60,858 bases of DNA. Origin: Gammaproteobacteria bacterium. Lineage in GTDB: Bacteria > Pseudomonadota > Gammaproteobacteria > JAJPIJ01. Shown piece by piece: positions 1-60,858 of this stretch. The stretch's first letter is position 1. Each line of letters begins with the position of its first letter. The position numbers and the translations under genes were made by a program. The notes under the pieces were generated by a model. The model worked only from the letters and a program-made list of their open reading frames with translations, ran no database searches and was not told the DNA's origin. Location: assembly GCA_021324815.1 (NCBI GenBank), contig JAJPIJ010000008.1, forward strand, positions 1 to 60,858, given 5' to 3'.

Positions 1-97
1 GCCCGTACAATCGCGGCGGGAAAACGCCATGATTTGCCTGTTCTTTCACCCCCCACAAGCCTTCCACCGGTGTCTTGTCATTTCGGAGTAGAGGTGC

Positions 98-1243
98 ATG
101 AGCTGGGATGATCAGAATGGCCGCGCCCCCTGGGGGCGGCGGGACGATGACGGGCCGCCGGACCTGGAGGAGATGGTGCGGCGCATGCAGGAGAAGCTGA
201 GCCGCCTGTTCGGCGGCGGCCGGGGCCGCGCCACCGGCGGTAATGCCGCCACCTATCTCCCGCTGCTGCTGTTGTTCGCCGTGTTCGTGCTGGTCATGGA
301 GTGCGCCTATGTCATCCAGCCGGGCGAGCGCGGGGTGGTGCTGCGCTTCGGCAGGCACGTCGCCACGCTCACGCCGGGCTTGAGCCTACGCCTGCCGCGG
401 CCCATCGAACACGTGGAAAAGGTCAACGCCGATCTCGTGCAGTCGATGACGCACAAGGCCTCCATGCTGACGCGCGACGAAAACATCGTCGACATCGAGC
501 TGGAGGTGCAGTACAAGGTGCGCGAGAACGAGGTGGATCACTACCTGTTCAAGGTGCGCGGGCCGGAAGGCACGCTGCGCCAGGCCACCGAGGCCTCCGT
601 GCGTGAAATCATCGGCGGCAACACCATGGATTTCATTCTCACCGACGGCCGCAACCAAATCGCGCGCTCGATCAAGGAGACCCTGCAACGCATACTGGAT
701 GATTATCAATGCGGGTTGCAGGTGAACGCCGTCAACATCCGGTCGGCCAAGCCGCCTGACGAAGTGAAGGCCGCCTTCGACGACGCCATCAAGGCGCGCG
801 AGGACGAGCAGCGGCTGATCAACGAGGCCGAGGCGTACAAGAACGACATCCTGCCCAAGGCGCGCGGCGCGGCGGCCCGCCAGCAGGCCGACGCGGAGGC
901 CTACAAGGCCAAGGTGATCGCGCAGGCCGAGGGTGATACCGCCCGCTTCACGCAATTGCTCGAGCAATACCGCCACGCGCCGGAAGTGACCCGCCAGCGG
1001 CTGTACCTGGAGACGATGGAGGCGGTGCTGGGCAATCTCTCCCGCGTCATCATCAACGATTCCGGCGCCCGCCCGCTGTTGTATCTGCCGCTGGAGAAAC
1101 CCGCCGGCGCCGCGGAGACGCCGGCACCGGCCCTGCCGCCGCCCGTGGCGGCGCCGGAGGGGGCGACCGAGAAGGCGGAACCGCCGCCTGCCACGGGCGA
1201 ATCGCGTTCGCGCGGCGACGGACGGGAACGGGAGGCGCGCTGA
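98..1243 (+). CDS. hflK: HflK, FtsH protease modulator (SPFH family)
   Basis: 381 residues. HflK and HflC form a large inner-membrane complex that surrounds the AAA protease FtsH and controls its access to membrane substrates. The N-terminus is glycine- and charge-rich (residues 1-50), followed by one membrane span at about 52-71 and the SPFH/band-7 domain starting at YVIQPGERGVVLRFG. A long Ala/Glu-rich helix (about 230-290) precedes a Pro/Ala-rich tail. The start has a GAGG a few bases upstream. The hflC start lies 1 base after the stop, so the two are co-translated. In relatives this pair follows hfq-hflX. A short frame ending at TGA 30-32 could be the tail of the preceding gene, but it is too short to identify. 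Confidence 0.96.
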   Translation: MSWDDQNGRAPWGRRDDDGPPDLEEMVRRMQEKLSRLFGGGRGRATGGNAATYLPLLLLFAVFVLVMECAYVIQPGERGVVLRFGRHVATLTPGLSLRLPRPIEHVEKVNADLVQSMTHKASMLTRDENIVDIELEVQYKVRENEVDHYLFKVRGPEGTLRQATEASVREIIGGNTMDFILTDGRNQIARSIKETLQRILDDYQCGLQVNAVNIRSAKPPDEVKAAFDDAIKAREDEQRLINEAEAYKNDILPKARGAAARQQADAEAYKAKVIAQAEGDTARFTQLLEQYRHAPEVTRQRLYLETMEAVLGNLSRVIINDSGARPLLYLPLEKPAGAAETPAPALPPPVAAPEGATEKAEPPPATGESRSRGDGREREAR

Positions 1244-1244
1244 C

Positions 1245-2117
1245 ATGAGACCGCTGCAGCGGTTGTGGCTGATCCTGGCGGTCGTCCTTCTCGGCTGGTC
1301 GTGCGTGTTCGTTGTCGACGAGCGCCAGCAGGCCCTGCTGCTGAATTTCGGCAGCATCGTGGGATCGGACTACGCGCCGGGCCTGCATTTCAAATGGCCG
1401 TGGAACCAGGTGCGGCGCGTGGAGCGTCGCATCCTGAGCCTCGATGCCGGCGAGCCGGAGCGCTTTCTCACCAACGAGAAAAAGGACGTCATCGTCGATT
1501 CCTACGTGCGCTGGCGCATCGTCGATGTGGCGAAGTATTACCGGGCGACGCAGGGCGACGAGGGCCGCGCCGGGCAGTTGCTGTACCAGGCGATCAATTC
1601 CAAGCTGCGCGAGGAATTCGGCAAGCGCTCGGTGCAGCAGGTGGTTTCCGGCGAGCGCGGCGAGATCATGAACATCGTCACCCAGGCGGTGGACGCCACC
1701 ACCAGCCACGATCTCGGCATCAAGATCGAGGACGTGCGCATCAAGCGCATCGACCTGCCGGCGGAGGTCAGCGGTTCGGTATACGGCCGCATGCGCGCCG
1801 AGCGCGACCGGGTGGCGCGTGATTTCCGTTCGCGCGGCGCCGAGGCGGCGGAAAAAGTGCGCGCCGACGCCGATCGCGAGCGCACCATCATCCTCGCCGA
1901 CGCCTACCGCGACGCCGAGCGGGTGCGCGGCGAGGGCGACGCGCGCGCGGCGGAGATCTACGCGGAGGCCTACGGCGCCGATCGCGAGTTCTACGATTTT
2001 TACCGCAGTCTCAGCGCCTACAAAAACGGGCTCTCGGGCAGGAGCAACGTGCTGCTGTTGAGCCCGGACAACCGGTTTTTGAAGTACTTCAATGACGGCG
2101 CCCCGCCCGCCCCCTGA
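1245..2117 (+). CDS. hflC: HflC, FtsH protease modulator (SPFH family)
   Basis: 290 residues, the usual length for HflC. It is the partner of HflK in the membrane complex that regulates FtsH. An N-terminal anchor (about residues 5-24, LWLILAVVLLGWSCVFVV) is followed by an SPFH domain with the typical DERQQALLLNFG and GLHFKWPW motifs, then an Ala/Glu/Arg-rich helical stalk (about 190-250) and a hydrophobic C-terminal stretch. The stop (2115-2117) directly abuts the next gene's GTG, indicating a tight operon hflK-hflC-DUF2065. Confidence 0.96.
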   Translation: MRPLQRLWLILAVVLLGWSCVFVVDERQQALLLNFGSIVGSDYAPGLHFKWPWNQVRRVERRILSLDAGEPERFLTNEKKDVIVDSYVRWRIVDVAKYYRATQGDEGRAGQLLYQAINSKLREEFGKRSVQQVVSGERGEIMNIVTQAVDATTSHDLGIKIEDVRIKRIDLPAEVSGSVYGRMRAERDRVARDFRSRGAEAAEKVRADADRERTIILADAYRDAERVRGEGDARAAEIYAEAYGADREFYDFYRSLSAYKNGLSGRSNVLLLSPDNRFLKYFNDGAPPAP

Positions 2118-2314
2118 GTGGCCGACATGAGCGCGTGGCGGGAATTCTTCATTGCCCTGGGGCTGATGCTGGTGCTGGAGGGCATCGGCCCGTTTGTGTA
2201 CCCCGCGGCCATGCGGCGGGTGTATTTCATGGCCGCGCAGCTGCGCGATCCGGTTTTGCGGACCTTGGGGCTGCTGTCGATGGTATCCGGCCTCGCCCTC
2301 ATCTATGGAGTGAG

Positions 2315-2318
<4 letters not shown>
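2118..2318 (+). CDS. DUF2065 small inner-membrane protein
   Basis: 66 residues from the GTG at 2118; ATG 2127 (MSAWREFF) is an equally plausible start that would give 63. It belongs to the DUF2065 family, which in many gamma- and betaproteobacteria lies directly after hflC. Two hydrophobic helices are visible (about residues 8-27 and 42-62), separated by a short basic loop (YPAAMRRVYF). The molecular role is unknown; its position suggests a link to the HflKC-FtsH complex. The stop overlaps the hisZ start (ATG at 2315). Confidence 0.85.
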
Positions 2319-4826
<2,508 letters not shown>

Positions 4827-5051
4827 TTAATGCTGCGGCGCACGCAGTGGCCGGCAAAAATCTGTGCTATGTTTGTCATATGATGTAAAAAATTGAGCAC
4901 CAGACCCGGTTCACGGGCGATCCCCAGGGGAGGATTCCGGACTGCACGCAGCGGGCCATTCCATCGGCACCGCCCATGAACCTTGCGGATGCTGGCAATC
5001 CACGCGGACCGTTCAACTCTGTGTATTGGCTGATGACGAGAAGAAACACCT

Positions 5052-7169
5052 ATGAACATATTGAATAGAATGAAACTGGCGCAGAAACTGGCGTTGATGG
5101 TCGCCGTTCTCATGGTGCCGGCGGCCTACCTCATTTATCTGCTGGTGGAGGAGAAAAACGTCAGCATCAACATGGCCCGGCAGGAAATCATCGGCACCGA
5201 GTATCTGAAGCCGGTGTACGGGCTGCTGGTGCACGTCATGGAACACCGGAGCATGGCCGGCATGCTGCTGGCCGGCGACGCCGGGATGAGCGCCGGTCTC
5301 GATGCCAAGGAACAGGCCATCAACGCCGACCTGCAACAGGTGGCGGCGGTGGAGGCCCTGTACGGCCGCGGCCTCAAGACCGGCGAGCGCTGGACGGCGG
5401 TCAAAACCGGCTGGGAAAATCTCAAGGATCAGACGCGCAGCCTGAAGCCGGAGGAGAGCTTCAAGCGGCACACCGCCCTTATCTCCGACATCACCACGCT
5501 CATCACGCAGGTCGGCGACACCTCCAATCTGGTGCTCGACCAGGAGCTGGACGGTTCCTACCTGGCGGCGGCGGTGATTTCAAAAATGCCCGCGCTGCTT
5601 GAAATCATCGAAGCGCTGCGGGAAAAGGCCGCGGTGGGGCTTTTGAAGGCGCAGACGGACGACAGCCGCGCAGAATTTTCCACGATGGTCGTATTGTTGC
5701 GCAACCAGGCCAGTTTGCTGCAAAGGGGCATGGGGGTCGCCTTCGAATACAACCCCGCCCTCAAGTCGGCGCTGTCCGGCGCGCTGGATGAATTCATGAA
5801 CCAGACGGCCCGGTTCACCGAGATGGTGGACCGCGAAATCGCGCGCGGCGCCGGCAGGGGCGGCGCGACGGGAGATGCGCCCGCCGCCGGCGCGCAGGAC
5901 CTGTATCAAGCGGGCAGCAATGCCGTCGCGGCCGCCGTGAAGTTCAACGACATGAACCTGTCCGTTTTCGACGATTTGCTCAAGACCCGCATCGACCATT
6001 TCAACAAGAAGAAATACCTGGCCCTGGCCAATGTCCTGATCGGCATGATCATCACCATTCTGATCGCCTCGTTCATCACCCGTTACATCTCCCACAACGT
6101 CGACGGCCTGGTGTCGGTCATCAAGCAGTTCTCCAAGGGCAATTTCACCATCGAACTGTTCGAGAATGACGACAAGGACGAGATCAGCCGGCTGTTCAAT
6201 TCGCTGCACGACCTGCAGTTGAGGCTGGCGCAGGTGATCAACGGCATCCGCGCGGCCGCCAACGAGGTGGGCGCGGCGGCGGATCAGGTGGCGCAGGGCA
6301 ACGCCAATCTTTCCCAGCGCACCCAGGAGCAGGCCTCGAATCTGGAGGAGGTGGCGTCCAGCATGGAGGAGATGACGGGGACGGTGGATCAAAACGCGGC
6401 CAACGCCCAGCAGGCCAATCAGCTGGCCTCCGCTTCGCGCGAACAGGCGGACAAGGGCGGCGCCGTGGTGGGGCGGGCGGTGACGGCGATGAACGAAATC
6501 ACCGCCTCCAGCAGCAAGATCGCCGACATCATCGGCGTGATCGACGAAATCGCCTTCCAGACCAATCTGCTGGCCCTGAACGCGGCCGTGGAGGCCGCGC
6601 GTGCGGGCGAGCAGGGGCGCGGCTTCGCCGTGGTGGCCTCGGAGGTGCGCAATCTGGCTGGGCGCAGCGCCACCGCGGCCAAGGAGATCAAAGGTCTGAT
6701 CCAGGACAGCGTGGTCAAGGTCAAGGATGGCGCGAAACTGGTCAACGACGCCGGCAAGGCGCTGGAGGAAATCGTGACCTCGGTGAAAAAGGTGAGCGAC
6801 ATCGTGGCCGAAATCGCGGCGGCAAGCCAGGAGCAGTCCTCGGGGATCGCGCAGGTGAACAAGGCGGTGCTGCAGATGGACGAGATGACGCAGCAAAATG
6901 CCGCCCTGGTGGAGGAAGCCGCGGGCGCGAGCGAATCCATCAGCGCACAGGCGCAGGAGCTCATGGCCATGGTCGGGTTCTTCAAGGTGGATGAAAAAAT
7001 GGCGCAGCAACTGCCCAAGAGCGCGGCGGTGCAGCCGATTGCGCCGCCCAAGACCGCCGCCCTTGGCAAGGGGCCGCATGCCACCGTGGAGGAGGGCAGG
7101 AAGGCGCCGAAGCCCGCGCTCATTCAGAAGGCGCAGAAACAGGATGATAGCGACTGGCGGGAGTTTTAA
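5052..7169 (+). CDS. Methyl-accepting chemotaxis protein with C-terminal tether pentapeptide
   Basis: 705 residues. It is the receptor of the first chemosensory operon. A membrane helix at about residues 12-30 precedes a roughly 290-residue helical sensor region without a recognisable PAS or dCache domain. A second span lies at about 322-340, followed by HAMP and a long cytoplasmic coiled coil. The signalling tip near residue 496 reads [20 protein letters not shown]. The protein ends DWREF, matching the x-W-x-x-F tether (NWETF in E. coli Tar/Tsr) that recruits CheR and CheB. It lies 53 bases before cheW. The ligand is unknown. Upstream (4827-5051) I see no convincing flagellar sigma-28 promoter. 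Confidence 0.93.
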
Positions 7170-7222
7170 TCTAAAATCATCTGTGTCATTACCCGCTTCC
7201 ATCCCTTGAGGAGACATCGGCG

Positions 7223-7732
7223 ATGAACACGGCGGCGCAGGCGGCCGGCAGGCAGTCCACGGCGGAGGAGGCCGCCAGCCAGTATCTCACCTTCATGCTG
7301 GCCGGCGAGGAATACGCGGTGGACATCCACAAGGTGCAGGAAATCCGCTGCTGGGAGCAGCCCACCATGCTGCCGAACGCCGCGGACTTTGTGCTGGGCG
7401 TCATCAATCTTCGCGGCACCGTGGTTCCCATCATCTGCCTCAGGCGCCGCTTTGGCCTTCCGCACCGCGAGTTCGGGCCCACCACCGTGGTGGTGGTGGT
7501 CAAGGTCTCCAGCGCCGACAGGGAGCGCGTCGTCGGCGTGGTGGTGGACGCCGTGTCGGAAGTCTACAACATCAACGACGATCAAATCCGCCCCGCGCCG
7601 GATCTGGGCGGCGTCATCAGCACGGACTTTGTCAGGGGATTGGTGTCGCTGGGCGAAAACATGATCATTCTGCTCGACATCGACAAGCTGATCAACGCGG
7701 GTCTTTTCAGCGAGATCGACAAGGGGCAATAG
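7223..7732 (+). CDS. cheW: CheW coupling protein
   Basis: 169 residues. It links the MCP tip to CheA in the receptor array. The canonical CheW fold is seen: YLTFMLAGEEYAVDIHKVQEI, then MLPNAADFVLGVINLRGTVV with the conserved NLRG receptor-contact motif, VPIICLRRRFGLP and VVGVVVDAVSEVYNI. A strong GAGGAGA ribosome-binding site precedes ATG 7223. It sits between the MCP and a CheY-like gene in the plus-strand che operon. Confidence 0.95.
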   Translation: MNTAAQAAGRQSTAEEAASQYLTFMLAGEEYAVDIHKVQEIRCWEQPTMLPNAADFVLGVINLRGTVVPIICLRRRFGLPHREFGPTTVVVVVKVSSADRERVVGVVVDAVSEVYNINDDQIRPAPDLGGVISTDFVRGLVSLGENMIILLDIDKLINAGLFSEIDKGQ

Positions 7733-7789
7733 CCACGGGAGCCCGGCGCGTGCCGGATGCGGATCTTCCATTGAACGAGGACAACAGCT

Positions 7790-8176
7790 ATGGAACCAGG
7801 GGGCGCTGACAGGAAGAAGATCAAGATACTGCTGGTGGATGATTCGGCCTCGATGCGGGAAATGGTCGGTTTCACGCTGAAATCCGGGGGATACGAGGTG
7901 TCGCAGGCCACCGATGGCGTGGAGGCTCTCGCCTTCGCCCGCGCCCATCAGGTCAACCTGGTCATCACCGACATCAACATGCCGAACATGGACGGCTTCA
8001 GCCTCATCCGCGAGCTGCGCAAGCTCCCCAATTACAAATACATCCCCATACGCACCCTGACCACCGAGGACAGCGCGGACAAGAAACAGCAGGGACAGCA
8101 GGCGGGGGCCACGGGCTGGATCGTGAAGCCCTTTGATCCCGAACACCTCCTGCAGACGGTGAAAAGGGTGCTCTGA
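7790..8176 (+). CDS. cheY: CheY-type response regulator
   Basis: 128 residues, a stand-alone receiver domain. The acidic pair is at VDDS (residues 17-18), the phospho-acceptor is Asp61 in VITDINMPNMDG, and the Lys is in WIVKPF near the C-terminus. The usual switch segment P-(I/V)-x-x-L-T-T-E is slightly altered (IPIRTLTTED). It is placed before cheA, as in many pilus/flagellar che clusters. Whether the output is a flagellar motor or another target cannot be told; no flagellar genes are in view. A GAGG lies before the start. Confidence 0.92.
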   Translation: MEPGGADRKKIKILLVDDSASMREMVGFTLKSGGYEVSQATDGVEALAFARAHQVNLVITDINMPNMDGFSLIRELRKLPNYKYIPIRTLTTEDSADKKQQGQQAGATGWIVKPFDPEHLLQTVKRVL

Positions 8177-8225
8177 TCCGCGTTCGCGCATCGTCGTGAT
8201 TTCAACCAACCCGGGGACGTGATCC

Positions 8226-10181
8226 ATGGCCGTGGATTTTGACCTGTCCCAGTTTCACGACCTCTTCTTCGAGGAAAGCGCGGAGGGACTCACGACCATG
8301 GAGTCCGGCCTGCTCAATCTGCGGACGGACGCCCCCGATCTGGAGGTCATCAACATGGTGTTCCGCGCCGCGCATTCCATCAAGGGCGGCGCCGGCACCT
8401 TCGGCTTCAACGAAGTGGCGCACTTCACGCACATTCTGGAAACGCTGCTGGACGAGATGCGCGATCGCAAACGCGGCGTGACCCAGGAGCTGATCGATCT
8501 GTTGCTGGAATCGGTGGACGGGCTGCGCTACATGCTGGATTGCAGCAGGAGCGGCAGGGCCATGGACATGCAGCGGGTGCGGACGCTGGAGCAGCGGCTC
8601 GCCACGCTGCCCAGGGAGGCGCACGACGAGGGCGAGGCCCGCTGGCAGATCAAGTTCATCCCGCGCCCGCATTTGCTGAAGACCGGCAACGACCCCTACC
8701 GCATTTTTCGCGAGCTGCAGGCCGCGGGCGGGCTGACGGTCAGGGCCAACGCGCAGCGGGTGCCCGATCTGGCGGCGCTGGATCCGGAGGAGCTTCATCT
8801 GGACTGGGAGCTGTACCTAAAGGCCGGCGAGACGACCGAGGCCAGCATTCGCGAGCTGTTCGCCTGGGTGGAGGGCGATTGCGATCTGCAGATCACCCTG
8901 CTGGGCGAGCGGCGGCACCGGGTGGAGCGGCGCAAACGCCGCGAACCGGAGGCGGGCGAGCCGGAGGCCGAGGCCAGCCGGGCCCAGGAGCAGGCCTCCA
9001 TCCGCGTCAACATCGACAAGATCGACGGCCTCATCAATCTGGTGGGCGAGCTGGTGATCACCCAGTCCATCCTCACCCGCATTGCGTCGGATCACGCGCT
9101 GGAGGACAGGGCCGAAAAACTGAAATGGGTCGTGGGGATCCTGGAGCGCAATACCAACGAGCTGCAGGATCACGCCATGCGCATCCGCATGCTGCCCATC
9201 GATTACACCTTCAACCGGCTGCCCCGCCTGGTGCGCGACCTCAGCCGTTCTCTGGGCAAGCAGGTCGAGTTGAAGATCAGCGGCAACAGCACGGAGGTGG
9301 ACAAGACCGTCCTGGAGAAGATCTCCGATCCGCTGGTCCACCTGATACGCAACGCGGTGGATCACGGCATAGAAAAGCCGGAGGCGCGTCTGGCGGCGGA
9401 CAAGCCGGCGCAGGGGCTCATCGAGGTCAGCGCGCATCAGGAGGGGGGCAACATCATCATCAGGATCAGCGACGACGGCGCCGGGCTGAACCCGGAACGG
9501 ATACTGGCCAAGGCGCGGGAACACGGTCTGGTGGCGGAGAACGAGGAGCTGACGACGGCGGAGATCCAGAATCTCATTTTCCAGCCCGGTTTTTCCACCG
9601 CCACGGAGGTCAGCAACATCTCCGGGCGCGGCGTGGGGATGGACGTCGTCCGGCGCAACATCAACGACCTGGGCGGCCACATTGAACTCGCGTCGGAGCC
9701 GGGCCGGGGATCCACCTTCAACATCAAGCTGCCGCTGACACTGGCCATTCTGGACGGGCAGCTGATCCGCATCGGGCGGGAGGTCTTCATCGTCCCGTTG
9801 TTGAACATCGTGGAGTCCATCCAGCCCCGCAGGTCCAGCGTGCTCGAGGTCACCGGCAAGAACGAGGTGTATCGTTTCCGTGATCAATACATCCCGGTGA
9901 TCCGGCTGTACCAGTGGTTTTCCATCCCCTCCGGCAACAGCGAACTGGAGCGGGGATTGCTGGTGGTGGTGGAGGCCGGGGAGCAACGGGCGGCGTTGTT
10001 CGTGGACGAGGTGCTGGGGCAGCAGCAGGTGGTCATCAAGAGCCTGGAGGCGAACTACCGGCAGGTGGGCGGGCTTTCCGGCGCCACCATACTCGGGGAC
10101 GGCACCGTCGCCATGATCATCGATGTCCCCGGCCTCATTCAAATGATCCGCGCCGGAAAGGCCGTGCGGATCGCGGTTTGA
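8226..10181 (+). CDS. cheA: CheA chemotaxis histidine kinase
   Basis: 651 residues. It autophosphorylates in response to receptors and passes phosphate to CheY and CheB. Domains in order: P1 Hpt with phospho-His50 (FRAAHSIKGGAGTF); a P2-like response-regulator binding region around 135-235; P3 dimerisation (IDKIDGLINLVGELVITQS); P4 ATPase with N box DPLVHLIRNAVDHGIE, G1 ISDDGAGLN and G2 GRGVGMDVV; and a P5 CheW-like domain to the end. All catalytic boxes look intact. The start is preceded by GGGGA. It is the first of the two CheA kinases in the island; the other, at 21420, carries its own receiver. Confidence 0.97.
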   Translation: MAVDFDLSQFHDLFFEESAEGLTTMESGLLNLRTDAPDLEVINMVFRAAHSIKGGAGTFGFNEVAHFTHILETLLDEMRDRKRGVTQELIDLLLESVDGLRYMLDCSRSGRAMDMQRVRTLEQRLATLPREAHDEGEARWQIKFIPRPHLLKTGNDPYRIFRELQAAGGLTVRANAQRVPDLAALDPEELHLDWELYLKAGETTEASIRELFAWVEGDCDLQITLLGERRHRVERRKRREPEAGEPEAEASRAQEQASIRVNIDKIDGLINLVGELVITQSILTRIASDHALEDRAEKLKWVVGILERNTNELQDHAMRIRMLPIDYTFNRLPRLVRDLSRSLGKQVELKISGNSTEVDKTVLEKISDPLVHLIRNAVDHGIEKPEARLAADKPAQGLIEVSAHQEGGNIIIRISDDGAGLNPERILAKAREHGLVAENEELTTAEIQNLIFQPGFSTATEVSNISGRGVGMDVVRRNINDLGGHIELASEPGRGSTFNIKLPLTLAILDGQLIRIGREVFIVPLLNIVESIQPRRSSVLEVTGKNEVYRFRDQYIPVIRLYQWFSIPSGNSELERGLLVVVEAGEQRAALFVDEVLGQQQVVIKSLEANYRQVGGLSGATILGDGTVAMIIDVPGLIQMIRAGKAVRIAV

Positions 10182-10242
10182 ATCGCGTGAACCCCTCCCC
10201 ATCGATCATGACCGCGGTCTTCCTGCACGAGGGACTTGCGTA

Positions 10243-10650
10243 ATGGCCGGAAAGAAAAAATCCCGGCCGCACCGGCCCGGGCGGCGCGGAGATGATGGCG
10301 CGACGGGCGCTGTCCGGCAGGCGTCCACCGCCACCGCCGCCCCTGGATCCGGCGAGTCCGCCGCGCCTCCCGACGGGCATGTCCCCATCGTTCTCGAACC
10401 CGTCATCACCATCGCCGAGGCCGCCGCCCTCAAGTCACGGCTGCTTCCGTACGTCGGCCACGGCGGCGAGATCGTCATGGACGGCTCGCGGGTTGAATCG
10501 GTGGACAGCGCCGCCCTGCAGGTATTGCTGGCATTCGTGCGTTCCGCCCGCGCCCACGGCGCGGTCATCCACTGGAGCGGGATCTCGGAGACGCTGCTCA
10601 ATACCGCCCAGTTGCTGGGCCTCGCCAGGCTGCTCAGCCTGCAGTCATGA
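10243..10650 (+). CDS. STAS-domain protein
   Basis: 135 residues. A basic, low-complexity N-terminus (about 1-45, starting MAGKKKSRPHRPGRRG) leads into a STAS domain of the anti-sigma-factor-antagonist type. The hallmark helix start is VESVDSAALQVLLAFV, where the Ser after Asp is the position phosphorylated in SpoIIAA-like proteins. Such proteins are switched by Ser/Thr kinases and phosphatases. It lies between cheA and cheR, whose start overlaps its stop by 4 bases (ATGA). Its partner is unknown; the receiver-Ser/Thr kinases in this island are candidate kinases (inference). Confidence 0.85.
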   Translation: MAGKKKSRPHRPGRRGDDGATGAVRQASTATAAPGSGESAAPPDGHVPIVLEPVITIAEAAALKSRLLPYVGHGGEIVMDGSRVESVDSAALQVLLAFVRSARAHGAVIHWSGISETLLNTAQLLGLARLLSLQS

Positions 10651-11525
10651 GCCGGCGTCCCGGAGATGCATTTGCGATGCAGCAGAATGTGACTTTCAGC
10701 CGGTTTGAGTTGACGGATGAGGATTTCAATTACCTTTGCGCCCTGATTGGTGATCAGGCCGGCATCCGGCTGACGTCCGCCAAACGGGAGCTGGTGTACG
10801 CCAGGCTGGCCAAGCGCCTGCGGGCGCTGGGGCTGCGATCCTTCCGGCAGTATTGCGATTTGTTGCGCGGTGGCGACGAGGAGGAGAAGGTCCATTGTGT
10901 CAACGCGATCACGACCAACGTCACCTTCTTTTTCCGGGAGGCGCACCATTTCGAATACCTGGAACAGACGGTGCTGCCGGAACTGATGGAGGAGAAAATC
11001 CGCGCCGGCAGCCGCCGGCTGCGGGTCTGGTCGGCCGGCTGCTCCTCGGGCGAGGAGGCCTATTCCCTGGGAATCGTGCTCCGTGAGCAGCCGGCGCTGC
11101 AGAATTGGGATGTCCGCGTGCTGGCAACGGATGTCGATACGCATATACTGGAACGGGCGCGACGTGGCATTTATGATCTCAAGCAGATTGAAAAGGTGTC
11201 GCCGGCGCGACGCAGCCGCTGGTTCAGGGTGGGAATCGGCAGGAACGAGGGTCTTGTGAGCGTGTTGCCGGAATTGAAGGAGCGCATCTATTTCCGCCAG
11301 GTCAACCTGAAGGAACCGTGGCCCATGCACGGCCCCTTCGACGTGATTTTCTGCCGCAACGTGGTCATCTATTTCGATCGCGAAATGCAGAGGAAACTGT
11401 TCGACCGGTTCGCGGGGATATTGTCCTCCAACGGCCATCTCTTCATCGGCCACTCGGAAAGCCTGTTCGGCCTCTCCAATCGCTTCAGGCTGGTGGGGCC
11501 CACCATCTACCGGAAGACGGGCTGA
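10647..11525 (+). CDS. cheR: CheR chemoreceptor glutamate methyltransferase
   Basis: 292 residues from ATG 10647; ATG 10677 (MQQNVTFSRF) is an alternative start. It transfers methyl groups from S-adenosylmethionine to receptor glutamates for adaptation. The N-terminal helical domain (LTDEDFNYLCALIGDQAGI) and NVTFFFREAHHFEYL precede the SAM-binding motif WSAGCSSGEEAYSLG and the FDVIFCRNVVIYFD motif. The gene overlaps STAS and shares its last base with the cheD start, so translation is coupled. The MCP at 5052 carries a C-terminal pentapeptide that could tether it. Confidence 0.96.
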   Translation: MSRRPGDAFAMQQNVTFSRFELTDEDFNYLCALIGDQAGIRLTSAKRELVYARLAKRLRALGLRSFRQYCDLLRGGDEEEKVHCVNAITTNVTFFFREAHHFEYLEQTVLPELMEEKIRAGSRRLRVWSAGCSSGEEAYSLGIVLREQPALQNWDVRVLATDVDTHILERARRGIYDLKQIEKVSPARRSRWFRVGIGRNEGLVSVLPELKERIYFRQVNLKEPWPMHGPFDVIFCRNVVIYFDREMQRKLFDRFAGILSSNGHLFIGHSESLFGLSNRFRLVGPTIYRKTG

Positions 11526-12184
11526 TGCAGCTGAAAAACACGTCCGCCATTTATGACTGCCTTCCGCAGGCGCTGCCCGGCTTCGAGAACATCAACCGCT
11601 ACTGGGATCACCGGCACAACATTTACGCCGCCAAGATCGTGCAGGGCGAATACTACGTGACCACGCACAACGAAATCATCACCACGGTGCTGGGGTCCTG
11701 CGTGTCGGCCTGCATCCGCGACTGGAAGATCGGCGTCGGCGGGATGAACCACTTCATGCTTCCCGCCGACAGCCGGTACAAAAGCGATGCCTGGCGCGAC
11801 AGCCCCGTGGACACCGCCGCCCGTTATGGAAACGTCGCCATGGAGCGCCTGATCAACGCCATTCTCGCACACGGGGGCCGGCGTGAGAACCTCGAGGTGA
11901 AGGTGTTTGGCGGCGGCAGGCTGCTCAACATCGCCATGGACATCGGGCGTGACAACATCGATTTCATCAAGAAATACCTGCGCACGGAGAATCTCGAGAT
12001 CAGGGCGGAGGACCTGGGCGGCGAGTACCCGCGGAAGCTGGAATATTTCCCCGCCACCGGACGGGCCCGGGTGAAGAAGCTGCTGAAGACGCACAATGAC
12101 ACCATCTACCGGCGTGAGCAGAGCTACATCGAGACGTTGAAGCACATCCCGGTTGAAGGCGGCGTCGAACTGTTCGGAAAATGA
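11525..12184 (+). CDS. cheD: CheD chemoreceptor glutamine deamidase
   Basis: 219 residues from ATG 11525, which overlaps the cheR stop by one base. CheD deamidates receptor glutamines and can interact with CheC/CheX phosphatases. The catalytic signature is present: TTVLGSCVSACIRD supplies Thr and Cys, and GGMNHFMLP supplies the His. The segment AARYGNVAMERLINAIL and the FGGGRLLNIAMDIG loop are typical of the family. The N-terminus (about 1-45) is longer than in Thermotoga CheD. Together with cheR and cheB it completes an adaptation module. Confidence 0.94.
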   Translation: MQLKNTSAIYDCLPQALPGFENINRYWDHRHNIYAAKIVQGEYYVTTHNEIITTVLGSCVSACIRDWKIGVGGMNHFMLPADSRYKSDAWRDSPVDTAARYGNVAMERLINAILAHGGRRENLEVKVFGGGRLLNIAMDIGRDNIDFIKKYLRTENLEIRAEDLGGEYPRKLEYFPATGRARVKKLLKTHNDTIYRREQSYIETLKHIPVEGGVELFGK

Positions 12185-12211
12185 CGATCCGGCTTTTTAC
12201 TTTGTCACCTT

Positions 12212-13336
12212 ATGAAGTCGATACGCGTGCTCATCATTGACGATTCCGCGCTGGTGCGGAAACTGCTGACCGAGATGCTGAATTCGGATCCGGATATCGA
12301 GGTGGTGGGCGCGGCCATGGATCCGCACATCGCCCGCCAGAAGATCAAGGAATTGAATCCGGATGTGCTCACCCTCGACGTGGAAATGCCGAGGATGGAC
12401 GGCCTCAGTTTCCTGCGCCAGCTGATGCGCCTGCGGCCCATGCCGGTGGTGATGATTTCCAGTCTCACGCAGGAGGGCGCCGAAACCACCCTGGACGCGC
12501 TGGCGCTGGGGGCGGTGGATTTCATCGGCAAGCCCAGGGTCGATGTCGCCAACCTCTTGCAGGACTACGCCGAGGAGATCATCAGGAAGATCAAAAATGC
12601 GGCGGCGGTCAAGGTCACGGCAAGGGCGGGCCGGCCGGCCGCCAACGGGGAGATGAAGCCGGAATCCCGCTCCGCGGCGGGCGCGCTGGATGTCGATTCG
12701 AAGTATTCCGCCACGGTGATCCTGCAACGCCCCGCCAACATCAAGATCATGAAGACGACCGACAAGATCATCGCCATCGGCGCATCCACGGGCGGCACGG
12801 AGGCCATCAAGGAGGTCCTGGAACAGATGCCTGCCGATTCGCCGGCAATCATGATCACCCAGCACATACCGCCGGTGTTCAGCAGCGCCTTCGCCCAGCG
12901 CATGAACCGGACCTCGGCCATGACGGTGGTGGAGGCGAGCGACGGATTGCAGGTCATGCCCGGTCACGTCTACATCGCGCCCGGCGACCGGCACCTGCTG
13001 CTGCGCCGCGATGGCGCGCGCTATCGCTGCAGCCTGAGCGACGGGCCGCCGGTCAATCGGCACCGGCCCTCCGTGGACGTGTTGTTCCGCTCGGTGACGC
13101 AGGCGGCGGGCAGGAACGCCATCGGCATCATCATGACCGGCATGGGCGCCGACGGGGCGCGCGGGCTGGGTGAAATGCGCGAGGCCGGCGCCATCACCAT
13201 CGCCCAGGACGAGAAGAGCAGCGTGGTCTGGGGCATGCCGGGCGAGGCGGTGAAACTGGGCGCGGCGCAGAAAGTCGTTCCGCTGGGGCAGATTCCGGCG
13301 GCCATCATGGCGGGATTGAAGGAGTTGCAGGACTGA
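12212..13336 (+). CDS. cheB: CheB chemoreceptor methylesterase/response regulator
   Basis: 374 residues. The receiver domain (about 1-125, phospho-Asp56 in [12 protein letters not shown]) is joined by a linker to the methylesterase/deamidase domain. The catalytic triad is visible: Ser192 in [10 protein letters not shown], His218 in TQHIP and Asp314 in MTGMGADGA. It hydrolyses receptor glutamyl methyl esters when phosphorylated by CheA. I see no strong ribosome-binding site before ATG 12212, although it lies only 27 bases after cheD. A 186-base gap without obvious features follows. Confidence 0.96.
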
Positions 13337-13522
13337 ACACCATTGCCGCGGGACGGTGCAGGTTGGCGCACGGGGTGACTGGTTCTGGCGGCCGGTCCCA
13401 TGCCGGCCCGCGGCGTCACGGATCACCTTGATTATGCCTCGCCTGTTCGTTTATGGTGCCGTATCCATTCCCCACATTCCCGCGTTCCTGGAAGTGAGAA
13501 GGCGTTTGCGCGACCACCGGCA

Positions 13523-14083
13523 ATGATCAACGACTCCAAGCAATCCGCCTTTGACGCCGTTCATGATCTGGTGTTGAGGGTGAACGAATTCATCCGGGAG
13601 GAGCAGGACCTGCTCGACGGCGAGCTGTCGCGCATGAGCCGGCTGGTGCAGGAGGCGGTCGCCAGCCTGCACAAAAGCTTCAATGCCATGAGCGACAAGA
13701 TCGTGCGCCAGTCGGAGGAATTGCAATCGCGCGCGGCGGGCGATGCCGGCACCGGGGTGGGAAGGGAGATGAAGTCATTGCTGGCATCCACCCACCAGAT
13801 CAGTTCGATCGTGGTCCAGGCCGTCATTTCGCTGCAATTTGAGGACATCGTCCAGCAGCTCATCCTGCATTCGCGCCAGCGCATCACCGAGATGCAGCGG
13901 TTGATGCAGGCGTTGCAGGCGCGCATGGACGGGCTGCCGTCCGCGTGCGCCGGCGACGGCCGCGGATTGCTGGAGGTGGTGGCGGCCTGCCGTGAGGAGA
14001 TCGAGAAGACGCGGCAGGCGCTGATGCTGAGCCATCCCGCAAAACAAGAGTCCTTGAACAAGGGGGACGTGACGCTGTTTTGA
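13523..14083 (+). CDS. CheZ-like chemotaxis protein (putative CheY-P phosphatase)
   Basis: 186 residues from ATG 13523; an upstream extension of the frame has no chemotaxis-like sequence and is left out. It is mostly helical and probably coiled-coil (about 15-70 and 100-175). The conserved core ISLQFEDIVQQLILHSRQRI contains Asp108 and Gln112 as D-x-x-x-Q, the spacing of the catalytic Asp/Gln in CheZ (DLTGQ in E. coli). Family knowledge ties that motif to dephosphorylation of CheY-P. Its place after cheB fits that job. Sequence similarity outside the core is low, so a structural or adaptor role remains possible. Confidence 0.65.
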   Translation: MINDSKQSAFDAVHDLVLRVNEFIREEQDLLDGELSRMSRLVQEAVASLHKSFNAMSDKIVRQSEELQSRAAGDAGTGVGREMKSLLASTHQISSIVVQAVISLQFEDIVQQLILHSRQRITEMQRLMQALQARMDGLPSACAGDGRGLLEVVAACREEIEKTRQALMLSHPAKQESLNKGDVTLF

Positions 14084-14151
14084 TCGCCGGCGGCCTGCGG
14101 TGATCCACGAGGGGGTCCCCATTGTTCATGCCGTGGAATTGAATCAGTGAC

Positions 14152-15615
14152 ATGAAGCCGGTCGCATTGCAGAGGATATTGATCATCGACGACTCCGAGG
14201 ACGTCGAGGTGCTGGTGCGTTTCTGCGCCCAGGCCTCCTGGCCCGAGGCGGTGCTGGAGATGTACGACCCCCGATGCGGCCTGCCGGAGGTCTCCTTCAA
14301 CTGGAGCCGCTATGACCTGCTGCTGCTGGACTTTGATCTCGGCCTGCCGGATCAAAACGGCCTGGACTGGCTGCTGCGCCTGAAGGGCGAACCCCGCCTG
14401 CCGTGCGTGATCATGATCACGGGCTATGCCAGCGAGAAACTGGCCGCCAAGGCCAGGGCCGTGGGGGTGGAGGGGTTTCTCGACAAGAACAAGATGACCC
14501 CCGAAGCCTTCGCACGGGCCGTGCAGCAGGCCATGGAGGTCAGGCGTGAGGCCCTCAAACGCGCCGTTCCGGCGGCCGGAGAAAAGACGGAATACATCGC
14601 GCCCGAGGACCGCCAGAAGCTCTGGCAGTCCGCCACGGCCCCGCCGGCCCGGCCGGCGCCCGCCGTTCAGAGGCCGGCGGTGGAGGGGACGGCCAGGACG
14701 GCCGCCGCCCCCGTGACGCCGGGGTCCGTCGCGCAGAGGGAGGCGACTGCGAGCACCACCGCGCGGCTCACCACCACCCAGGAGCGGAAGGCCCGCCAGC
14801 CGCCCGACATCTCCATCATGGTGCCGGGCTACACCATCACCAAAAAAATCGGCGAGGGCGGCATGGCGTCAATCTACCTGGCCGAACGGGACGAGGACAA
14901 TCTCAAGGTGGTGCTGAAGGTGCTGTCCCTGAAGCAAAAGGAGGACTCCGTCCTGCTGCGCCGTTTCATGCGGGAATACAAGCTGATTGCCCAGATCGAA
15001 CACCCGAACATCGTCCAGATTCACGAGCGCGCCTTCGCCAGCAACTTCGCCTACATCGCCATGGAATATTTCGAGCACGGCGATCTGGCCGAACGCCTGC
15101 GGCAGCGGATCGACGGCAAGACCGCGATCCGGTACCTGCACCAGATCGCCGAGGGGCTCGGCGCCGCCCATGCCAGGGGCATCGTGCACCGGGACCTGAA
15201 GCCCGCCAACATCCTGTTCCGCACCGAGCATGAGCTTGCCATCACCGATTTCGGCATCGCCAAGGAGGTGGAGTCGGACACGTTGCGCAAGCAGCTGACC
15301 GTTGACGGCGCGCTGCTGGGCACCTTGTATTACGTCAGCCCGGAGCAGATCCTGGGCGGGGAGGCGGACCAGCGCAGCGACCTCTACAGCCTGGGCGTCA
15401 TCATGTACAAGATGCTCACCGGCAGGCATCCCTACACCGGCGGTTCACCGGCGCAGATTTTCGAGGGCCACATCAACGCCCCCATCCCGCTGCTGCCGCC
15501 GCCGTACACCGCGTTGCAGCCGCTGCTGGACGGCCTGCTGGCCAAGGATCCCAACGAGCGTTTTCAAAGCACCGAGGATTTGTTGATGGGCATCAACTGG
15601 AAGGAATGGAGTTAG
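14152..15615 (+). CDS. Receiver domain - Ser/Thr protein kinase fusion
   Basis: 487 residues. An N-terminal receiver (about 8-128) has the acidic pair IIDDSED and phospho-acceptor region RYDLLLLDFDLG. An Ala/Pro/Thr-rich linker (about 130-220) leads to a eukaryotic-like kinase (224-487). The kinase has GEGGMASIY (glycine loop), VLKVL (lysine), HRDLKPAN at 346, ITDFGIAKE, and GTLYYVSPEQ; all catalytic residues are present. No membrane span or PASTA repeats are seen. It closes the plus-strand che operon, so CheA is a likely phosphodonor (inference). A paralogue with the same receiver type lies at 19259-20491. Substrates are unknown; the STAS protein at 10243 is a candidate. Confidence 0.92.
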   Translation: MKPVALQRILIIDDSEDVEVLVRFCAQASWPEAVLEMYDPRCGLPEVSFNWSRYDLLLLDFDLGLPDQNGLDWLLRLKGEPRLPCVIMITGYASEKLAAKARAVGVEGFLDKNKMTPEAFARAVQQAMEVRREALKRAVPAAGEKTEYIAPEDRQKLWQSATAPPARPAPAVQRPAVEGTARTAAAPVTPGSVAQREATASTTARLTTTQERKARQPPDISIMVPGYTITKKIGEGGMASIYLAERDEDNLKVVLKVLSLKQKEDSVLLRRFMREYKLIAQIEHPNIVQIHERAFASNFAYIAMEYFEHGDLAERLRQRIDGKTAIRYLHQIAEGLGAAHARGIVHRDLKPANILFRTEHELAITDFGIAKEVESDTLRKQLTVDGALLGTLYYVSPEQILGGEADQRSDLYSLGVIMYKMLTGRHPYTGGSPAQIFEGHINAPIPLLPPPYTALQPLLDGLLAKDPNERFQSTEDLLMGINWKEWS

Positions 15616-15754
15616 CAGGTTGATGCAAAACTACCGCGAAGGCCATCCGCGGTGTCGCTCCTCACTCGGAAGCCCGCGGTACTGCTTCGTACTGTCTCGC
15701 TTCCCGGCATCGTCGCGCCTAGCAGCTGGCCTTGCTCGCAACGTTTTGCATCAA
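15611..15754. repeat. Dispersed repeat with 12-bp terminal inverted repeats (MITE-like)
   Basis: TTGATGCAAAAC at 15620-15631 is repeated inverted as GTTTTGCATCAA at 15743-15754, enclosing about 110 bp between two convergent genes. The left edge, GTTAGCAGGTTGATGCAA (15611-15628), recurs exactly at 40833-40850. A looser match (GATGCAAAACcACCGCG) lies at 34848-34864, just after rpsR. No ORF is seen inside. It could be a miniature inverted-repeat element or a bidirectional structural element. Confidence 0.6.
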
Positions 15755-15794
15755 TCTCCCGCATTTTTTTGCTGAAATTTGCCTCCACGACCGG

Positions 15795-16172
15795 CTAGGG
15801 GTTGAGCAGTTCGCCCACCACGTCCAGCACGTGCGCCGGCTGCACCGGCTTGGTGATCCAGGCGTCCTTGATCGCGCTCAGTTCCTGCTCCGCCTTGCTC
15901 TGCTCGGACTCCGTCGTCAATACGCAGATGGGCGTCTTCGCGTAGCGCGGCAGCTTTTTCACCTGCTGGAGAAAAGCCAGGCCGTCCATGTTCGGCATGT
16001 TGACGTCGGTGATGATGAGATCGACCTGGCCGATGTCCTTTTGTCCCAGCTTCATCAGCGCATCCCTGCCGTCTTCGGCGGTGATGGTGTTGTAGCCCCC
16101 CATCTTGAGGGTGGTGCCGATCACGGCGCGCACGGATTTTGAATCGTCGACGATCAGGATGGTCTTGGGCAT
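15795..16172 (-). CDS. CheY-type response regulator
   Basis: 125 residues, a single receiver domain. The acidic pair is Asp9/Asp10 (IVDDSKS), phospho-Asp56 lies in IITDVNMPNMDG, the switch Thr in VLTTES and the Lys in WITKPV. It is the last gene of the long minus-strand operon, 29 bases after the Hpt gene. It may therefore be the terminal acceptor of a His-Asp-His-Asp relay running from the hybrid kinase through Hpt (inference), or a PilH-like phosphate sink. It faces the plus-strand operon across the inverted-repeat element. Confidence 0.92.
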   Translation of the reverse strand: MPKTILIVDDSKSVRAVIGTTLKMGGYNTITAEDGRDALMKLGQKDIGQVDLIITDVNMPNMDGLAFLQQVKKLPRYAKTPICVLTTESEQSKAEQELSAIKDAWITKPVQPAHVLDVVGELLNP

Positions 16173-16201
16173 GATTTCGTTCCCAAACTCGGGCCGCCGC
16201 G

Positions 16202-16552
16202 CTAGCCGTGAAGGCCCGCCAGCTGCTGTTCCAGTTCGAGGAGGAGATCCTTCAACCGCGCGGTCACGGCGTTGATCATCGCCGGCAGGGCGGCCACATC
16301 CTTTCTCTCCCTCGCATTGCGCTCGATGACCAGCAAATCATCATTGAGTGACCCGATCCCGAAATAGGACAGCACCGGGCGCACCTTGTGCACCGCGCGG
16401 GCGAGGAGATCCCATTGCCCCCCGGCGAGGGCGCCGTCGATATCGGTCAGGGCGGTCGTCACCGACAAACGTCCCATTTTCAACATCTCCTCCATCATGT
16501 CCCGATCGCCGGCACAGGTGTTTTGCAGCGTCTCCAGACTGATCAGTCCCAT
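16202..16552 (-). CDS. Stand-alone Hpt phosphotransfer protein
   Basis: 116 residues, all-helical. His55 in ARAVHKVRPVLSYFG occupies the Hpt phospho-His position; the usual H-x-L-K-G is altered to H-K-V-R-P, followed by the small/aromatic turn. Neighbouring helices (DMMEEMLKMGRLSVTTAL, LLLELEQQLAGL) fit the four-helix bundle. It lies between a hybrid histidine kinase and a CheY gene, the expected order for a multistep phosphorelay. The deviating box makes the assignment slightly uncertain. Confidence 0.75.
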   Translation of the reverse strand: MGLISLETLQNTCAGDRDMMEEMLKMGRLSVTTALTDIDGALAGGQWDLLARAVHKVRPVLSYFGIGSLNDDLLVIERNARERKDVAALPAMINAVTARLKDLLLELEQQLAGLHG

Positions 16553-16585
16553 GGCGGGTCCCCGCGGCCGCCGCGATGGCGCGGC

Positions 16586-19234
16586 CTACACGCTCCTCCG
16601 CCTGCTGAGCGTTTCATGGATTTTACGATACAGGTCGACGCGGGTGAACGGTTTCATCAGATAATCATCGATGCCGGCCGCCCGGAGTTTCTCCTGCGGC
16701 GCCAGTTCCGCCGTCAGCGCCACGATGACGACATCGCGCTTGGGTTTGTCAAAATCCTCGCGGATGTGCCTGGCGAGTTCATAACCGTCCATGATCGGCA
16801 TGTTGATGTCAGTCAGGACGATATCATAGTCATTCCGGGAAAACTCGCCAAGCCCTTTCTTGCCGTTGTCGGCGGTGGTGACGTGAATGTTGTCGAATTC
16901 GTCGAGGAATTTCAGGATCACGAAAATGTTCATGGGCTCATCATCGAGGAGCAGGAGCGAAACCGATTTGAATTCGCTGAGCGGCCGTTCGTCCGCCTTC
17001 ACCGCGGGCGGGCGGACCGGCTCGCGAGGGATGTCGTATTCGAGCTTGAAGGTGAAGGTGGTGCCGACCCCCACCTCGCTGTCCACCGTCACGCTGCCGC
17101 CCTGCGACTCCACCAGCTTCTTGAAGATCGCGAGCCCGAGTCCGCTGCCCTTGAGCGCGTCGCGTCGCGCATCCACCTGCTGGTAGGCGTCGAAGATGTA
17201 CGCCAGCTTGTCCCTGCGGATGCCCAGGCCGGTGTCGCTGACCGCGAAATGCAGCAGGGCGCGTGATGCATCCGCCCTCTCGACGCCGACCCGGACCTCG
17301 ACCCGCCCCGTTTCCGTGTACTTGATGGCGTTGCTGATGAGGTTCTGCAGGATCTGGCTGAGCCGCGCCTCGTCGCCCATCAGCGTCACGGGAACATCGG
17401 GGTCGAGGCGGCAGATGAGTTGTATGCCCTTGGCGGCGGCCTGGTTGGAAAAGATGCTGATCTGGCGGTCCAGAACCGCCTTGAGCAGGAAAGGGGCGCG
17501 TACAAATTCGATCTTGCCGGCCTGGATGCGCTTGATGTCCAGCAAGTCGTTCACGATTTGCAGCAGCAGGTCGGAGGAGTGCCCGAGCTTGCGCAGATAT
17601 TCCTGCTGGGCCTGATCCAGCGGTGTCCGCGACAATATGTCGATAAACCCCACCACCGCGTTCATGGGGGTGCGGATGTCATGGCTCACCGACGCGATGA
17701 ATTGCTCCTCGGCCGACTTGCTCTGCTCGGCCTTTTCCTTGGCCTTCACCAGCGCGTCCTCCATCCGCACCCGGTCGGTGATGTCGCGCGTCACCGCCTG
17801 CCAGCCCGCGGCTTTCCCGCCTTCCAGCACCAGCTGCGTGTTCTGCTGCATCCAGCGCGTCTCGCCGCTGCGCGTGATGATGGGAAATTGCTGGGAGGTG
17901 GTGGCGACGCCCCTGCGCATCTGCTTGAGGTAGGTCCGCAATATCCTGCCGCGGTGGCCGGGATGCACCAGCTGGAGCGCGTTCATGCCCAGCAGCTCCT
18001 CCCTGGAATAACCGGTGATCTGGCTGCCCACCGAATTCACGAAGGTGAAGCAACCGCGGGCGTCGGTGGTGTAGATGATGTCCATCGCGTTGTTGACGAT
18101 GCTCTGGAATTTCTTCTGCTCGTCGAACAGCGTGGCCTCGGCCTGCTTGCGCTGGGTGATGTCGCGGTAGATGCCGCGGATTTGGTAGGGCTTGCCGTTG
18201 TTGAACAGGCAGTTGACCGTGCCGTCCACGTAGACCTGCCTGCCATCCTTGGCGATGAGCACGGACTCCAGCGTGAGATTGGTGCCCGCCAGGAGCTTGC
18301 TCATGTTCTCCAAGCTCGCCTTCCTTTCATCCGGGTGCAGCACGTCCCGGTAGTTCAGCCTTTTCAGTTCGGCCTCCGTGTAGCCCAGCGTCTCCAGCCA
18401 CTTGCGGTTTACGTAGGCGAAGGTGCCGTCGATGTAGATGATGAAGATGAGGTCGTTGGCGTTGTCGAACAGGTCGCTGAGGCGCCGCTCGCTCTCCTCC
18501 AGTTTCATGCTGAAGTGCAGCTCCTGGACCATGTCGTCGCGCAGTTTCCGGACCAGTTTCTCGTTATGCAGGCGCAGCAGGACGTTGCGCAGGAAGAAGC
18601 CGTACTGGCGGCTGGCCAGGGCGAACATCAGGCCGACGTAGGTGAGCAGCAGCACCGCCAGCATTTGCTGGGAATACGGGCGGGTGGCGAGCAGCCAGAA
18701 GATGACCGGCCCGGAACTGCTGAAGGCGAAGGCCGCGAAGCTCGAGGGTTGCGCGCTCAGGGTGATCACCGCGCTGCCGATGAGGGCGAGCAGTATCATG
18801 ACCGAGAAGCCCACCATGGTGAGCGAGTCGCCCGGCGGCAGGGCGATGAGGCCGAAGCTCCAGGCCAGCCCGCTCGCCACCACCCAGGCATTGAACAGGC
18901 GCATGTCGCGATCGATGCGTTCGAATTTCAGGGCGGACCCGAGAAATTGCCCGGCGTGGCGGATGCGGGCGACGGAAACGACCGCCAGGGCGAGCAGCCA
19001 GAGGAACAACAGCCGGTCCGGAACCTCGCCGTAATAAGCCATCAGGCAGGTCGCTGCGCCGAGCATGGAGATGATCTGACCCTGGGCGGCGGACTGGCAC
19101 AAGGTTTCCAGCAGACTGATCCGCACCAGCGGATGGCGCTCGGTGAAATGCTCGACGGTGCTGTCTTCCGGCGGCGCGACGACCTGTATGCCTTCTTCCA
19201 GGCTGTGGTCCCGATGGGCTGTCTTCGCATGCAT
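16586..19234 (-). CDS. Membrane hybrid histidine kinase (PAS-PAS-HK-receiver)
   Basis: 882 residues. An N-terminal region with several hydrophobic helices (about 40-215) forms a membrane sensor. Two PAS domains follow (about 240-365 and 370-490; DLIFIIYIDGTFAYVN and FTFVNSVGSQITGYS). Then come HisKA with phospho-His518 in SVSHDIRTPMNAVVGF, a HATPase with LISNAIKYT and GLGLAIFKKLV, and a C-terminal receiver with phospho-Asp809 in VLTDINMPIMDG. It has no output domain of its own. The Hpt and CheY genes directly downstream make a complete phosphorelay grafted onto the Pil-Chp-like operon. The signal is unknown. Confidence 0.93.
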   Translation of the reverse strand: MHAKTAHRDHSLEEGIQVVAPPEDSTVEHFTERHPLVRISLLETLCQSAAQGQIISMLGAATCLMAYYGEVPDRLLFLWLLALAVVSVARIRHAGQFLGSALKFERIDRDMRLFNAWVVASGLAWSFGLIALPPGDSLTMVGFSVMILLALIGSAVITLSAQPSSFAAFAFSSSGPVIFWLLATRPYSQQMLAVLLLTYVGLMFALASRQYGFFLRNVLLRLHNEKLVRKLRDDMVQELHFSMKLEESERRLSDLFDNANDLIFIIYIDGTFAYVNRKWLETLGYTEAELKRLNYRDVLHPDERKASLENMSKLLAGTNLTLESVLIAKDGRQVYVDGTVNCLFNNGKPYQIRGIYRDITQRKQAEATLFDEQKKFQSIVNNAMDIIYTTDARGCFTFVNSVGSQITGYSREELLGMNALQLVHPGHRGRILRTYLKQMRRGVATTSQQFPIITRSGETRWMQQNTQLVLEGGKAAGWQAVTRDITDRVRMEDALVKAKEKAEQSKSAEEQFIASVSHDIRTPMNAVVGFIDILSRTPLDQAQQEYLRKLGHSSDLLLQIVNDLLDIKRIQAGKIEFVRAPFLLKAVLDRQISIFSNQAAAKGIQLICRLDPDVPVTLMGDEARLSQILQNLISNAIKYTETGRVEVRVGVERADASRALLHFAVSDTGLGIRRDKLAYIFDAYQQVDARRDALKGSGLGLAIFKKLVESQGGSVTVDSEVGVGTTFTFKLEYDIPREPVRPPAVKADERPLSEFKSVSLLLLDDEPMNIFVILKFLDEFDNIHVTTADNGKKGLGEFSRNDYDIVLTDINMPIMDGYELARHIREDFDKPKRDVVIVALTAELAPQEKLRAAGIDDYLMKPFTRVDLYRKIHETLSRRRSV

Positions 19235-19258
19235 GATTGTCGATCCGCCGCCCCGGCT

Positions 19259-20491
19259 TTACGTCCCCACGGCGGCGAGGGCGTTCATGACCTCGCCCAT
19301 GTCCGAGTAGCGCTGTTCCGGCGACTTGGCCAGCATCCGCTCCAGCACCGGCTGATAGCGGGCCAGCGGCGGGGGGAGTTTCGGCACCGGCTCGTGGTTG
19401 TGCTGGTAGACCACGGCAAACAGCGAATTGCCGGCGTAGGGGACCCTGCCCGTCAGCAATTCGTAAAACATCACGCCCAGGCTGTAGATGTCCGTGCGCT
19501 GATCCACCGGTCTGTTGTTGATCTGCTCCGGGCTGATGTAGTAGGGCGTGCCCAGGATGTCCCCCATGACGGTCAGCGCCTCCACGCCCGCCAGATTTTT
19601 GGCGATGCCCAGATCGGCGATCACCAGGGTATCGCGATCCTTGAACAGGATGTTGCTGGGTTTGACGTCCCGGTGAACGATGTTTTGCCGGTGCAGGGCC
19701 TCCAGTCCGCTGGCGATCTGGGAGACGTAGTCCAGCGCCCTGGCCGTGGTCACCCCGCCACGCTCGATGCAGCGCGCGAGATCGCCCAGGTGGATGTATT
19801 CGGTCGCGTAGTAATGGATGCGATCCCCGATGTGGCCGTGATCCAGTATTTCGATGACGTGCGGATGGTGCAGCCGGGAGAGGATTTCGATTTCCTGCGT
19901 GAAGCGTTTGACCGCCGTCGCATTGCCGCCGTTTTTCTGGATCTGCAAAACCTTGAGGATGACGGGTTTGTGATCGGAGAGGCGCTCGGCGCGCAATGTG
20001 GTGGTGCTCAAGCCCTTGGCGACGACGGCCAGGCAGCGGTAACCCGGAATGTCCCAGTCCCCGAGTTCCCGCCGGACGTCCGCCGCGGCATCCGCCGACT
20101 GCGCCGCGGTTTCGCGGGCGCGCACCGCATCGCTGATCATCTCGAACAGGCGATCGGTGGCCACGTCATTTTTCACCAGATAGTCATCCGCGCCCTTGCG
20201 GATGGCGTTGACCGCCACGTTTTCGTTTCCCATCCCCGTGACCATGATGACGATGGGCGGGTGGGGGCTGTCCTTTATCCTGACCAGCAGATCGATGCCG
20301 GTTTCCGCGTCCAGGCCCAGATCGTAATCCAGCAGCACGATGTCGTGGCGGCTCCACGGGTACCGGGGATCCGGCAGCCCGGAGACGGCGGGGTCGTATT
20401 CCTCGATTTCGGCGGAGGGCCACTTTTGCAGCAGCCGCTTTTTCAGCAGCCACCGCGTGTGGGCGCAATCATCTACGATCAGGTATTTCAT
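19259..20491 (-). CDS. Receiver domain - Ser/Thr protein kinase fusion (atypical glycine loop)
   Basis: 410 residues. The receiver (about 1-125) has LIVDDCAH and SRHDIVLLDYDLG, close in style to the receiver at 14152. The kinase domain (about 147-405) has KPVILKVLQ (lysine), HRDVKPSN at 273, IADLGIAKN (DLG in place of DFG) and GTPYYISPEQ. The glycine-rich loop is not recognisable (YRCLAVVAKGLSTTTL), so ATP binding may be unusual. The linker is much shorter than in the 14152 paralogue. Its ATG overlaps the stop of the upstream CheW-like gene by 4 bases, so it is translated as part of the Pil-Chp-like operon. Confidence 0.9.
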   Translation of the reverse strand: MKYLIVDDCAHTRWLLKKRLLQKWPSAEIEEYDPAVSGLPDPRYPWSRHDIVLLDYDLGLDAETGIDLLVRIKDSPHPPIVIMVTGMGNENVAVNAIRKGADDYLVKNDVATDRLFEMISDAVRARETAAQSADAAADVRRELGDWDIPGYRCLAVVAKGLSTTTLRAERLSDHKPVILKVLQIQKNGGNATAVKRFTQEIEILSRLHHPHVIEILDHGHIGDRIHYYATEYIHLGDLARCIERGGVTTARALDYVSQIASGLEALHRQNIVHRDVKPSNILFKDRDTLVIADLGIAKNLAGVEALTVMGDILGTPYYISPEQINNRPVDQRTDIYSLGVMFYELLTGRVPYAGNSLFAVVYQHNHEPVPKLPPPLARYQPVLERMLAKSPEQRYSDMGEVMNALAAVGT

Positions 20492-20970
20492 GCGTCCCCC
20501 GCCCGCGCGTCGTCAATGGGACCGCCGAACAGGCGCGGCAGATCCAGAACCGGCACCGGACCGTGAACGGGATCGGCGAAGCAGGAGGCGGCGATGCGCT
20601 CCCAGCCTGGATAATCGGCGGGATAGTCGCACATCTGCCCGTCGTTGACCTCGCGGCTGAAGGGCAGCCCCCTCGCCCTGAGTCCGCCGAAGCGGATGTC
20701 CCCCTCTCGCGACGCATAGGCCACGATCATGATTATCGCGCCGCTGGCGGGGCCGGCCGCGGTTTCGCGCCTCACCAGGAGGCCGAGATCGAACAGCGGG
20801 ACCAGCTGCCCCTGCCAGAGAAAGACGTCGCGGCACCAGCGCGGGCTGCGCGGCACGGGATGCAGGCCCTGCCGGCCGGCGAGAATGTGCGCGATTTCGC
20901 CCGCACCGACGGCGACGTGCACCGGCGGCGCTACCGGCAGCAGCCAGGCGCGACAGGCGACCGCGCTCAT
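20488..20970 (-). CDS. CheW-like protein (divergent)
   Basis: 160 residues from ATG 20970. A longer upstream frame only runs through the preceding gene out of frame. A weak CheW fold is visible: WLLPVAPPVHVAVGAGEIAHI, DVFLWQGQLVPLFDLGLLV in the position of the CheW NLRG...P-(V/I)-D-L segment, and PVPVLDLPRLFGG. The conserved NLRG is replaced by LWQG. The stop overlaps the receiver-kinase start. A function in coupling ChpA to receptors, or as a ChpC-like accessory, is inferred from position. Confidence 0.7.
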   Translation of the reverse strand: MSAVACRAWLLPVAPPVHVAVGAGEIAHILAGRQGLHPVPRSPRWCRDVFLWQGQLVPLFDLGLLVRRETAAGPASGAIIMIVAYASREGDIRFGGLRARGLPFSREVNDGQMCDYPADYPGWERIAASCFADPVHGPVPVLDLPRLFGGPIDDARAGDA

Positions 20971-20974
20971 GGGC

Positions 20975-21439
20975 TCATGCCCGCCGCGGGCCCGGCCCGC
21001 CGGGAGAGGCGGGGGGCCGCGCGCCCGCCCGCAGCAAATCGGTGATTTTGCAGACACTGAAGAGGGCGCCGTCATACACGGCGATGGCCGGGATGATGGC
21101 GTCCGCCGTTTGCATGCACGGCGGCAGCGCGTGAAACCGCACGCCGCCGGCACTGATCGCGCCGGCCTCATCGCAGGCAAGGCCGAGCATCGAGTCCCCC
21201 TCGCGCAGCACCGCGCAAAGCCGCCGGCGGGTCTCCTGCGTCGGCGCGGCCCGCAAATCCCCGTCGAAGACGGCCACCGGCACGCTGAGGCCGTTGTGGT
21301 CGATCGTCCGCACCGGATTTCCGGCGACCGGTGCGTCGACGCGGGACATGGGCTCCACGGCGAGCAACTCCGCCGCCGGGAACAGGAGCCTGATTTTGCC
21401 CATGACGACCCGGACGCATTCAGCGGCCATGGCCGTCAT
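20975..21439 (-). CDS. CheW-like protein (divergent)
   Basis: 154 residues. It overlaps the end of the ChpA-like gene by 20 bases and ends 4 bases before the next CheW-like start. The pattern resembles a CheW domain: GKIRLLFPAAELLAVEPMSR, SVPVAVFDGDL, SMLGLACDEAGAI and AIAVYDGALFSVCKITDLL, with the last segment matching the F-x-(V/L)-x-D-(L/I)-x-x-L ending of CheW proteins. No NLRG is seen. With the neighbour at 20488 it makes a tandem of degenerate coupling proteins, comparable to the extra CheW-like proteins of the Pseudomonas chp cluster. Function inferred. Confidence 0.62.
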   Translation of the reverse strand: MTAMAAECVRVVMGKIRLLFPAAELLAVEPMSRVDAPVAGNPVRTIDHNGLSVPVAVFDGDLRAAPTQETRRRLCAVLREGDSMLGLACDEAGAISAGGVRFHALPPCMQTADAIIPAIAVYDGALFSVCKITDLLRAGARPPASPGGPGPRRA

Positions 21440-24400
21440 CCTCCACCGGCGCCGGGGTCGCGCGCCCGCGCGTCACCTGCAGCCGCCGGATCTCCTCCAG
21501 GAGTTGATCCTCCGAATAGGGCTTGGTGAGGTACAGGTTCGCCCCCGCCGCCAGGGCCTCCCGCTGGTGCCTGGCCGCGGCGCGGGAGGTGATCATGATG
21601 AAAGGCAGCCCCGCGGTGCCGGCATCGGCGCGCAGATGGCCCACCAGCTCCAGCCCGTTCATCCGCGGCATTTCCAGATCGGATATGACGATGTCGGGCA
21701 CGTGGGCCTTGATGAGATCCATCGCCTCGATGCCGTCCCTGGCCTGACGCACCTCGAAACCGGCGTCCTGCATGAAATGCACAAGCGATCTCCGCGCGCT
21801 CAGCGAATCGTCCACCACCAGCGCGGTGGGCGGCTTCGCCGCCTGGAAATCGGAGCGGGCGTGGCGCATGGCGGCGGCCTGGGACATGGGGCGTCGCAGC
21901 AATTCACCCACGTTTACCACCGGCGTCAGCGTGCCGTCGCTGAGCAGGGTGATGCCCGCGATGCCGGGGATCCTCGGGACGTAATCCCCCAGTCCCTTGA
22001 CGACAAAATCGCCGCTGGACACGATCCGTTCCACCATCACCGCCTGGCGGCCCGTCTCCGTGTCGAACAGAATCGCCGTGCGCGGATGCCGATCCGCCGC
22101 CCGCCGATCGTCGCCCGTGTTCAGCAGGTTTTCGATGGACCTGGCGCGATAATCCCGCCCGCCGGTGCGGAACACCTGCTCTTCCCCGTTGTTGCGCAGT
22201 TTGCCGGTTTCATGGTGCACGAGCTGGGCGATGTCGCGGTTGGCGATGACCAGCATGCGCGGCCCCATGCGCACCTGCAGGCCCGAGATCGACACCGTGG
22301 TCTGCGGCAGCCGGATGTGGACCGTGCAACCCCTCCTGCTTTCGCTCTCCAGGTGGAGCGTTCCGGACATGTCCATGATGCTGGTATACACGGCGTCCAT
22401 GCCGATGCCGCGGCCGGACAGCTGCGTCACGTTTTTCTTGGTGGAGAAATTGGGCCGCAGAATAAACTGCTTGAGCTCCTCATCGTCGACGGCCTCCCCC
22501 TCCTTCAGCAAGCCTTGATCAACGGCCTTGCGGCGGATGGCGTCAAGGTCCAGCCCGCCGCCGTCGTCCCGGCATTGCACCAGCACGTGATTGCCCTCGC
22601 GCGAAAACTTCAGATGGATGTGGCCGGCGTGCGGTTTGCCCAGGGCCGCCCGCTCCTGCGCGGACTCGATGCCGTGATCCACGGCGTTGCGCAACAGGTG
22701 CATGATGGGATCGAGCAGGGCGTTCAGCGTTTCGTTGTCGAACAACGTGCCGCCGCCCTCGATGTGCAGTTCGACCTGCTTGCCGGCGAGTTTGGCGGCC
22801 TGCCGCACGCAACGCTGGAATCGCTGGGCGTGGGTGTCCGCCGGCAGCATCTTGACCCGGATGACGTTCTCCTCGGTCTCGTTGTTGAAGCGCGCCTGCA
22901 CGGCGAGCAACTCCCGGAGTCTGGCCAGCTTCGCGGAGATGGCCTGGCCGACCTCGACGGCGTCCATGGCGATCTCGATCAAGCGCTTGCTGTGAAAATA
23001 CAGATCGCTGTAATGTTCCATCTCCAGCGGGTCGAGGCGGCTGTCCGCGGCGGCGGGACGGACCTGGTTCAGGTTCTTGATGTCCGACAGTTCCTCCACC
23101 TTGCCGCCCACCTGCCGCAGTTGATCGAAGCAGTCCTGCATGCTCTTCAGCTGGTGCAGCGCCTCCTGGATGAAATTATGTATGCGGCCCGTCATGATTT
23201 TCGACTCGCCGATCTGCCGCAACAGCGTATCCACGAAATCGGCCGGCACCCGCAACACGGGCGCAGCCTCGCGCTCCTCCGTGATTTTCTCCGGCCGGCC
23301 CCGATCACCGTCGGCGGCGGTCGCCGCCGACGCCGCCGCCGACGGCGGGGCGGCGTCCGTCGCGGTCAGGGCCGCGACGCCCTCCCGCTCGATGAGATCC
23401 GCCGTGTCGAGGATGGCCTGCAGGGTCTCCCGCGCATCCGCCGGCGGATCGCCGTGGCCCAGCAGGGATTCACTCATCGCCGACAGGCAGTCGGCGGCGT
23501 TCATCAAAATGCCGGAGATGCGCGGGGAGGGCAGGGCTTCATGCTTGTGGAGCGCGAGCAGTATGTCCTCCAGGTGATGGGTCAGCGTGGCGATGCCGCG
23601 GATGCCGACGGTGTTGCCGGCGCCCTTCAAGGTGTGGGCGATGCGCTTGGCCACCAGGATGTCCTCCGGCGTGCCGCCGCGACCCAGCCGCTGCAGCGCG
23701 CCGGACAGGGCCTCGGTTTGCGCGGGCAGTTCGTGCAGCATGGCCTCCAGCAGTTCCCGATCCACGTCGCTCTGCAGGGCGATGGACACGTCCGCCGCCG
23801 TGGCGATCCTCGGCGGCCGCGGTTTTTCCTCCGCCTGCGCGGCCGCGCTCCCCGCCTGGTGCAGCGCACGCAGGGCGCGGGCCTGGCCCTCGTCCGCCGG
23901 CCGCGGCCAGCGCGGATCGCGAAGGCACTGGATCAGCCGGTCGAAAGCCGCCGGATCGACGGGATTTTGCAGGTGAGAAAGGACGGCATCCGTCCAGGCC
24001 AGCAGCATGTCGAGGAGGGCGGGGGGCCGGCTTTTGTCATCACCTTCGAGGGCCAGCAGATTCAGCCGCGCCAGCGCCGCTATTTGCTCGAGGCTCTTCA
24101 ACTCCACGCTCGCGGCGGCCTCGCCGTAGAGCTGCAGCGCCTGCGTCAGATCCTGCAGCGCGCGGCCGGCGGCCGGGTCGCCGGCGCGCAGCCGGCTTGC
24201 AATATCGTTCGCGGCTACGCGGATGTTGAGCAGCTCGGCGGCCATGACCTCGTAGAGTTCGCGCACCTGCGGCGGCAGCCCGTCGTGAATGTGGATCGCG
24301 ATCCCGGGCTGCGACGGCGGGGAGGCGACGGCCGGCGCGGCATCCTGTGCTTGCTCGATGACGGTGAGATCGAGCTCCGTGCTGGGCTGGTTGCGGGCGG

Positions 24401-24800
24401 CGGCGGGCTGCACCTCCAGCAATCCCTTGAGCAGGGCCACGTCGTCCGGCTTGAGGGCGGCGCCCCACGCGGGGTGGCAGATGATCTCGATCAGCGCCCC
24501 ACTGCGGGCGTCGTCCGCGGGCGCCTCGAGGTAGGCGCGCAACGCCCGCGGCCAGCGGCCCAGGATTTCCCAATCCGGTTTCCTCAATGCGGTGCCTGCG
24601 GACAGACGGGACTCCAGGCAGTCCTTGAAAATCAGGCAGAGATCGAGCAAACCGGCGAACCCCGCCACGGCGGCCCGGCCGCCCGTCGCCTCCAGTTCGG
24701 CGCAGAACGATCGCAGACGCTCGCGCCAGGCGGCCTTCCCCTGGATCGCCGCGTCGAACTGATCGAGTTGCCGGATGAATGATTCGATCGGATCGGTCAT
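21420..24800 (-). CDS. ChpA-like chemosensory kinase with Hpt and receiver domains
   Basis: 1126 residues. Two N-terminal helical segments look like degenerate Hpt domains without a phospho-His (about 5-120 and 170-270). A functional Hpt follows with His389 in AHTLKGAGNTVG. The kinase core has DPIMHLLRNAVDHGIE, CRDDGGGLD and GRGIGMDAV, then a CheW-like domain. A C-terminal receiver (about 1000-1120) has VVDDSLSARR, VISDLEMPRMNG and LTKPYSED. This matches the architecture of Pseudomonas ChpA, the kinase of type IV pilus chemosensing, but with fewer Hpt units. It lies between the PilJ-like receptor and two CheW-like genes. Confidence 0.93.
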   Translation of the reverse strand: MTDPIESFIRQLDQFDAAIQGKAAWRERLRSFCAELEATGGRAAVAGFAGLLDLCLIFKDCLESRLSAGTALRKPDWEILGRWPRALRAYLEAPADDARSGALIEIICHPAWGAALKPDDVALLKGLLEVQPAAARNQPSTELDLTVIEQAQDAAPAVASPPSQPGIAIHIHDGLPPQVRELYEVMAAELLNIRVAANDIASRLRAGDPAAGRALQDLTQALQLYGEAAASVELKSLEQIAALARLNLLALEGDDKSRPPALLDMLLAWTDAVLSHLQNPVDPAAFDRLIQCLRDPRWPRPADEGQARALRALHQAGSAAAQAEEKPRPPRIATAADVSIALQSDVDRELLEAMLHELPAQTEALSGALQRLGRGGTPEDILVAKRIAHTLKGAGNTVGIRGIATLTHHLEDILLALHKHEALPSPRISGILMNAADCLSAMSESLLGHGDPPADARETLQAILDTADLIEREGVAALTATDAAPPSAAASAATAADGDRGRPEKITEEREAAPVLRVPADFVDTLLRQIGESKIMTGRIHNFIQEALHQLKSMQDCFDQLRQVGGKVEELSDIKNLNQVRPAAADSRLDPLEMEHYSDLYFHSKRLIEIAMDAVEVGQAISAKLARLRELLAVQARFNNETEENVIRVKMLPADTHAQRFQRCVRQAAKLAGKQVELHIEGGGTLFDNETLNALLDPIMHLLRNAVDHGIESAQERAALGKPHAGHIHLKFSREGNHVLVQCRDDGGGLDLDAIRRKAVDQGLLKEGEAVDDEELKQFILRPNFSTKKNVTQLSGRGIGMDAVYTSIMDMSGTLHLESESRRGCTVHIRLPQTTVSISGLQVRMGPRMLVIANRDIAQLVHHETGKLRNNGEEQVFRTGGRDYRARSIENLLNTGDDRRAADRHPRTAILFDTETGRQAVMVERIVSSGDFVVKGLGDYVPRIPGIAGITLLSDGTLTPVVNVGELLRRPMSQAAAMRHARSDFQAAKPPTALVVDDSLSARRSLVHFMQDAGFEVRQARDGIEAMDLIKAHVPDIVISDLEMPRMNGLELVGHLRADAGTAGLPFIMITSRAAARHQREALAAGANLYLTKPYSEDQLLEEIRRLQVTRGRATPAPVEDDGHGR

Positions 24801-24868
24801 GTTTGCTGGTCAAGTGCGTACACGATGACGGCCGGCGGCACAGCGATTTGCCGGCGCAAGCCGGTGGA

Positions 24869-26155
24869 TCAGCCCGGCGTGGAATCGGGCAGCTTGAACA
24901 CCCCCACGGCCTTGACCAAATCTGCGGTGTACTGCACGAGCTTGTCGGCGTAGAGCGACTGCTCCTGCAGTTCCTCGTTGGTTTTCTGGGTGCTGGCCTT
25001 GATGGCCTTGGCGCGATCGGTGATGAGGCTCGTGGTCTTGGCCTGTTCATTGGACTGCACCGCGATCTGCTGCACCATGTTGACCAGCTCGTAGGTGCGG
25101 CGCAGGGTCTCCTCCATCCGGACCCCCGCCTGTTCGGCCAGCCGGGTGCCGGCCACGACCTCGCTGATGACGTTGTTCATGAGCGTCACCGTCTCGGCGG
25201 TTTCCGTCTGGATGTTGTTGACCAGCGAGGAGATCTGGCCCGTCGCCTCGCGGGCGTTTTCGGCCAGCCGCTGCACTTCATCGGCGATCACGACGAAACC
25301 GCGGCCCGCCTCGCCGGTGGAGGCGGCATGGATGCTGGCGTTCAGCGCCAGGATGTGCGTGCGCTCGGCGATGCTGTTGATGAGACTGACCACGCTGGTG
25401 ATCTCCTGCGAACGCTCGCCCAGCCGTTTGATGCGCTTCTCGGTGTCGCGGATGATCTCGCGGATGCTGTTGATGCCGTCGACGGTGCCGACCACGGTCT
25501 CCTTGGCCTTGACGGTCGTCTCCTTGGCCGCGTCGGCGGCGGTGCCGCAGCTTCTGGCCAGCTCGGCGATTTTGCCCATCACCTCGGCGGCCTCGGTCAG
25601 CTCGGCGTTGGCGCGATCCACCTCGTCCCGCTCCCGGTTGGCGAGCCCGATCACGATGTCCGAGTGTGTCTTGACCAGGTTGCAAAAATGGGAGATGTCA
25701 TTGGAGACCTGGCTGACCTCGCGCAAAACCCGGGAGATTTCCTCGGCGAGCAGATTCAGCGAGTCGGCGATCGGCGCGGTGGCGTCCTCGGTGATGTCCA
25801 TGCGCACCGTGAGGTCCTTCTGGCTCAGCTTGGCCACGCCGTGAAGCAGGCTGACGACCGCGTTGCTCAGGGCCGCGTTCTCCTGCTTGGATCGCTGCTC
25901 GGCCTGCACGTGCTCCTGCATGGACTTGTGCAACTGCCGCAGCAGCGGCAGCGACAGCACAAAGGAGACGAGGGCGATGAACAGCGCGGCCGGCGCGGCC
26001 CATGACGGCATCGACGCCGTCGAGGATTTCAATGCCCCCGTCAAGGACCAATGGCTGTAAAACAACAGCATCATGCTGCCGAGAATCACCAGCTGCAGCA
26101 CGAACAGCCCGCTCGTCAGCCGCAAGGTTTTGTTGTTTGTCGACAATGCCTTCAT
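24869..26155 (-). CDS. PilJ-like methyl-accepting chemotaxis protein
   Basis: 428 residues from ATG 26155, which has GGGGGA just upstream; a longer upstream frame overlaps the CheW-like gene and is rejected. Two membrane helices at about 10-33 and 50-73 enclose only a very short periplasmic loop, so sensing is probably membrane-borne or cytoplasmic. HAMP and coiled coil follow. The tip reads SIAERTHILALNASIHAAST, the PilJ-type variant (ILALNAS-x-HAA) of the MCP hairpin. PilJ is the receptor of the Pil-Chp system controlling twitching and cAMP in Pseudomonas. No C-terminal tether pentapeptide is present, unlike the MCP at 5052. Confidence 0.9.
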   Translation of the reverse strand: MKALSTNNKTLRLTSGLFVLQLVILGSMMLLFYSHWSLTGALKSSTASMPSWAAPAALFIALVSFVLSLPLLRQLHKSMQEHVQAEQRSKQENAALSNAVVSLLHGVAKLSQKDLTVRMDITEDATAPIADSLNLLAEEISRVLREVSQVSNDISHFCNLVKTHSDIVIGLANRERDEVDRANAELTEAAEVMGKIAELARSCGTAADAAKETTVKAKETVVGTVDGINSIREIIRDTEKRIKRLGERSQEITSVVSLINSIAERTHILALNASIHAASTGEAGRGFVVIADEVQRLAENAREATGQISSLVNNIQTETAETVTLMNNVISEVVAGTRLAEQAGVRMEETLRRTYELVNMVQQIAVQSNEQAKTTSLITDRAKAIKASTQKTNEELQEQSLYADKLVQYTADLVKAVGVFKLPDSTPG

Positions 26156-26183
26156 GACTTCCCCCGCCGTCTGGGCCCGCCAT

Positions 26184-26696
26184 TCAGAATTTCGTGCGCA
26201 ATTGCGCGAAAAACGACTCAAAGGACACTTCCAGCCAGTGCCTATCTCCCTCCCGGTAGACATGCGTCGCGCATGTGCGCAAGAGTTCGGGGAGGGTGGG
26301 GATCTCCGCGATCGCCTCGCCGGCGTGGACGGCCGTGGGCAGGGTGTCGATAGGGATGCCGGCGGCGGCGCTGCCCTGGCCGAAGATCATGATCCATCGG
26401 GACGGCGTCGTGGCATCCAGATTGAGGAGCAGCTTGAGATCGAACACCGGCAGAAGATTGCCCCGGACATTGATCATCCCCGCAAACCACTGGGGCGTGT
26501 TCGGAATGGGACAGGCTGGAACGGCATCGATGACCTCCACCTTTTCGCCCGCCTTGAGCAGAAAAGACAGCGTGGCCACGGAGAACCCATAACGCGCGAT
26601 TTCCCCGCCCCTCCTGTCCTCGAACAATCTGCTGCGGTCGAGCGTGAAACGGCGCAGGGCGGCGGTCGGCGGCATCATGTTCGCTGGCTCCATCAA
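26184..26696 (-). CDS. PilI-like CheW-domain protein
   Basis: 170 residues from ATG 26696; internal ATGs (MMPPTAAL) are possible. The CheW core is clear: RYGFSVATLSFLLKAGEKVEV, PNTPQWFAGMINVRGNLLPV with NVRG at the NLRG position, and VFDLKLLLNL. It should couple the PilJ-like receptor to the ChpA-like kinase. It precedes the receptor gene by 28 bases and follows the PilG-like gene by about 50 bases, reproducing the pilG-pilI-pilJ order. Confidence 0.87.
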   Translation of the reverse strand: MMEPANMMPPTAALRRFTLDRSRLFEDRRGGEIARYGFSVATLSFLLKAGEKVEVIDAVPACPIPNTPQWFAGMINVRGNLLPVFDLKLLLNLDATTPSRWIMIFGQGSAAAGIPIDTLPTAVHAGEAIAEIPTLPELLRTCATHVYREGDRHWLEVSFESFFAQLRTKF

Positions 26697-26748
26697 GATT
26701 CCCGCGCCGGCTCAGCCCGCCCGTCCGCAAGGGTTGCCCAACATAAGG

Positions 26749-27555
26749 TCAATCCAGGTCAAGGTACTCATGGATGACTTCCCTGAAGATGTCCTGGTTG
26801 ACCGGCTTGATGAGGTAGGTGTCGCAACCGGCCATCTTGCCCTTGATGCGATCCGCCGGCGAGGAATTGCTGGTCAGCATGATGACCGGCGTTTTGCCCT
26901 TGTCCGGGTCCTTTTTGATCAACTTGCAGATGTCATAACCGTCCACGCCCGGCAGAATCACGTCCAGAAACACGATGTCATAGGTGTTGTCGCGGATCAG
27001 TTTTTCCGCCTCTTCGCCCGTCTCCGCGAAATCCACCCGGCCGGCGATGTTGTGCAGGGCCTTCTTCATTTGTATGCGGACCGGCAGGCTGTCGTCCACC
27101 ACCAGGGCGGTGATTTGATTACCATCAGCCGGCGCGGCGGCGACCGCGCCTTCGCCCGTGATGTCGCCGGCGATGGCGGAAGGGGCGGCGTATCCGTGAT
27201 CGGCGATCACCAGTTCCTCCAGCACGGTGAGCAGGCGGGTCGCGGCCAGCGGTTTTTTGAGGTAGCGGGCCTTGTCGCCGGGATTCGGCGGAGGGGGATC
27301 GTTGCAGACCATCACGCTGGAGATGGTGTTTTTGCCCGCGTTTAATTTGATGTAGGTATGCCAGCGCTGCACGGCCTCCGGCTTGTCGGCGTTCACGATC
27401 AGTACGTTCGGCGGCCGTTTGTTTTTATCGGGGCTGGTGTCAAAGAGAATGAACCTGGGCAGCCGGTTTTTGGCCAGCGTCACGAGTGACAGAAGAATGC
27501 TCTGTTCCTGCTCCTCAAATCCAATGGAAGCGATGGTAAATGTATCCTGCGCCAT
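26749..27555 (-). CDS. PilG-like response regulator with N-terminal receiver-like domain
   Basis: 268 residues from ATG 27555; a frame extension to 27618 lacks support. The N-terminal half (about 1-120) resembles a receiver fold without the acidic pocket (FTIASIGFEEQEQSILLSLV, RFILFDTSPDKNKRPPNVLI). The C-terminal half is an intact receiver: VVDDSLPVRIQMKKAL, IVFLDVILPGVDGYDIC, PVIMLTSNSS and YLIKPVNQD. PilG-type regulators pass the ChpA signal to pilus extension. It is the first gene of the minus-strand operon. The doubled architecture is longer than PilG (about 135 residues). Confidence 0.85.
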   Translation of the reverse strand: MAQDTFTIASIGFEEQEQSILLSLVTLAKNRLPRFILFDTSPDKNKRPPNVLIVNADKPEAVQRWHTYIKLNAGKNTISSVMVCNDPPPPNPGDKARYLKKPLAATRLLTVLEELVIADHGYAAPSAIAGDITGEGAVAAAPADGNQITALVVDDSLPVRIQMKKALHNIAGRVDFAETGEEAEKLIRDNTYDIVFLDVILPGVDGYDICKLIKKDPDKGKTPVIMLTSNSSPADRIKGKMAGCDTYLIKPVNQDIFREVIHEYLDLD

Positions 27556-27906
27556 AAAATTTGTGGGTAGTAAAGGTGGAGTCCGCAAACCTCTTGTAAT
27601 ATCATTGAATAGTAGCACAAAATCAGACGGTTGCAGCGCAAAATTGAGACTGCCTCGCTTGGGCGGATTGCCGCCGTCGCCGGTGACGGAAATTCCTCGT
27701 GCCGGCGGGTTTTCTAGGCGGGGGATCGCGGCCGTCTTGAAGGGAGATTCGCTCTTGCAGCCATGCTGCGCGGCAAACGCACCGGCTTCTCACAAATGTA
27801 ATATGAATCATGCAATTAAAAATGCCCGGCGGGACATGGCGGGCGTGGGGCATGTTATTCTGGACCCTTGTCTTCAGCTTCAGGTGATTTGAGAACACCC
27901 GCCCAC
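27556..27906. other. Divergent intergenic region (351 nt)
   Basis: Separates the minus-strand Pil-Chp-like operon from the plus-strand diguanylate cyclase gene, so it should carry promoters for both. It is less GC-rich than the genes near 27590-27640 and 27790-27815. TATTCT at about 27855-27860, some 45 bases before the cyclase start, is a possible -10. ATGCCC and GGGCAT form a loose inverted repeat around 27820-27852. No convincing coding frame or RNA gene is seen. Confidence 0.5.
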
Positions 27907-28761
27907 ATGGCCGCATCCTACGTTCCCATACTCAAGACCGCCTGCGTGCTGGTGTTGCTCGCGGGCGCCGTGGCGCAGGGATATTGCTTCATCATGGTCC
28001 GCAAACTCGCCCGCAGCCTGCCGGCGGGAAGGATCAGAAACAAACTGACGCTGCTGGAGGTGTTAATCGCGGGGCTTGCCCTGCTGTATTTTGCCTTTGC
28101 GCTGTTCAGCACCAGCGCGGCCGTTCTCGATTTGATTGCCACGATTTCCATTCCCCTCACGTTGATGGTGGGTTTCGTGCTGCTGACCTGCCAGATCATC
28201 CAGCGCACGGTGGGGGCGCTGCTCCGGGTCGAGTTGGCCGAGTCGCAGCGAATCATCGATAATGAGATGGGGATATACAACCGCCATTACTTCAAGTTCC
28301 GTTTGAAGGAGGAATACAATCTGGCCCACCGGCACGGACTGGTTTTCTCCGTGCTGCTGCTGGCGGTGGATTACCTGGAACGCGTCAACTATTCTTATGG
28401 CCGCGTCTACGGCGGCAAATTGCTGTCAAGCCTGGGCGAATTGATCAAGGGATCGGTCAGGCAGACGGACACGGTGGCCCGTTACGGCGGTGAGGAGGTG
28501 GCCATCCTGCTGCCGCACACCGGAAGCGCCGGCGCCAGGGTCGTCGCCGAGAAGCTGCGCAAACGGGTTCAGGAGAAGACCTTCTATCTTGACGATGATC
28601 ACAAAATCAACCGGGTGATGATCGCCTGCACCATCAGCATAGGCGTCGCCGTCTTTACCCCCGATGTGAAACACATGAATCAGATTATGGAGCGCGCCGA
28701 CGTGGCGCTGTTCAAGGCCAGGGACAAGGGCAGGAACCAGGTGGCGATCTATGGCGAATGA
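27907..28761 (+). CDS. Membrane diguanylate cyclase (GGDEF)
   Basis: 285 residues from ATG 27907; a TTG 39 bases upstream is a weaker option. Three hydrophobic helices lie in the first 95 residues (about 5-27, 44-64 and 70-92), then a GGDEF domain. The start of the domain is MGIYNRHYFKFRL, the metal-binding Asp lies in LLAVDYLERVN, and the active-site loop is RYGGEEVAILL, the functional GGEEF variant. It should make c-di-GMP from two GTP at the membrane. It lies 27 bases before a FimX-like c-di-GMP effector and opposite the Pil-Chp-like operon, so source and reader of the second messenger are probably co-expressed. Confidence 0.9.
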   Translation: MAASYVPILKTACVLVLLAGAVAQGYCFIMVRKLARSLPAGRIRNKLTLLEVLIAGLALLYFAFALFSTSAAVLDLIATISIPLTLMVGFVLLTCQIIQRTVGALLRVELAESQRIIDNEMGIYNRHYFKFRLKEEYNLAHRHGLVFSVLLLAVDYLERVNYSYGRVYGGKLLSSLGELIKGSVRQTDTVARYGGEEVAILLPHTGSAGARVVAEKLRKRVQEKTFYLDDDHKINRVMIACTISIGVAVFTPDVKHMNQIMERADVALFKARDKGRNQVAIYGE

Positions 28762-28788
28762 TTCCTCCCTCCACCCCGCCCGACCGCA

Positions 28789-30630
28789 ATGAGCGCGAAC
28801 GCGGCCAGTTCCGCCGGTCCGGGATCGGTGCTCGTCATCGACGATGACGAAAGCTTCCATCTGCTGCTCAAGGCGTTTTTTGCCAAGCTTTTCCCGAAGA
28901 CGCAGATCGATTTTTACAATTCGCTGGAACGCGGCGAGCCGCCGCCTGATTTTTCCTGGGGCAGATACGGCCTCCTGGTCATGGATTACGATCTGGGCAA
29001 CGGCCAGAACGGGCTGGACTGGCTGCGCAAATACAAGAAAGGCAGCCAGTTTCCGGCCACCATCGTGCTGACGGCGCACGGCAACGAGGAACTGGCGGTG
29101 GACGCCATGCGATTCGGCGCCCAGGATTACATCAACAAGGCCAAGCTGTCCCTCGAACGGCTGGCACAGGCGGTCAACAACGCGCTGGACAAGCGGGAAA
29201 AACAGGCCCAATTGTCGAGCACGATGAACCTGCAGAGCAAGATATTCAACAGGGTCCATTTCTACAAAAAAATAAAGGACGTCATCGAGCGCCAGACCAA
29301 GGACAGCCACGCCTTCCTGTTGCAGATTCAAATCAAGCAATACCGGGAGATTTACGAAAAACACGGATTGTTGTTCACCGACGGTTACATCGCCGAGGTG
29401 ACGGACGTCATCGCCGAATTGCTCGGCGACAGCAAGCTGGCCTTCAACGTCGTGCGCATGGGCGACGCCCTGATCGCCTGCCTCATCTACGATGCCCCGG
29501 ACGATCAGGCCGGGGTGAAAATCGCGCAGGCCATCTGCGAGCAGTTCGAACAACCCCTGCAGGTGGATGAGAAAACCGCGATCAAGTCCGCCGTCAGCAT
29601 CGGCATCAAGGCGGTGAGTCAAAGCCAGGACGTCGACACCCTGCTGATGGCGGTGGATCGGGCCTGTCAATCCGCCGCCGAGGAAAGGGAGAGCGCCTTT
29701 CGCGTCTCAGCCGGCGATCAGCCCGCCGCGCCGGCCGCGGGCAGGAAGCAGGAATCGGCGGCCGCGGAAGCCGCGCCGCCGAAGTACCAGGCGCCGGAAA
29801 AACAGCCGGCCGCACCGACGGCGCCCACTGCGGCGAAGCCCGCGGCTCCACCCCCGCCCGCCGCGCCGGCGAAACCCTCCGTCAACCTGGCGGAAATCAT
29901 CAAGCTGAACAGCATCCAGCCCTACTATCAGCCGTACATCGCGCTGTCGGAGACCGCGGGGACCTTCAAGGCGAGTTATTTCCAGATGCAGCTGAATCTG
30001 GTCAACAAGGACGGCCAAATGTTCAAGGCGCAGGCGCTCAAGGACATGGAGATCACGAGCGGCAGCCCCGGCACGCTGGACTTGTGGGTCACGCGCCACG
30101 CGCTGGCCCAGCTGTTGGAAGTCGACAAGAATAAAAACGAACGGAAGTGCGGACTGTTCATCCGGCTGTTCGAGGAATCACTCGCCGACGACAAGCTTTA
30201 CAACTGGATGCAGGATTTGATCAAAAAGGCCGGCAATCCAGCCATCGCCTCCACGCTGGTCTTTGAACTCCATCCGCCGGAGTTCATGCTGCACAAGAAA
30301 ACCGTGATGCGGTTCATCAGCCAGATGCGCGACACGTGGGGAATCAGCTTCGCGCTGTTCGACGTCGTCAACACCGACGTCCTTGACACCTGCGTCAAGC
30401 AGGGGGGATTCGAATTTGTCAAGTTCACGATGGATGAAAAGAACACGGAGAACATTGCCAAGATCAGCGCCCATGCCCGCGAAGCCGGCGTGCTGACGGT
30501 CATCGAGAACATCAGCAACGCCCAGGAACTGAATGCCGCCATTCAGATGAATTTTGATTACGGCCAGGGGGATTTCATCCAACCGCCGCTGGATCGGCTG
30601 GCCTTCGCCAATGACGTCATCTCCATGTGA
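28789..30630 (+). CDS. FimX-like protein: receiver, degenerate GGDEF, degenerate EAL
   Basis: 613 residues. A receiver (about 10-135) has LVIDDDESFH and GRYGLLVMDYDLG, like the two receiver-Ser/Thr kinases of the island. A GGDEF-like domain (about 150-300) has lost the signature (RMGDALIACLI at 222). An Ala/Pro-rich linker (about 305-362) precedes an EAL-like domain (364-613) lacking the EAL motif (YQPYIALSETAGTFKASYF) but keeping the fold (TLVFELHPPEFM, FALFDVVNTD, FDYGQGDFIQPPL). It is probably catalytically inactive and binds c-di-GMP, as FimX does in controlling type IV pili. The start lacks a strong ribosome-binding site. Confidence 0.85.
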   Translation: MSANAASSAGPGSVLVIDDDESFHLLLKAFFAKLFPKTQIDFYNSLERGEPPPDFSWGRYGLLVMDYDLGNGQNGLDWLRKYKKGSQFPATIVLTAHGNEELAVDAMRFGAQDYINKAKLSLERLAQAVNNALDKREKQAQLSSTMNLQSKIFNRVHFYKKIKDVIERQTKDSHAFLLQIQIKQYREIYEKHGLLFTDGYIAEVTDVIAELLGDSKLAFNVVRMGDALIACLIYDAPDDQAGVKIAQAICEQFEQPLQVDEKTAIKSAVSIGIKAVSQSQDVDTLLMAVDRACQSAAEERESAFRVSAGDQPAAPAAGRKQESAAAEAAPPKYQAPEKQPAAPTAPTAAKPAAPPPPAAPAKPSVNLAEIIKLNSIQPYYQPYIALSETAGTFKASYFQMQLNLVNKDGQMFKAQALKDMEITSGSPGTLDLWVTRHALAQLLEVDKNKNERKCGLFIRLFEESLADDKLYNWMQDLIKKAGNPAIASTLVFELHPPEFMLHKKTVMRFISQMRDTWGISFALFDVVNTDVLDTCVKQGGFEFVKFTMDEKNTENIAKISAHAREAGVLTVIENISNAQELNAAIQMNFDYGQGDFIQPPLDRLAFANDVISM

Positions 30631-30680
30631 CGCATGCGCAGCGGCACGGACTTGAAGAACCAGTGAAAACCAGGGATGTC

Positions 30681-30703
30681 ATGGTGCCGAGGAGAGGACT
30701 CGA
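30681..30703 (-). repeat. Duplicate of the tRNA-Leu 3' end
   Basis: These 23 bases are identical to 30884-30906, the 3' terminal part of the tRNA-Leu gene including the CCA complement, in the same orientation and 203 bases away. After position 30703 one A is missing and the match ends. No integrase gene lies between the copies. It may be the scar of an element that used the tRNA 3' end as attachment site, or part of the adjacent repeat family. Confidence 0.7.
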
Positions 30704-30834
30704 CCGTTTCACCCGGAGTGAAACGGCGTGTCAACCCCGCAGGGGCGAGTATCAGGGATGATACGAGCACCGTTTTGTCTGGAGCAAAACGGGGCGGGAG
30801 CCCCGCAGGGGCGAGTATCAGGGATGATACGAGC
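30703..30834. repeat. Two 66-nt tandem repeats, each with three hairpins
   Basis: Units 30703-30768 and 30769-30834. Each has three stem-loops. First: CCGTTTCAC/GTGAAACGG (704-712 with 718-726) in unit 1, and CCGTTTTG/CAAAACGG (770-777 with 785-792) in unit 2. Second: CCCC-GCA-GGGG. Third: GTATCA-ggga-TGATAC followed by GAGC. Differences in the first stem are compensatory, so pairing is kept. The block lies between the FimX-like gene and tRNA-Leu. It resembles a REP-type palindromic element. Confidence 0.8.
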
Positions 30835-30884
30835 AACCTCCACGCACGCAAATCTTCACAGACATGGGGAGGTTTGCAACTTTA

Positions 30885-30969
<85 letters not shown>

Positions 30970-30973
30970 GCGG

Positions 30974-31002
30974 AGGCGGGCAATTTAGCGACCCGCCTTT
31001 TT
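30974..31002 (+). terminator. Terminator-like hairpin before rnr
   Basis: On the plus strand AGGCGGG (30974-30980) and CCCGCCT (30992-30998) form a 7-bp stem with an 11-base loop, followed by a run of T to 31002. It could end transcription coming from the FimX-like gene. It lies inside the opposite-strand tRNA promoter and ends just before the rnr ATG, which is odd for a terminator upstream of an expressed gene. Confidence 0.5.
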
Positions 31003-31010
31003 AATGTCAA
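30982..31010 (-). promoter_or_regulatory. Sigma-70 promoter of tRNA-Leu
   Basis: On the minus strand, TTGACA (31010-31005, perfect -35) is followed after exactly 17 bases by TAAATT (30987-30982, 4 of 6 bases of the -10), about 12 bases before the tRNA 5' end. The -35 covers the first codons of rnr, on the opposite strand. Confidence 0.7.
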
Positions 31011-33334
31011 TGCACCGATCCAAGCCGCCCAAACGTCCCGCCGATCCGCACGCCGCCCGCGAGGCGGCGCGCTACGACAGGCCCATTCCCAGCCGCGAAT
31101 TCATCCTCGAATTCCTGCGCGAGGCCGGCGTGCCGCGCAGCGCCGAGCAGATCGCCCGTGCGCTGAACGTGACCGACGTGGAGGGTCGGGAGGCCATGGA
31201 ACGGCGGCTGGCGGCGATGGAGCGCGACGGCCAGGTCATGCGCAACCGGCGCGGCGGCTATGGCCTGGTGAGCAAGATGGATTTGTTCAAGGGCCGCGTC
31301 ACCGCCCATCCCGACGGTTACGGATTCCTGACGCCGGAGGCCGGCGGCGGGGATCTGTTCCTGCCGGCCGCGGAGATGAGAAGCCTGCTGCACGGCGACC
31401 GCGCGCTGGTGCGCATCACCGGCCGCGATCGCCGCGGCCGCAACGAGGCGGCGTTGGTGGAGGTGCTGGAGCGCGCCAATACCACCGTCGTCGGGCGTTA
31501 TCACAGCCCCCATGGCGGTGTCGGCTACGTGGTGCCCGACAACCGCCGCATACACCAGGATATTCTAATCCCCGCCGGCCAGGATGGCGGCGCGCGCGAC
31601 GGGCAGGTGGTGATCGCCCTCATCACGGCCCAGCCGACGCCTCATCACCAGCCCATCGGCCAGGTGGTGGAGGTGCTGGGCGAACACGGCGCGCCGGGCA
31701 TGGAGATCGACATCGCGGTGCGCAGTCACGGCCTGCCGCATACCTGGCCGCCGGAGGTCGTCGAGGAGGCCGGGGCGCTGCCGGATGAAGTGCGCGCCGA
31801 GGATCGCCGGGGGCGGCTGGATTTGCGCCGCGTCCCGCTCGTCACCATCGACGGCGAGGACGCGCGCGATTTCGACGACGCGGTCTATTGCGAGCGGCTG
31901 GGGGACGGTTTCCGGTTGCTGGTTGCCATCGCCGACGTCGCGCATTACGTGCGGCCCGAAAGCGCACTGGACGAGGAGGCGCGGCGCCGCGGCACCTCGG
32001 TGTATTTCCCCGATCACGTCATCCCCATGCTGCCGGAGGCGCTGTCCAACGGCCTGTGCTCGCTCAATCCCGCCGTCGACCGGCTGTGCCTGGTGTGCGA
32101 GCTCTTCTTCGACGCCCATGGCGCGCGCCGCCGCCACCGGTTCCACGCCGCGGTGATGCATTCCCACGCCCGGCTCACCTACACCGAGGTCGCGGCCATG
32201 CTGGTGGATCAGGATCCGGCACTGCGCCGGCGCCACGCCGCCTTGCTGCCGCACCTGGAGAATCTGCACGCGCTCTACCGCGCCCTGCGGCGGCAGCGCG
32301 AGCGGCGCGGCGCGATCGACTTCGACAGCACCGAGACCCGGATCGTCTTCAATCCCGAACGCAAGATCGAGCGCATCGTGCCGGTGGCGCGCAACGACGC
32401 GCACATGCTGATCGAGGAGTGCATGATCGCCGCCAACGTGGCGGCGGCCGAATATCTGCTGGAGCGCTCGATGCCGGCGCTGTACCGCGTGCACGCGCCG
32501 CCGCCGGCGGAAAAGCTGGAGGACCTCAGGGAATTTCTTTCCGGCCTCGGTCTCGCCCTGCGCCACCGGGAAACGCCCGCCGCGAAGGATTATGCCGCAC
32601 TGCTGGCCTCCATCCGCGGGCGTCCCGACGCCGAGCTGATCCAGACCGTCCTGCTTAGGAGCCTGCAACTGGCCGTGTACAGTCCGGAGAACATCGGCCA
32701 TTTCGGCCTCGCGCTGCCGGCCTACGCCCATTTCACCTCGCCCATACGCCGCTATCCCGATCTGCTGGTGCACCGCGCGATCCACCACTGCCTCAAGGGC
32801 GGCAAGGCTGAGCACTATCGCTACGATCTGGCGGCGATGCGCACGCTGGGGGAGGAGTGCTCGATGACCGAGCGGCGCGCCGACGAGGCCACGCGCGACG
32901 CCGTCACCTGGCTCAAGTGCGACTACATGCGCGACAAGGTCGGCGAGACGTACAACGGCATCATCTCGGGCGTCACCGGCTTCGGACTGTTCGTCACGCT
33001 GCGCGACATTCACGTCGAGGGCCTGGTGCACATCACGGCGCTGCCGAATGATTACTACCATTGGGACGCCATCCACCATCGCCTGCGCGGCGAGCGCACC
33101 GGCCGCCAGTACCGGCTCGGCGACGCGCTGACCGTGCGCGTGATGCGCGTGGACCTGGACGAGCGCAAGATCGATTTCGAGGCGGTGGACACGAGACCGC
33201 CGCCGGCACATGTTGAAAAATCCGGATCCAGCGCGCGGAAACCGGCGCATCAGCACAAAGGGCGGGAAAGTCATCGTCCCAATCACAAGTCCGGCCGCAA
33301 ATCGCGGCGCGGGCCGCGCGGAAAGCGGCGATGA
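31004..33334 (+). CDS. rnr: Ribonuclease R
   Basis: 776 residues. A processive 3'-5' exoribonuclease that degrades structured RNA, including rRNA and tmRNA-tagged messages. In order: N-terminal helix-turn-helix (SREFILEFLREAGVPRSAEQ), cold-shock domains (GRVTAHPDGYGFL), the RNB catalytic domain with TIDGEDARDFDDAVY (metal-binding Asp cluster), FTSPIRRYPDLLVHRAIH, an S1 domain (YNGIISGVTGFGLFVTL) and a basic Lys/Arg tail. Starts ATG 31004 or 31010 (in frame) fit; neither has a ribosome-binding site, and a terminator-like hairpin ends two bases before. The stop overlaps rlmB (ATGA). Confidence 0.97.
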   Translation: MSMHRSKPPKRPADPHAAREAARYDRPIPSREFILEFLREAGVPRSAEQIARALNVTDVEGREAMERRLAAMERDGQVMRNRRGGYGLVSKMDLFKGRVTAHPDGYGFLTPEAGGGDLFLPAAEMRSLLHGDRALVRITGRDRRGRNEAALVEVLERANTTVVGRYHSPHGGVGYVVPDNRRIHQDILIPAGQDGGARDGQVVIALITAQPTPHHQPIGQVVEVLGEHGAPGMEIDIAVRSHGLPHTWPPEVVEEAGALPDEVRAEDRRGRLDLRRVPLVTIDGEDARDFDDAVYCERLGDGFRLLVAIADVAHYVRPESALDEEARRRGTSVYFPDHVIPMLPEALSNGLCSLNPAVDRLCLVCELFFDAHGARRRHRFHAAVMHSHARLTYTEVAAMLVDQDPALRRRHAALLPHLENLHALYRALRRQRERRGAIDFDSTETRIVFNPERKIERIVPVARNDAHMLIEECMIAANVAAAEYLLERSMPALYRVHAPPPAEKLEDLREFLSGLGLALRHRETPAAKDYAALLASIRGRPDAELIQTVLLRSLQLAVYSPENIGHFGLALPAYAHFTSPIRRYPDLLVHRAIHHCLKGGKAEHYRYDLAAMRTLGEECSMTERRADEATRDAVTWLKCDYMRDKVGETYNGIISGVTGFGLFVTLRDIHVEGLVHITALPNDYYHWDAIHHRLRGERTGRQYRLGDALTVRVMRVDLDERKIDFEAVDTRPPPAHVEKSGSSARKPAHQHKGRESHRPNHKSGRKSRRGPRGKRR

Positions 33335-34071
33335 GGCAGGTGTATGGATTGCACGCCGTGCGCATGCTGCTCGCCAGATCGGCGCATGATGTGCATGTCC
33401 TGCGCGTCCAGCGCGGCGAATGGCAAAAGGGTTTGAAAGGCCTCGTGGCGCTGGCGGCGGAGCACCAGGTGGCCGTGGAGCAGGTGCCGCGCGCCGCGCT
33501 CGATGAACTGACCGGCGGCGCGCGCCATCAGGGCGTGGTGGCCCTGTGCCGCAAGGCGGCGGCGCCCGCATTGAAGGACTGGCGCCCGCTGTACGGAAAA
33601 GATGAACACAACGCCCTGTTTCTGGTGCTGGACGGCGTGGAGGACCCGCACAATCTGGGCGCCTGCCTGCGGGTGGCGGACGCGGCCGGCGCGCGCGCGG
33701 TGATCCGGCCCGTGCATCGCGGCGTGGGGCTGACGCCGGCGGCGGTGAAGGTCGCCTGTGGCGCCGCCGAATCCGTGCCGCTCATCGAGGTCAACAATCT
33801 GGCGCGCACCCTGCGCGACATGAAGGAGGCGGGGATCTGGCTCGTGGGCGCGGATGCCGGGGCGCCCGGGTCGATCTACGAAATGGACCTGACCGGCCCG
33901 CTGGCGTTGGTGCTGGGCGGCGAAGGGGAGGGCATGCGGCGCCTCACGCGCGAATCGTGCGATCACCTCGTGCACATCCCCATGCGCGGCTGCGTGGAGA
34001 GCCTGAACGTGGCCGTCGCCGCCGGCATCTGCCTTTATGAAGCCCTGCGCCAGCGCCATCGGCCCGGCTGA
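33331..34071 (+). CDS. rlmB: 23S rRNA 2'-O-ribose guanosine-2251 methyltransferase
   Basis: 246 residues, the normal length. SPOUT-class (TrmH family) enzyme that methylates the 2'-O of G2251 in the peptidyl-transferase region of 23S rRNA. The N-terminal RNA-binding domain (YGLHAVRMLLARSAHDVHVL) is followed by the knotted catalytic domain with LDGVEDPHNLGACLRVADA, LALVLGGEGEGMRRL and HIPMRGCVESLNVAVAA, the three TrmH motifs. The rnr-rlmB pair with overlapping stop and start codons is conserved in gammaproteobacteria. Confidence 0.97.
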   Translation: MRQVYGLHAVRMLLARSAHDVHVLRVQRGEWQKGLKGLVALAAEHQVAVEQVPRAALDELTGGARHQGVVALCRKAAAPALKDWRPLYGKDEHNALFLVLDGVEDPHNLGACLRVADAAGARAVIRPVHRGVGLTPAAVKVACGAAESVPLIEVNNLARTLRDMKEAGIWLVGADAGAPGSIYEMDLTGPLALVLGGEGEGMRRLTRESCDHLVHIPMRGCVESLNVAVAAGICLYEALRQRHRPG

Positions 34072-34072
34072 A

Positions 34073-34101
34073 TTGCAAGCCGCGCGCTTCTGGCTTAGAC
34101 T
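34073..34101 (+). promoter_or_regulatory. Putative promoter of the rpsF operon
   Basis: TTGCAA (34073-34078) and TAGACT (34096-34101) are spaced by 17 bases, each matching 4 of 6 consensus bases. Transcription would start about 34108, before the S6:S18 RNA motif, and cover rpsF-rpsR and onwards. Confidence 0.5.
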
Positions 34102-34120
34102 ACGTGGCCTTTCAATCCTT

Positions 34121-34146
34121 GCCTCACCGCCGCGCAAGCGGGAGGC
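34121..34146 (+). promoter_or_regulatory. S6:S18-binding RNA motif in the rpsF leader
   Basis: Stem GCCTC/GAGGC (34121-34125 with 34142-34146), a one-sided bulge ACCG (34126-34129), then stem CCGC/GCGG with loop GCAA. A bulged CCG beside a stem-loop is the known signature of the leader that the S6:S18 protein complex binds, mimicking its 16S rRNA site, to repress its own mRNA. It lies 22 bases before the rpsF start. Confidence 0.68.
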
Positions 34147-34168
34147 TGACAAACCGAGAGGATAGACA

Positions 34169-34588
34169 ATGCGCCATTATGAGATCGTGATCCTGGTCCA
34201 TCCGGATCAGAGCGAGCAGGTTCCCGCCATGCTCGAACGTTACCGCAACATCATCACCACCGGCGGCGGCGCCGTCCACCGCCTCGAGGACTGGGGCCGG
34301 CGGCTGCTGGCCTACCCCATCGCCAAGGTGCACAAGGCCCACTACGTGCTGATGAACATCGAATGCACGCAGCAGTCGCTCACCGAGCTGTCCAACGCCT
34401 TCCGCTTCAACGACGCCGTGATCCGCAACCTCATCATCAGCCGCGACGAGGCGGTCACCGAACCCTCGCCGCTGGTCAAGCCGAAGGAGGAGGAGGAGGC
34501 CGGCTTCACCGCGCGGCGGCAGGCCGAAGCGGCGTCCGGCGAGGAACAGGAGGAGACCGTCGATGAAGAGTCGACGGAGGACGCATAA
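34169..34588 (+). CDS. rpsF: 30S ribosomal protein S6
   Basis: 139 residues, with the usual N-terminus [17 protein letters not shown] and the conserved [21 protein letters not shown] and [12 protein letters not shown] segments. The folded part ends near residue 105; an acidic tail ([11 protein letters not shown] to the Glu-rich C-terminus) follows, a region known in E. coli to receive extra glutamates by RimK. S6 binds S18 on the platform of the 30S subunit. rpsR follows after 23 bases. Expression is probably autoregulated through the leader motif at 34121. Confidence 0.98.
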
Positions 34589-34611
34589 ACCCCATACGGA
34601 GCGCAAATATC

Positions 34612-34836
34612 ATGGCACGTTTTTTCCGTCGCAAGCGATTTTGCAAGTTCACCGCCGAGGGGGTGAAGGAGATTGACTACAAGGACATCAACACCCTCAA
34701 GCAGTACATCGCCGAGAACGGCAAGATCATCCCGGCGCGCCTGACGGGCACCAAGGCCCGCTACCAGCGCCAGCTGGCCACGGCGATCAAGCGCGCGCGG
34801 TTTCTGGCGCTGCTGCCGTACTGCGAATCGCACTAG
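34612..34836 (+). CDS. rpsR: 30S ribosomal protein S18
   Basis: 74 residues, complete. Conserved segments: [51 protein letters not shown] and [13 protein letters not shown]. It binds S6 as a heterodimer on the small subunit. Its stop is followed by a partial copy of the GATGCAAAAC repeat (about 34848-34864) before the membrane protein gene. Confidence 0.98.
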
Positions 34837-34886
34837 CAAGGCGGATGCAAAACCACCGCGCGCACCGTCCGCCGGGCGGGCGATAG

Positions 34887-35840
34887 ATGGTGCGGGCGCT
34901 GGGCAGGTTTGTCCTGCGCAGCCGGGCGCACGCGGCCGGCTGCGCGGCGCTGTGTCTCATCGCCGGCTGGCTGGTGCCGTCTCTGCTGCCGCTGCTGAGC
35001 TACCTGAGCGGCACGATGACGGCGCTCGCCGCCCTGCGCGCCGGCGCATGGCAGGGATTGATGGTCATCGTCATGGCGGCGCTGATCACGGCGCTGGGCG
35101 GCATGATCGGCCTCGGTTCCCCGCTGCCGGGACTGGTGATGGTGCCGTCGCTGTGGCTGCCGGTCTGGTTCTGCGCGGTGATTTTGCGCCATACGCGGCG
35201 GCAGGGCTTGATGCTGCTGGCGGCGGCCTTCCTGGCCGCGTCATTCGCGGCCGCCGTGCACCTCCTGACCGGCGATGCCGCCGGTTTCTGGACGCGGATC
35301 GTGCGGCAGGCGCAGGACAGCGCGGAGGCCGGGGGCATGTCGCTGTTGATGCCGGCCGCGGAGCTGGCGCCGCTGATGCGATGGATGAACAGCATCATGG
35401 CCCTGTCGGTGCTGGTGAGCCTTGCGTTCATCGTGCTTGCCGCCCGCTGGTGGCAGGCGGCACTGGTGTATCCCGGCGGCTTTGCGCGGGAATTCCGCGA
35501 ATTGCAGCTGCCGCGTGGTCCCACCCTGGCCTGGGGCCTGGCGGCGCTGCTGCTGGCCTGGCAGCAGGGGACGCTGGGCAACGCGGCCGCAGGACCGGTC
35601 GGTCTCGGCGCCGACCTGCTGGTGTTGTGGGCGGCGCTGCTGGCCCACCAGGGCCTGGCGTTGATGCATGATCAGGCCGGCCGCGTGCAGGGTGGCTGGA
35701 TTTTGCTGGTGTTGTTGTACCTTGGATTGCTGGCGGCGGGCCTGTGGACGGGGCTGGCGCTGGCCGGCGCCGGCCTGGCGGAGGTGCTGTTCCACCGGCG
35801 GCGGGCGGGCGACCAAAAACAGTTTGGACAGGCGCCGTAA
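34887..35840 (+). CDS. DUF2232 polytopic membrane protein
   Basis: 317 residues from ATG 34887. About eight hydrophobic helices, for example AGCAALCLIAGWLVPSLLPL, LMVIVMAALITALGGMIGL, LMLLAAAFLAASFAAAVHLL and GGWILLVLLYLGLLAAGLW. DUF2232-type proteins occupy this position between rpsR and rplI in many gammaproteobacteria. The family has no established biochemical role; an S-component or transporter-like function has been suggested by its fold. A long helix with polar residues (FREFRELQLPRGPTLAWG) links the last helices. It is probably co-transcribed with the ribosomal genes. Confidence 0.85.
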   Translation: MVRALGRFVLRSRAHAAGCAALCLIAGWLVPSLLPLLSYLSGTMTALAALRAGAWQGLMVIVMAALITALGGMIGLGSPLPGLVMVPSLWLPVWFCAVILRHTRRQGLMLLAAAFLAASFAAAVHLLTGDAAGFWTRIVRQAQDSAEAGGMSLLMPAAELAPLMRWMNSIMALSVLVSLAFIVLAARWWQAALVYPGGFAREFRELQLPRGPTLAWGLAALLLAWQQGTLGNAAAGPVGLGADLLVLWAALLAHQGLALMHDQAGRVQGGWILLVLLYLGLLAAGLWTGLALAGAGLAEVLFHRRRAGDQKQFGQAP

Positions 35841-35879
35841 AAAGTTTTATGTTGGATGAATCATTCTGAGGAGCGGCTG

Positions 35880-36353
35880 ATGGAAGTCATACTGCTGGAG
35901 AAGGTCCACAATCTGGGCAAGCTGGGCGACCGGGTCAAGGTCAAGGCCGGTTACGGCCGCAATTTCCTGATCCCCAACCGCAAGGCGGTGCCGGCCAACG
36001 AGGCCAACGTGGCCAAACTCGAGGCCATGCGGGCGGAGCTGGAGAAGACGCAAGCCGAGGCTCTGGCGCAGGCCGAGGCCCGCGCCGCCGTGCTGAGGAA
36101 CAGGGTGGTCACCATAGCCGCGCGGGTGGGCGACGAGGGCAAGTTGTTCGGCTCCATCGGGACGGCCGATATTGCCGAGGCGCTGACGCGCGAGGGCGTG
36201 CAGGTCGCCAAGCGCGAGGTGCGGCTGCCGAACGGGCCGCTGCGCGTGATCGGCGATCACGCGGTCGATTTTCATCTGCACGCCGACGTCAACGTCACCG
36301 TGACCGTGCACGTGGTGGCTGAGAACGAGCCTGCGGCGAGGGCCGCGAGTTAG
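35880..36353 (+). CDS. rplI: 50S ribosomal protein L9
   Basis: 157 residues from ATG 35880, chosen because [17 protein letters not shown] is the invariant L9 N-terminus and GAGGAG lies just upstream; an earlier in-frame ATG at 35856 adds 8 residues that overlap that ribosome-binding site. N-terminal domain [16 protein letters not shown], central connecting helix ([16 protein letters not shown]) and C-terminal domain ([15 protein letters not shown]) are complete. L9 binds near the L1 stalk of 23S rRNA. A highly palindromic leader follows before dnaB. Confidence 0.98.
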
Positions 36354-36356
36354 GGC

Positions 36357-36452
36357 ACGGTGGTCTTCTTCGGACGGCCGGCCGTATGCGGCACCGTCCC
36401 GGCGGTGTTTCCAGTGATGGGAACGCCAACGCAGAGCTTCCCCAGGGGAAGC
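36357..36452 (+). promoter_or_regulatory. Palindromic leader before dnaB
   Basis: Within the 114-base rplI-dnaB gap, ACGGTG (36357-36362) and CACCGT (36392-36397) enclose the perfect palindrome ACGGCCGGCCGT (36374-36385). An imperfect hairpin GTTTCC/GGGAAC follows (36407-36424). GCTTCCCC-A-GGGGAAGC (36436-36452) is a perfect dyad ending 15 bases before the dnaB ATG. This could be a structured mRNA leader or protein-binding sites. Confidence 0.5.
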
Positions 36453-36467
36453 GTGGGGTTGAGGTAG

Positions 36468-39341
36468 ATGCCATCACCGGCAAGAACTGACGAATCCGCT
36501 GAAGTCGTCACCGGCGCGCTCAAGATCCCGCCGCACTCCATCGAGGCGGAGCAGGCCGTTCTGGGCGGCCTCATGCTCGACAACGAGGCCTGGGCAGCGG
36601 TGGCCGAACGCGTCGGCGAGGCGGATTTCTACCGCCACGATCATCGTCTCATCTTCCGCGCCATCGGCGCGCTGGCCGAGGCCGCCAAGCCCTGCGACGT
36701 CGTCACCGTCGCCGAGTGGCTGGAGCACGCCGGCGAGCTGGACAAGGCCGGCGGGCTGCCCTTCATCGCCGCGCTGGCCGAGCAGACCCCCACCGCCGCC
36801 AACGTCGTCGCCCACGCCGACATCGTCCGTTCCCGCTCGGTGCTGCGCCAGCTCATCCGCGCCGGCAGCAGCATCTCCGACATGGCCTTCCGTCCGGAGG
36901 GCCGCGCCAACGATGAATTGCTGGACGAGGCCGAGCGGCTGGTCTTCGAGATCGCCGAGCAGCATGCCCGCGGCCGCGCCGGCTATCTGCCCATCAAGCA
37001 ACTGCTGACCGGCGCGCTCGACCGCATCGACGAGCTCTACACCAAGCAGAGCCCCATCACCGGCGTGGCGACCGGCTTCAATCGTTTCGACAGCATGACC
37101 TCGGGCCTGCAACGCGCCGACCTGGTCATCATCGCCGGTCGCCCATCCATGGGGAAGTGCCTGGCTTGCGATTCGGAACTGGTGTTGGACGATGGAGCGG
37201 TGGTGGCCATCGAGGATCTCCATCGTCACGGTCGCGGGCGGCGTGTCGGCACGCTGAATGATGACTTTCGCCTCGATCGCGCCACGCCCTCCGACTACGT
37301 TGATGACGGTGTCAAGCCGGTGTTCGAGGTGATTACCAGATTGGGTCGTCGCGTTGAAACCACGCTGCCGCACCCCTTTCTTACCATTTCCGGGTGGAAA
37401 CCCCTCGCAGAATTGAGGGTGGGGGATGCGGTCGCCGTGCCACGGACATTGCCCGTATTCGGCGACGGTGACATGCGCGAATGTGAAATAAAACTTCTGG
37501 CGTATCTCATCGGTGACGGCGGCCTGACCGGCAATACCGCTCGTTTTACCAGCAGCAATCCGGCCATTGCGGCGGATTTTGCGACCGCCGTGCAAAACTT
37601 CGGCGGCCTGCGACTCACTCGCTCGGAGAATCGAGCGGGGTTTGCGCCGTCATGGCGCGTGGCGGCGGATGCCGGTCAAGTGAGGGCCGCGCGCGGTGAT
37701 TTTGCATTCAGGCTGACGCAAAGGCTGACGGAAACCTCGATCTCCCAACGCCAGCTTGCCTTTGCCGTTGGCGTCAGCCCGTCCACGATAACCCACTGGA
37801 AGCAGGGGGAGACGGTTCCCGATTCGAAGACATTCGTCCGCCTTTGTGAAGTGCTGCGGGTGACGCCGGATGGCTTGGCCCCTGGCGGCGTCGCTGCGGC
37901 GCAGGCGAACGTTCCCAATCCACTCGTGCGCTGGCTCAGCGAACACGGCTTGATGGGCAAAGCATCCTCGCAAAAGATCATCCCTCCTGTGGTATTCCGT
38001 CTTAAACGCCCCCAACTGGCGCAGTTTCTGAGCTGTTTGTTCGCCACCGACGGCTGGGCGACGGTTCTGAAATCCGGCCAGGCGCAATTGGGTTACGCCA
38101 CCGTCAATGAAAAACTGGCCCGCCAGGTGCAGCATCTGCTGCTGCGCTTCGGCGTGATTGCCTCGCTGCGCCTGCGATGGGTGCGATATCGAGAGGCTCG
38201 CCGCCCTTCCTGGCAGCTCGACATCACTCATGCCGATTCGATACTGACCTTCGCGCGCGAAATTGGAATTTTCGGCAAGGAAGAGGCCCTGGAGGCCGCG
38301 GTGCGGGCCGTGGCACAGCGCCGTCGCCAGATGAATCGCGATCTGGTGCCCGTAGAGGTATGGTCGTTGCTTGAAAAGGCAAAAGGCACCATGAGCTGGA
38401 GTGGACTTGCGCGCAAGGCCGGGGTGCCGGAGTCGAATATTCATGTACACCGCCGTGCACTGTCGCGGGCGAGGCTGGCGCGTTTCGCGCTCGCCCTGGG
38501 CGATCGGCATCTGCTCAATCTGGCGAACAGCGACGTTTATTGGGATCGCATCGTCTCGATTACGCCGGCCGGTCAGAAGCAGGTGTATGACCTGACCATC
38601 GCGGGCACCCACAATTTCATCGCCAACGACATGTGCGTGCACAACACCGCCTTGGCGCTCAACATCGCCGAGCACGCCGCCATCAAGGACAATCTACCGG
38701 TCGCGATCTTCAGCATGGAGATGCCGGGCGAGCAGCTGGCCATGCGCATGATGTCCTCGCTCGGGCGCATCGATCAGCTGCGGGTGCGCACCGGCAAGCT
38801 GCACGACGAGGACTGGCCGCGGCTGACCTCGGCGGTGCAGATGCTCTCCGAGACCAGGATGTTCGTCGACGACACGCCGGCGCTAACGCCGGGCGAGTTG
38901 CGCGCCCGCTGCCGGCGCCTGGCGCGCGAACACGGGCTGGGGCTGGTGGTGGTGGATTACCTGCAATTGATGCAGGTGCCGGGCACCAAGGAGAACCGGG
39001 CCACGGAAATCTCCGAGATTTCGCGCTCACTCAAGGCGCTGGCCAAGGAACTCAACGTGCCCATCATCGCGCTGTCGCAGTTGAACCGCAGCCTCGAGAG
39101 CCGCACCGACAAGCGGCCGGTGATGTCGGATTTGCGCGAGTCCGGCGCCATCGAGCAGGACGCCGATTTGATCGTGTTCATCTATCGCGACGAGGTCTAC
39201 AACGAGAACAGCGAGCAGAAGGGCATCGCCGAGATCATCATCGGCAAGCAGCGCAACGGCCCCATCGGCAAGATCGAGCTCGCCTTCCTCGGCCAGTTCA
39301 CGCGCTTCGAGAACCTCGCCCACGACGACTATTCCGCATGA
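36468..39341 (+). CDS. dnaB: Replicative DNA helicase DnaB precursor containing an intein
   Basis: 957 codons; removal of the 496-residue intein leaves a 461-residue helicase, the usual DnaB size. The N-terminal domain (PPHSIEAEQAVLGGLMLDNE) binds primase; the RecA-like motor domain has Walker A GRPSMGK-T split by the intein between Lys230 and Thr727, then IFSMEMPGEQLAMRMMSS, LVVVDYLQLMQ (Walker B), IIALSQLNRSLE and DLRESGAIEQDAD. DnaB is the hexameric fork helicase. Splicing is needed for an intact ATP site. ATG 36468 follows GAGGT; the stop overlaps alr (ATGA). Confidence 0.96.
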   Translation: MPSPARTDESAEVVTGALKIPPHSIEAEQAVLGGLMLDNEAWAAVAERVGEADFYRHDHRLIFRAIGALAEAAKPCDVVTVAEWLEHAGELDKAGGLPFIAALAEQTPTAANVVAHADIVRSRSVLRQLIRAGSSISDMAFRPEGRANDELLDEAERLVFEIAEQHARGRAGYLPIKQLLTGALDRIDELYTKQSPITGVATGFNRFDSMTSGLQRADLVIIAGRPSMGKCLACDSELVLDDGAVVAIEDLHRHGRGRRVGTLNDDFRLDRATPSDYVDDGVKPVFEVITRLGRRVETTLPHPFLTISGWKPLAELRVGDAVAVPRTLPVFGDGDMRECEIKLLAYLIGDGGLTGNTARFTSSNPAIAADFATAVQNFGGLRLTRSENRAGFAPSWRVAADAGQVRAARGDFAFRLTQRLTETSISQRQLAFAVGVSPSTITHWKQGETVPDSKTFVRLCEVLRVTPDGLAPGGVAAAQANVPNPLVRWLSEHGLMGKASSQKIIPPVVFRLKRPQLAQFLSCLFATDGWATVLKSGQAQLGYATVNEKLARQVQHLLLRFGVIASLRLRWVRYREARRPSWQLDITHADSILTFAREIGIFGKEEALEAAVRAVAQRRRQMNRDLVPVEVWSLLEKAKGTMSWSGLARKAGVPESNIHVHRRALSRARLARFALALGDRHLLNLANSDVYWDRIVSITPAGQKQVYDLTIAGTHNFIANDMCVHNTALALNIAEHAAIKDNLPVAIFSMEMPGEQLAMRMMSSLGRIDQLRVRTGKLHDEDWPRLTSAVQMLSETRMFVDDTPALTPGELRARCRRLAREHGLGLVVVDYLQLMQVPGTKENRATEISEISRSLKALAKELNVPIIALSQLNRSLESRTDKRPVMSDLRESGAIEQDADLIVFIYRDEVYNENSEQKGIAEIIIGKQRNGPIGKIELAFLGQFTRFENLAHDDYSA
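37158..38645 (+). mobile_element. DnaB intein with LAGLIDADG homing endonuclease and internal helix-turn-helix
   Basis: 496 codons, residues 231-726 of the precursor. It starts with Cys (CLACDSELVLDDG), has the block B Thr-x-x-His (TTLPHPFLT), and ends with block F VYDLTIAGTHNFIAND and the terminal His-Asn before Thr+1, so all splicing residues are present. LAGLIDADG-type motifs lie at about precursor residue 343 (LLAYLIGDGGL) and 517 (LAQFLSCLFATDGW). Between them (about 416-468) lies a Cro/C1-type helix-turn-helix: SISQRQLAFAVGVSPSTI. GC content and codon use look less biased than in the flanking dnaB sequence. Confidence 0.93.
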
Positions 39342-40510
39342 GGCCCGCCCGGGTCGTCATTGATCTCGACGCCGCGCGCGCGAACCTGAGGCTCGCGCGC
39401 GCGCTGGCGCCCAAATCCAAGGTCATGGCCGTCATCAAGGCCGACGCCTACGGGCACGGTCTCACGCGCATGGCGCGCGCCTTCGCCGCCGCCGACGCCT
39501 TCGGCGTCGCCTGTCTCGAGGAGGCGGTGCAACTGCGCGAGGCGGGCATTCACCATCGCATCGTGCTGCTCGAAGGCGTGTTCGATGCCGCCGAGCTCTC
39601 CGGCGTGCACACGCACAGGCTCGATATCGTCGTGCATTCACTCGTGCAACTGGAGATGCTGGAGCAGGCCGCGCCGGGCGCGCCGATCCCGGTGTGGCTC
39701 AAGATCGACACCGGCATGCACCGTCTCGGCCTCCCGATCGAGCAGCTCCCCGGGGCGTGGCAGCGGCTGCAAGCCTGCAAGGCGGTGGCGCAGCCGGTGA
39801 TGTTGATGACGCATCTGGCGAGCGCGCAGCAGCGCGGCGCCTCCTCGGTGATGCGGCAGTTGCGCAACTTCGAGGCCGCCACGGCCGCGTTGAGCGGCGG
39901 GCGCTGCATCGCCAACTCGGCGGCGCTGCTGTCGCTGCCGGCGGCTCACGCCGACTGGGTGCGGCCCGGCCTCATGCTCTACGGCGTCTCGCCGTTCGAG
40001 GACGGGGCGGCGGCGGGCGCGGAATTAAGGCCGGTCATGACGCTGCGTTCAGCGCTCATCGCCGTCAACCGCGTGCGCGCGGGCGAGACCATCGGCTACG
40101 GCGGCACCTGGGCCTGCCCGGAGGACATGCCGGTGGGCGTGGTGGCGATGGGTTACGGCGACGGCTATCCGCGCCACGCCGAGCCGGGCACGCCGATCCT
40201 GGTCAACGGCAGGCGCGCGGCGCTGATCGGGCGGCCATCCATGGACATGCTGAGCGTGGACTTGCGGAACGTGCCGCAGGCGAAGATCGGCGATCCGGTG
40301 ATTTTATGGGGGGCGGGCGACGGCGGCATCCTGCCGGTGGAGGAGGTGGCGCGCCACGCCAATACCATTCCCTATCAGTTGCTATGCTGCGTGAAGATGC
40401 GCGCGCGTTTCGAAATCGAGGGCATGGCCGATGATACGACACCGGGCGGCACGCTCGCGGTCGAGGAACTCGATCTCGAAGCTACGCCCGTCGACGACGG
40501 CATCGCCTGA
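39338..40510 (+). CDS. alr: Alanine racemase
   Basis: 390 residues from ATG 39338, overlapping the dnaB stop; a longer upstream frame only reads dnaB in another frame. It is a PLP enzyme that makes D-alanine for peptidoglycan. The PLP lysine is Lys34 in VIKADAYGHGL; the catalytic Tyr lies in GYGGTWACP. Other conserved segments: KIDTGMHRLGLP, RPGLMLYGVSP, GYGDGYPRHA and GRPSMDMLSVDL. The dnaB-alr order is conserved in gammaproteobacteria. It converges on the small gene at 40538. Confidence 0.97.
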   Translation: MRPARVVIDLDAARANLRLARALAPKSKVMAVIKADAYGHGLTRMARAFAAADAFGVACLEEAVQLREAGIHHRIVLLEGVFDAAELSGVHTHRLDIVVHSLVQLEMLEQAAPGAPIPVWLKIDTGMHRLGLPIEQLPGAWQRLQACKAVAQPVMLMTHLASAQQRGASSVMRQLRNFEAATAALSGGRCIANSAALLSLPAAHADWVRPGLMLYGVSPFEDGAAAGAELRPVMTLRSALIAVNRVRAGETIGYGGTWACPEDMPVGVVAMGYGDGYPRHAEPGTPILVNGRRAALIGRPSMDMLSVDLRNVPQAKIGDPVILWGAGDGGILPVEEVARHANTIPYQLLCCVKMRARFEIEGMADDTTPGGTLAVEELDLEATPVDDGIA

Positions 40511-40537
40511 TACTGTCTTGACATCGATGTCTGGTAT

Positions 40538-40801
40538 TCAGCGCCAGGATTTCGGTATGACCGGATGGAGTCGGTCGATATCCGCCTGCACCTGCTCGCG
40601 GCTGCGTTCGTACACGATCTCCCTGCCGAGTGCTTTTCCGGAATAGGCCCGGCCGTTTCGGGTCGGGGTCAAATCGCACTTGACGTTGTGGACGCCTTCA
40701 CCAAGCACCACCTGTATCCGGCTGGCCTGCTTGTTGAAGACCACCACGTCTATGGTCTGCCCGCTCTCCGTGATGCGTACCTTGATTTTTTCTGCGTCCA
40801 T
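40538..40801 (-). CDS. Small conserved hypothetical protein
   Basis: 87 residues, no signal peptide or membrane span. The sequence reads as a small soluble alpha/beta protein: IKVRITESGQTIDVVVFNKQ, RIQVVLGEGVHNVKCDLTPT, GREIVYERSREQVQADID. I do not recognise a family with certainty; the pattern of short beta strands followed by a C-terminal helix is plausible for a real protein, and codon use matches the neighbours. It converges on alr with a 27-base gap. Confidence 0.6.
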   Translation of the reverse strand: MDAEKIKVRITESGQTIDVVVFNKQASRIQVVLGEGVHNVKCDLTPTRNGRAYSGKALGREIVYERSREQVQADIDRLHPVIPKSWR

Positions 40802-40832
40802 TCATTAACTCCGCCCAAGTCTCGAATGACAT

Positions 40833-40850
40833 GTTAGCAGGTTGATGCAA
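40833..40850. repeat. Second copy of the dispersed-repeat edge
   Basis: GTTAGCAGGTTGATGCAA, an 18-base exact match to 15611-15628, the left edge of the inverted-repeat element. Here only the edge is present. It supplies the last codons and stop of the broken gene at 40834-40982. Confidence 0.7.
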
Positions 40851-40982
40851 TTGGATTGGGATTCGGGTCCGAAGTCAGCCCCAGCTTTGCGAACGGGATG
40901 ATGAAAAGCAGCGGACCTGAGCCGAACACACCAGCAGTGCCAGCCCTATCTTCACCAGCCGATTCTCCAGATATTTTTTCAT
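40834..40982 (-). pseudogene. Frameshifted small membrane protein
   Basis: ATG 40982 opens MKKYLENRLVKIGLALLV; the frame then breaks, and a second frame continues FGSGPLLFIIPFAKLGLTSD followed by PNPNPI. Read together these make a typical one-helix small membrane protein. The break sits at a GTGTGT stretch (complement, about 40927-40932), where one extra GT would explain the shift. The C-terminal codons after PNPNPI and the TAA come from the dispersed repeat, so the original end is also lost. The unbroken frame stops early after about 35 codons. Confidence 0.6.
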
Positions 40983-40991
40983 TTTGTATTC

Positions 40992-41070
40992 TCGAACGCC
41001 CGCGCTCACCGGCGGCGCTGGAACCGCGAAGCGGCGACAGCGACGTCCGAGTGGAGCGCGTTGTTGTGCG
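40992..41070 (-). repeat. Integron attC-like recombination site
   Basis: On the minus strand the sequence begins CGCACAACAACGCGC immediately after the stop codon of the gene at 41071 and ends GCGGGCGTTC. The arms CGCGCTCcACTCGG and CACGCTC-like CCGGTGAGCGCG pair over seven bases with unpaired extra bases beyond, as in attC sites, and a central CCGC-GAA-GCGG hairpin lies at 41024-41034. The R' box GTTCGAG deviates from consensus GTTRRRY. No integron integrase is in view. Confidence 0.5.
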
Positions 41071-41370
41071 TCATTTCGTCAACCCAAGCCACAGGGTTAC
41101 AGCCGCCGAAAGGACTGCGGAGAGAACTGCTATTGCGATGGCGCCCAAAGGCTTCTGCCACCATTGCAACTCTTGGCTTAAGCGAGCACTAAGGGCCATT
41201 TCCACTCGTTTCCAACGTTGCTCGAACTGTGGGTTATTGGAAGTGGGGCTGTCGCGCAGCAGCGAATCACGCTCCTTTCTAACCTGGGCGAACGGGAGGG
41301 AATCGATCGCGCTGGTCTTAACGATAGCCTCGATTCGTTCGAAGTTAGCGACGCGATCTGCTTCCGACAT
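41071..41370 (-). CDS. Small tail-anchored hypothetical protein (possible gene cassette)
   Basis: 99 residues from ATG 41370 (MSEADRVANFERIEAIV). A TTG 33 bases upstream is less likely. The N-terminal two thirds are charged and helical (FAQVRKERDSLLRDS, RWKRVEMALSARLSQEL); a single hydrophobic span near the C-terminus (LGAIAIAVLSAVLSAAVTLWLG) should anchor it in the membrane. I do not recognise the family. It is less GC-biased than its neighbours, and an attC-like palindrome begins directly after the stop codon, as in integron gene cassettes. Confidence 0.6.
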   Translation of the reverse strand: MSEADRVANFERIEAIVKTSAIDSLPFAQVRKERDSLLRDSPTSNNPQFEQRWKRVEMALSARLSQELQWWQKPLGAIAIAVLSAVLSAAVTLWLGLTK

Positions 41371-41420
41371 GGTCAGTTCACCGCGCTTGTTAATGACGCA
41401 CAACTAGAATTAGACGACCT

Positions 41421-41442
41421 AAAAGTCGCTTTATAAAGCGAC
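41421..41442 (-). terminator. Rho-independent terminator-like dyad
   Basis: GTCGCTTTATAAAGCGAC (41425-41442) is a perfect 18-base dyad; on the minus strand it is followed by TTTT. It could end leftward transcription from the NTF2-like gene (stop at 41631). The rest of the AT-rich gap 41371-41630 holds no gene that I can support; GGGGTCGACTCAGACC near 41606-41621 resembles edges seen near insertion elements but cannot be assigned. Confidence 0.5.
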
Positions 41443-41630
41443 AAACTACTGTATAAATCTGTCGGGGCGTCAATCATAAGCTCAAAATTCAAGCACTTGC
41501 TTTCCAATAGTACACCCTAAAAGCTGGAAACAAACGCAACTTCAAAGATAAGGTTTGAATCATAGCTTCACAGCATAATTATTGCGCTTGCATCAGTAAT
41601 CAATGGGGTCGACTCAGACCAATATTAATT

Positions 41631-41990
41631 CTAGCCGCTGTAATTGGCGACGACTTTGATGATCTTTCCGTTGGCGTCGATCTCCATGAATTCGCCAGTT
41701 TTTGATCCGCGATGATTCACGTAGTAGAGCACGACGCTGGAAAGCCCCCACATGACGTCGATAAGTTCAAATTTGAGATTTGGGTAGGCTTCAAGTCCAC
41801 GCTTGAAATATTTTCTCAACGCTTCCGTTCCTCTCACCGTGCCCAAGGGGTCGTTTAGTAATTTGGCCGCAACTGGCGACGTGAGAACGACCTCCGGCGC
41901 ATAATGCGACATGATTTTATCGAGGTCATGGGCATTCCACGCTTGAATCCAATGGTTCGCGAGTTTGCGCGCTTCGGTTTCCGTGAGCAT
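41631..41990 (-). CDS. SnoaL/NTF2-like domain protein
   Basis: 119 residues. It has the cone-shaped NTF2 fold pattern: EARKLANHWIQAWNAHDLDKIMSHYAPEV, GTVRGTEALRKYFKRGLEAYPNLKFEL and VLYYVNHRGSKTGEFMEIDANGKIIK. Members include ketosteroid isomerase-like enzymes and many uncharacterised small-molecule binding proteins; substrate cannot be inferred. It lies 3 bases after the HAD-hydrolase gene, at the end of the macrodomain-KefB-MAPEG-HAD series. Confidence 0.85.
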   Translation of the reverse strand: MLTETEARKLANHWIQAWNAHDLDKIMSHYAPEVVLTSPVAAKLLNDPLGTVRGTEALRKYFKRGLEAYPNLKFELIDVMWGLSSVVLYYVNHRGSKTGEFMEIDANGKIIKVVANYSG

Positions 41991-41993
41991 GTT

Positions 41994-42842
41994 CTAGCCT
42001 TGGTATGAGCCGGCCTGGACGGCGATCTGCTCGGCCATGTTGCGCACCGCCATCTTGAGGAAGTTGGAGAGATCGGAGCCCTCGGCGTAGTTGGCGGAGT
42101 AGAGCGTGTTGACGCGGCGGTCGGCGACGAACTTGTAGGCCTTGCCCCACTTGGTCTCCTGCGCCTTGTCGTACACGCCGATGGCGATGCCTTTTTCCTT
42201 GTTGACCAGCGAGAAGCAGGGGATGTCGGTCATGCCGTCGCCGACGAAGATGAACTGGTGCATCGGGATGCGCGTCTGCTCGTGAGTGAATTTGCGATTG
42301 ACATCGAACGGCTTGCCGCGGTATTGCGGACCGATGAGACCCTTCTGGATGTGAAACAGGTAGCGGGTCTTGTCGGTGAAGCTCACGACCTTTTTCGTGA
42401 AGCAGGCGTGGCCCTTGTCGTCATAATCGAATTCCGAGGTCCACATGTCGGTGAACTCATGCGCGATGCGCGTATGCCGCAGGACATCGCCGATGCCGCT
42501 GCTGATGAGATAAAACTCCACTGATACGTGCGGGTGCGCCTGCCGCACGCATTCGCGCAGGCTGGGGAAGAGCTTCTCCACGCCGCCGTGCAGCGGCAGT
42601 TGCCTGCCCCAGGCCGCGAGACTCTCGCGGGTGATCGGCGGTATGGCGCCGTTGCGCGATTTCTGGATCATGGCGTAGAGATAGGCCGGCACGGGGTCCC
42701 AGTCCTTGTCGATGAGGCTGCTGACTTCGTGCTGCCAGAAGTGCGCGGTGTCCCTGAGGCCGGCGTGGCGCAGATAGCCGGTGGTGCTGTCCGGCGCCAG
42801 CGTGTCGTCGAAGTCGAAGATGACGGCGATGATGTTGTGCAT
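41994..42842 (-). CDS. HAD-superfamily hydrolase
   Basis: 282 residues. Motif I is FDFDDTLAPDST (nucleophile and acid/base Asp), motif III/IV is FVGDGMTDIPCFSLV with the metal-binding Asp. The cap region (about 20-130) is helical and large (LRHAGLRDTAHFWQHEV). Substrate is unknown; HAD proteins of this size include phosphoserine phosphatase-like enzymes. It lies 15 bases downstream of the MAPEG gene and 3 bases upstream of the NTF2-like gene, so it is probably co-transcribed. Confidence 0.88.
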   Translation of the reverse strand: MHNIIAVIFDFDDTLAPDSTTGYLRHAGLRDTAHFWQHEVSSLIDKDWDPVPAYLYAMIQKSRNGAIPPITRESLAAWGRQLPLHGGVEKLFPSLRECVRQAHPHVSVEFYLISSGIGDVLRHTRIAHEFTDMWTSEFDYDDKGHACFTKKVVSFTDKTRYLFHIQKGLIGPQYRGKPFDVNRKFTHEQTRIPMHQFIFVGDGMTDIPCFSLVNKEKGIAIGVYDKAQETKWGKAYKFVADRRVNTLYSANYAEGSDLSNFLKMAVRNMAEQIAVQAGSYQG

Positions 42843-42857
42843 GCGCGCGGCGGGTGT

Positions 42858-43250
42858 TCAGTGCCTGAGGTAGTAAAGGATGTTGATGGCGGCAAGGCCC
42901 AGGATGACGAGCCAGGTGAGCGTTGCGCCGATGAATCGCCCCGGCGTGGGGCGTATGGTCGTCCCCAGACCCCAGGCATGAGCGATACGGGCGATGATGA
43001 GCGCGATGCCGTAACTGTGCAGCATGCGGGGCGCGCCCTGATGGATTTCGCAGAGCATGAGCAGCAGCAGCGCCAGCGGCACGTACTCGGCGAAGTTGGC
43101 GTGCACGCGAATGGCGCACTCCATCGCCTGCCTGCCACCCGTGCCGATCGGCACGCGGTTTTTCACGCGCAAGGCGACGACCCGCGCCGACAGCGCAATG
43201 AAAATCAGGCTCATGATGCCGGCATACAAGGCGGTAATGGGGAGGCCCAT
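42858..43250 (-). CDS. MAPEG-family membrane protein
   Basis: 130 residues with four membrane helices. The signature RVHANFAEYVPLALLLL is that of MAPEG proteins (membrane-associated eicosanoid and glutathione metabolism), whose bacterial members are poorly characterised and may have glutathione transferase activity. The start overlaps the stop of the KefB-like antiporter by 3 bases. Glutathione gating of Kef-type systems makes the pairing suggestive, but this is inference. Confidence 0.9.
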   Translation of the reverse strand: MGLPITALYAGIMSLIFIALSARVVALRVKNRVPIGTGGRQAMECAIRVHANFAEYVPLALLLLMLCEIHQGAPRMLHSYGIALIIARIAHAWGLGTTIRPTPGRFIGATLTWLVILGLAAINILYYLRH

Positions 43251-44842
43251 CAGCTTTCTCGTTGCGACAACGGTGGGGTGGGGACGTCCGTCTTCCTGGA
43301 CGTGCGATTATAAAGCGCTTCCAGCACATGTTCAGCGAAGCCGGCGCCGGCCTCGTCGTACACGTTGAAATCGAGATCCACGCCGGCGGCCAGCGCCGGT
43401 TCGCGCTCGTCGGGGTAGCGCGAGGCGGCGCTGACGAGCCCCTGGTAATTGCGGCGGCGCAACTGCCGCGCGGCGATCTCGTTGGCCTGCGGATCCGGCA
43501 TGGCGAGCAGCACGGCGCGCACGCCGTCGAGCTTCACACGGGTCCAGAAGCCGGGGTCCTCGGCGTCGGCGTAGAGCACGCGACGGCGCTGCTGCAGATG
43601 CTTCTCGACCTTGGCGGGGTCGGAATCGAGGCCGACCACGCGCGCGTGTTTGTTGAGGAAGTCGTAGGCGCCGGTGCCGACACGGCCCATGCCCATGATG
43701 AGGATGTGCGCCTGACCGAGCGACAGCGGTTCGTCGTCCACGTGCTCCACCCGCCGCTCGAGCGGCATCAACCGGTGCCCGATTTTTTCATAGAGGGCGT
43801 GGGCATGGCGGTTGAGCGGCGCCGCGAGGATGAACGACAGCGCCGTCGCCAGCGCGCACAGCAGCACCCACTCATGCGACAGAAAGCCATGTTCCGCCAT
43901 TTTACTGGCGATGATGAGGCCAAACTCGCTGAAGCTCGCCAGGCTCAGGCTGGCCAGAAAGGCGCTGCGCGCCCGCAGCCGCATGCACAACATGATGACG
44001 AAGAACAAGACGGCCTTGACGGGCAGGGCGAGGGTCAAAAGCAGCGCGCCCACCAGCGTCTGCCAGTCCGGCAGCGCGGTCATGCCGATTTGCAGGAAGA
44101 AGCCGACCAGAAAGGCCTCCCGCATGCTCCACAGGGCATCGCCCAGCTCGGTGGCCTTGTCATGACCGGCGATGAGTATGCCCAGCGCCAGCGCGCCCAG
44201 CTCCGGGCTCAAGCCCAGAAATTCAAACCCGGCGCCGCCGGAGAGCGCCAGCAGCAGGCCGAACAACACCAGCAATTCATCGTGACCGCTGAGCCGGAGC
44301 AGGGCGTGCAGCAGCGGGCGCAACAGCGGCAGGGCCAGCAACACCAGGCTCCACGGCGAGGGGACGTTGCCGCTGACGTAGCCCATGAGACCCACGGCGA
44401 TGAGATCCTGGAAGACGAGGATGCCGACCGAGACGCGGCCGTGGAAGGCGCGCAATTCCTGCCGCTCGTCCAGCGCCTTGGCCGCGAGCACGGTGCTGGA
44501 GAAGGCCAGCGAGACGGCGAGCAGCACCGTCGCCGGCGTGCCGAGGGCGCCATGGAGTGCCAGCAACGGAACGAGCATCAGGGTCGTGAGCAGCAGGTGC
44601 GCGCTGCCGCCGGCGAGATTGGTGAGATCGAGCAAATTGCGCAAGCGCAATTTGAGGCCGACGCTGAACAGCAGCAGCAGCACGCCGGCGTGCGCCAGCG
44701 CGGGCAGGGTGGCCGTCATTTGCACGTCGTACAGGCGCAGGAGCAGACCGGCGCCGAGATAGCCCACCAGGGGCGGCAGGCCGAGTTGACGGGCGGCCAG
44801 TCCCAGCACGAAGGCCGCCGCGATCCAGAGCGCTTCCAGCAT
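43250..44842 (-). CDS. KefB/KefC-like cation:proton antiporter
   Basis: 530 residues. The CPA2 antiporter domain has about twelve membrane helices (LWIAAAFVLGLAARQLGLP onwards; GHDKATELGDALWSM loop). A cytoplasmic NAD-binding RCK/TrkA-N domain follows with ILIMGMGRVGTGAYDFL (GxGxxG) and VLLAMPDPQANEIA. It should exchange K+ or Na+ for H+. It is shorter than E. coli KefB/C (about 600), lacking the distal C-terminal region. Downstream overlap with a MAPEG gene. Confidence 0.9.
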   Translation of the reverse strand: MLEALWIAAAFVLGLAARQLGLPPLVGYLGAGLLLRLYDVQMTATLPALAHAGVLLLLFSVGLKLRLRNLLDLTNLAGGSAHLLLTTLMLVPLLALHGALGTPATVLLAVSLAFSSTVLAAKALDERQELRAFHGRVSVGILVFQDLIAVGLMGYVSGNVPSPWSLVLLALPLLRPLLHALLRLSGHDELLVLFGLLLALSGGAGFEFLGLSPELGALALGILIAGHDKATELGDALWSMREAFLVGFFLQIGMTALPDWQTLVGALLLTLALPVKAVLFFVIMLCMRLRARSAFLASLSLASFSEFGLIIASKMAEHGFLSHEWVLLCALATALSFILAAPLNRHAHALYEKIGHRLMPLERRVEHVDDEPLSLGQAHILIMGMGRVGTGAYDFLNKHARVVGLDSDPAKVEKHLQQRRRVLYADAEDPGFWTRVKLDGVRAVLLAMPDPQANEIAARQLRRRNYQGLVSAASRYPDEREPALAAGVDLDFNVYDEAGAGFAEHVLEALYNRTSRKTDVPTPPLSQRES

Positions 44843-44906
44843 GGCCGGATTCTACCTTAAGGCATGGGCCGGCCGCCCATTCTGGCGGGCCGGCATGACG
44901 GCGGAA

Positions 44907-45434
<528 letters not shown>

Positions 45435-45524
45435 AATCCGCCGGATGACACATATGGCAATTGCCATAGTGTCTGATCATGCGTAGCATGAAATCAACGT
45501 TCAAATAACCACGGGAGTTTCTCA

Positions 45525-46031
45525 ATGACCATCTCCATGTACACCGCCTCGGTGCCGGTATTCGTGCGCATGCTGACCAACCTGTCCGCCATCCTGGACA
45601 AGGGCGCGCAGCACGCGCAGGCCAGGAAGTTCGATCCCGACATCCTGGTGCAGTCCAGGCTCGCCCCGGACATGTTTCCGCTATCACGCCAGGTGCAGAT
45701 CGCCGGCGACATCGCCAAGGGCTGCGCCGCGAGACTGTCGGGCGCGGAGCCGCCGAAATACGAGGACAACGAGAAGACCATTCCGGAGTTGAAGGCGCGC
45801 ATCGAAAAGACCGTTGCCTATTTGAAGACCTTCAAGCCGGAGCAAATCGACGGCACTGAGGAGAAGACCATCCAGCTGCCGCTGCGCGGGCAGACCATGA
45901 CGTTCAAGGGCCTGCCGTATCTGCTGAATTTCGTCCTGCCGAACGTTTATTTCCACGTCACCGCCGCCTACCTCATTCTTCGTCACAACGGGGTGGACGT
46001 GGGCAAGCAGGATTTTATCGGCGCGCTCTGA
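45525..46031 (+). CDS. DUF1993 domain protein
   Basis: 168 residues, nearly the whole DUF1993 length. Start preceded by GGGAG. Conserved features: MTISMYTASVPVFVRML, ILVQSRLAPDMFPLSRQVQI and VYFHVTAAYLILRHNGVDVGKQDF. The fold resembles the DinB-type four-helix bundle, and the HVTAAY-x-x-L-R-x-x-G segment is diagnostic. The biochemical function is not established. It converges on bamE. Confidence 0.93.
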   Translation: MTISMYTASVPVFVRMLTNLSAILDKGAQHAQARKFDPDILVQSRLAPDMFPLSRQVQIAGDIAKGCAARLSGAEPPKYEDNEKTIPELKARIEKTVAYLKTFKPEQIDGTEEKTIQLPLRGQTMTFKGLPYLLNFVLPNVYFHVTAAYLILRHNGVDVGKQDFIGAL

Positions 46032-46071
46032 CGGCGGAACCCCCCGTAGCCGCGGCGGCGGCCCGCTCGAA

Positions 46072-46929
46072 TCAGTGTGTGGCGGTCGACGAGTTGTCGG
46101 GGTTGGTGGGATCCCGGTATTTGGGATCGGCGGGCTCGTAACCGCCGCCTTCGTTGTCGCCCACCCCCACCTTTTCCAGCAGCCGGCGGAACAGGCTCTT
46201 CTCCGGCGGGCGGGGGGCGTCGTCGGGGATGGTGACCTCCGTCGTTTTTGCGGCGGGCTTGTCCGCGGCCGCGGTCTGGGTCTTGACGCCCGGCGCCGCC
46301 GGATTGGCGGCTGTGGGTGCTCCAGCGCCGGCGTCCGCCGCGGCGCTGGTGGTCGCGGTTGACGGCGTGGCAGACGATTCACCCGCGGTCGGCGCCGTCG
46401 CAGCTGCGGACGGGGCGGGAGCCGCCTTGGGCTCCGCGGCGGCAACGCCCTCCTCCTTTTTCTCGCCGCCGCCCATCTTGTCCTTCATCTTCGCCAGCAG
46501 CGTTTTTTCCTGCTCGGGGACCTCCACGGTGTCGCTCCTGCGTTCCTGAACCGCGATCTCGCCATTCGCCGGCTTCACGTCGCCCTCGATGTGATCCAGC
46601 TTGTCATCCTTGAAAAAGAGCGAGACCCGCCGCTGTTTGACCTCTCCGCCACGCTTTTGCATGGTGTAAAGATAATCCCAGCGGTTCTGGTGGAAGACGT
46701 CGACGACCAGCGGCGTGCCCATGATGAATCGCACCTTGGATTTGTCCATGCCGGGTTGCAGCTTGGCCAGCATTTCCTGGGTCACCACGTTGCCCTGCTG
46801 CACGTCGATCTTGTAGACGATCGGCAGATCGGCGGGCGTGGGAATTTTGGTGTAATTGCAGCCCGCCGCCGCCAGCGGAATGAACAGGAAAACGGTTTTG
46901 CGGGCTTTTCGCATGATCATGGCCGCCAT
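46072..46929 (-). CDS. bamE: BamE-type outer-membrane assembly lipoprotein with long Ala-rich tail
   Basis: 285 residues from ATG 46929; ATG 46920 and 46914 are alternatives, while a longer upstream frame lacks any signal. A lipoprotein signal ([13 protein letters not shown]) places the lipidated Cys near residue 23. The BamE/SmpA domain follows: [40 protein letters not shown] and RWDYLYTM. After about residue 125 comes an unusual 150-residue extension rich in Ala, Pro, Thr and Gly, ending in [15 protein letters not shown]. coli BamE is only 113 residues. Divergent from fur, as usual. Confidence 0.92.
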
Positions 46930-47102
46930 CTTACACCCGTCCGGCGGGCCAGGGCCAAGGCATGGCGCGGCGGCACGTTCCTTCGAGAGGCGCGGACAAC
47001 CTCCGGTTCCCGCGCGCCCCCGGCCCTCCCTTGCGTTATACTCCGCCCGCGGCGGGGTGCGGGGCAATGCCCGGGGCGGTCCTATTCGAGGCGTGAAACG
47101 GC

Positions 47103-47531
47103 ATGGATTCACACGAGTTGAAAAAGGCGGGATTGAAGGCGACTTTGCCGCGCCTCCGCATTCTCGAGATCCTGGAGGGCACACCGCACCGGCACGTGAG
47201 CGCGGAGGATGTCTACAAGCAACTGCTCGATTCCGGGGAGGACGTGGGACTCGCAACCGTCTATCGTGTGTTGACGCAGTTCGAGGCCGCGGGTCTCGTG
47301 ACCCGCCATCACTTCGAGGGCGGCCAGGCGGTGTTCGAGATCAACCAGGGTCACCATCACGACCACATCGTCTGCCTGCAATGCGGCCGCATCGAGGAGT
47401 TCGTCGACGAGGTGATCGAGCAGCGGCAGCGCGACATCGTCAAGCGATCCGGCTTCGATCTGGCCGATCATTCACTGGTGTTGTACGGAAGCTGTCGCAA
47501 AAATAACTGTCCCTACCGCAAATCCGGATGA
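47103..47531 (+). CDS. fur: Ferric uptake regulator
   Basis: 142 residues. Winged-helix DNA-binding domain ([49 protein letters not shown]) and dimerisation domain with metal ligands ([18 protein letters not shown]). It represses iron uptake genes when loaded with Fe(II). ATG 47103 puts the first helix at its usual place. TATACT (47037-47042) is a possible -10 about 60 bases upstream. bamE lies divergently, the conserved gammaproteobacterial arrangement. Confidence 0.97.
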
Positions 47532-47636
47532 TCGTCGCCGCCCCGGGATGGACAACACCGATCACGGAACACTGGGCGATGGCCGGGGTCTCACGTAATA
47601 TTCAAACAATCCCGCACCCTTCCAGGAGCATCACAC

Positions 47637-48368
47637 ATGAAATTGTTCACTAAATTCATCGGCTTGATACTCGTTGTTGCCTGCACGGGAGTGGCGCGGG
47701 CGGCGGATGACACGGCGGTGCGGAACAAGATTGTGCAGCAACTCGAATCCATGATAGACGCGCGGGTGACCAACGTGAATCCGTCGCCGGTGCCGGGCTG
47801 GTATGAAGTGACGCTGGGCCCGCGCCTCCTTTATGTATCCGCCGACGCCCACTACGCGTTCTACAACGGCAGCCTGATGGATCTGCAGAATAACCGGGAT
47901 TTGAGCGAGGCGCCGCGCATGGCCGCGCGCGCCAGCGCCCTGCACGCGATGGACGGCAAGACCATCGATTTCCTGCCGAAGGGCAGGACCGAGCATAACA
48001 TCTACGTGTTCACCGACACGGATTGCGCGTATTGCCGGCGGATGCACCAGGACATCCAGAAAATCACCGATGCCGGCATTGCCGTGCATTATCTGGCCTT
48101 TCCGCGCGCGGGGCTGAATTCGCAGACCTACAACGACATGGTGTCGGTGTGGTGCGCGGCGGACAAGCAACGGGCGCTGACCCAGGCGAAACTGGGCAAC
48201 CGTCCGCCCGCCGCGGTCTGTCCCAACCCCGTCAAGGATCAGTTCGATCTGGGGCTGGCGCTGGGCGTTCAAGGCACCCCCGCGGTGATGTCGGACAAGG
48301 GGGAACTGCTGGGGCATTATTTCCCGGCCGAGACGCTGATCAAGCTTCTGAAGGAAAACGGCGGTTGA
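47637..48368 (+). CDS. dsbC: Thiol:disulfide interchange protein DsbC
   Basis: 243 residues. A signal peptide (about 1-22, LILVVACTGVARA) directs it to the periplasm. The N-terminal dimerisation domain and the thioredoxin domain with active site Cys130-Ala-Tyr-Cys133 (TDTDCAYCRRMH) follow; the cis-Pro region is VQGTPAVMSDKGEL. DsbC isomerises wrong disulfides with electrons from DsbD. The CXXC is CAYC instead of E. coli CGYC. A GC-rich hairpin (48359-48379) spans its stop; it lacks a T run, so I do not call it a terminator. Confidence 0.95.
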   Translation: MKLFTKFIGLILVVACTGVARAADDTAVRNKIVQQLESMIDARVTNVNPSPVPGWYEVTLGPRLLYVSADAHYAFYNGSLMDLQNNRDLSEAPRMAARASALHAMDGKTIDFLPKGRTEHNIYVFTDTDCAYCRRMHQDIQKITDAGIAVHYLAFPRAGLNSQTYNDMVSVWCAADKQRALTQAKLGNRPPAAVCPNPVKDQFDLGLALGVQGTPAVMSDKGELLGHYFPAETLIKLLKENGG

Positions 48369-48388
48369 ACTGACCGCCGGCGCGGGGC

Positions 48389-49126
48389 TTATTTTCCCGC
48401 CGCCAGCGGCGCCGGCGCCATGCCGTTGAGCGACTGAATCAGCGCCGAGGTCCGCTGCCCGTCCTTTTCGACGTGGTCGAGGCGTACCGGCAGGTAATGC
48501 AACACCGGCGCGCACCACAACGTCGTCGCCCGTCTGCTGCCCTCCTTGCGCCGCTCGACGCGGATCGTCTCCAGATCACCCAGCGGCGTGACGAGCCTTT
48601 CCGCGCCCGCGCGCTTGAGGTGATAGGTTTTGATTTCACCGTCCTCCGCGACCGCATAATCGAGCACCGGGCTGCCCGCGGCCAGATCGCGCATCAGGGC
48701 GTACTGGTAGAGCTGCTTGTCCAGCACGTGGGGAATGAGCGGTGTCTCGCGCTCGTGCTTGCCGCCATGCTGCCGCAACATGCCCTGACGCCAGTCGAAT
48801 TCCATGGACAGGCTGCGCCCGCGGGGACCGGATTGCTGATAGCTGTAACTCAACGGGCGCAACTGGCCCGCCTCCAGCGTCCACGTGCTTTTCTCCTCGA
48901 TGACCAGTCCCAGCAGTCTGTACCATCCCCGCGTGGCCCGGGTTTCCGATTCAAAAATGTAGCGGCCGTCGGGTTCACGGCGCAGTGTCCGCACCAGCGT
49001 GCCGGCCGGGGAATCGTCGAGGGCCACGGCATAGGTCGCGGTGTACTCGGTCACGGCGTCTGCCGTCGCCGCGGCGGCAAGCGGCGCGGTGGCCAGTAGC
49101 AGCGCGCAGAAAGAGCGTCTTGGCAT
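48389..49126 (-). CDS. DUF3108 periplasmic protein
   Basis: 245 residues. Signal peptide MPRRSFCALLLATAPLAAAA. The mature part is beta-rich and matches DUF3108: YTATYAVALDDSPAGTLVRT, RYIFESETRATRGWYRLLG, YSYQQSGPRGRSLSMEFDW, LETIRVERRKEG and WCAPVLHYLPVRLDHVE. Family members are exported proteins of unknown function. It converges on dsbC and is divergent from hldE. Confidence 0.88.
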   Translation of the reverse strand: MPRRSFCALLLATAPLAAAATADAVTEYTATYAVALDDSPAGTLVRTLRREPDGRYIFESETRATRGWYRLLGLVIEEKSTWTLEAGQLRPLSYSYQQSGPRGRSLSMEFDWRQGMLRQHGGKHERETPLIPHVLDKQLYQYALMRDLAAGSPVLDYAVAEDGEIKTYHLKRAGAERLVTPLGDLETIRVERRKEGSRRATTLWCAPVLHYLPVRLDHVEKDGQRTSALIQSLNGMAPAPLAAGK

Positions 49127-49214
49127 GGGGCTTCACCCGGAAATGCGCCTAGCTTGTGATAAACTGCTGGACCGCGCAACCTCCGGCGCGATTGGGGATA
49201 ACCTCAGGAAATTC

Positions 49215-50660
49215 ATGGATAATCTGAATACGCTATTTACCGCCGCACGCGTGCTCGTGGTCGGCGACGTGATGCTCGACCGCTACTGGCATGGCGAGAC
49301 GCAGCGCATTTCGCCGGAGGCGCCGGTGCCCATCGTACGGATCATCGATGACGGGGATGAACGCCCCGGCGGCGCCGCCAACGTCGCGCTCAACATCCGC
49401 AGCCTCGGTGCGGCGGTGTCTCTGGTGGGTTTGACCGGCAGGGACCATGCCGCGCAAACCCTGAAATCCCTGCTGGGAGAACACGGCATCGACAATCATC
49501 TTCTGGAACAGCCGGGCACGCAAACCATCGTCAAATTGCGGGTGTTGAGCCAGCACCAGCAGCTAATCCGGCTCGATTTTGAGGACAGCCGTCCCGTCGT
49601 GGACTGGGACGGGATACGTTCAAGGGTGGTTCACGCCCTGCCCGAAGCGCAGGCGGTGGTGCTGTCGGATTACGCCAAGGGCTGCCTGGTCGAGCCGGCG
49701 GCGCTGATCGCGCTGGCGCGCAAGGCCGGGCGTCCGGTGATCGTCGATCCCAAGGGCGTCGATTTCTCCCGCTACCGCGGCGCCACGGTGATCACGCCCA
49801 ACTTGAAAGAGTTCGAGGCCGTGGTCGGCATTTGCGAAGACGAGGCGGCCATCGAGCGCCGCGCCCGCGACCTGTGCGCGCGGCATCAATTTGAAGCGGT
49901 GCTGGTGACGCGCGGCGAGCACGGCATGACGCTGGTGCCGGCGCGGCGCGAGGCGGTGACGCTGTCTGCGCGCACCCGCGACGTGTATGACGTCACCGGC
50001 GCCGGCGACACCGTCTGCGCGGTGCTGGCCGCCGCGCTGGCCGCGGGCACGGACCTGTCGCAGGCGACCCGGCTCGCGAACACCGCCGCCGGCATCGTCG
50101 TCGGCAAGCTCGGCGCTGCCACGGTGACGATCCCGGAACTCGAGGACGAACTGCACGGCAGGACCGGCGGGCGTTTCGGCGTGCTCAACGAGGCGGAATT
50201 GCTCGGTGAGGTCCGGGCCGCGCGGCAGCGCGGCGAGCGCATCGTCATGACCAACGGCTGCTTCGACATCCTCCATGCCGGCCATGTGCAGTACCTGGCG
50301 AAGGCGCGTGAACGCGGCGATCGCCTCCTGGTCGCGGTGAATGACGACCACTCGGTGCGGCGGCTGAAGGGCGAGGGGCGGCCGGTCAACCCGCTGGCGG
50401 AGCGCATGCAGGTGCTGGCCGCGCTGTCGGCAGTGGACTGGGTGGTGCCGTTTGCCGAGGACACGCCGGAGCGGCTGATCGGCGGCGTGCTGCCCGATGT
50501 GCTGGTCAAGGGCGGCGATTACCGCCCCGAGGACGTGGCCGGCGGCGATTGCGTGCGGGCGCACGGCGGCGAGGTGGTGATCCTCGACTACATTCCCGGT
50601 TGCTCGACCTCGGGCATCATCAAGGGGCTGTCGCCGCCGCCCGTCAAGGCAAGACCATGA
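49215..50660 (+). CDS. hldE: Bifunctional heptose-7-phosphate kinase / heptose-1-phosphate adenylyltransferase
   Basis: 481 residues from ATG 49215; the upstream frame overlaps the divergent gene and is not used. The N-terminal ribokinase-type domain (about 1-320: DVMLDRYWHGETQRISPEAP, GGAANVALNI, VTGAGDTVCAVLA) phosphorylates D-glycero-beta-D-manno-heptose 7-phosphate. The C-terminal nucleotidyltransferase (about 335-481) has MTNGCFDILHAGHVQYL, with His354 and His357, and adds AMP. Together they make ADP-heptose for the LPS inner core. The hldD start overlaps its stop. Confidence 0.97.
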   Translation: MDNLNTLFTAARVLVVGDVMLDRYWHGETQRISPEAPVPIVRIIDDGDERPGGAANVALNIRSLGAAVSLVGLTGRDHAAQTLKSLLGEHGIDNHLLEQPGTQTIVKLRVLSQHQQLIRLDFEDSRPVVDWDGIRSRVVHALPEAQAVVLSDYAKGCLVEPAALIALARKAGRPVIVDPKGVDFSRYRGATVITPNLKEFEAVVGICEDEAAIERRARDLCARHQFEAVLVTRGEHGMTLVPARREAVTLSARTRDVYDVTGAGDTVCAVLAAALAAGTDLSQATRLANTAAGIVVGKLGAATVTIPELEDELHGRTGGRFGVLNEAELLGEVRAARQRGERIVMTNGCFDILHAGHVQYLAKARERGDRLLVAVNDDHSVRRLKGEGRPVNPLAERMQVLAALSAVDWVVPFAEDTPERLIGGVLPDVLVKGGDYRPEDVAGGDCVRAHGGEVVILDYIPGCSTSGIIKGLSPPPVKARP

Positions 50661-51622
50661 TCATCGTCACCGGCGGCGCCGGTTTCATCGGCTCCAATCT
50701 GGTCAGGGCGCTCAACGCGCGGGGGCGCGACGACATCTTGATCGTGGACAATCTCCATCACGGCCGCAAATTCCGCAATCTGGCCGACTGCCAATGGCTC
50801 GATTACATGGACAAAGACGAGTTTCTCGAGCACATCCAATGGGGCACCGAGGTGCCCGACGGCATCGAGGTGGTGTTCCATCTGGGCGCCTGCACCACTA
50901 CCACCGAGCAGGACGGCCGCTATCTCATGCGCAACAACTACAGCTATTCCAAGGCCGTGCTGCGCTACTGCATGGAGCGCAACATCCGGCTGGTGTACGC
51001 CTCCAGCGCCGCGGTTTACGGCGGCGGCCGCAAATTTGCGGAAGTTCGCGAGCATGAGGCGCCGCTCAACGCCTACGGGTTCTCCAAGTTTGCCTTTGAT
51101 CAGCACGTCCGGCGCCAGCTTGCCCGCAAGAACGCGCCGGTTTTCGGGCTGCGCTATTTCAACGTCTACGGTCCGCGGGAGTCGCACAAGGGCGCGATGG
51201 CCAGCGTGGTCTGGCATTTTCACCGGCAGATGATGCAGCAGGGCAGGATGAGATTGTTCCGCGGCAGCGACGGCTACGCCGATGGCGAGCAGCGTCGCGA
51301 TTTCATCCATGTCGATGACGTGGTGAACGTCACGCTGTGGTTCGCCCACCATGACGCAGCGCCGGGCATCTACAATGTCGGCACCGGCCGCAGCCAGACC
51401 TTCAATGAAGTCGCCCGCGCCGTGCTGAGCCTGCATCAACGCGGCGAGATTGAATATATTCCCTTTCCAGACGAGTTGCGCGGTGGTTATCAGAGCTATA
51501 CGCAGGCCGATCTCACCCGGCTGCGCGCCGCCGGTTATGCCGGCGCCTTCAAGGGCGTCGAGGAGGGGGTGCCGGCCTACCTCGACTGGCTGCGCGCGCG
51601 TCCGGAGTTCGTCGCGGCGTGA
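50657..51622 (+). CDS. hldD: ADP-L-glycero-D-manno-heptose-6-epimerase
   Basis: 321 residues from ATG 50657 (ATGA overlap with hldE). Short-chain dehydrogenase/epimerase fold: NAD(P)-binding TGGAGFIGSNLV at residue 5 onwards, YASSAAVYGGG, the Tyr-x-x-x-Lys pair in NAYGFSKFAFDQH, and FNVYGPRE. It inverts C6 of ADP-D-glycero-D-manno-heptose, giving the donor for core heptosyltransferases. The waaA GTG overlaps the stop by 4 bases, so hldE-hldD-waaA are translationally coupled. Confidence 0.97.
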   Translation: MIIVTGGAGFIGSNLVRALNARGRDDILIVDNLHHGRKFRNLADCQWLDYMDKDEFLEHIQWGTEVPDGIEVVFHLGACTTTTEQDGRYLMRNNYSYSKAVLRYCMERNIRLVYASSAAVYGGGRKFAEVREHEAPLNAYGFSKFAFDQHVRRQLARKNAPVFGLRYFNVYGPRESHKGAMASVVWHFHRQMMQQGRMRLFRGSDGYADGEQRRDFIHVDDVVNVTLWFAHHDAAPGIYNVGTGRSQTFNEVARAVLSLHQRGEIEYIPFPDELRGGYQSYTQADLTRLRAAGYAGAFKGVEEGVPAYLDWLRARPEFVAA

Positions 51623-52899
51623 CGCTGACCGCGCGCGGCTGGCGTCTGCTTTACACGCTGTTGTTTTATCTCGCCCTGCCGTTTTTGTTGTTGCGCCTGG
51701 CATTCCTCGGCTTTCGCCATCGCGGCTATTGGCGGCGCCTGCCGGAGCGTTTCGGCTTTGCGCGCCGCTCGCCATCAGGCGCGAGGACGATTTGGATACA
51801 TGCGGTGTCCGTCGGTGAATTTCTGGCCGCGCTGCCGCTCATCACCGCGCTGCGATCGAGGTATTTCAACCCCCGGATATTGATCACGACGGTGACGCCG
51901 ACCGGCGCCGACATGGTCCGGCAGAAACTGGGCGATGCCGCGGACCACGCCTATTTGCCCTTCGATGTTCCGGATGCCGTCGATCGTTTTCTCACGCGCG
52001 TGCGGCCAGTGTTGTGCCTGCTGATGGAAACCGAACTGTGGCCCAATCTGCTTGCTGCTTGCGGCGGACAGCGGGTGCCGGTGGTGCTGGTGAATGCCCG
52101 ATTGTCGGAGAAATCGGCGCGAGGCTATGCCCGCCTGGCATCACTGACGCGCGCAATGTTGTCCGCCGTGACCGTCATCGCCGCGCAAACCGAGGGGGAC
52201 GCCGCGCGCCTGCGCGCCCAGGGCGCCGGTCGTATTGTCGTGACCGGCAATCTCAAATATGACCAGCCCCTGGATTCAGAGGCGATCAAACTTGGACGGG
52301 AGTGGCGCGAAAAAAACGCCGCGGCTCGTCCGGTGTGGATTGCCGCCAGCACACATGCCGGGGAGGAGGAGATCATACTGGCCGCCCACGAACGGATCCG
52401 GGCGCGATACCCTGATTGCCTGCTGATCCTGGTTCCACGCCATCCTGATCGTGGCGCGGCGGTGACGGTGCTCGCGGAACGGCGCGGGTTCAGGGCGCGG
52501 CGCCACGGCCGATCGGCGGCGGCGGCGGTTTGGGACGTCTATGTCGTGGATGTCCTCGGCAGGTTGATCATGTTTTACGCGGCGTCTGATATCGCCTTTG
52601 TGGGCGGCAGTCTGATGCGCGTCGGCGGTCACAATCTGCTCGAACCGGCGGCGCTGGGGCTGCCGGTGCTGTGCGGCCCCCATGCCTTCAATTTCTCCGG
52701 GGCGCGGCATTTGCTGGAGGAGGCGGGTGGCTTGCAGGTTGTCGCCGATGCGGGCGAGCTGGCCCGGGCCGTCACCGGCTTGTTCGGCGATTCCTCCGCG
52801 AGACAATCGCGCGGACGAGCGGCATCCGAAGTGGTCGCGGCCAATCGCGGCGCCACGGATCGGATTATGCGTATAATTTGTGGAATGAATGCGATTTGA
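51619..52899 (+). CDS. waaA: 3-deoxy-D-manno-octulosonic-acid transferase
   Basis: 426 residues, GTG start at 51619. GT30-family enzyme that adds Kdo to the lipid A precursor at the inner membrane. An N-terminal membrane anchor (LLYTLLFYLALPFLLLRLAF) precedes the conserved RFGFARR and WIHAVSVGEFLAALPL with the catalytic Glu. The C-terminal half has AASTHAGEEEIILAAH, LVPRHPDR, FVGGSLMRVGGHNLLEPAAL and GPHAFNF. Length and motifs are complete. Confidence 0.96.
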   Translation: MTLTARGWRLLYTLLFYLALPFLLLRLAFLGFRHRGYWRRLPERFGFARRSPSGARTIWIHAVSVGEFLAALPLITALRSRYFNPRILITTVTPTGADMVRQKLGDAADHAYLPFDVPDAVDRFLTRVRPVLCLLMETELWPNLLAACGGQRVPVVLVNARLSEKSARGYARLASLTRAMLSAVTVIAAQTEGDAARLRAQGAGRIVVTGNLKYDQPLDSEAIKLGREWREKNAAARPVWIAASTHAGEEEIILAAHERIRARYPDCLLILVPRHPDRGAAVTVLAERRGFRARRHGRSAAAAVWDVYVVDVLGRLIMFYAASDIAFVGGSLMRVGGHNLLEPAALGLPVLCGPHAFNFSGARHLLEEAGGLQVVADAGELARAVTGLFGDSSARQSRGRAASEVVAANRGATDRIMRIICGMNAI

Positions 52900-52925
52900 T
52901 CTCCGGGCAACCGTAAAACTGGAAA

Positions 52926-54596
52926 ATGAATCAAGCCGGATCAAAAAATCTCGTCTCTGCGGATGTCTCCACGGGGACGGCACCGTCAGGCTCAACGCCG
53001 GCGAATCACGCCGGCGTTGCCCTGGGCGTGGGACCGAGGTATTCCTATGATGAGGTGCCGTATCATTCCAATGCCTATCCGCAGTCCCAGCCGGAGCAGC
53101 TGGCGAGTCAGGCCAGGTTGTTCGGCATGGCGCCAAAATTGCCGTCACAGGCCCGCGTCCTGGAGCTGGGCTGCTCCGCCGGCGGCAATCTCATTCCACT
53201 GGCTGCGCGCTATCCGCAGGCCCGTTTCATCGGCATCGAACTTTCGCGCGTGGAAGTGGATCAGGCCCGGCGGGCAATCGAGGCGCTCAATCTCGACAAT
53301 GTTGAAGTCCGGCACCAGAGCCTGACCGACCTGGAGCCGGCCGACGAGAAATTCGATTACATCATCTGTCACGGCGTCTACAGCTGGGTGCCGGAGGCGG
53401 CGCAAGAGGCCATTCTCGACATCTGCCGCCGCGATCTGGCCGGGGAGGGCGTCGCCTATGTCAGTTACAACACCTATCCCGGCTGGAAGATGCGCGAGGT
53501 GATTCGCGATGCCATTTTGTACCATGCCGGCGGCATCGCTGATCCCAGGCAGCAGGTGGCGCAGGCGCGCGCCATCATTCAATACATCTTCAAGATCACC
53601 GATCCGGACACAGCCTTCGGCCGTTACCTCAAGTCGGAAACGGAATTGATGAGCAGGGTCAAGGACGACTATCTCTATCACGATCACATGGAGGTCAACA
53701 ATCACCCCTGTTATTTCAAGGATTTCATCCAGCGCGCCGCCCGCCATCAGCTGGCTTATCTGGGCGAGGCCGTGCTGTCCGACATGGCCCCGCAACGACT
53801 GGGCCCCGAGGTTTACAAGACTCTGCAACGTTTGAGCCGCGACAATATCCTGGCCACGGAGCAGTACATGGATTTCTTCCGCAACCGCACCTTCCGTCAA
53901 ACCCTGCTCATACACCAGCATCGCTTCGCGCAATTGCGCCGCAATATCGCGCCCGAGCACCTGCGCGCCTTTTTTTTCAGCGGTCGTATCAGGCAGGAGG
54001 GCGACATGCCGCTCAACGCCATGGAGGAGGTGGAGTTTGGCGACCACGCCGGACGCAAAATCAAGGTGCGGGAGCCCTTTGTAAAGGCCGCATTGACGGT
54101 GCTGGGCGAACATTTCCCGCGTGCATTCACCTTGGAGGAATGGCTGCGGCAGGCCCGGCTCAAGCTGACGGGACGGGAGGCCGGCAATGACGCCGACATA
54201 CGCCTGCTCGACAATGTGTTGTCGTCGCTGGCACTGAACGGCATGCTGCACCTGCACGTGGAGCAGCAGGAATACGGCCGGGCCGGCGACGCGCGACCCC
54301 GCGCGTTCGCGCCGGCGCGCTACTATGCCGCCCTGCAACAGGCTGTGGTTCCCTCCCTGCGGCACGAACCCGTATCCATCAATCAGTTTGACATGGTGCT
54401 ACTGCCGCAGCTGGATGGCAAAACCACTACCGAGGCCATCAAGCAAAATCTGCTGTCGCGTTGCCTGAATCGCGAATTTAACGTCGCCCGGAATAACGTG
54501 CAGATTGTTGAGGAAGCGGAATTGCGCCCGTTGCTGGGAGAAATGATCACTAACGCCTTGTCCATTTATGAGAAGCTGGGTTTATTGCAAACCTAA
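52926..54596 (+). CDS. Class I methyltransferase with methyltransferase-regulatory domain
   Basis: 556 residues. The SAM-binding Rossmann domain begins near residue 78 (VLELGCSAGGNLIPLAARY) with FIGIELSRVEV as the acidic loop. IICHGVYSWVP and YVSYNTYPGWKMREVIRD mark the PKMT/regulatory-domain class of methyltransferases. A middle helical regulatory domain (about 215-320: HDHMEVNNHPCYFKDF) and a C-terminal winged-helix-like part follow. Substrates are unknown; relatives methylate protein lysines such as outer-membrane OmpB in Rickettsia. It lies 26 bases after waaA and is probably in the same transcript. Confidence 0.88.
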   Translation: MNQAGSKNLVSADVSTGTAPSGSTPANHAGVALGVGPRYSYDEVPYHSNAYPQSQPEQLASQARLFGMAPKLPSQARVLELGCSAGGNLIPLAARYPQARFIGIELSRVEVDQARRAIEALNLDNVEVRHQSLTDLEPADEKFDYIICHGVYSWVPEAAQEAILDICRRDLAGEGVAYVSYNTYPGWKMREVIRDAILYHAGGIADPRQQVAQARAIIQYIFKITDPDTAFGRYLKSETELMSRVKDDYLYHDHMEVNNHPCYFKDFIQRAARHQLAYLGEAVLSDMAPQRLGPEVYKTLQRLSRDNILATEQYMDFFRNRTFRQTLLIHQHRFAQLRRNIAPEHLRAFFFSGRIRQEGDMPLNAMEEVEFGDHAGRKIKVREPFVKAALTVLGEHFPRAFTLEEWLRQARLKLTGREAGNDADIRLLDNVLSSLALNGMLHLHVEQQEYGRAGDARPRAFAPARYYAALQQAVVPSLRHEPVSINQFDMVLLPQLDGKTTTEAIKQNLLSRCLNREFNVARNNVQIVEEAELRPLLGEMITNALSIYEKLGLLQT

Positions 54597-54929
54597 TCAG
54601 AGGTTGGTAGTCCGAAACATTCTTTGCAATCTCCTCATGTTCTAGTTGCACTAATATAGTTCATTTATAAATTATAAATATCAATAAGTTAATATATAAG
54701 CACATATATTGTGCATTTATGAGCTTATGTTGCACAATAAAAGTGCGCATAAAATTCGATAATAACTGCGGTGTAGCAATCACTTAAATTCGGCATAATA
54801 GTTGCGCCTTAATAGATTACAGTAATAGATGAATCCGGTGCGGTATAATTTGTGTATTTTAAATTTACCAGAAGAACCAATGAATTGCAGTTAATAGTTA
54901 CAGATAGTTCTCAGTATGGAGAAGACACA
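54597..54929. other. AT-rich intergenic region with GCAC/GTGC boxes
   Basis: Unlike the GC-rich surroundings, this stretch is strongly AT-rich (54640-54800). GCACA-TATAT-TGTGC (54700-54714) is one dyad, and TTGTGCA (54709-54715) and TGCACAA (54731-54737) form another, with 15 bases between; GTGCGCAT follows at about 54743. TATAAT at 54844-54849 is a perfect -10 without a matching -35. It is probably the regulatory region of the downstream small ORF and adhesin. Confidence 0.5.
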
Positions 54930-55121
54930 ATGTCGTCGCCTTGCAGAGACAAGCGTTTTTTTGAATGTTTGATCGGAAACACGGAGGACAGGCGCTGTAT
55001 TTGTGGCGGCGTTCATGAATCTGGAACCAATGCGACGCTTTTGCATGACAGGGATCATGAAGGTGCCGGCACCCCTTCGCCATTCTGGAAACTAATTCAT
55101 CGCAACGCACTCCACCCATAG
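54930..55121 (+). CDS. Small ORF, hypothetical (63 residues)
   Basis: 63 codons from ATG 54930 with GGAGAA eight bases upstream. The product (MSSPCRDKRFFECLIGNTED) is Cys-, His- and Asp-containing with no signal peptide or membrane span, and I recognise no family. It lies 17 bases before the adhesin start and after the AT-rich region. It may be a real leader gene or a chance frame. Confidence 0.35.
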   Translation: MSSPCRDKRFFECLIGNTEDRRCICGGVHESGTNATLLHDRDHEGAGTPSPFWKLIHRNALHP

Positions 55122-55138
55122 CCCGAAACAACAGCCTA

Positions 55139-58100
55139 ATGGTCGCCAATCGTCATCGCGCTGAAGCCCGCAAAGCGGCATTTCAGCCCCGTCCACTTGC
55201 GTTCGCCATCGCGCTGGCATTCGCCAGCCAGCGCGCGTACGCGCTCGATCCCGGCGCGTTGCCGAGCGGCGGCGTTGTGCAGGGCGGCAGTGCGGTGGCC
55301 ACGATTTCCCAGTCCGCGGCACACATGGATGTCAATCAATCCGCGCAGAGCGCCATCATCAACTGGAACACTTTCAACATCGGTTCCAGCGCCCAGGTCA
55401 ATTTCCACCAGCCCTCCGTTTCATCCGTGGCCCTGAACCGCGTCAATGCCGGGGGAGGGGCATCTGAAATTTTCGGGCAATTGAACGCCACCGGCCTCGT
55501 CTTCCTCGTCAACCCGGCGGGCGTGATGTTCTCGCCCACCGCGAAGGTTGACGTCGGCGGCCTGGTCGCCTCGACGCTGAACATTTCCGATGAGGATTTT
55601 CGCGCCGGCAACTATACCTTCACGGCGGGCGGCGCGGGTGCCGGCGGCATCGTCAATCAAGGCACGATAAACGCTCCCGGCGGCACCGTTGCGCTGATCG
55701 GCCCCCAGGTCCGCAATGAGGGAACAATCTCCGCGAATGGCGGCGCTGTCGCGATCGGCGCCGGCGATCGCGTGCGCATGGAGCTCGGCGGCAACAAGCT
55801 CGTGAGCTTCGAGGTCGATCAAGGCGCCGCGGCGGCGGCGATCCACAACGCCGGCGTGATTTCGGCCAACGGCGGGCGGGCCCTGCTGACCGCCAAGGCC
55901 GCCGACAGCCTCGCCACCGCCGTGGTCAACAACACCGGCATCGTCGAGGCCCAGACCGTGCAGAACGTCAACGGCGTCATCCGCCTGAGCGGCGATACCG
56001 TGACCAACAGCGGCACATTGGACGCCAGCAGCGCCCAGGGTAATGGCGGTTCCGTCACCCTGCAAGCCACCACAACCACTGAAGTCACCGGTCAGGGCCG
56101 TATCACCGCTGAATCCAGGTCCGGCGGCAAGGGCGGCACCATTCAACTACTCGGCAATCATGTGGGGTTGTGGGACAACGCCCGCATTGACGCCTCCGGT
56201 GAACTCGGCGGCGGCACCATCCTCGTCGGCGGTGATTATCATGGCGGCAACGGCGTGCAGACGGCATCTGCGACCGTGCTGGGCAAGGATGCCTCGCTGT
56301 CGGCGGATGCCCTCGTGAATGGCGACGGCGGCAAGGTCATTCTCTGGTCTGACAATTACACCGGCTTCTACGGCAGCATCAGTGCCCGCGGTGGTGCGCT
56401 GTCTGGCAACGGCGGCTTTATCGAAACTTCCAGCCACGATAATCTGCAATCCTACGGCAATGTTTTCATTGGCGCCGCCAATGGCGTTGCAGGCACTTGG
56501 TTGCTGGACCCCGCCAACATCAACATCACCGGCGCGACCGCGAATATCACCACCACCACCAATGCTTCGTGCGTCGGCAATCCGTCCACCTGTTACACCG
56601 CCAACGCCAATAACGCAACGCTGAATGTGGCGACGCTGAACGCGGCCCTGACCGGCAACGCCAACGTCATCGTGTTCACCGGCACCGGCGGCAGCCAGAA
56701 CGGCGACATCACCGTCAGCAGCGCCATCACCGCCACCGGCGCTTCCTCCCTCTTTCTAGAGGCGGCGGGAAACATCATCGTCAACAACACCATCAGTTCC
56801 TCCGGCGCCGCCGCGCTGAATGTCCACCTGTGGTCGGATTTCGGCGGCGCGGCCCCCTCCACCACTTACTCTGCTGGCACCTGCCCGGGCGGCGGCTGTT
56901 CCATCACGCTGAACAACACCATCACCACCACCGGTGGCTTGGTGGACATGCAAAGTGGCGGTTCCATCACCGGCGGCGGCAATGTCACCACCACCGGTCG
57001 CAACGCGGCCACCGGGACGGCGGGCGGCGCCATCACGATTAACGCGGCGAACGGCGGCATCACCCTCGGCGCGCTCGCCTCAAATGGCGGCAGCGCCACC
57101 ACCGCCGGCAACGCCAGCGGCGCCGGCGGCGCCGTGTCGCTCACTTCCTCGGGCGGTGACATCACCATCACCTCGGTGGCCTCGAACGGCGGTTCCAGTA
57201 TCGCCGGCGGCACCGGCGGCGCCGGCGCCACCGGCGGCGCCGTCACGTTCAGCGCCACCAACGGCTCGATCAATGTCGGGGCCATCGATTCCAGCGGCGG
57301 ATCCGGCACCGGCACGGGCAACAGGGCGGGCGCCAGGGGCGGCGCGGTGTCTCTGACCACGACCACGAGTGGTGACATCGCCGCGACCTCGACCATCGAC
57401 ACCAGCGCCGGCGGCAGCGTCAACGGCAGCAATGGCGTCAGCAATGCAGCCGCGACCGTCACCATTAATTCCGCCGGCAATGTCACCACGGGTGGCGCCA
57501 TCACCACCAGCGGCGGAGACTCCGGCAACAGCGGGAACCGCAGCGGCGGCGCCGGTGGCGCGGTCAGCATCACCTGGGCCTCGGGCGCCGCGAGCCTGTC
57601 CACCATCACCACCACCGGCGGCGGCAGCAACGGTTCCAGCACCGCCGGCGCGGGCGGTGCAGTCAGCCTGACCTCCACCTCGGCGAGCGCGCCGACTCTT
57701 GCCGCCATCACCACGACGGGCGGCGCTGCCGCCGGTTCCGGGACGGGGGGCGCCGGCGGCGCGGTCACGATAATCACCGCCAGCGCGCTGACGACGCCCG
57801 CCATAACTACTACCGGCGGCAGCTCCGCCTCCGGCACCGGCGGGGCCGGTCGCAACGTGACGATTGAGACGGGCGGCAACGCTCTCATCCTGGGCGGGGA
57901 CATCAATGCCGCTGGTGGCAGCGGCGGCGCTCCGACTGCTGGTAACGTGATTCTCGGTATTGTGGGCAACACGGTTGGCAGCGTCTCGCAAGCGGGCTCG
58001 ATTACGGCCAACACACTGACCTCGGTTTCTTCAGGGACCGTGGATCTGAGCGGCGCAACGAACACTATCACCAGGGTCGGCGCGAACACCGACAGCACCG

Positions 58101-60858
58101 GCTTCATCCTGAATGATGGCGCGAATCTGCTGACGTTGACCGGCGCCGTCAACACCAGCGCCGGCAACGGCGCGGTGACCCTGATCGCGGATCGGATGAA
58201 CCTGAGCGGTGGCGGCTCCATCAATTCCGGTGCCGGCTTGGTTACCCTCAAGCCGAACAACAACACCGTCAGCATGACGGTGGGTGCGGGCGCAACCGAC
58301 AGCGCCACCAATCTCGGTCTGACGGGGGCGGAGCTCGGGGTCATTACCACCAGCGGCGGCATCACCATCGGTTCTTCGACGAACACCGGCGGCCTGACCG
58401 TCGTGGGAGCCGTCACCGCCGCGAACCTCAACAACATGACAGCCGGCACGCTCACGTTGATCGATGGGGCCGCCAGCGGCGCGATCACGGTGAATGGCGC
58501 CATCACCACCACGAATCACAACAATCCGGTCACGCTCATCGGCGATAACATGGCCATCACGGCCGGCATCAGCACGGGTTCGGGACTCGTGACCCTGAAG
58601 CCCAATTCCGCCGGCACGCAGATCCTGCTGGGCGGCAGTGACGCCGCGGGCAAGCTCGGCCTGACCGGCGCCGAATTGAACCTGATCACCACCAGCGGCG
58701 GACTGACCATCGGTGTCGGCACCGACACCGGCGGCATCGACGTGGCGACCGCCGGCGCCCTTGGGTTCACCGGCGTGACCACTGCCGCCAGCACCATCAG
58801 TTTGATCACCGGCGGCGCCGTCACCGACAGCAGCGGGGGTTCGCTGGCGCCGGCCAACAACGTAAACCTGACGATCAACGCGGGCGGCGCAGTGGTCCTG
58901 CCGACCACCACGCTGCTCGGTACCGGCGCGCTCAATGTCGCCGCGGGTGGGGCCATCACCCAGGCGGGTGCGTTGACCGTACCCGGCACCTCGAATTTCA
59001 GCACGGGTAATTTCGCCATTACCCTCGCCACCGGCACCAACGACTTCACCGGCGCGGTGAGCCTGACCAACACCGGCGCCAACGCCGTTCAGATGACCGA
59101 CAAGAACGCCTTGACGCTAGGCACCTTGAGCGTGGGCGGCGATCTGACGGTGATTTCCACCGGCGCCCTCAATGTTGGCAAGGGAACCGTGGGCGGCAAC
59201 TTGTCCGCCACCAGCAACGGCGGTGCCATCAGCGAGACGGCCGGCGGCATAGCCGTCAGCGGCACCTCGAGCTTCAACGCCGGAGCCAATACCATCACCC
59301 TGACCGACGCCGGTAATGACTTCACCGACGCGGTCTCGCTTAACAATACAGGCAACAACAACGTTGCCGTCACTGACACCAATGCCATCGTATTGGGTGC
59401 TTCCAATGTGGGCACTGGCACATTGGGGATCACCGCGGGTGGCAACATCACCGAAACGGGCGCGATTACCCAGGCGGCGGCTGGCGCCGTGACGCTGACG
59501 GTGACCGCGGCCAACAGTGACATTTTGCTCAATACACAGGCCAACAATCTCAGCGGCGCGGTTGGGTTTGGCGGCACGCCGGCCAACATCCGTGACGTGG
59601 GGCTGCGCAACACCAATGCAAGTGCAACCGTGCCGACACTCAGCGCGCTGACCAACCTGCGCAACCTGACGCTGCGATATGACAACGCGGCGGTGGCGCT
59701 GCCGACGGCCACGCTGCATGCGGGCGGCAACTTGTCGGTGACGGCCGGTGGCGTAATCACCCAAAGCGGTGCCTTGACGGTGCCCGGGACCTCGAGTTTC
59801 ACCACCGGCGGTTTTGCCGTCACGCTGACCAACACCGGCAACGACTTCAGCGGCGCGGTGAGTCTGACCAACACCGGCGCCAACAACGTGTCGATCTCTG
59901 ACAAGAACGCTCTCGTTCTGGGTACCTCCAGCGTTGGCAGCGGCACGCTGACGGTGGTCAGCAACGCCGACAGCGCCGGCAACGACGGTGGAATCAGCCA
60001 GACCGGCGCCCTCGTGCAGGCCACGGGCGCCGGGACTGCAAGCTTCACGGTCAACGGAACGGCTGGCGGCATCGACCTCAGCAACACCGGCAACGACTTC
60101 ACCGGTAATGTGGTGCTCAACACCAGCGCTTCCGCCAGCGTCGTTGATTCCAATGCGCTGGCGTTGGGCACCTCATCGGTGGGCACGCTGACTGCGCAAG
60201 CGCTAAACACCACCACCGGCGATCTCACGCTTAACGGGACGATCACGGCTTCGGGCAGCGGTGATTCAATCGTGCTGGTGGCGGCGCATGATTTCGCCAA
60301 CAATACCGGATCGAGCGCTCTTGCCCCTGGCGCCGGGCGCTGGTTGGTTTATTCGACCAATCCTGCGAACCCCGGCGACAAACGCGGCGGGCTGATATAC
60401 AACTTCAAACAATATAATGCCACCTATGGCGTGACGGGCGTACTCGGAACCGGCAATGGATTCCTTTATACGGTGGCGCCTGTCATTACCCCCAGCCTTA
60501 CCGGCACCGTCAGCAAGGTTTATGACGGCACGACAACCGCGACGCTCGCGGCCGGCAATTATTCGGTCAGCGGCGCGATCGATGGCGACACCGTCACGTT
60601 GAATAATCCCACTTCTGGTACCTATGCCGATAAGAACGTTGGTACGAGCAAAAATGTATCTGTTTCAGGTATTGCGATTGGCAGTGCCACTAACGGTGCT
60701 GCCACGGTGTACGGCTACCAACTTTCCAGCACTACCGCTAACGCCAATATTGGCGTCATCAACAAGGCGGCGCTGACCCTGACCGCGCAGAGCAACACCA
60801 AGACCTATGACGGCACCATCAGCGCCGCCGCCACGCCCACCGTCGCCGGGCTGCAGGC
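55139..60858 (+). CDS. Two-partner-secretion adhesin, filamentous haemagglutinin type (3' end outside window)
   Basis: At least 1906 codons, open to the window edge. An N-terminal signal region (about 1-36, LAFAIALAFASQRAYA) precedes the TPS secretion domain: ISQSAAHMDVNQSAQSAIIN, WNTFNIGSSAQVNFHQPS and FLVNPAGVMFSPTAKVDVGG. GTWLLDPANINITG lies near 453. A Gly/Ala/Ser/Thr-rich beta-helix follows with repeated modules, and YDG-type repeats (KVYDGTTTATL, KTYDGTISAAA) appear at the end. Such proteins are exported by a TpsB pore and act as adhesins, contact-toxins or biofilm factors; the C-terminus needed to choose is missing. No clear ribosome-binding site precedes ATG 55139. Confidence 0.93.
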   Translation, partial: MVANRHRAEARKAAFQPRPLAFAIALAFASQRAYALDPGALPSGGVVQGGSAVATISQSAAHMDVNQSAQSAIINWNTFNIGSSAQVNFHQPSVSSVALNRVNAGGGASEIFGQLNATGLVFLVNPAGVMFSPTAKVDVGGLVASTLNISDEDFRAGNYTFTAGGAGAGGIVNQGTINAPGGTVALIGPQVRNEGTISANGGAVAIGAGDRVRMELGGNKLVSFEVDQGAAAAAIHNAGVISANGGRALLTAKAADSLATAVVNNTGIVEAQTVQNVNGVIRLSGDTVTNSGTLDASSAQGNGGSVTLQATTTTEVTGQGRITAESRSGGKGGTIQLLGNHVGLWDNARIDASGELGGGTILVGGDYHGGNGVQTASATVLGKDASLSADALVNGDGGKVILWSDNYTGFYGSISARGGALSGNGGFIETSSHDNLQSYGNVFIGAANGVAGTWLLDPANINITGATANITTTTNASCVGNPSTCYTANANNATLNVATLNAALTGNANVIVFTGTGGSQNGDITVSSAITATGASSLFLEAAGNIIVNNTISSSGAAALNVHLWSDFGGAAPSTTYSAGTCPGGGCSITLNNTITTTGGLVDMQSGGSITGGGNVTTTGRNAATGTAGGAITINAANGGITLGALASNGGSATTAGNASGAGGAVSLTSSGGDITITSVASNGGSSIAGGTGGAGATGGAVTFSATNGSINVGAIDSSGGSGTGTGNRAGARGGAVSLTTTTSGDIAATSTIDTSAGGSVNGSNGVSNAAATVTINSAGNVTTGGAITTSGGDSGNSGNRSGGAGGAVSITWASGAASLSTITTTGGGSNGSSTAGAGGAVSLTSTSASAPTLAAITTTGGAAAGSGTGGAGGAVTIITASALTTPAITTTGGSSASGTGGAGRNVTIETGGNALILGGDINAAGGSGGAPTAGNVILGIVGNTVGSVSQAGSITANTLTSVSSGTVDLSGATNTITRVGANTDSTGFILNDGANLLTLTGAVNTSAGNGAVTLIADRMNLSGGGSINSGAGLVTLKPNNNTVSMTVGAGATDSATNLGLTGAELGVITTSGGITIGSSTNTGGLTVVGAVTAANLNNMTAGTLTLIDGAASGAITVNGAITTTNHNNPVTLIGDNMAITAGISTGSGLVTLKPNSAGTQILLGGSDAAGKLGLTGAELNLITTSGGLTIGVGTDTGGIDVATAGALGFTGVTTAASTISLITGGAVTDSSGGSLAPANNVNLTINAGGAVVLPTTTLLGTGALNVAAGGAITQAGALTVPGTSNFSTGNFAITLATGTNDFTGAVSLTNTGANAVQMTDKNALTLGTLSVGGDLTVISTGALNVGKGTVGGNLSATSNGGAISETAGGIAVSGTSSFNAGANTITLTDAGNDFTDAVSLNNTGNNNVAVTDTNAIVLGASNVGTGTLGITAGGNITETGAITQAAAGAVTLTVTAANSDILLNTQANNLSGAVGFGGTPANIRDVGLRNTNASATVPTLSALTNLRNLTLRYDNAAVALPTATLHAGGNLSVTAGGVITQSGALTVPGTSSFTTGGFAVTLTNTGNDFSGAVSLTNTGANNVSISDKNALVLGTSSVGSGTLTVVSNADSAGNDGGISQTGALVQATGAGTASFTVNGTAGGIDLSNTGNDFTGNVVLNTSASASVVDSNALALGTSSVGTLTAQALNTTTGDLTLNGTITASGSGDSIVLVAAHDFANNTGSSALAPGAGRWLVYSTNPANPGDKRGGLIYNFKQYNATYGVTGVLGTGNGFLYTVAPVITPSLTGTVSKVYDGTTTATLAAGNYSVSGAIDGDTVTLNNPTSGTYADKNVGTSKNVSVSGIAIGSATNGAATVYGYQLSSTTANANIGVINKAALTLTAQSNTKTYDGTISAAATPTVAGLQ
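58970..60215 (+). repeat. About 65-residue repeats in the adhesin beta-helix
   Basis: Four related modules start at about 58970, 59243, 59771 and 60008. Each carries T-x-S-F, a strand, N-D-F-x-(G/D)-A/N-V-x-L-N/T-x-T, then D-x-N-A-(L/I)-x-L-G-(T/A)-S-x-V-G. The first and third are closest (ALTVPGTS, GAVSLTNTGAN, DKNAL). Spacing is irregular. A different pair, LVTLKPN ... GLTGAEL ... ITTSGG, lies at about 58240-58400 and 58585-58745. Confidence 0.75.

Follow-up and report, generated by a model that had tools for sequence, protein, structure and literature searches.

The minus strand of the window, the whole 60,858-nucleotide stretch of contig JAJPIJ010000008.1 analysed here, raises the question of whether an integron gene cassette can lie in a chromosome with no integrase gene (intI) beside it and, if so, how it was captured there. 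Many bacterial genomes contain cassette clusters without an integrase, and how these arose is under debate. A sequence-only reading had proposed a possible lone cassette at 40992–41370, encoding a small membrane protein and ending in an attC-like site. We find that the element, termed cassette A, is a cassette and that it lies next to a second, decayed one, cassette B. The reading that we favor, with fair confidence, is that cassette A is joined at the canonical G|TT crossover to an attI lacking intI, that this platform was probably loaded by the integron integrase (IntI) in trans, and that cassettes have been exchanged there. Coordinates of all features are collected in Table 1.

Table 1. Features of the cassette locus in the window
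Feature	Position	Strand	Description	Basis
Left part of attI module	41462..41540	minus	counterpart of the intI–attI intergenic region, extending almost to the intI ribosome-binding site	alignment and conservation step at ~137 bp
Orphan attI core (attI-type by homology)	41404..41461	minus	TATACAGTA half LexA box, palindrome, TTTAGGTCGTCTAATTCTAG; last base is the G of the G|TT crossover	
attI palindrome	41425..41442	minus	GTCGCTTTATAAAGCGAC; maintained by paired changes in relatives	
GTTGTGCGTCATT	41392..41404	minus	G of attI plus 5' end of cassette A; gives the circular cassette a perfect R' box	
Integron gene cassette A	40997..41403	minus	407 bp; first base T41403, last base G40997	13-nt 5'/R'' complementarity and sibling homology ending at both ends
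Cassette A ORF	41071..41370	minus	99 aa, helical, one C-terminal transmembrane-like helix; orphan	
attC	40991..41069	minus	R'' GCACAAC, L'' with extrahelical C, central hairpin, L', R' GTTCGAG	covariance model R1, geometry, DNA fold
Cassette B remnant	40840..40996	minus	gene for a small membrane protein; with a frameshift and a 3' truncation in the window, intact (73 aa) in sibling G001	
Cassette B truncated attC	40803..40839	minus	R''-L'' CTAACATGTCATTCGAG, then GGAGTTAATG	sequence; no R1 match
87-aa gene after cassette B remnant	40538..40801	minus	conserved gene	

Cassette A and its attC site

An Rfam search returned a tRNA match and no attC match; we therefore built our own attC covariance model, R1, from 24 attC sites of integron arrays in the same class (90.5% standard pair cells; covariation above that of all 500 shuffled alignments). 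R1 matches 41068–40991 with 41.9 bits, an E-value of 8.6e-8 for 248 kb of sequence. In the complete 2.37-Mb genome (E 8.1e-7) no attC scores higher, and this is the only R1 match in the window at E ≤ 10; its score lies mid-range among 137 R1 attC matches in 26 loci. The site has R''/R' and L''/L' boxes, an extrahelical base and a terminal hairpin. It directly adjoins the stop codon of the 99-aa ORF, its L boxes GCGCTC/GAGCGC form 6/6 pairs in the canonical register, and the extrahelical C stands at the canonical position. A strict attC string search missed the site because its R' box is eroded.

The ends of cassette A disclose the origin of that box. Directly after G41404 the cassette begins with TTGTGCGTCATT, and GTTGTGCGTCATT (41404–41392) is a 13-nt perfect complement of AATGACGCACAAC (41075–41063) on the R'' side of attC; in 20,000 shuffles the end match never exceeded 10 nt. 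The excised circle would therefore carry a perfect attC. When joined as in the circle, with G|TT boundaries, the 3' and 5' ends form a full attC with both boxes paired, folding at −38 (top) and −40.6 kcal/mol (bottom), whereas the bottom strand of the integrated site folds at −26.9 kcal/mol. The unusual R' box GTTCGAG is thus no defect of cassette A, to which its G alone belongs: because decayed cassette B follows, the box consists of the attC G and the eroded 5' end of the neighbor, TTCGAG... being the eroded start of cassette B.

A chance palindrome or terminator behind a normal gene, with no integron feature involved, would fit the single-strand fold z-score of only −2.0 for the integrated site, but is refuted by the attC match (E 8e-7), the 13-nt end match and the cassette swap in a sibling genome described below. 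The stretch 41403–40997 is a genuine integron gene cassette. The sequence-only reading is thereby borne out in its main proposal and in its details, namely a palindrome right after the stop codon with an extra unpaired base and a central hairpin, and a gene less GC-biased than its surroundings (0.58 for cassette A versus 0.64 for the window); the low attC score that would have spoken against it did not occur. Its extent has to be redrawn from 40992–41370 to 40997–41403. It was right that the R' box deviates, the cause lying in cassette B and not in cassette A. The window holds one good attC, and the cassette is not fully alone.

The 99-aa product carries one C-terminal hydrophobic helix, and a single-sequence structure model predicts four helices with the hydrophobic one last (mean pLDDT 70). 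No protein family match was obtained, and no relatives were found in plasmids, phages, viral contigs or genome contigs, which leaves the suggested search for the same cassette in other arrays without homologues; marginal class-level matches were inspected for attC and discarded. The putative product is an orphan, as cassette products commonly are, and is probably a small membrane-anchored helical protein. A sigma-70 promoter scan found nothing.

Beyond the window, R1 gave further lone attC candidates in the same genome, G000 (C21:46147-46238, C7:7969-8027, C7:4999-5065 and C26:65140-65207; 37.2 to 19.9 bits), none with a recognizable cassette start or boundary. In sibling G001, a strong attC of 59.4 bits lies directly behind an oxidoreductase-like ORF (L077 1501-1560, minus strand; C11:9120-9179). 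Its core is altered pairwise, GAC...GTC instead of AAC...GTT; single GTC cores also occur in a few other attC sites.

Exchange of cassettes in a sibling genome

G001, a genome of the same genus, aligns with the window up to 41402 and again from 40993, its homology ending within a few bases of the predicted ends of cassette A, with the break at G|TT. Its slot is flanked as in the window, by the same attI on one side and the older cassette B on the other, but holds an unrelated 207-aa cassette. The start of this cassette, G|TTAGACGGCC, complements its own R'' over 11 nt, and its attC scores 28.8 bits with R1. Because the whole slot is on contig C31, the exchange needs no contig join. Relatives thus differ at one defined site, and on this genome comparison the cassettes at the slot have been exchanged.

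Cassette B is intact in G001, in two contigs overlapping by exactly 141 bp; neither G001 nor the window has more than a truncated attC for it. In Pseudoxanthomonas and in a Rokubacteria MAG its relatives are flanked by attC sites, and cassette B is therefore a real cassette gene. A large cassette array was considered for the 13 kb that separate alr from the 87-aa gene in the sibling but is rejected: this stretch (L048 3000-15725) is a Flp/Tad pilus locus, which is absent from the window. Elsewhere in the window, at 36468-39341 (plus strand), a DnaB replicative helicase is interrupted by an intein with LAGLIDADG and, unusually, a Cro/C1-type helix-turn-helix domain as well.

An attI-type site in front of cassette A

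The 227 bp left of the junction, up to G41404, are noncoding and conserved in G001. In a class-wide search, the 52 bp that run up to the junction base recurred at two loci in G085, a genome of another family, where G|TTAGG is followed by cassettes with attC sites of 60.2, 55.8 and 40.7 bits. The same element lies directly upstream of intI in G085, with a perfect LexA box, TACTGTATAAATATACAGTA. L024, L043 and L026 have weaker relatives 46–67 bp upstream of where the IntI N-terminus is estimated to lie. In L135 the distance is 202 bp, with a tblastn match that begins late, and in L032 the relative overlaps the estimated intI start. All intI-linked relatives have the palindrome followed by a TTTAGGnnGTCTAnTTnTAG|TTA-like sequence, and homologous sites adjacent to and divergent from intI are present in L144/L034, L026, L043, L024 and L135. 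A terminator scan flagged the palindrome, which we assign to attI. Its letters change in pairs (alignment A5 plus L026, L043 and L032), so that sequence varies among integrons while self-complementarity stays, which suggests a structural or dimer-binding role.

By homology, the ~58 bp before cassette A (module ~137 bp) are an attI-type site without an adjoining intI, and the first cassette is joined at its G|TT. SnoaL and HAD genes hold the place of intI, and the locus is not a complete integron.

Insertion of cassette A by IntI into an ordinary chromosomal attG, with plain intergenic DNA as the left flank, would account for a cassette that has no intI beside it in a genome that has one elsewhere. 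An attG is neither attI nor attC, whereas this site is attI-like; the same 52–61 bp occur behind different genes in several genomes and beside intI, and two different cassettes used the same base in sister species. We regard such an off-target event as very improbable.

A family of orphan attI sites

A profile, R2, was built from only five copies of the site, and the 87.3 bits of the window core have to be read with the window copy being one of these seeds. R2 found 21 sites in 13/370 genomes. Within 1.5 kb, 18/21 sites have no intI, two have intI and one (G250) has a 57-aa intI fragment. Eleven of the 18 orphan sites are followed by an attC in the same orientation, and one draft genome can hold up to three orphan sites. 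At many sites a host gene pointing at the attI stops 15 to ~200 bp short of the junction, too little space for an intI. Orthologous upstream flanks with unrelated first cassettes were seen in four groups: window/G001, G374b/G375b, G085b/G373a/G369c and G369a/G373b/G371. Conservation increases abruptly at ATGTCGTGTTTG, ~137 bp from the junction; in the intI-linked copy this point is located directly in front of the intI ribosome-binding site. LexA boxes reach 19/20 in the intI-linked copy and in one orphan, and are weaker in the others. Plasmids and viral contigs yielded no good copy of the module.

These sites could be relics of former integrons. Complete integrons would have lost the intI coding sequence and left promoter, attI and last cassettes as a very short CALIN, with the exchange preceding or accompanying the loss. 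The exact match of the module to the intI–cassette intergenic region, with full or half LexA boxes, the intI fragment retained in G250 and the progressive loss of intI activity in published Xanthomonas integrons (PMC12444791) all accord with such deletions. Against them stand the number of orphan sites in single draft genomes, left ends that agree just before the intI ribosome-binding site at many unrelated loci, and an intI remnant at one site only; differing cassettes at orthologous sites moreover mean that the sites stayed in use. We take this history seriously but doubt that it is the correct one.

The sharp left boundary across unrelated loci, the location shortly behind host genes in the same orientation and the several copies per genome would also suit a ~137-bp attI unit (ATGTCGTGTTTG...TAG) that moves as a discrete element and founds new docking sites. 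No target duplication, transposase or clean empty site has been shown for it, however, and its left end could instead be the limit of a conserved promoter/attI region; we consider such mobility unlikely. The wider proposition, that ~137-bp modules without integrase spread as discrete units and that many loci are capture platforms sharing one IntI in trans, is put forward tentatively; if true, part of the integrase-less cassette clusters would be active satellites and not relics.

Integrases and proposed loading in trans

The sequence-only reading saw no second attC or integrase and advised looking for an integrase elsewhere in the genome. No intI lies beside the cassette, but cassette B retains its truncated attC, and contig C17 of the window's genome encodes an intact 328-aa IntI (486.6 bits against a cut-off of 265) with the motifs TGMRL, HALRHSF and GHSDVSTTMIYTHV. 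Its gene adjoins a topoisomerase IV subunit B (parE)-like gene and is not near the window; the protein is not especially close to G085 IntI. The case for activity in this genome today is weakest at the region upstream of C17 intI, which has no R2 match and differs from the orphan attI type. In sibling G001 no intI scores above the cut-off, and the parE/intI region is missing from its assembly. Upstream of C17 intI, L006 13277-13560 contains a long inverted repeat (CGGAACGGAGTTGAGC...GCTCAACTCCGTTCCG) and a 223-aa HTH-like ORF; this region has no attC or attI match, and the contig ends soon after.

For the favored reading of loading in trans, which we infer, the following course is envisaged. 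An integron integrase supplied in trans would recombine the folded bottom-strand attC of a circular cassette with the orphan attI. The newest cassette would land immediately behind attI, while older ones such as cassette B would decay further downstream. In this way the orphan attI would serve as a secondary capture platform with no integrase of its own, and related genomes would carry many such modules dispersed behind their host genes.

Relation to known systems and implications

Cassette A differs in nothing essential from known integron gene cassettes: it has an ORF, an attC with R and L boxes, extrahelical base and central hairpin, G|TT boundaries and complementary ends, and its protein is an orphan. 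With known chromosomal integron attI sites (those linked to intI in G085 and its relatives), the orphan attI has the core sequence, palindrome, G|TT point and LexA half box in common; it differs in the absence of intI and in its several copies per genome behind unrelated host genes. CALIN and SALIN elements (PMC9024848, PMC12690207) likewise have no adjoining intI. A CALIN comprises at least two attC without intI; the present locus has one good and one truncated attC, and with one it would be a SALIN. Their definition includes no attI, whereas this locus starts at a recognizable one. At attG sites, too, cassettes lie outside complete integrons (IntI-mediated insertion: Loot et al. 2024, as cited in PMC12901181 and PMC12444791), but these are diverse chromosomal sequences, while here one conserved attI-type sequence is used repeatedly. 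CALIN, SALIN, the trans use of CALIN cassettes and insertion at attG are all on record (PMC9024848, PMC12690207, PMC12444791, PMC9668308, PMC12901181). In the part of the literature covered by our search for orphan, additional or ectopic attI, there was no report of multiple attI sites without intI.

The palindrome followed by TTTAGGnnGTCTAnTTnTAG|TT offers a search consensus for orphan attI sites. The usual tools detect attC and intI and recognize few attI sequences; orphan sites would escape them for that reason. Clusters that start at a conserved, reused attI lead to a testable claim, that one integrase may serve several chromosomal docking sites.
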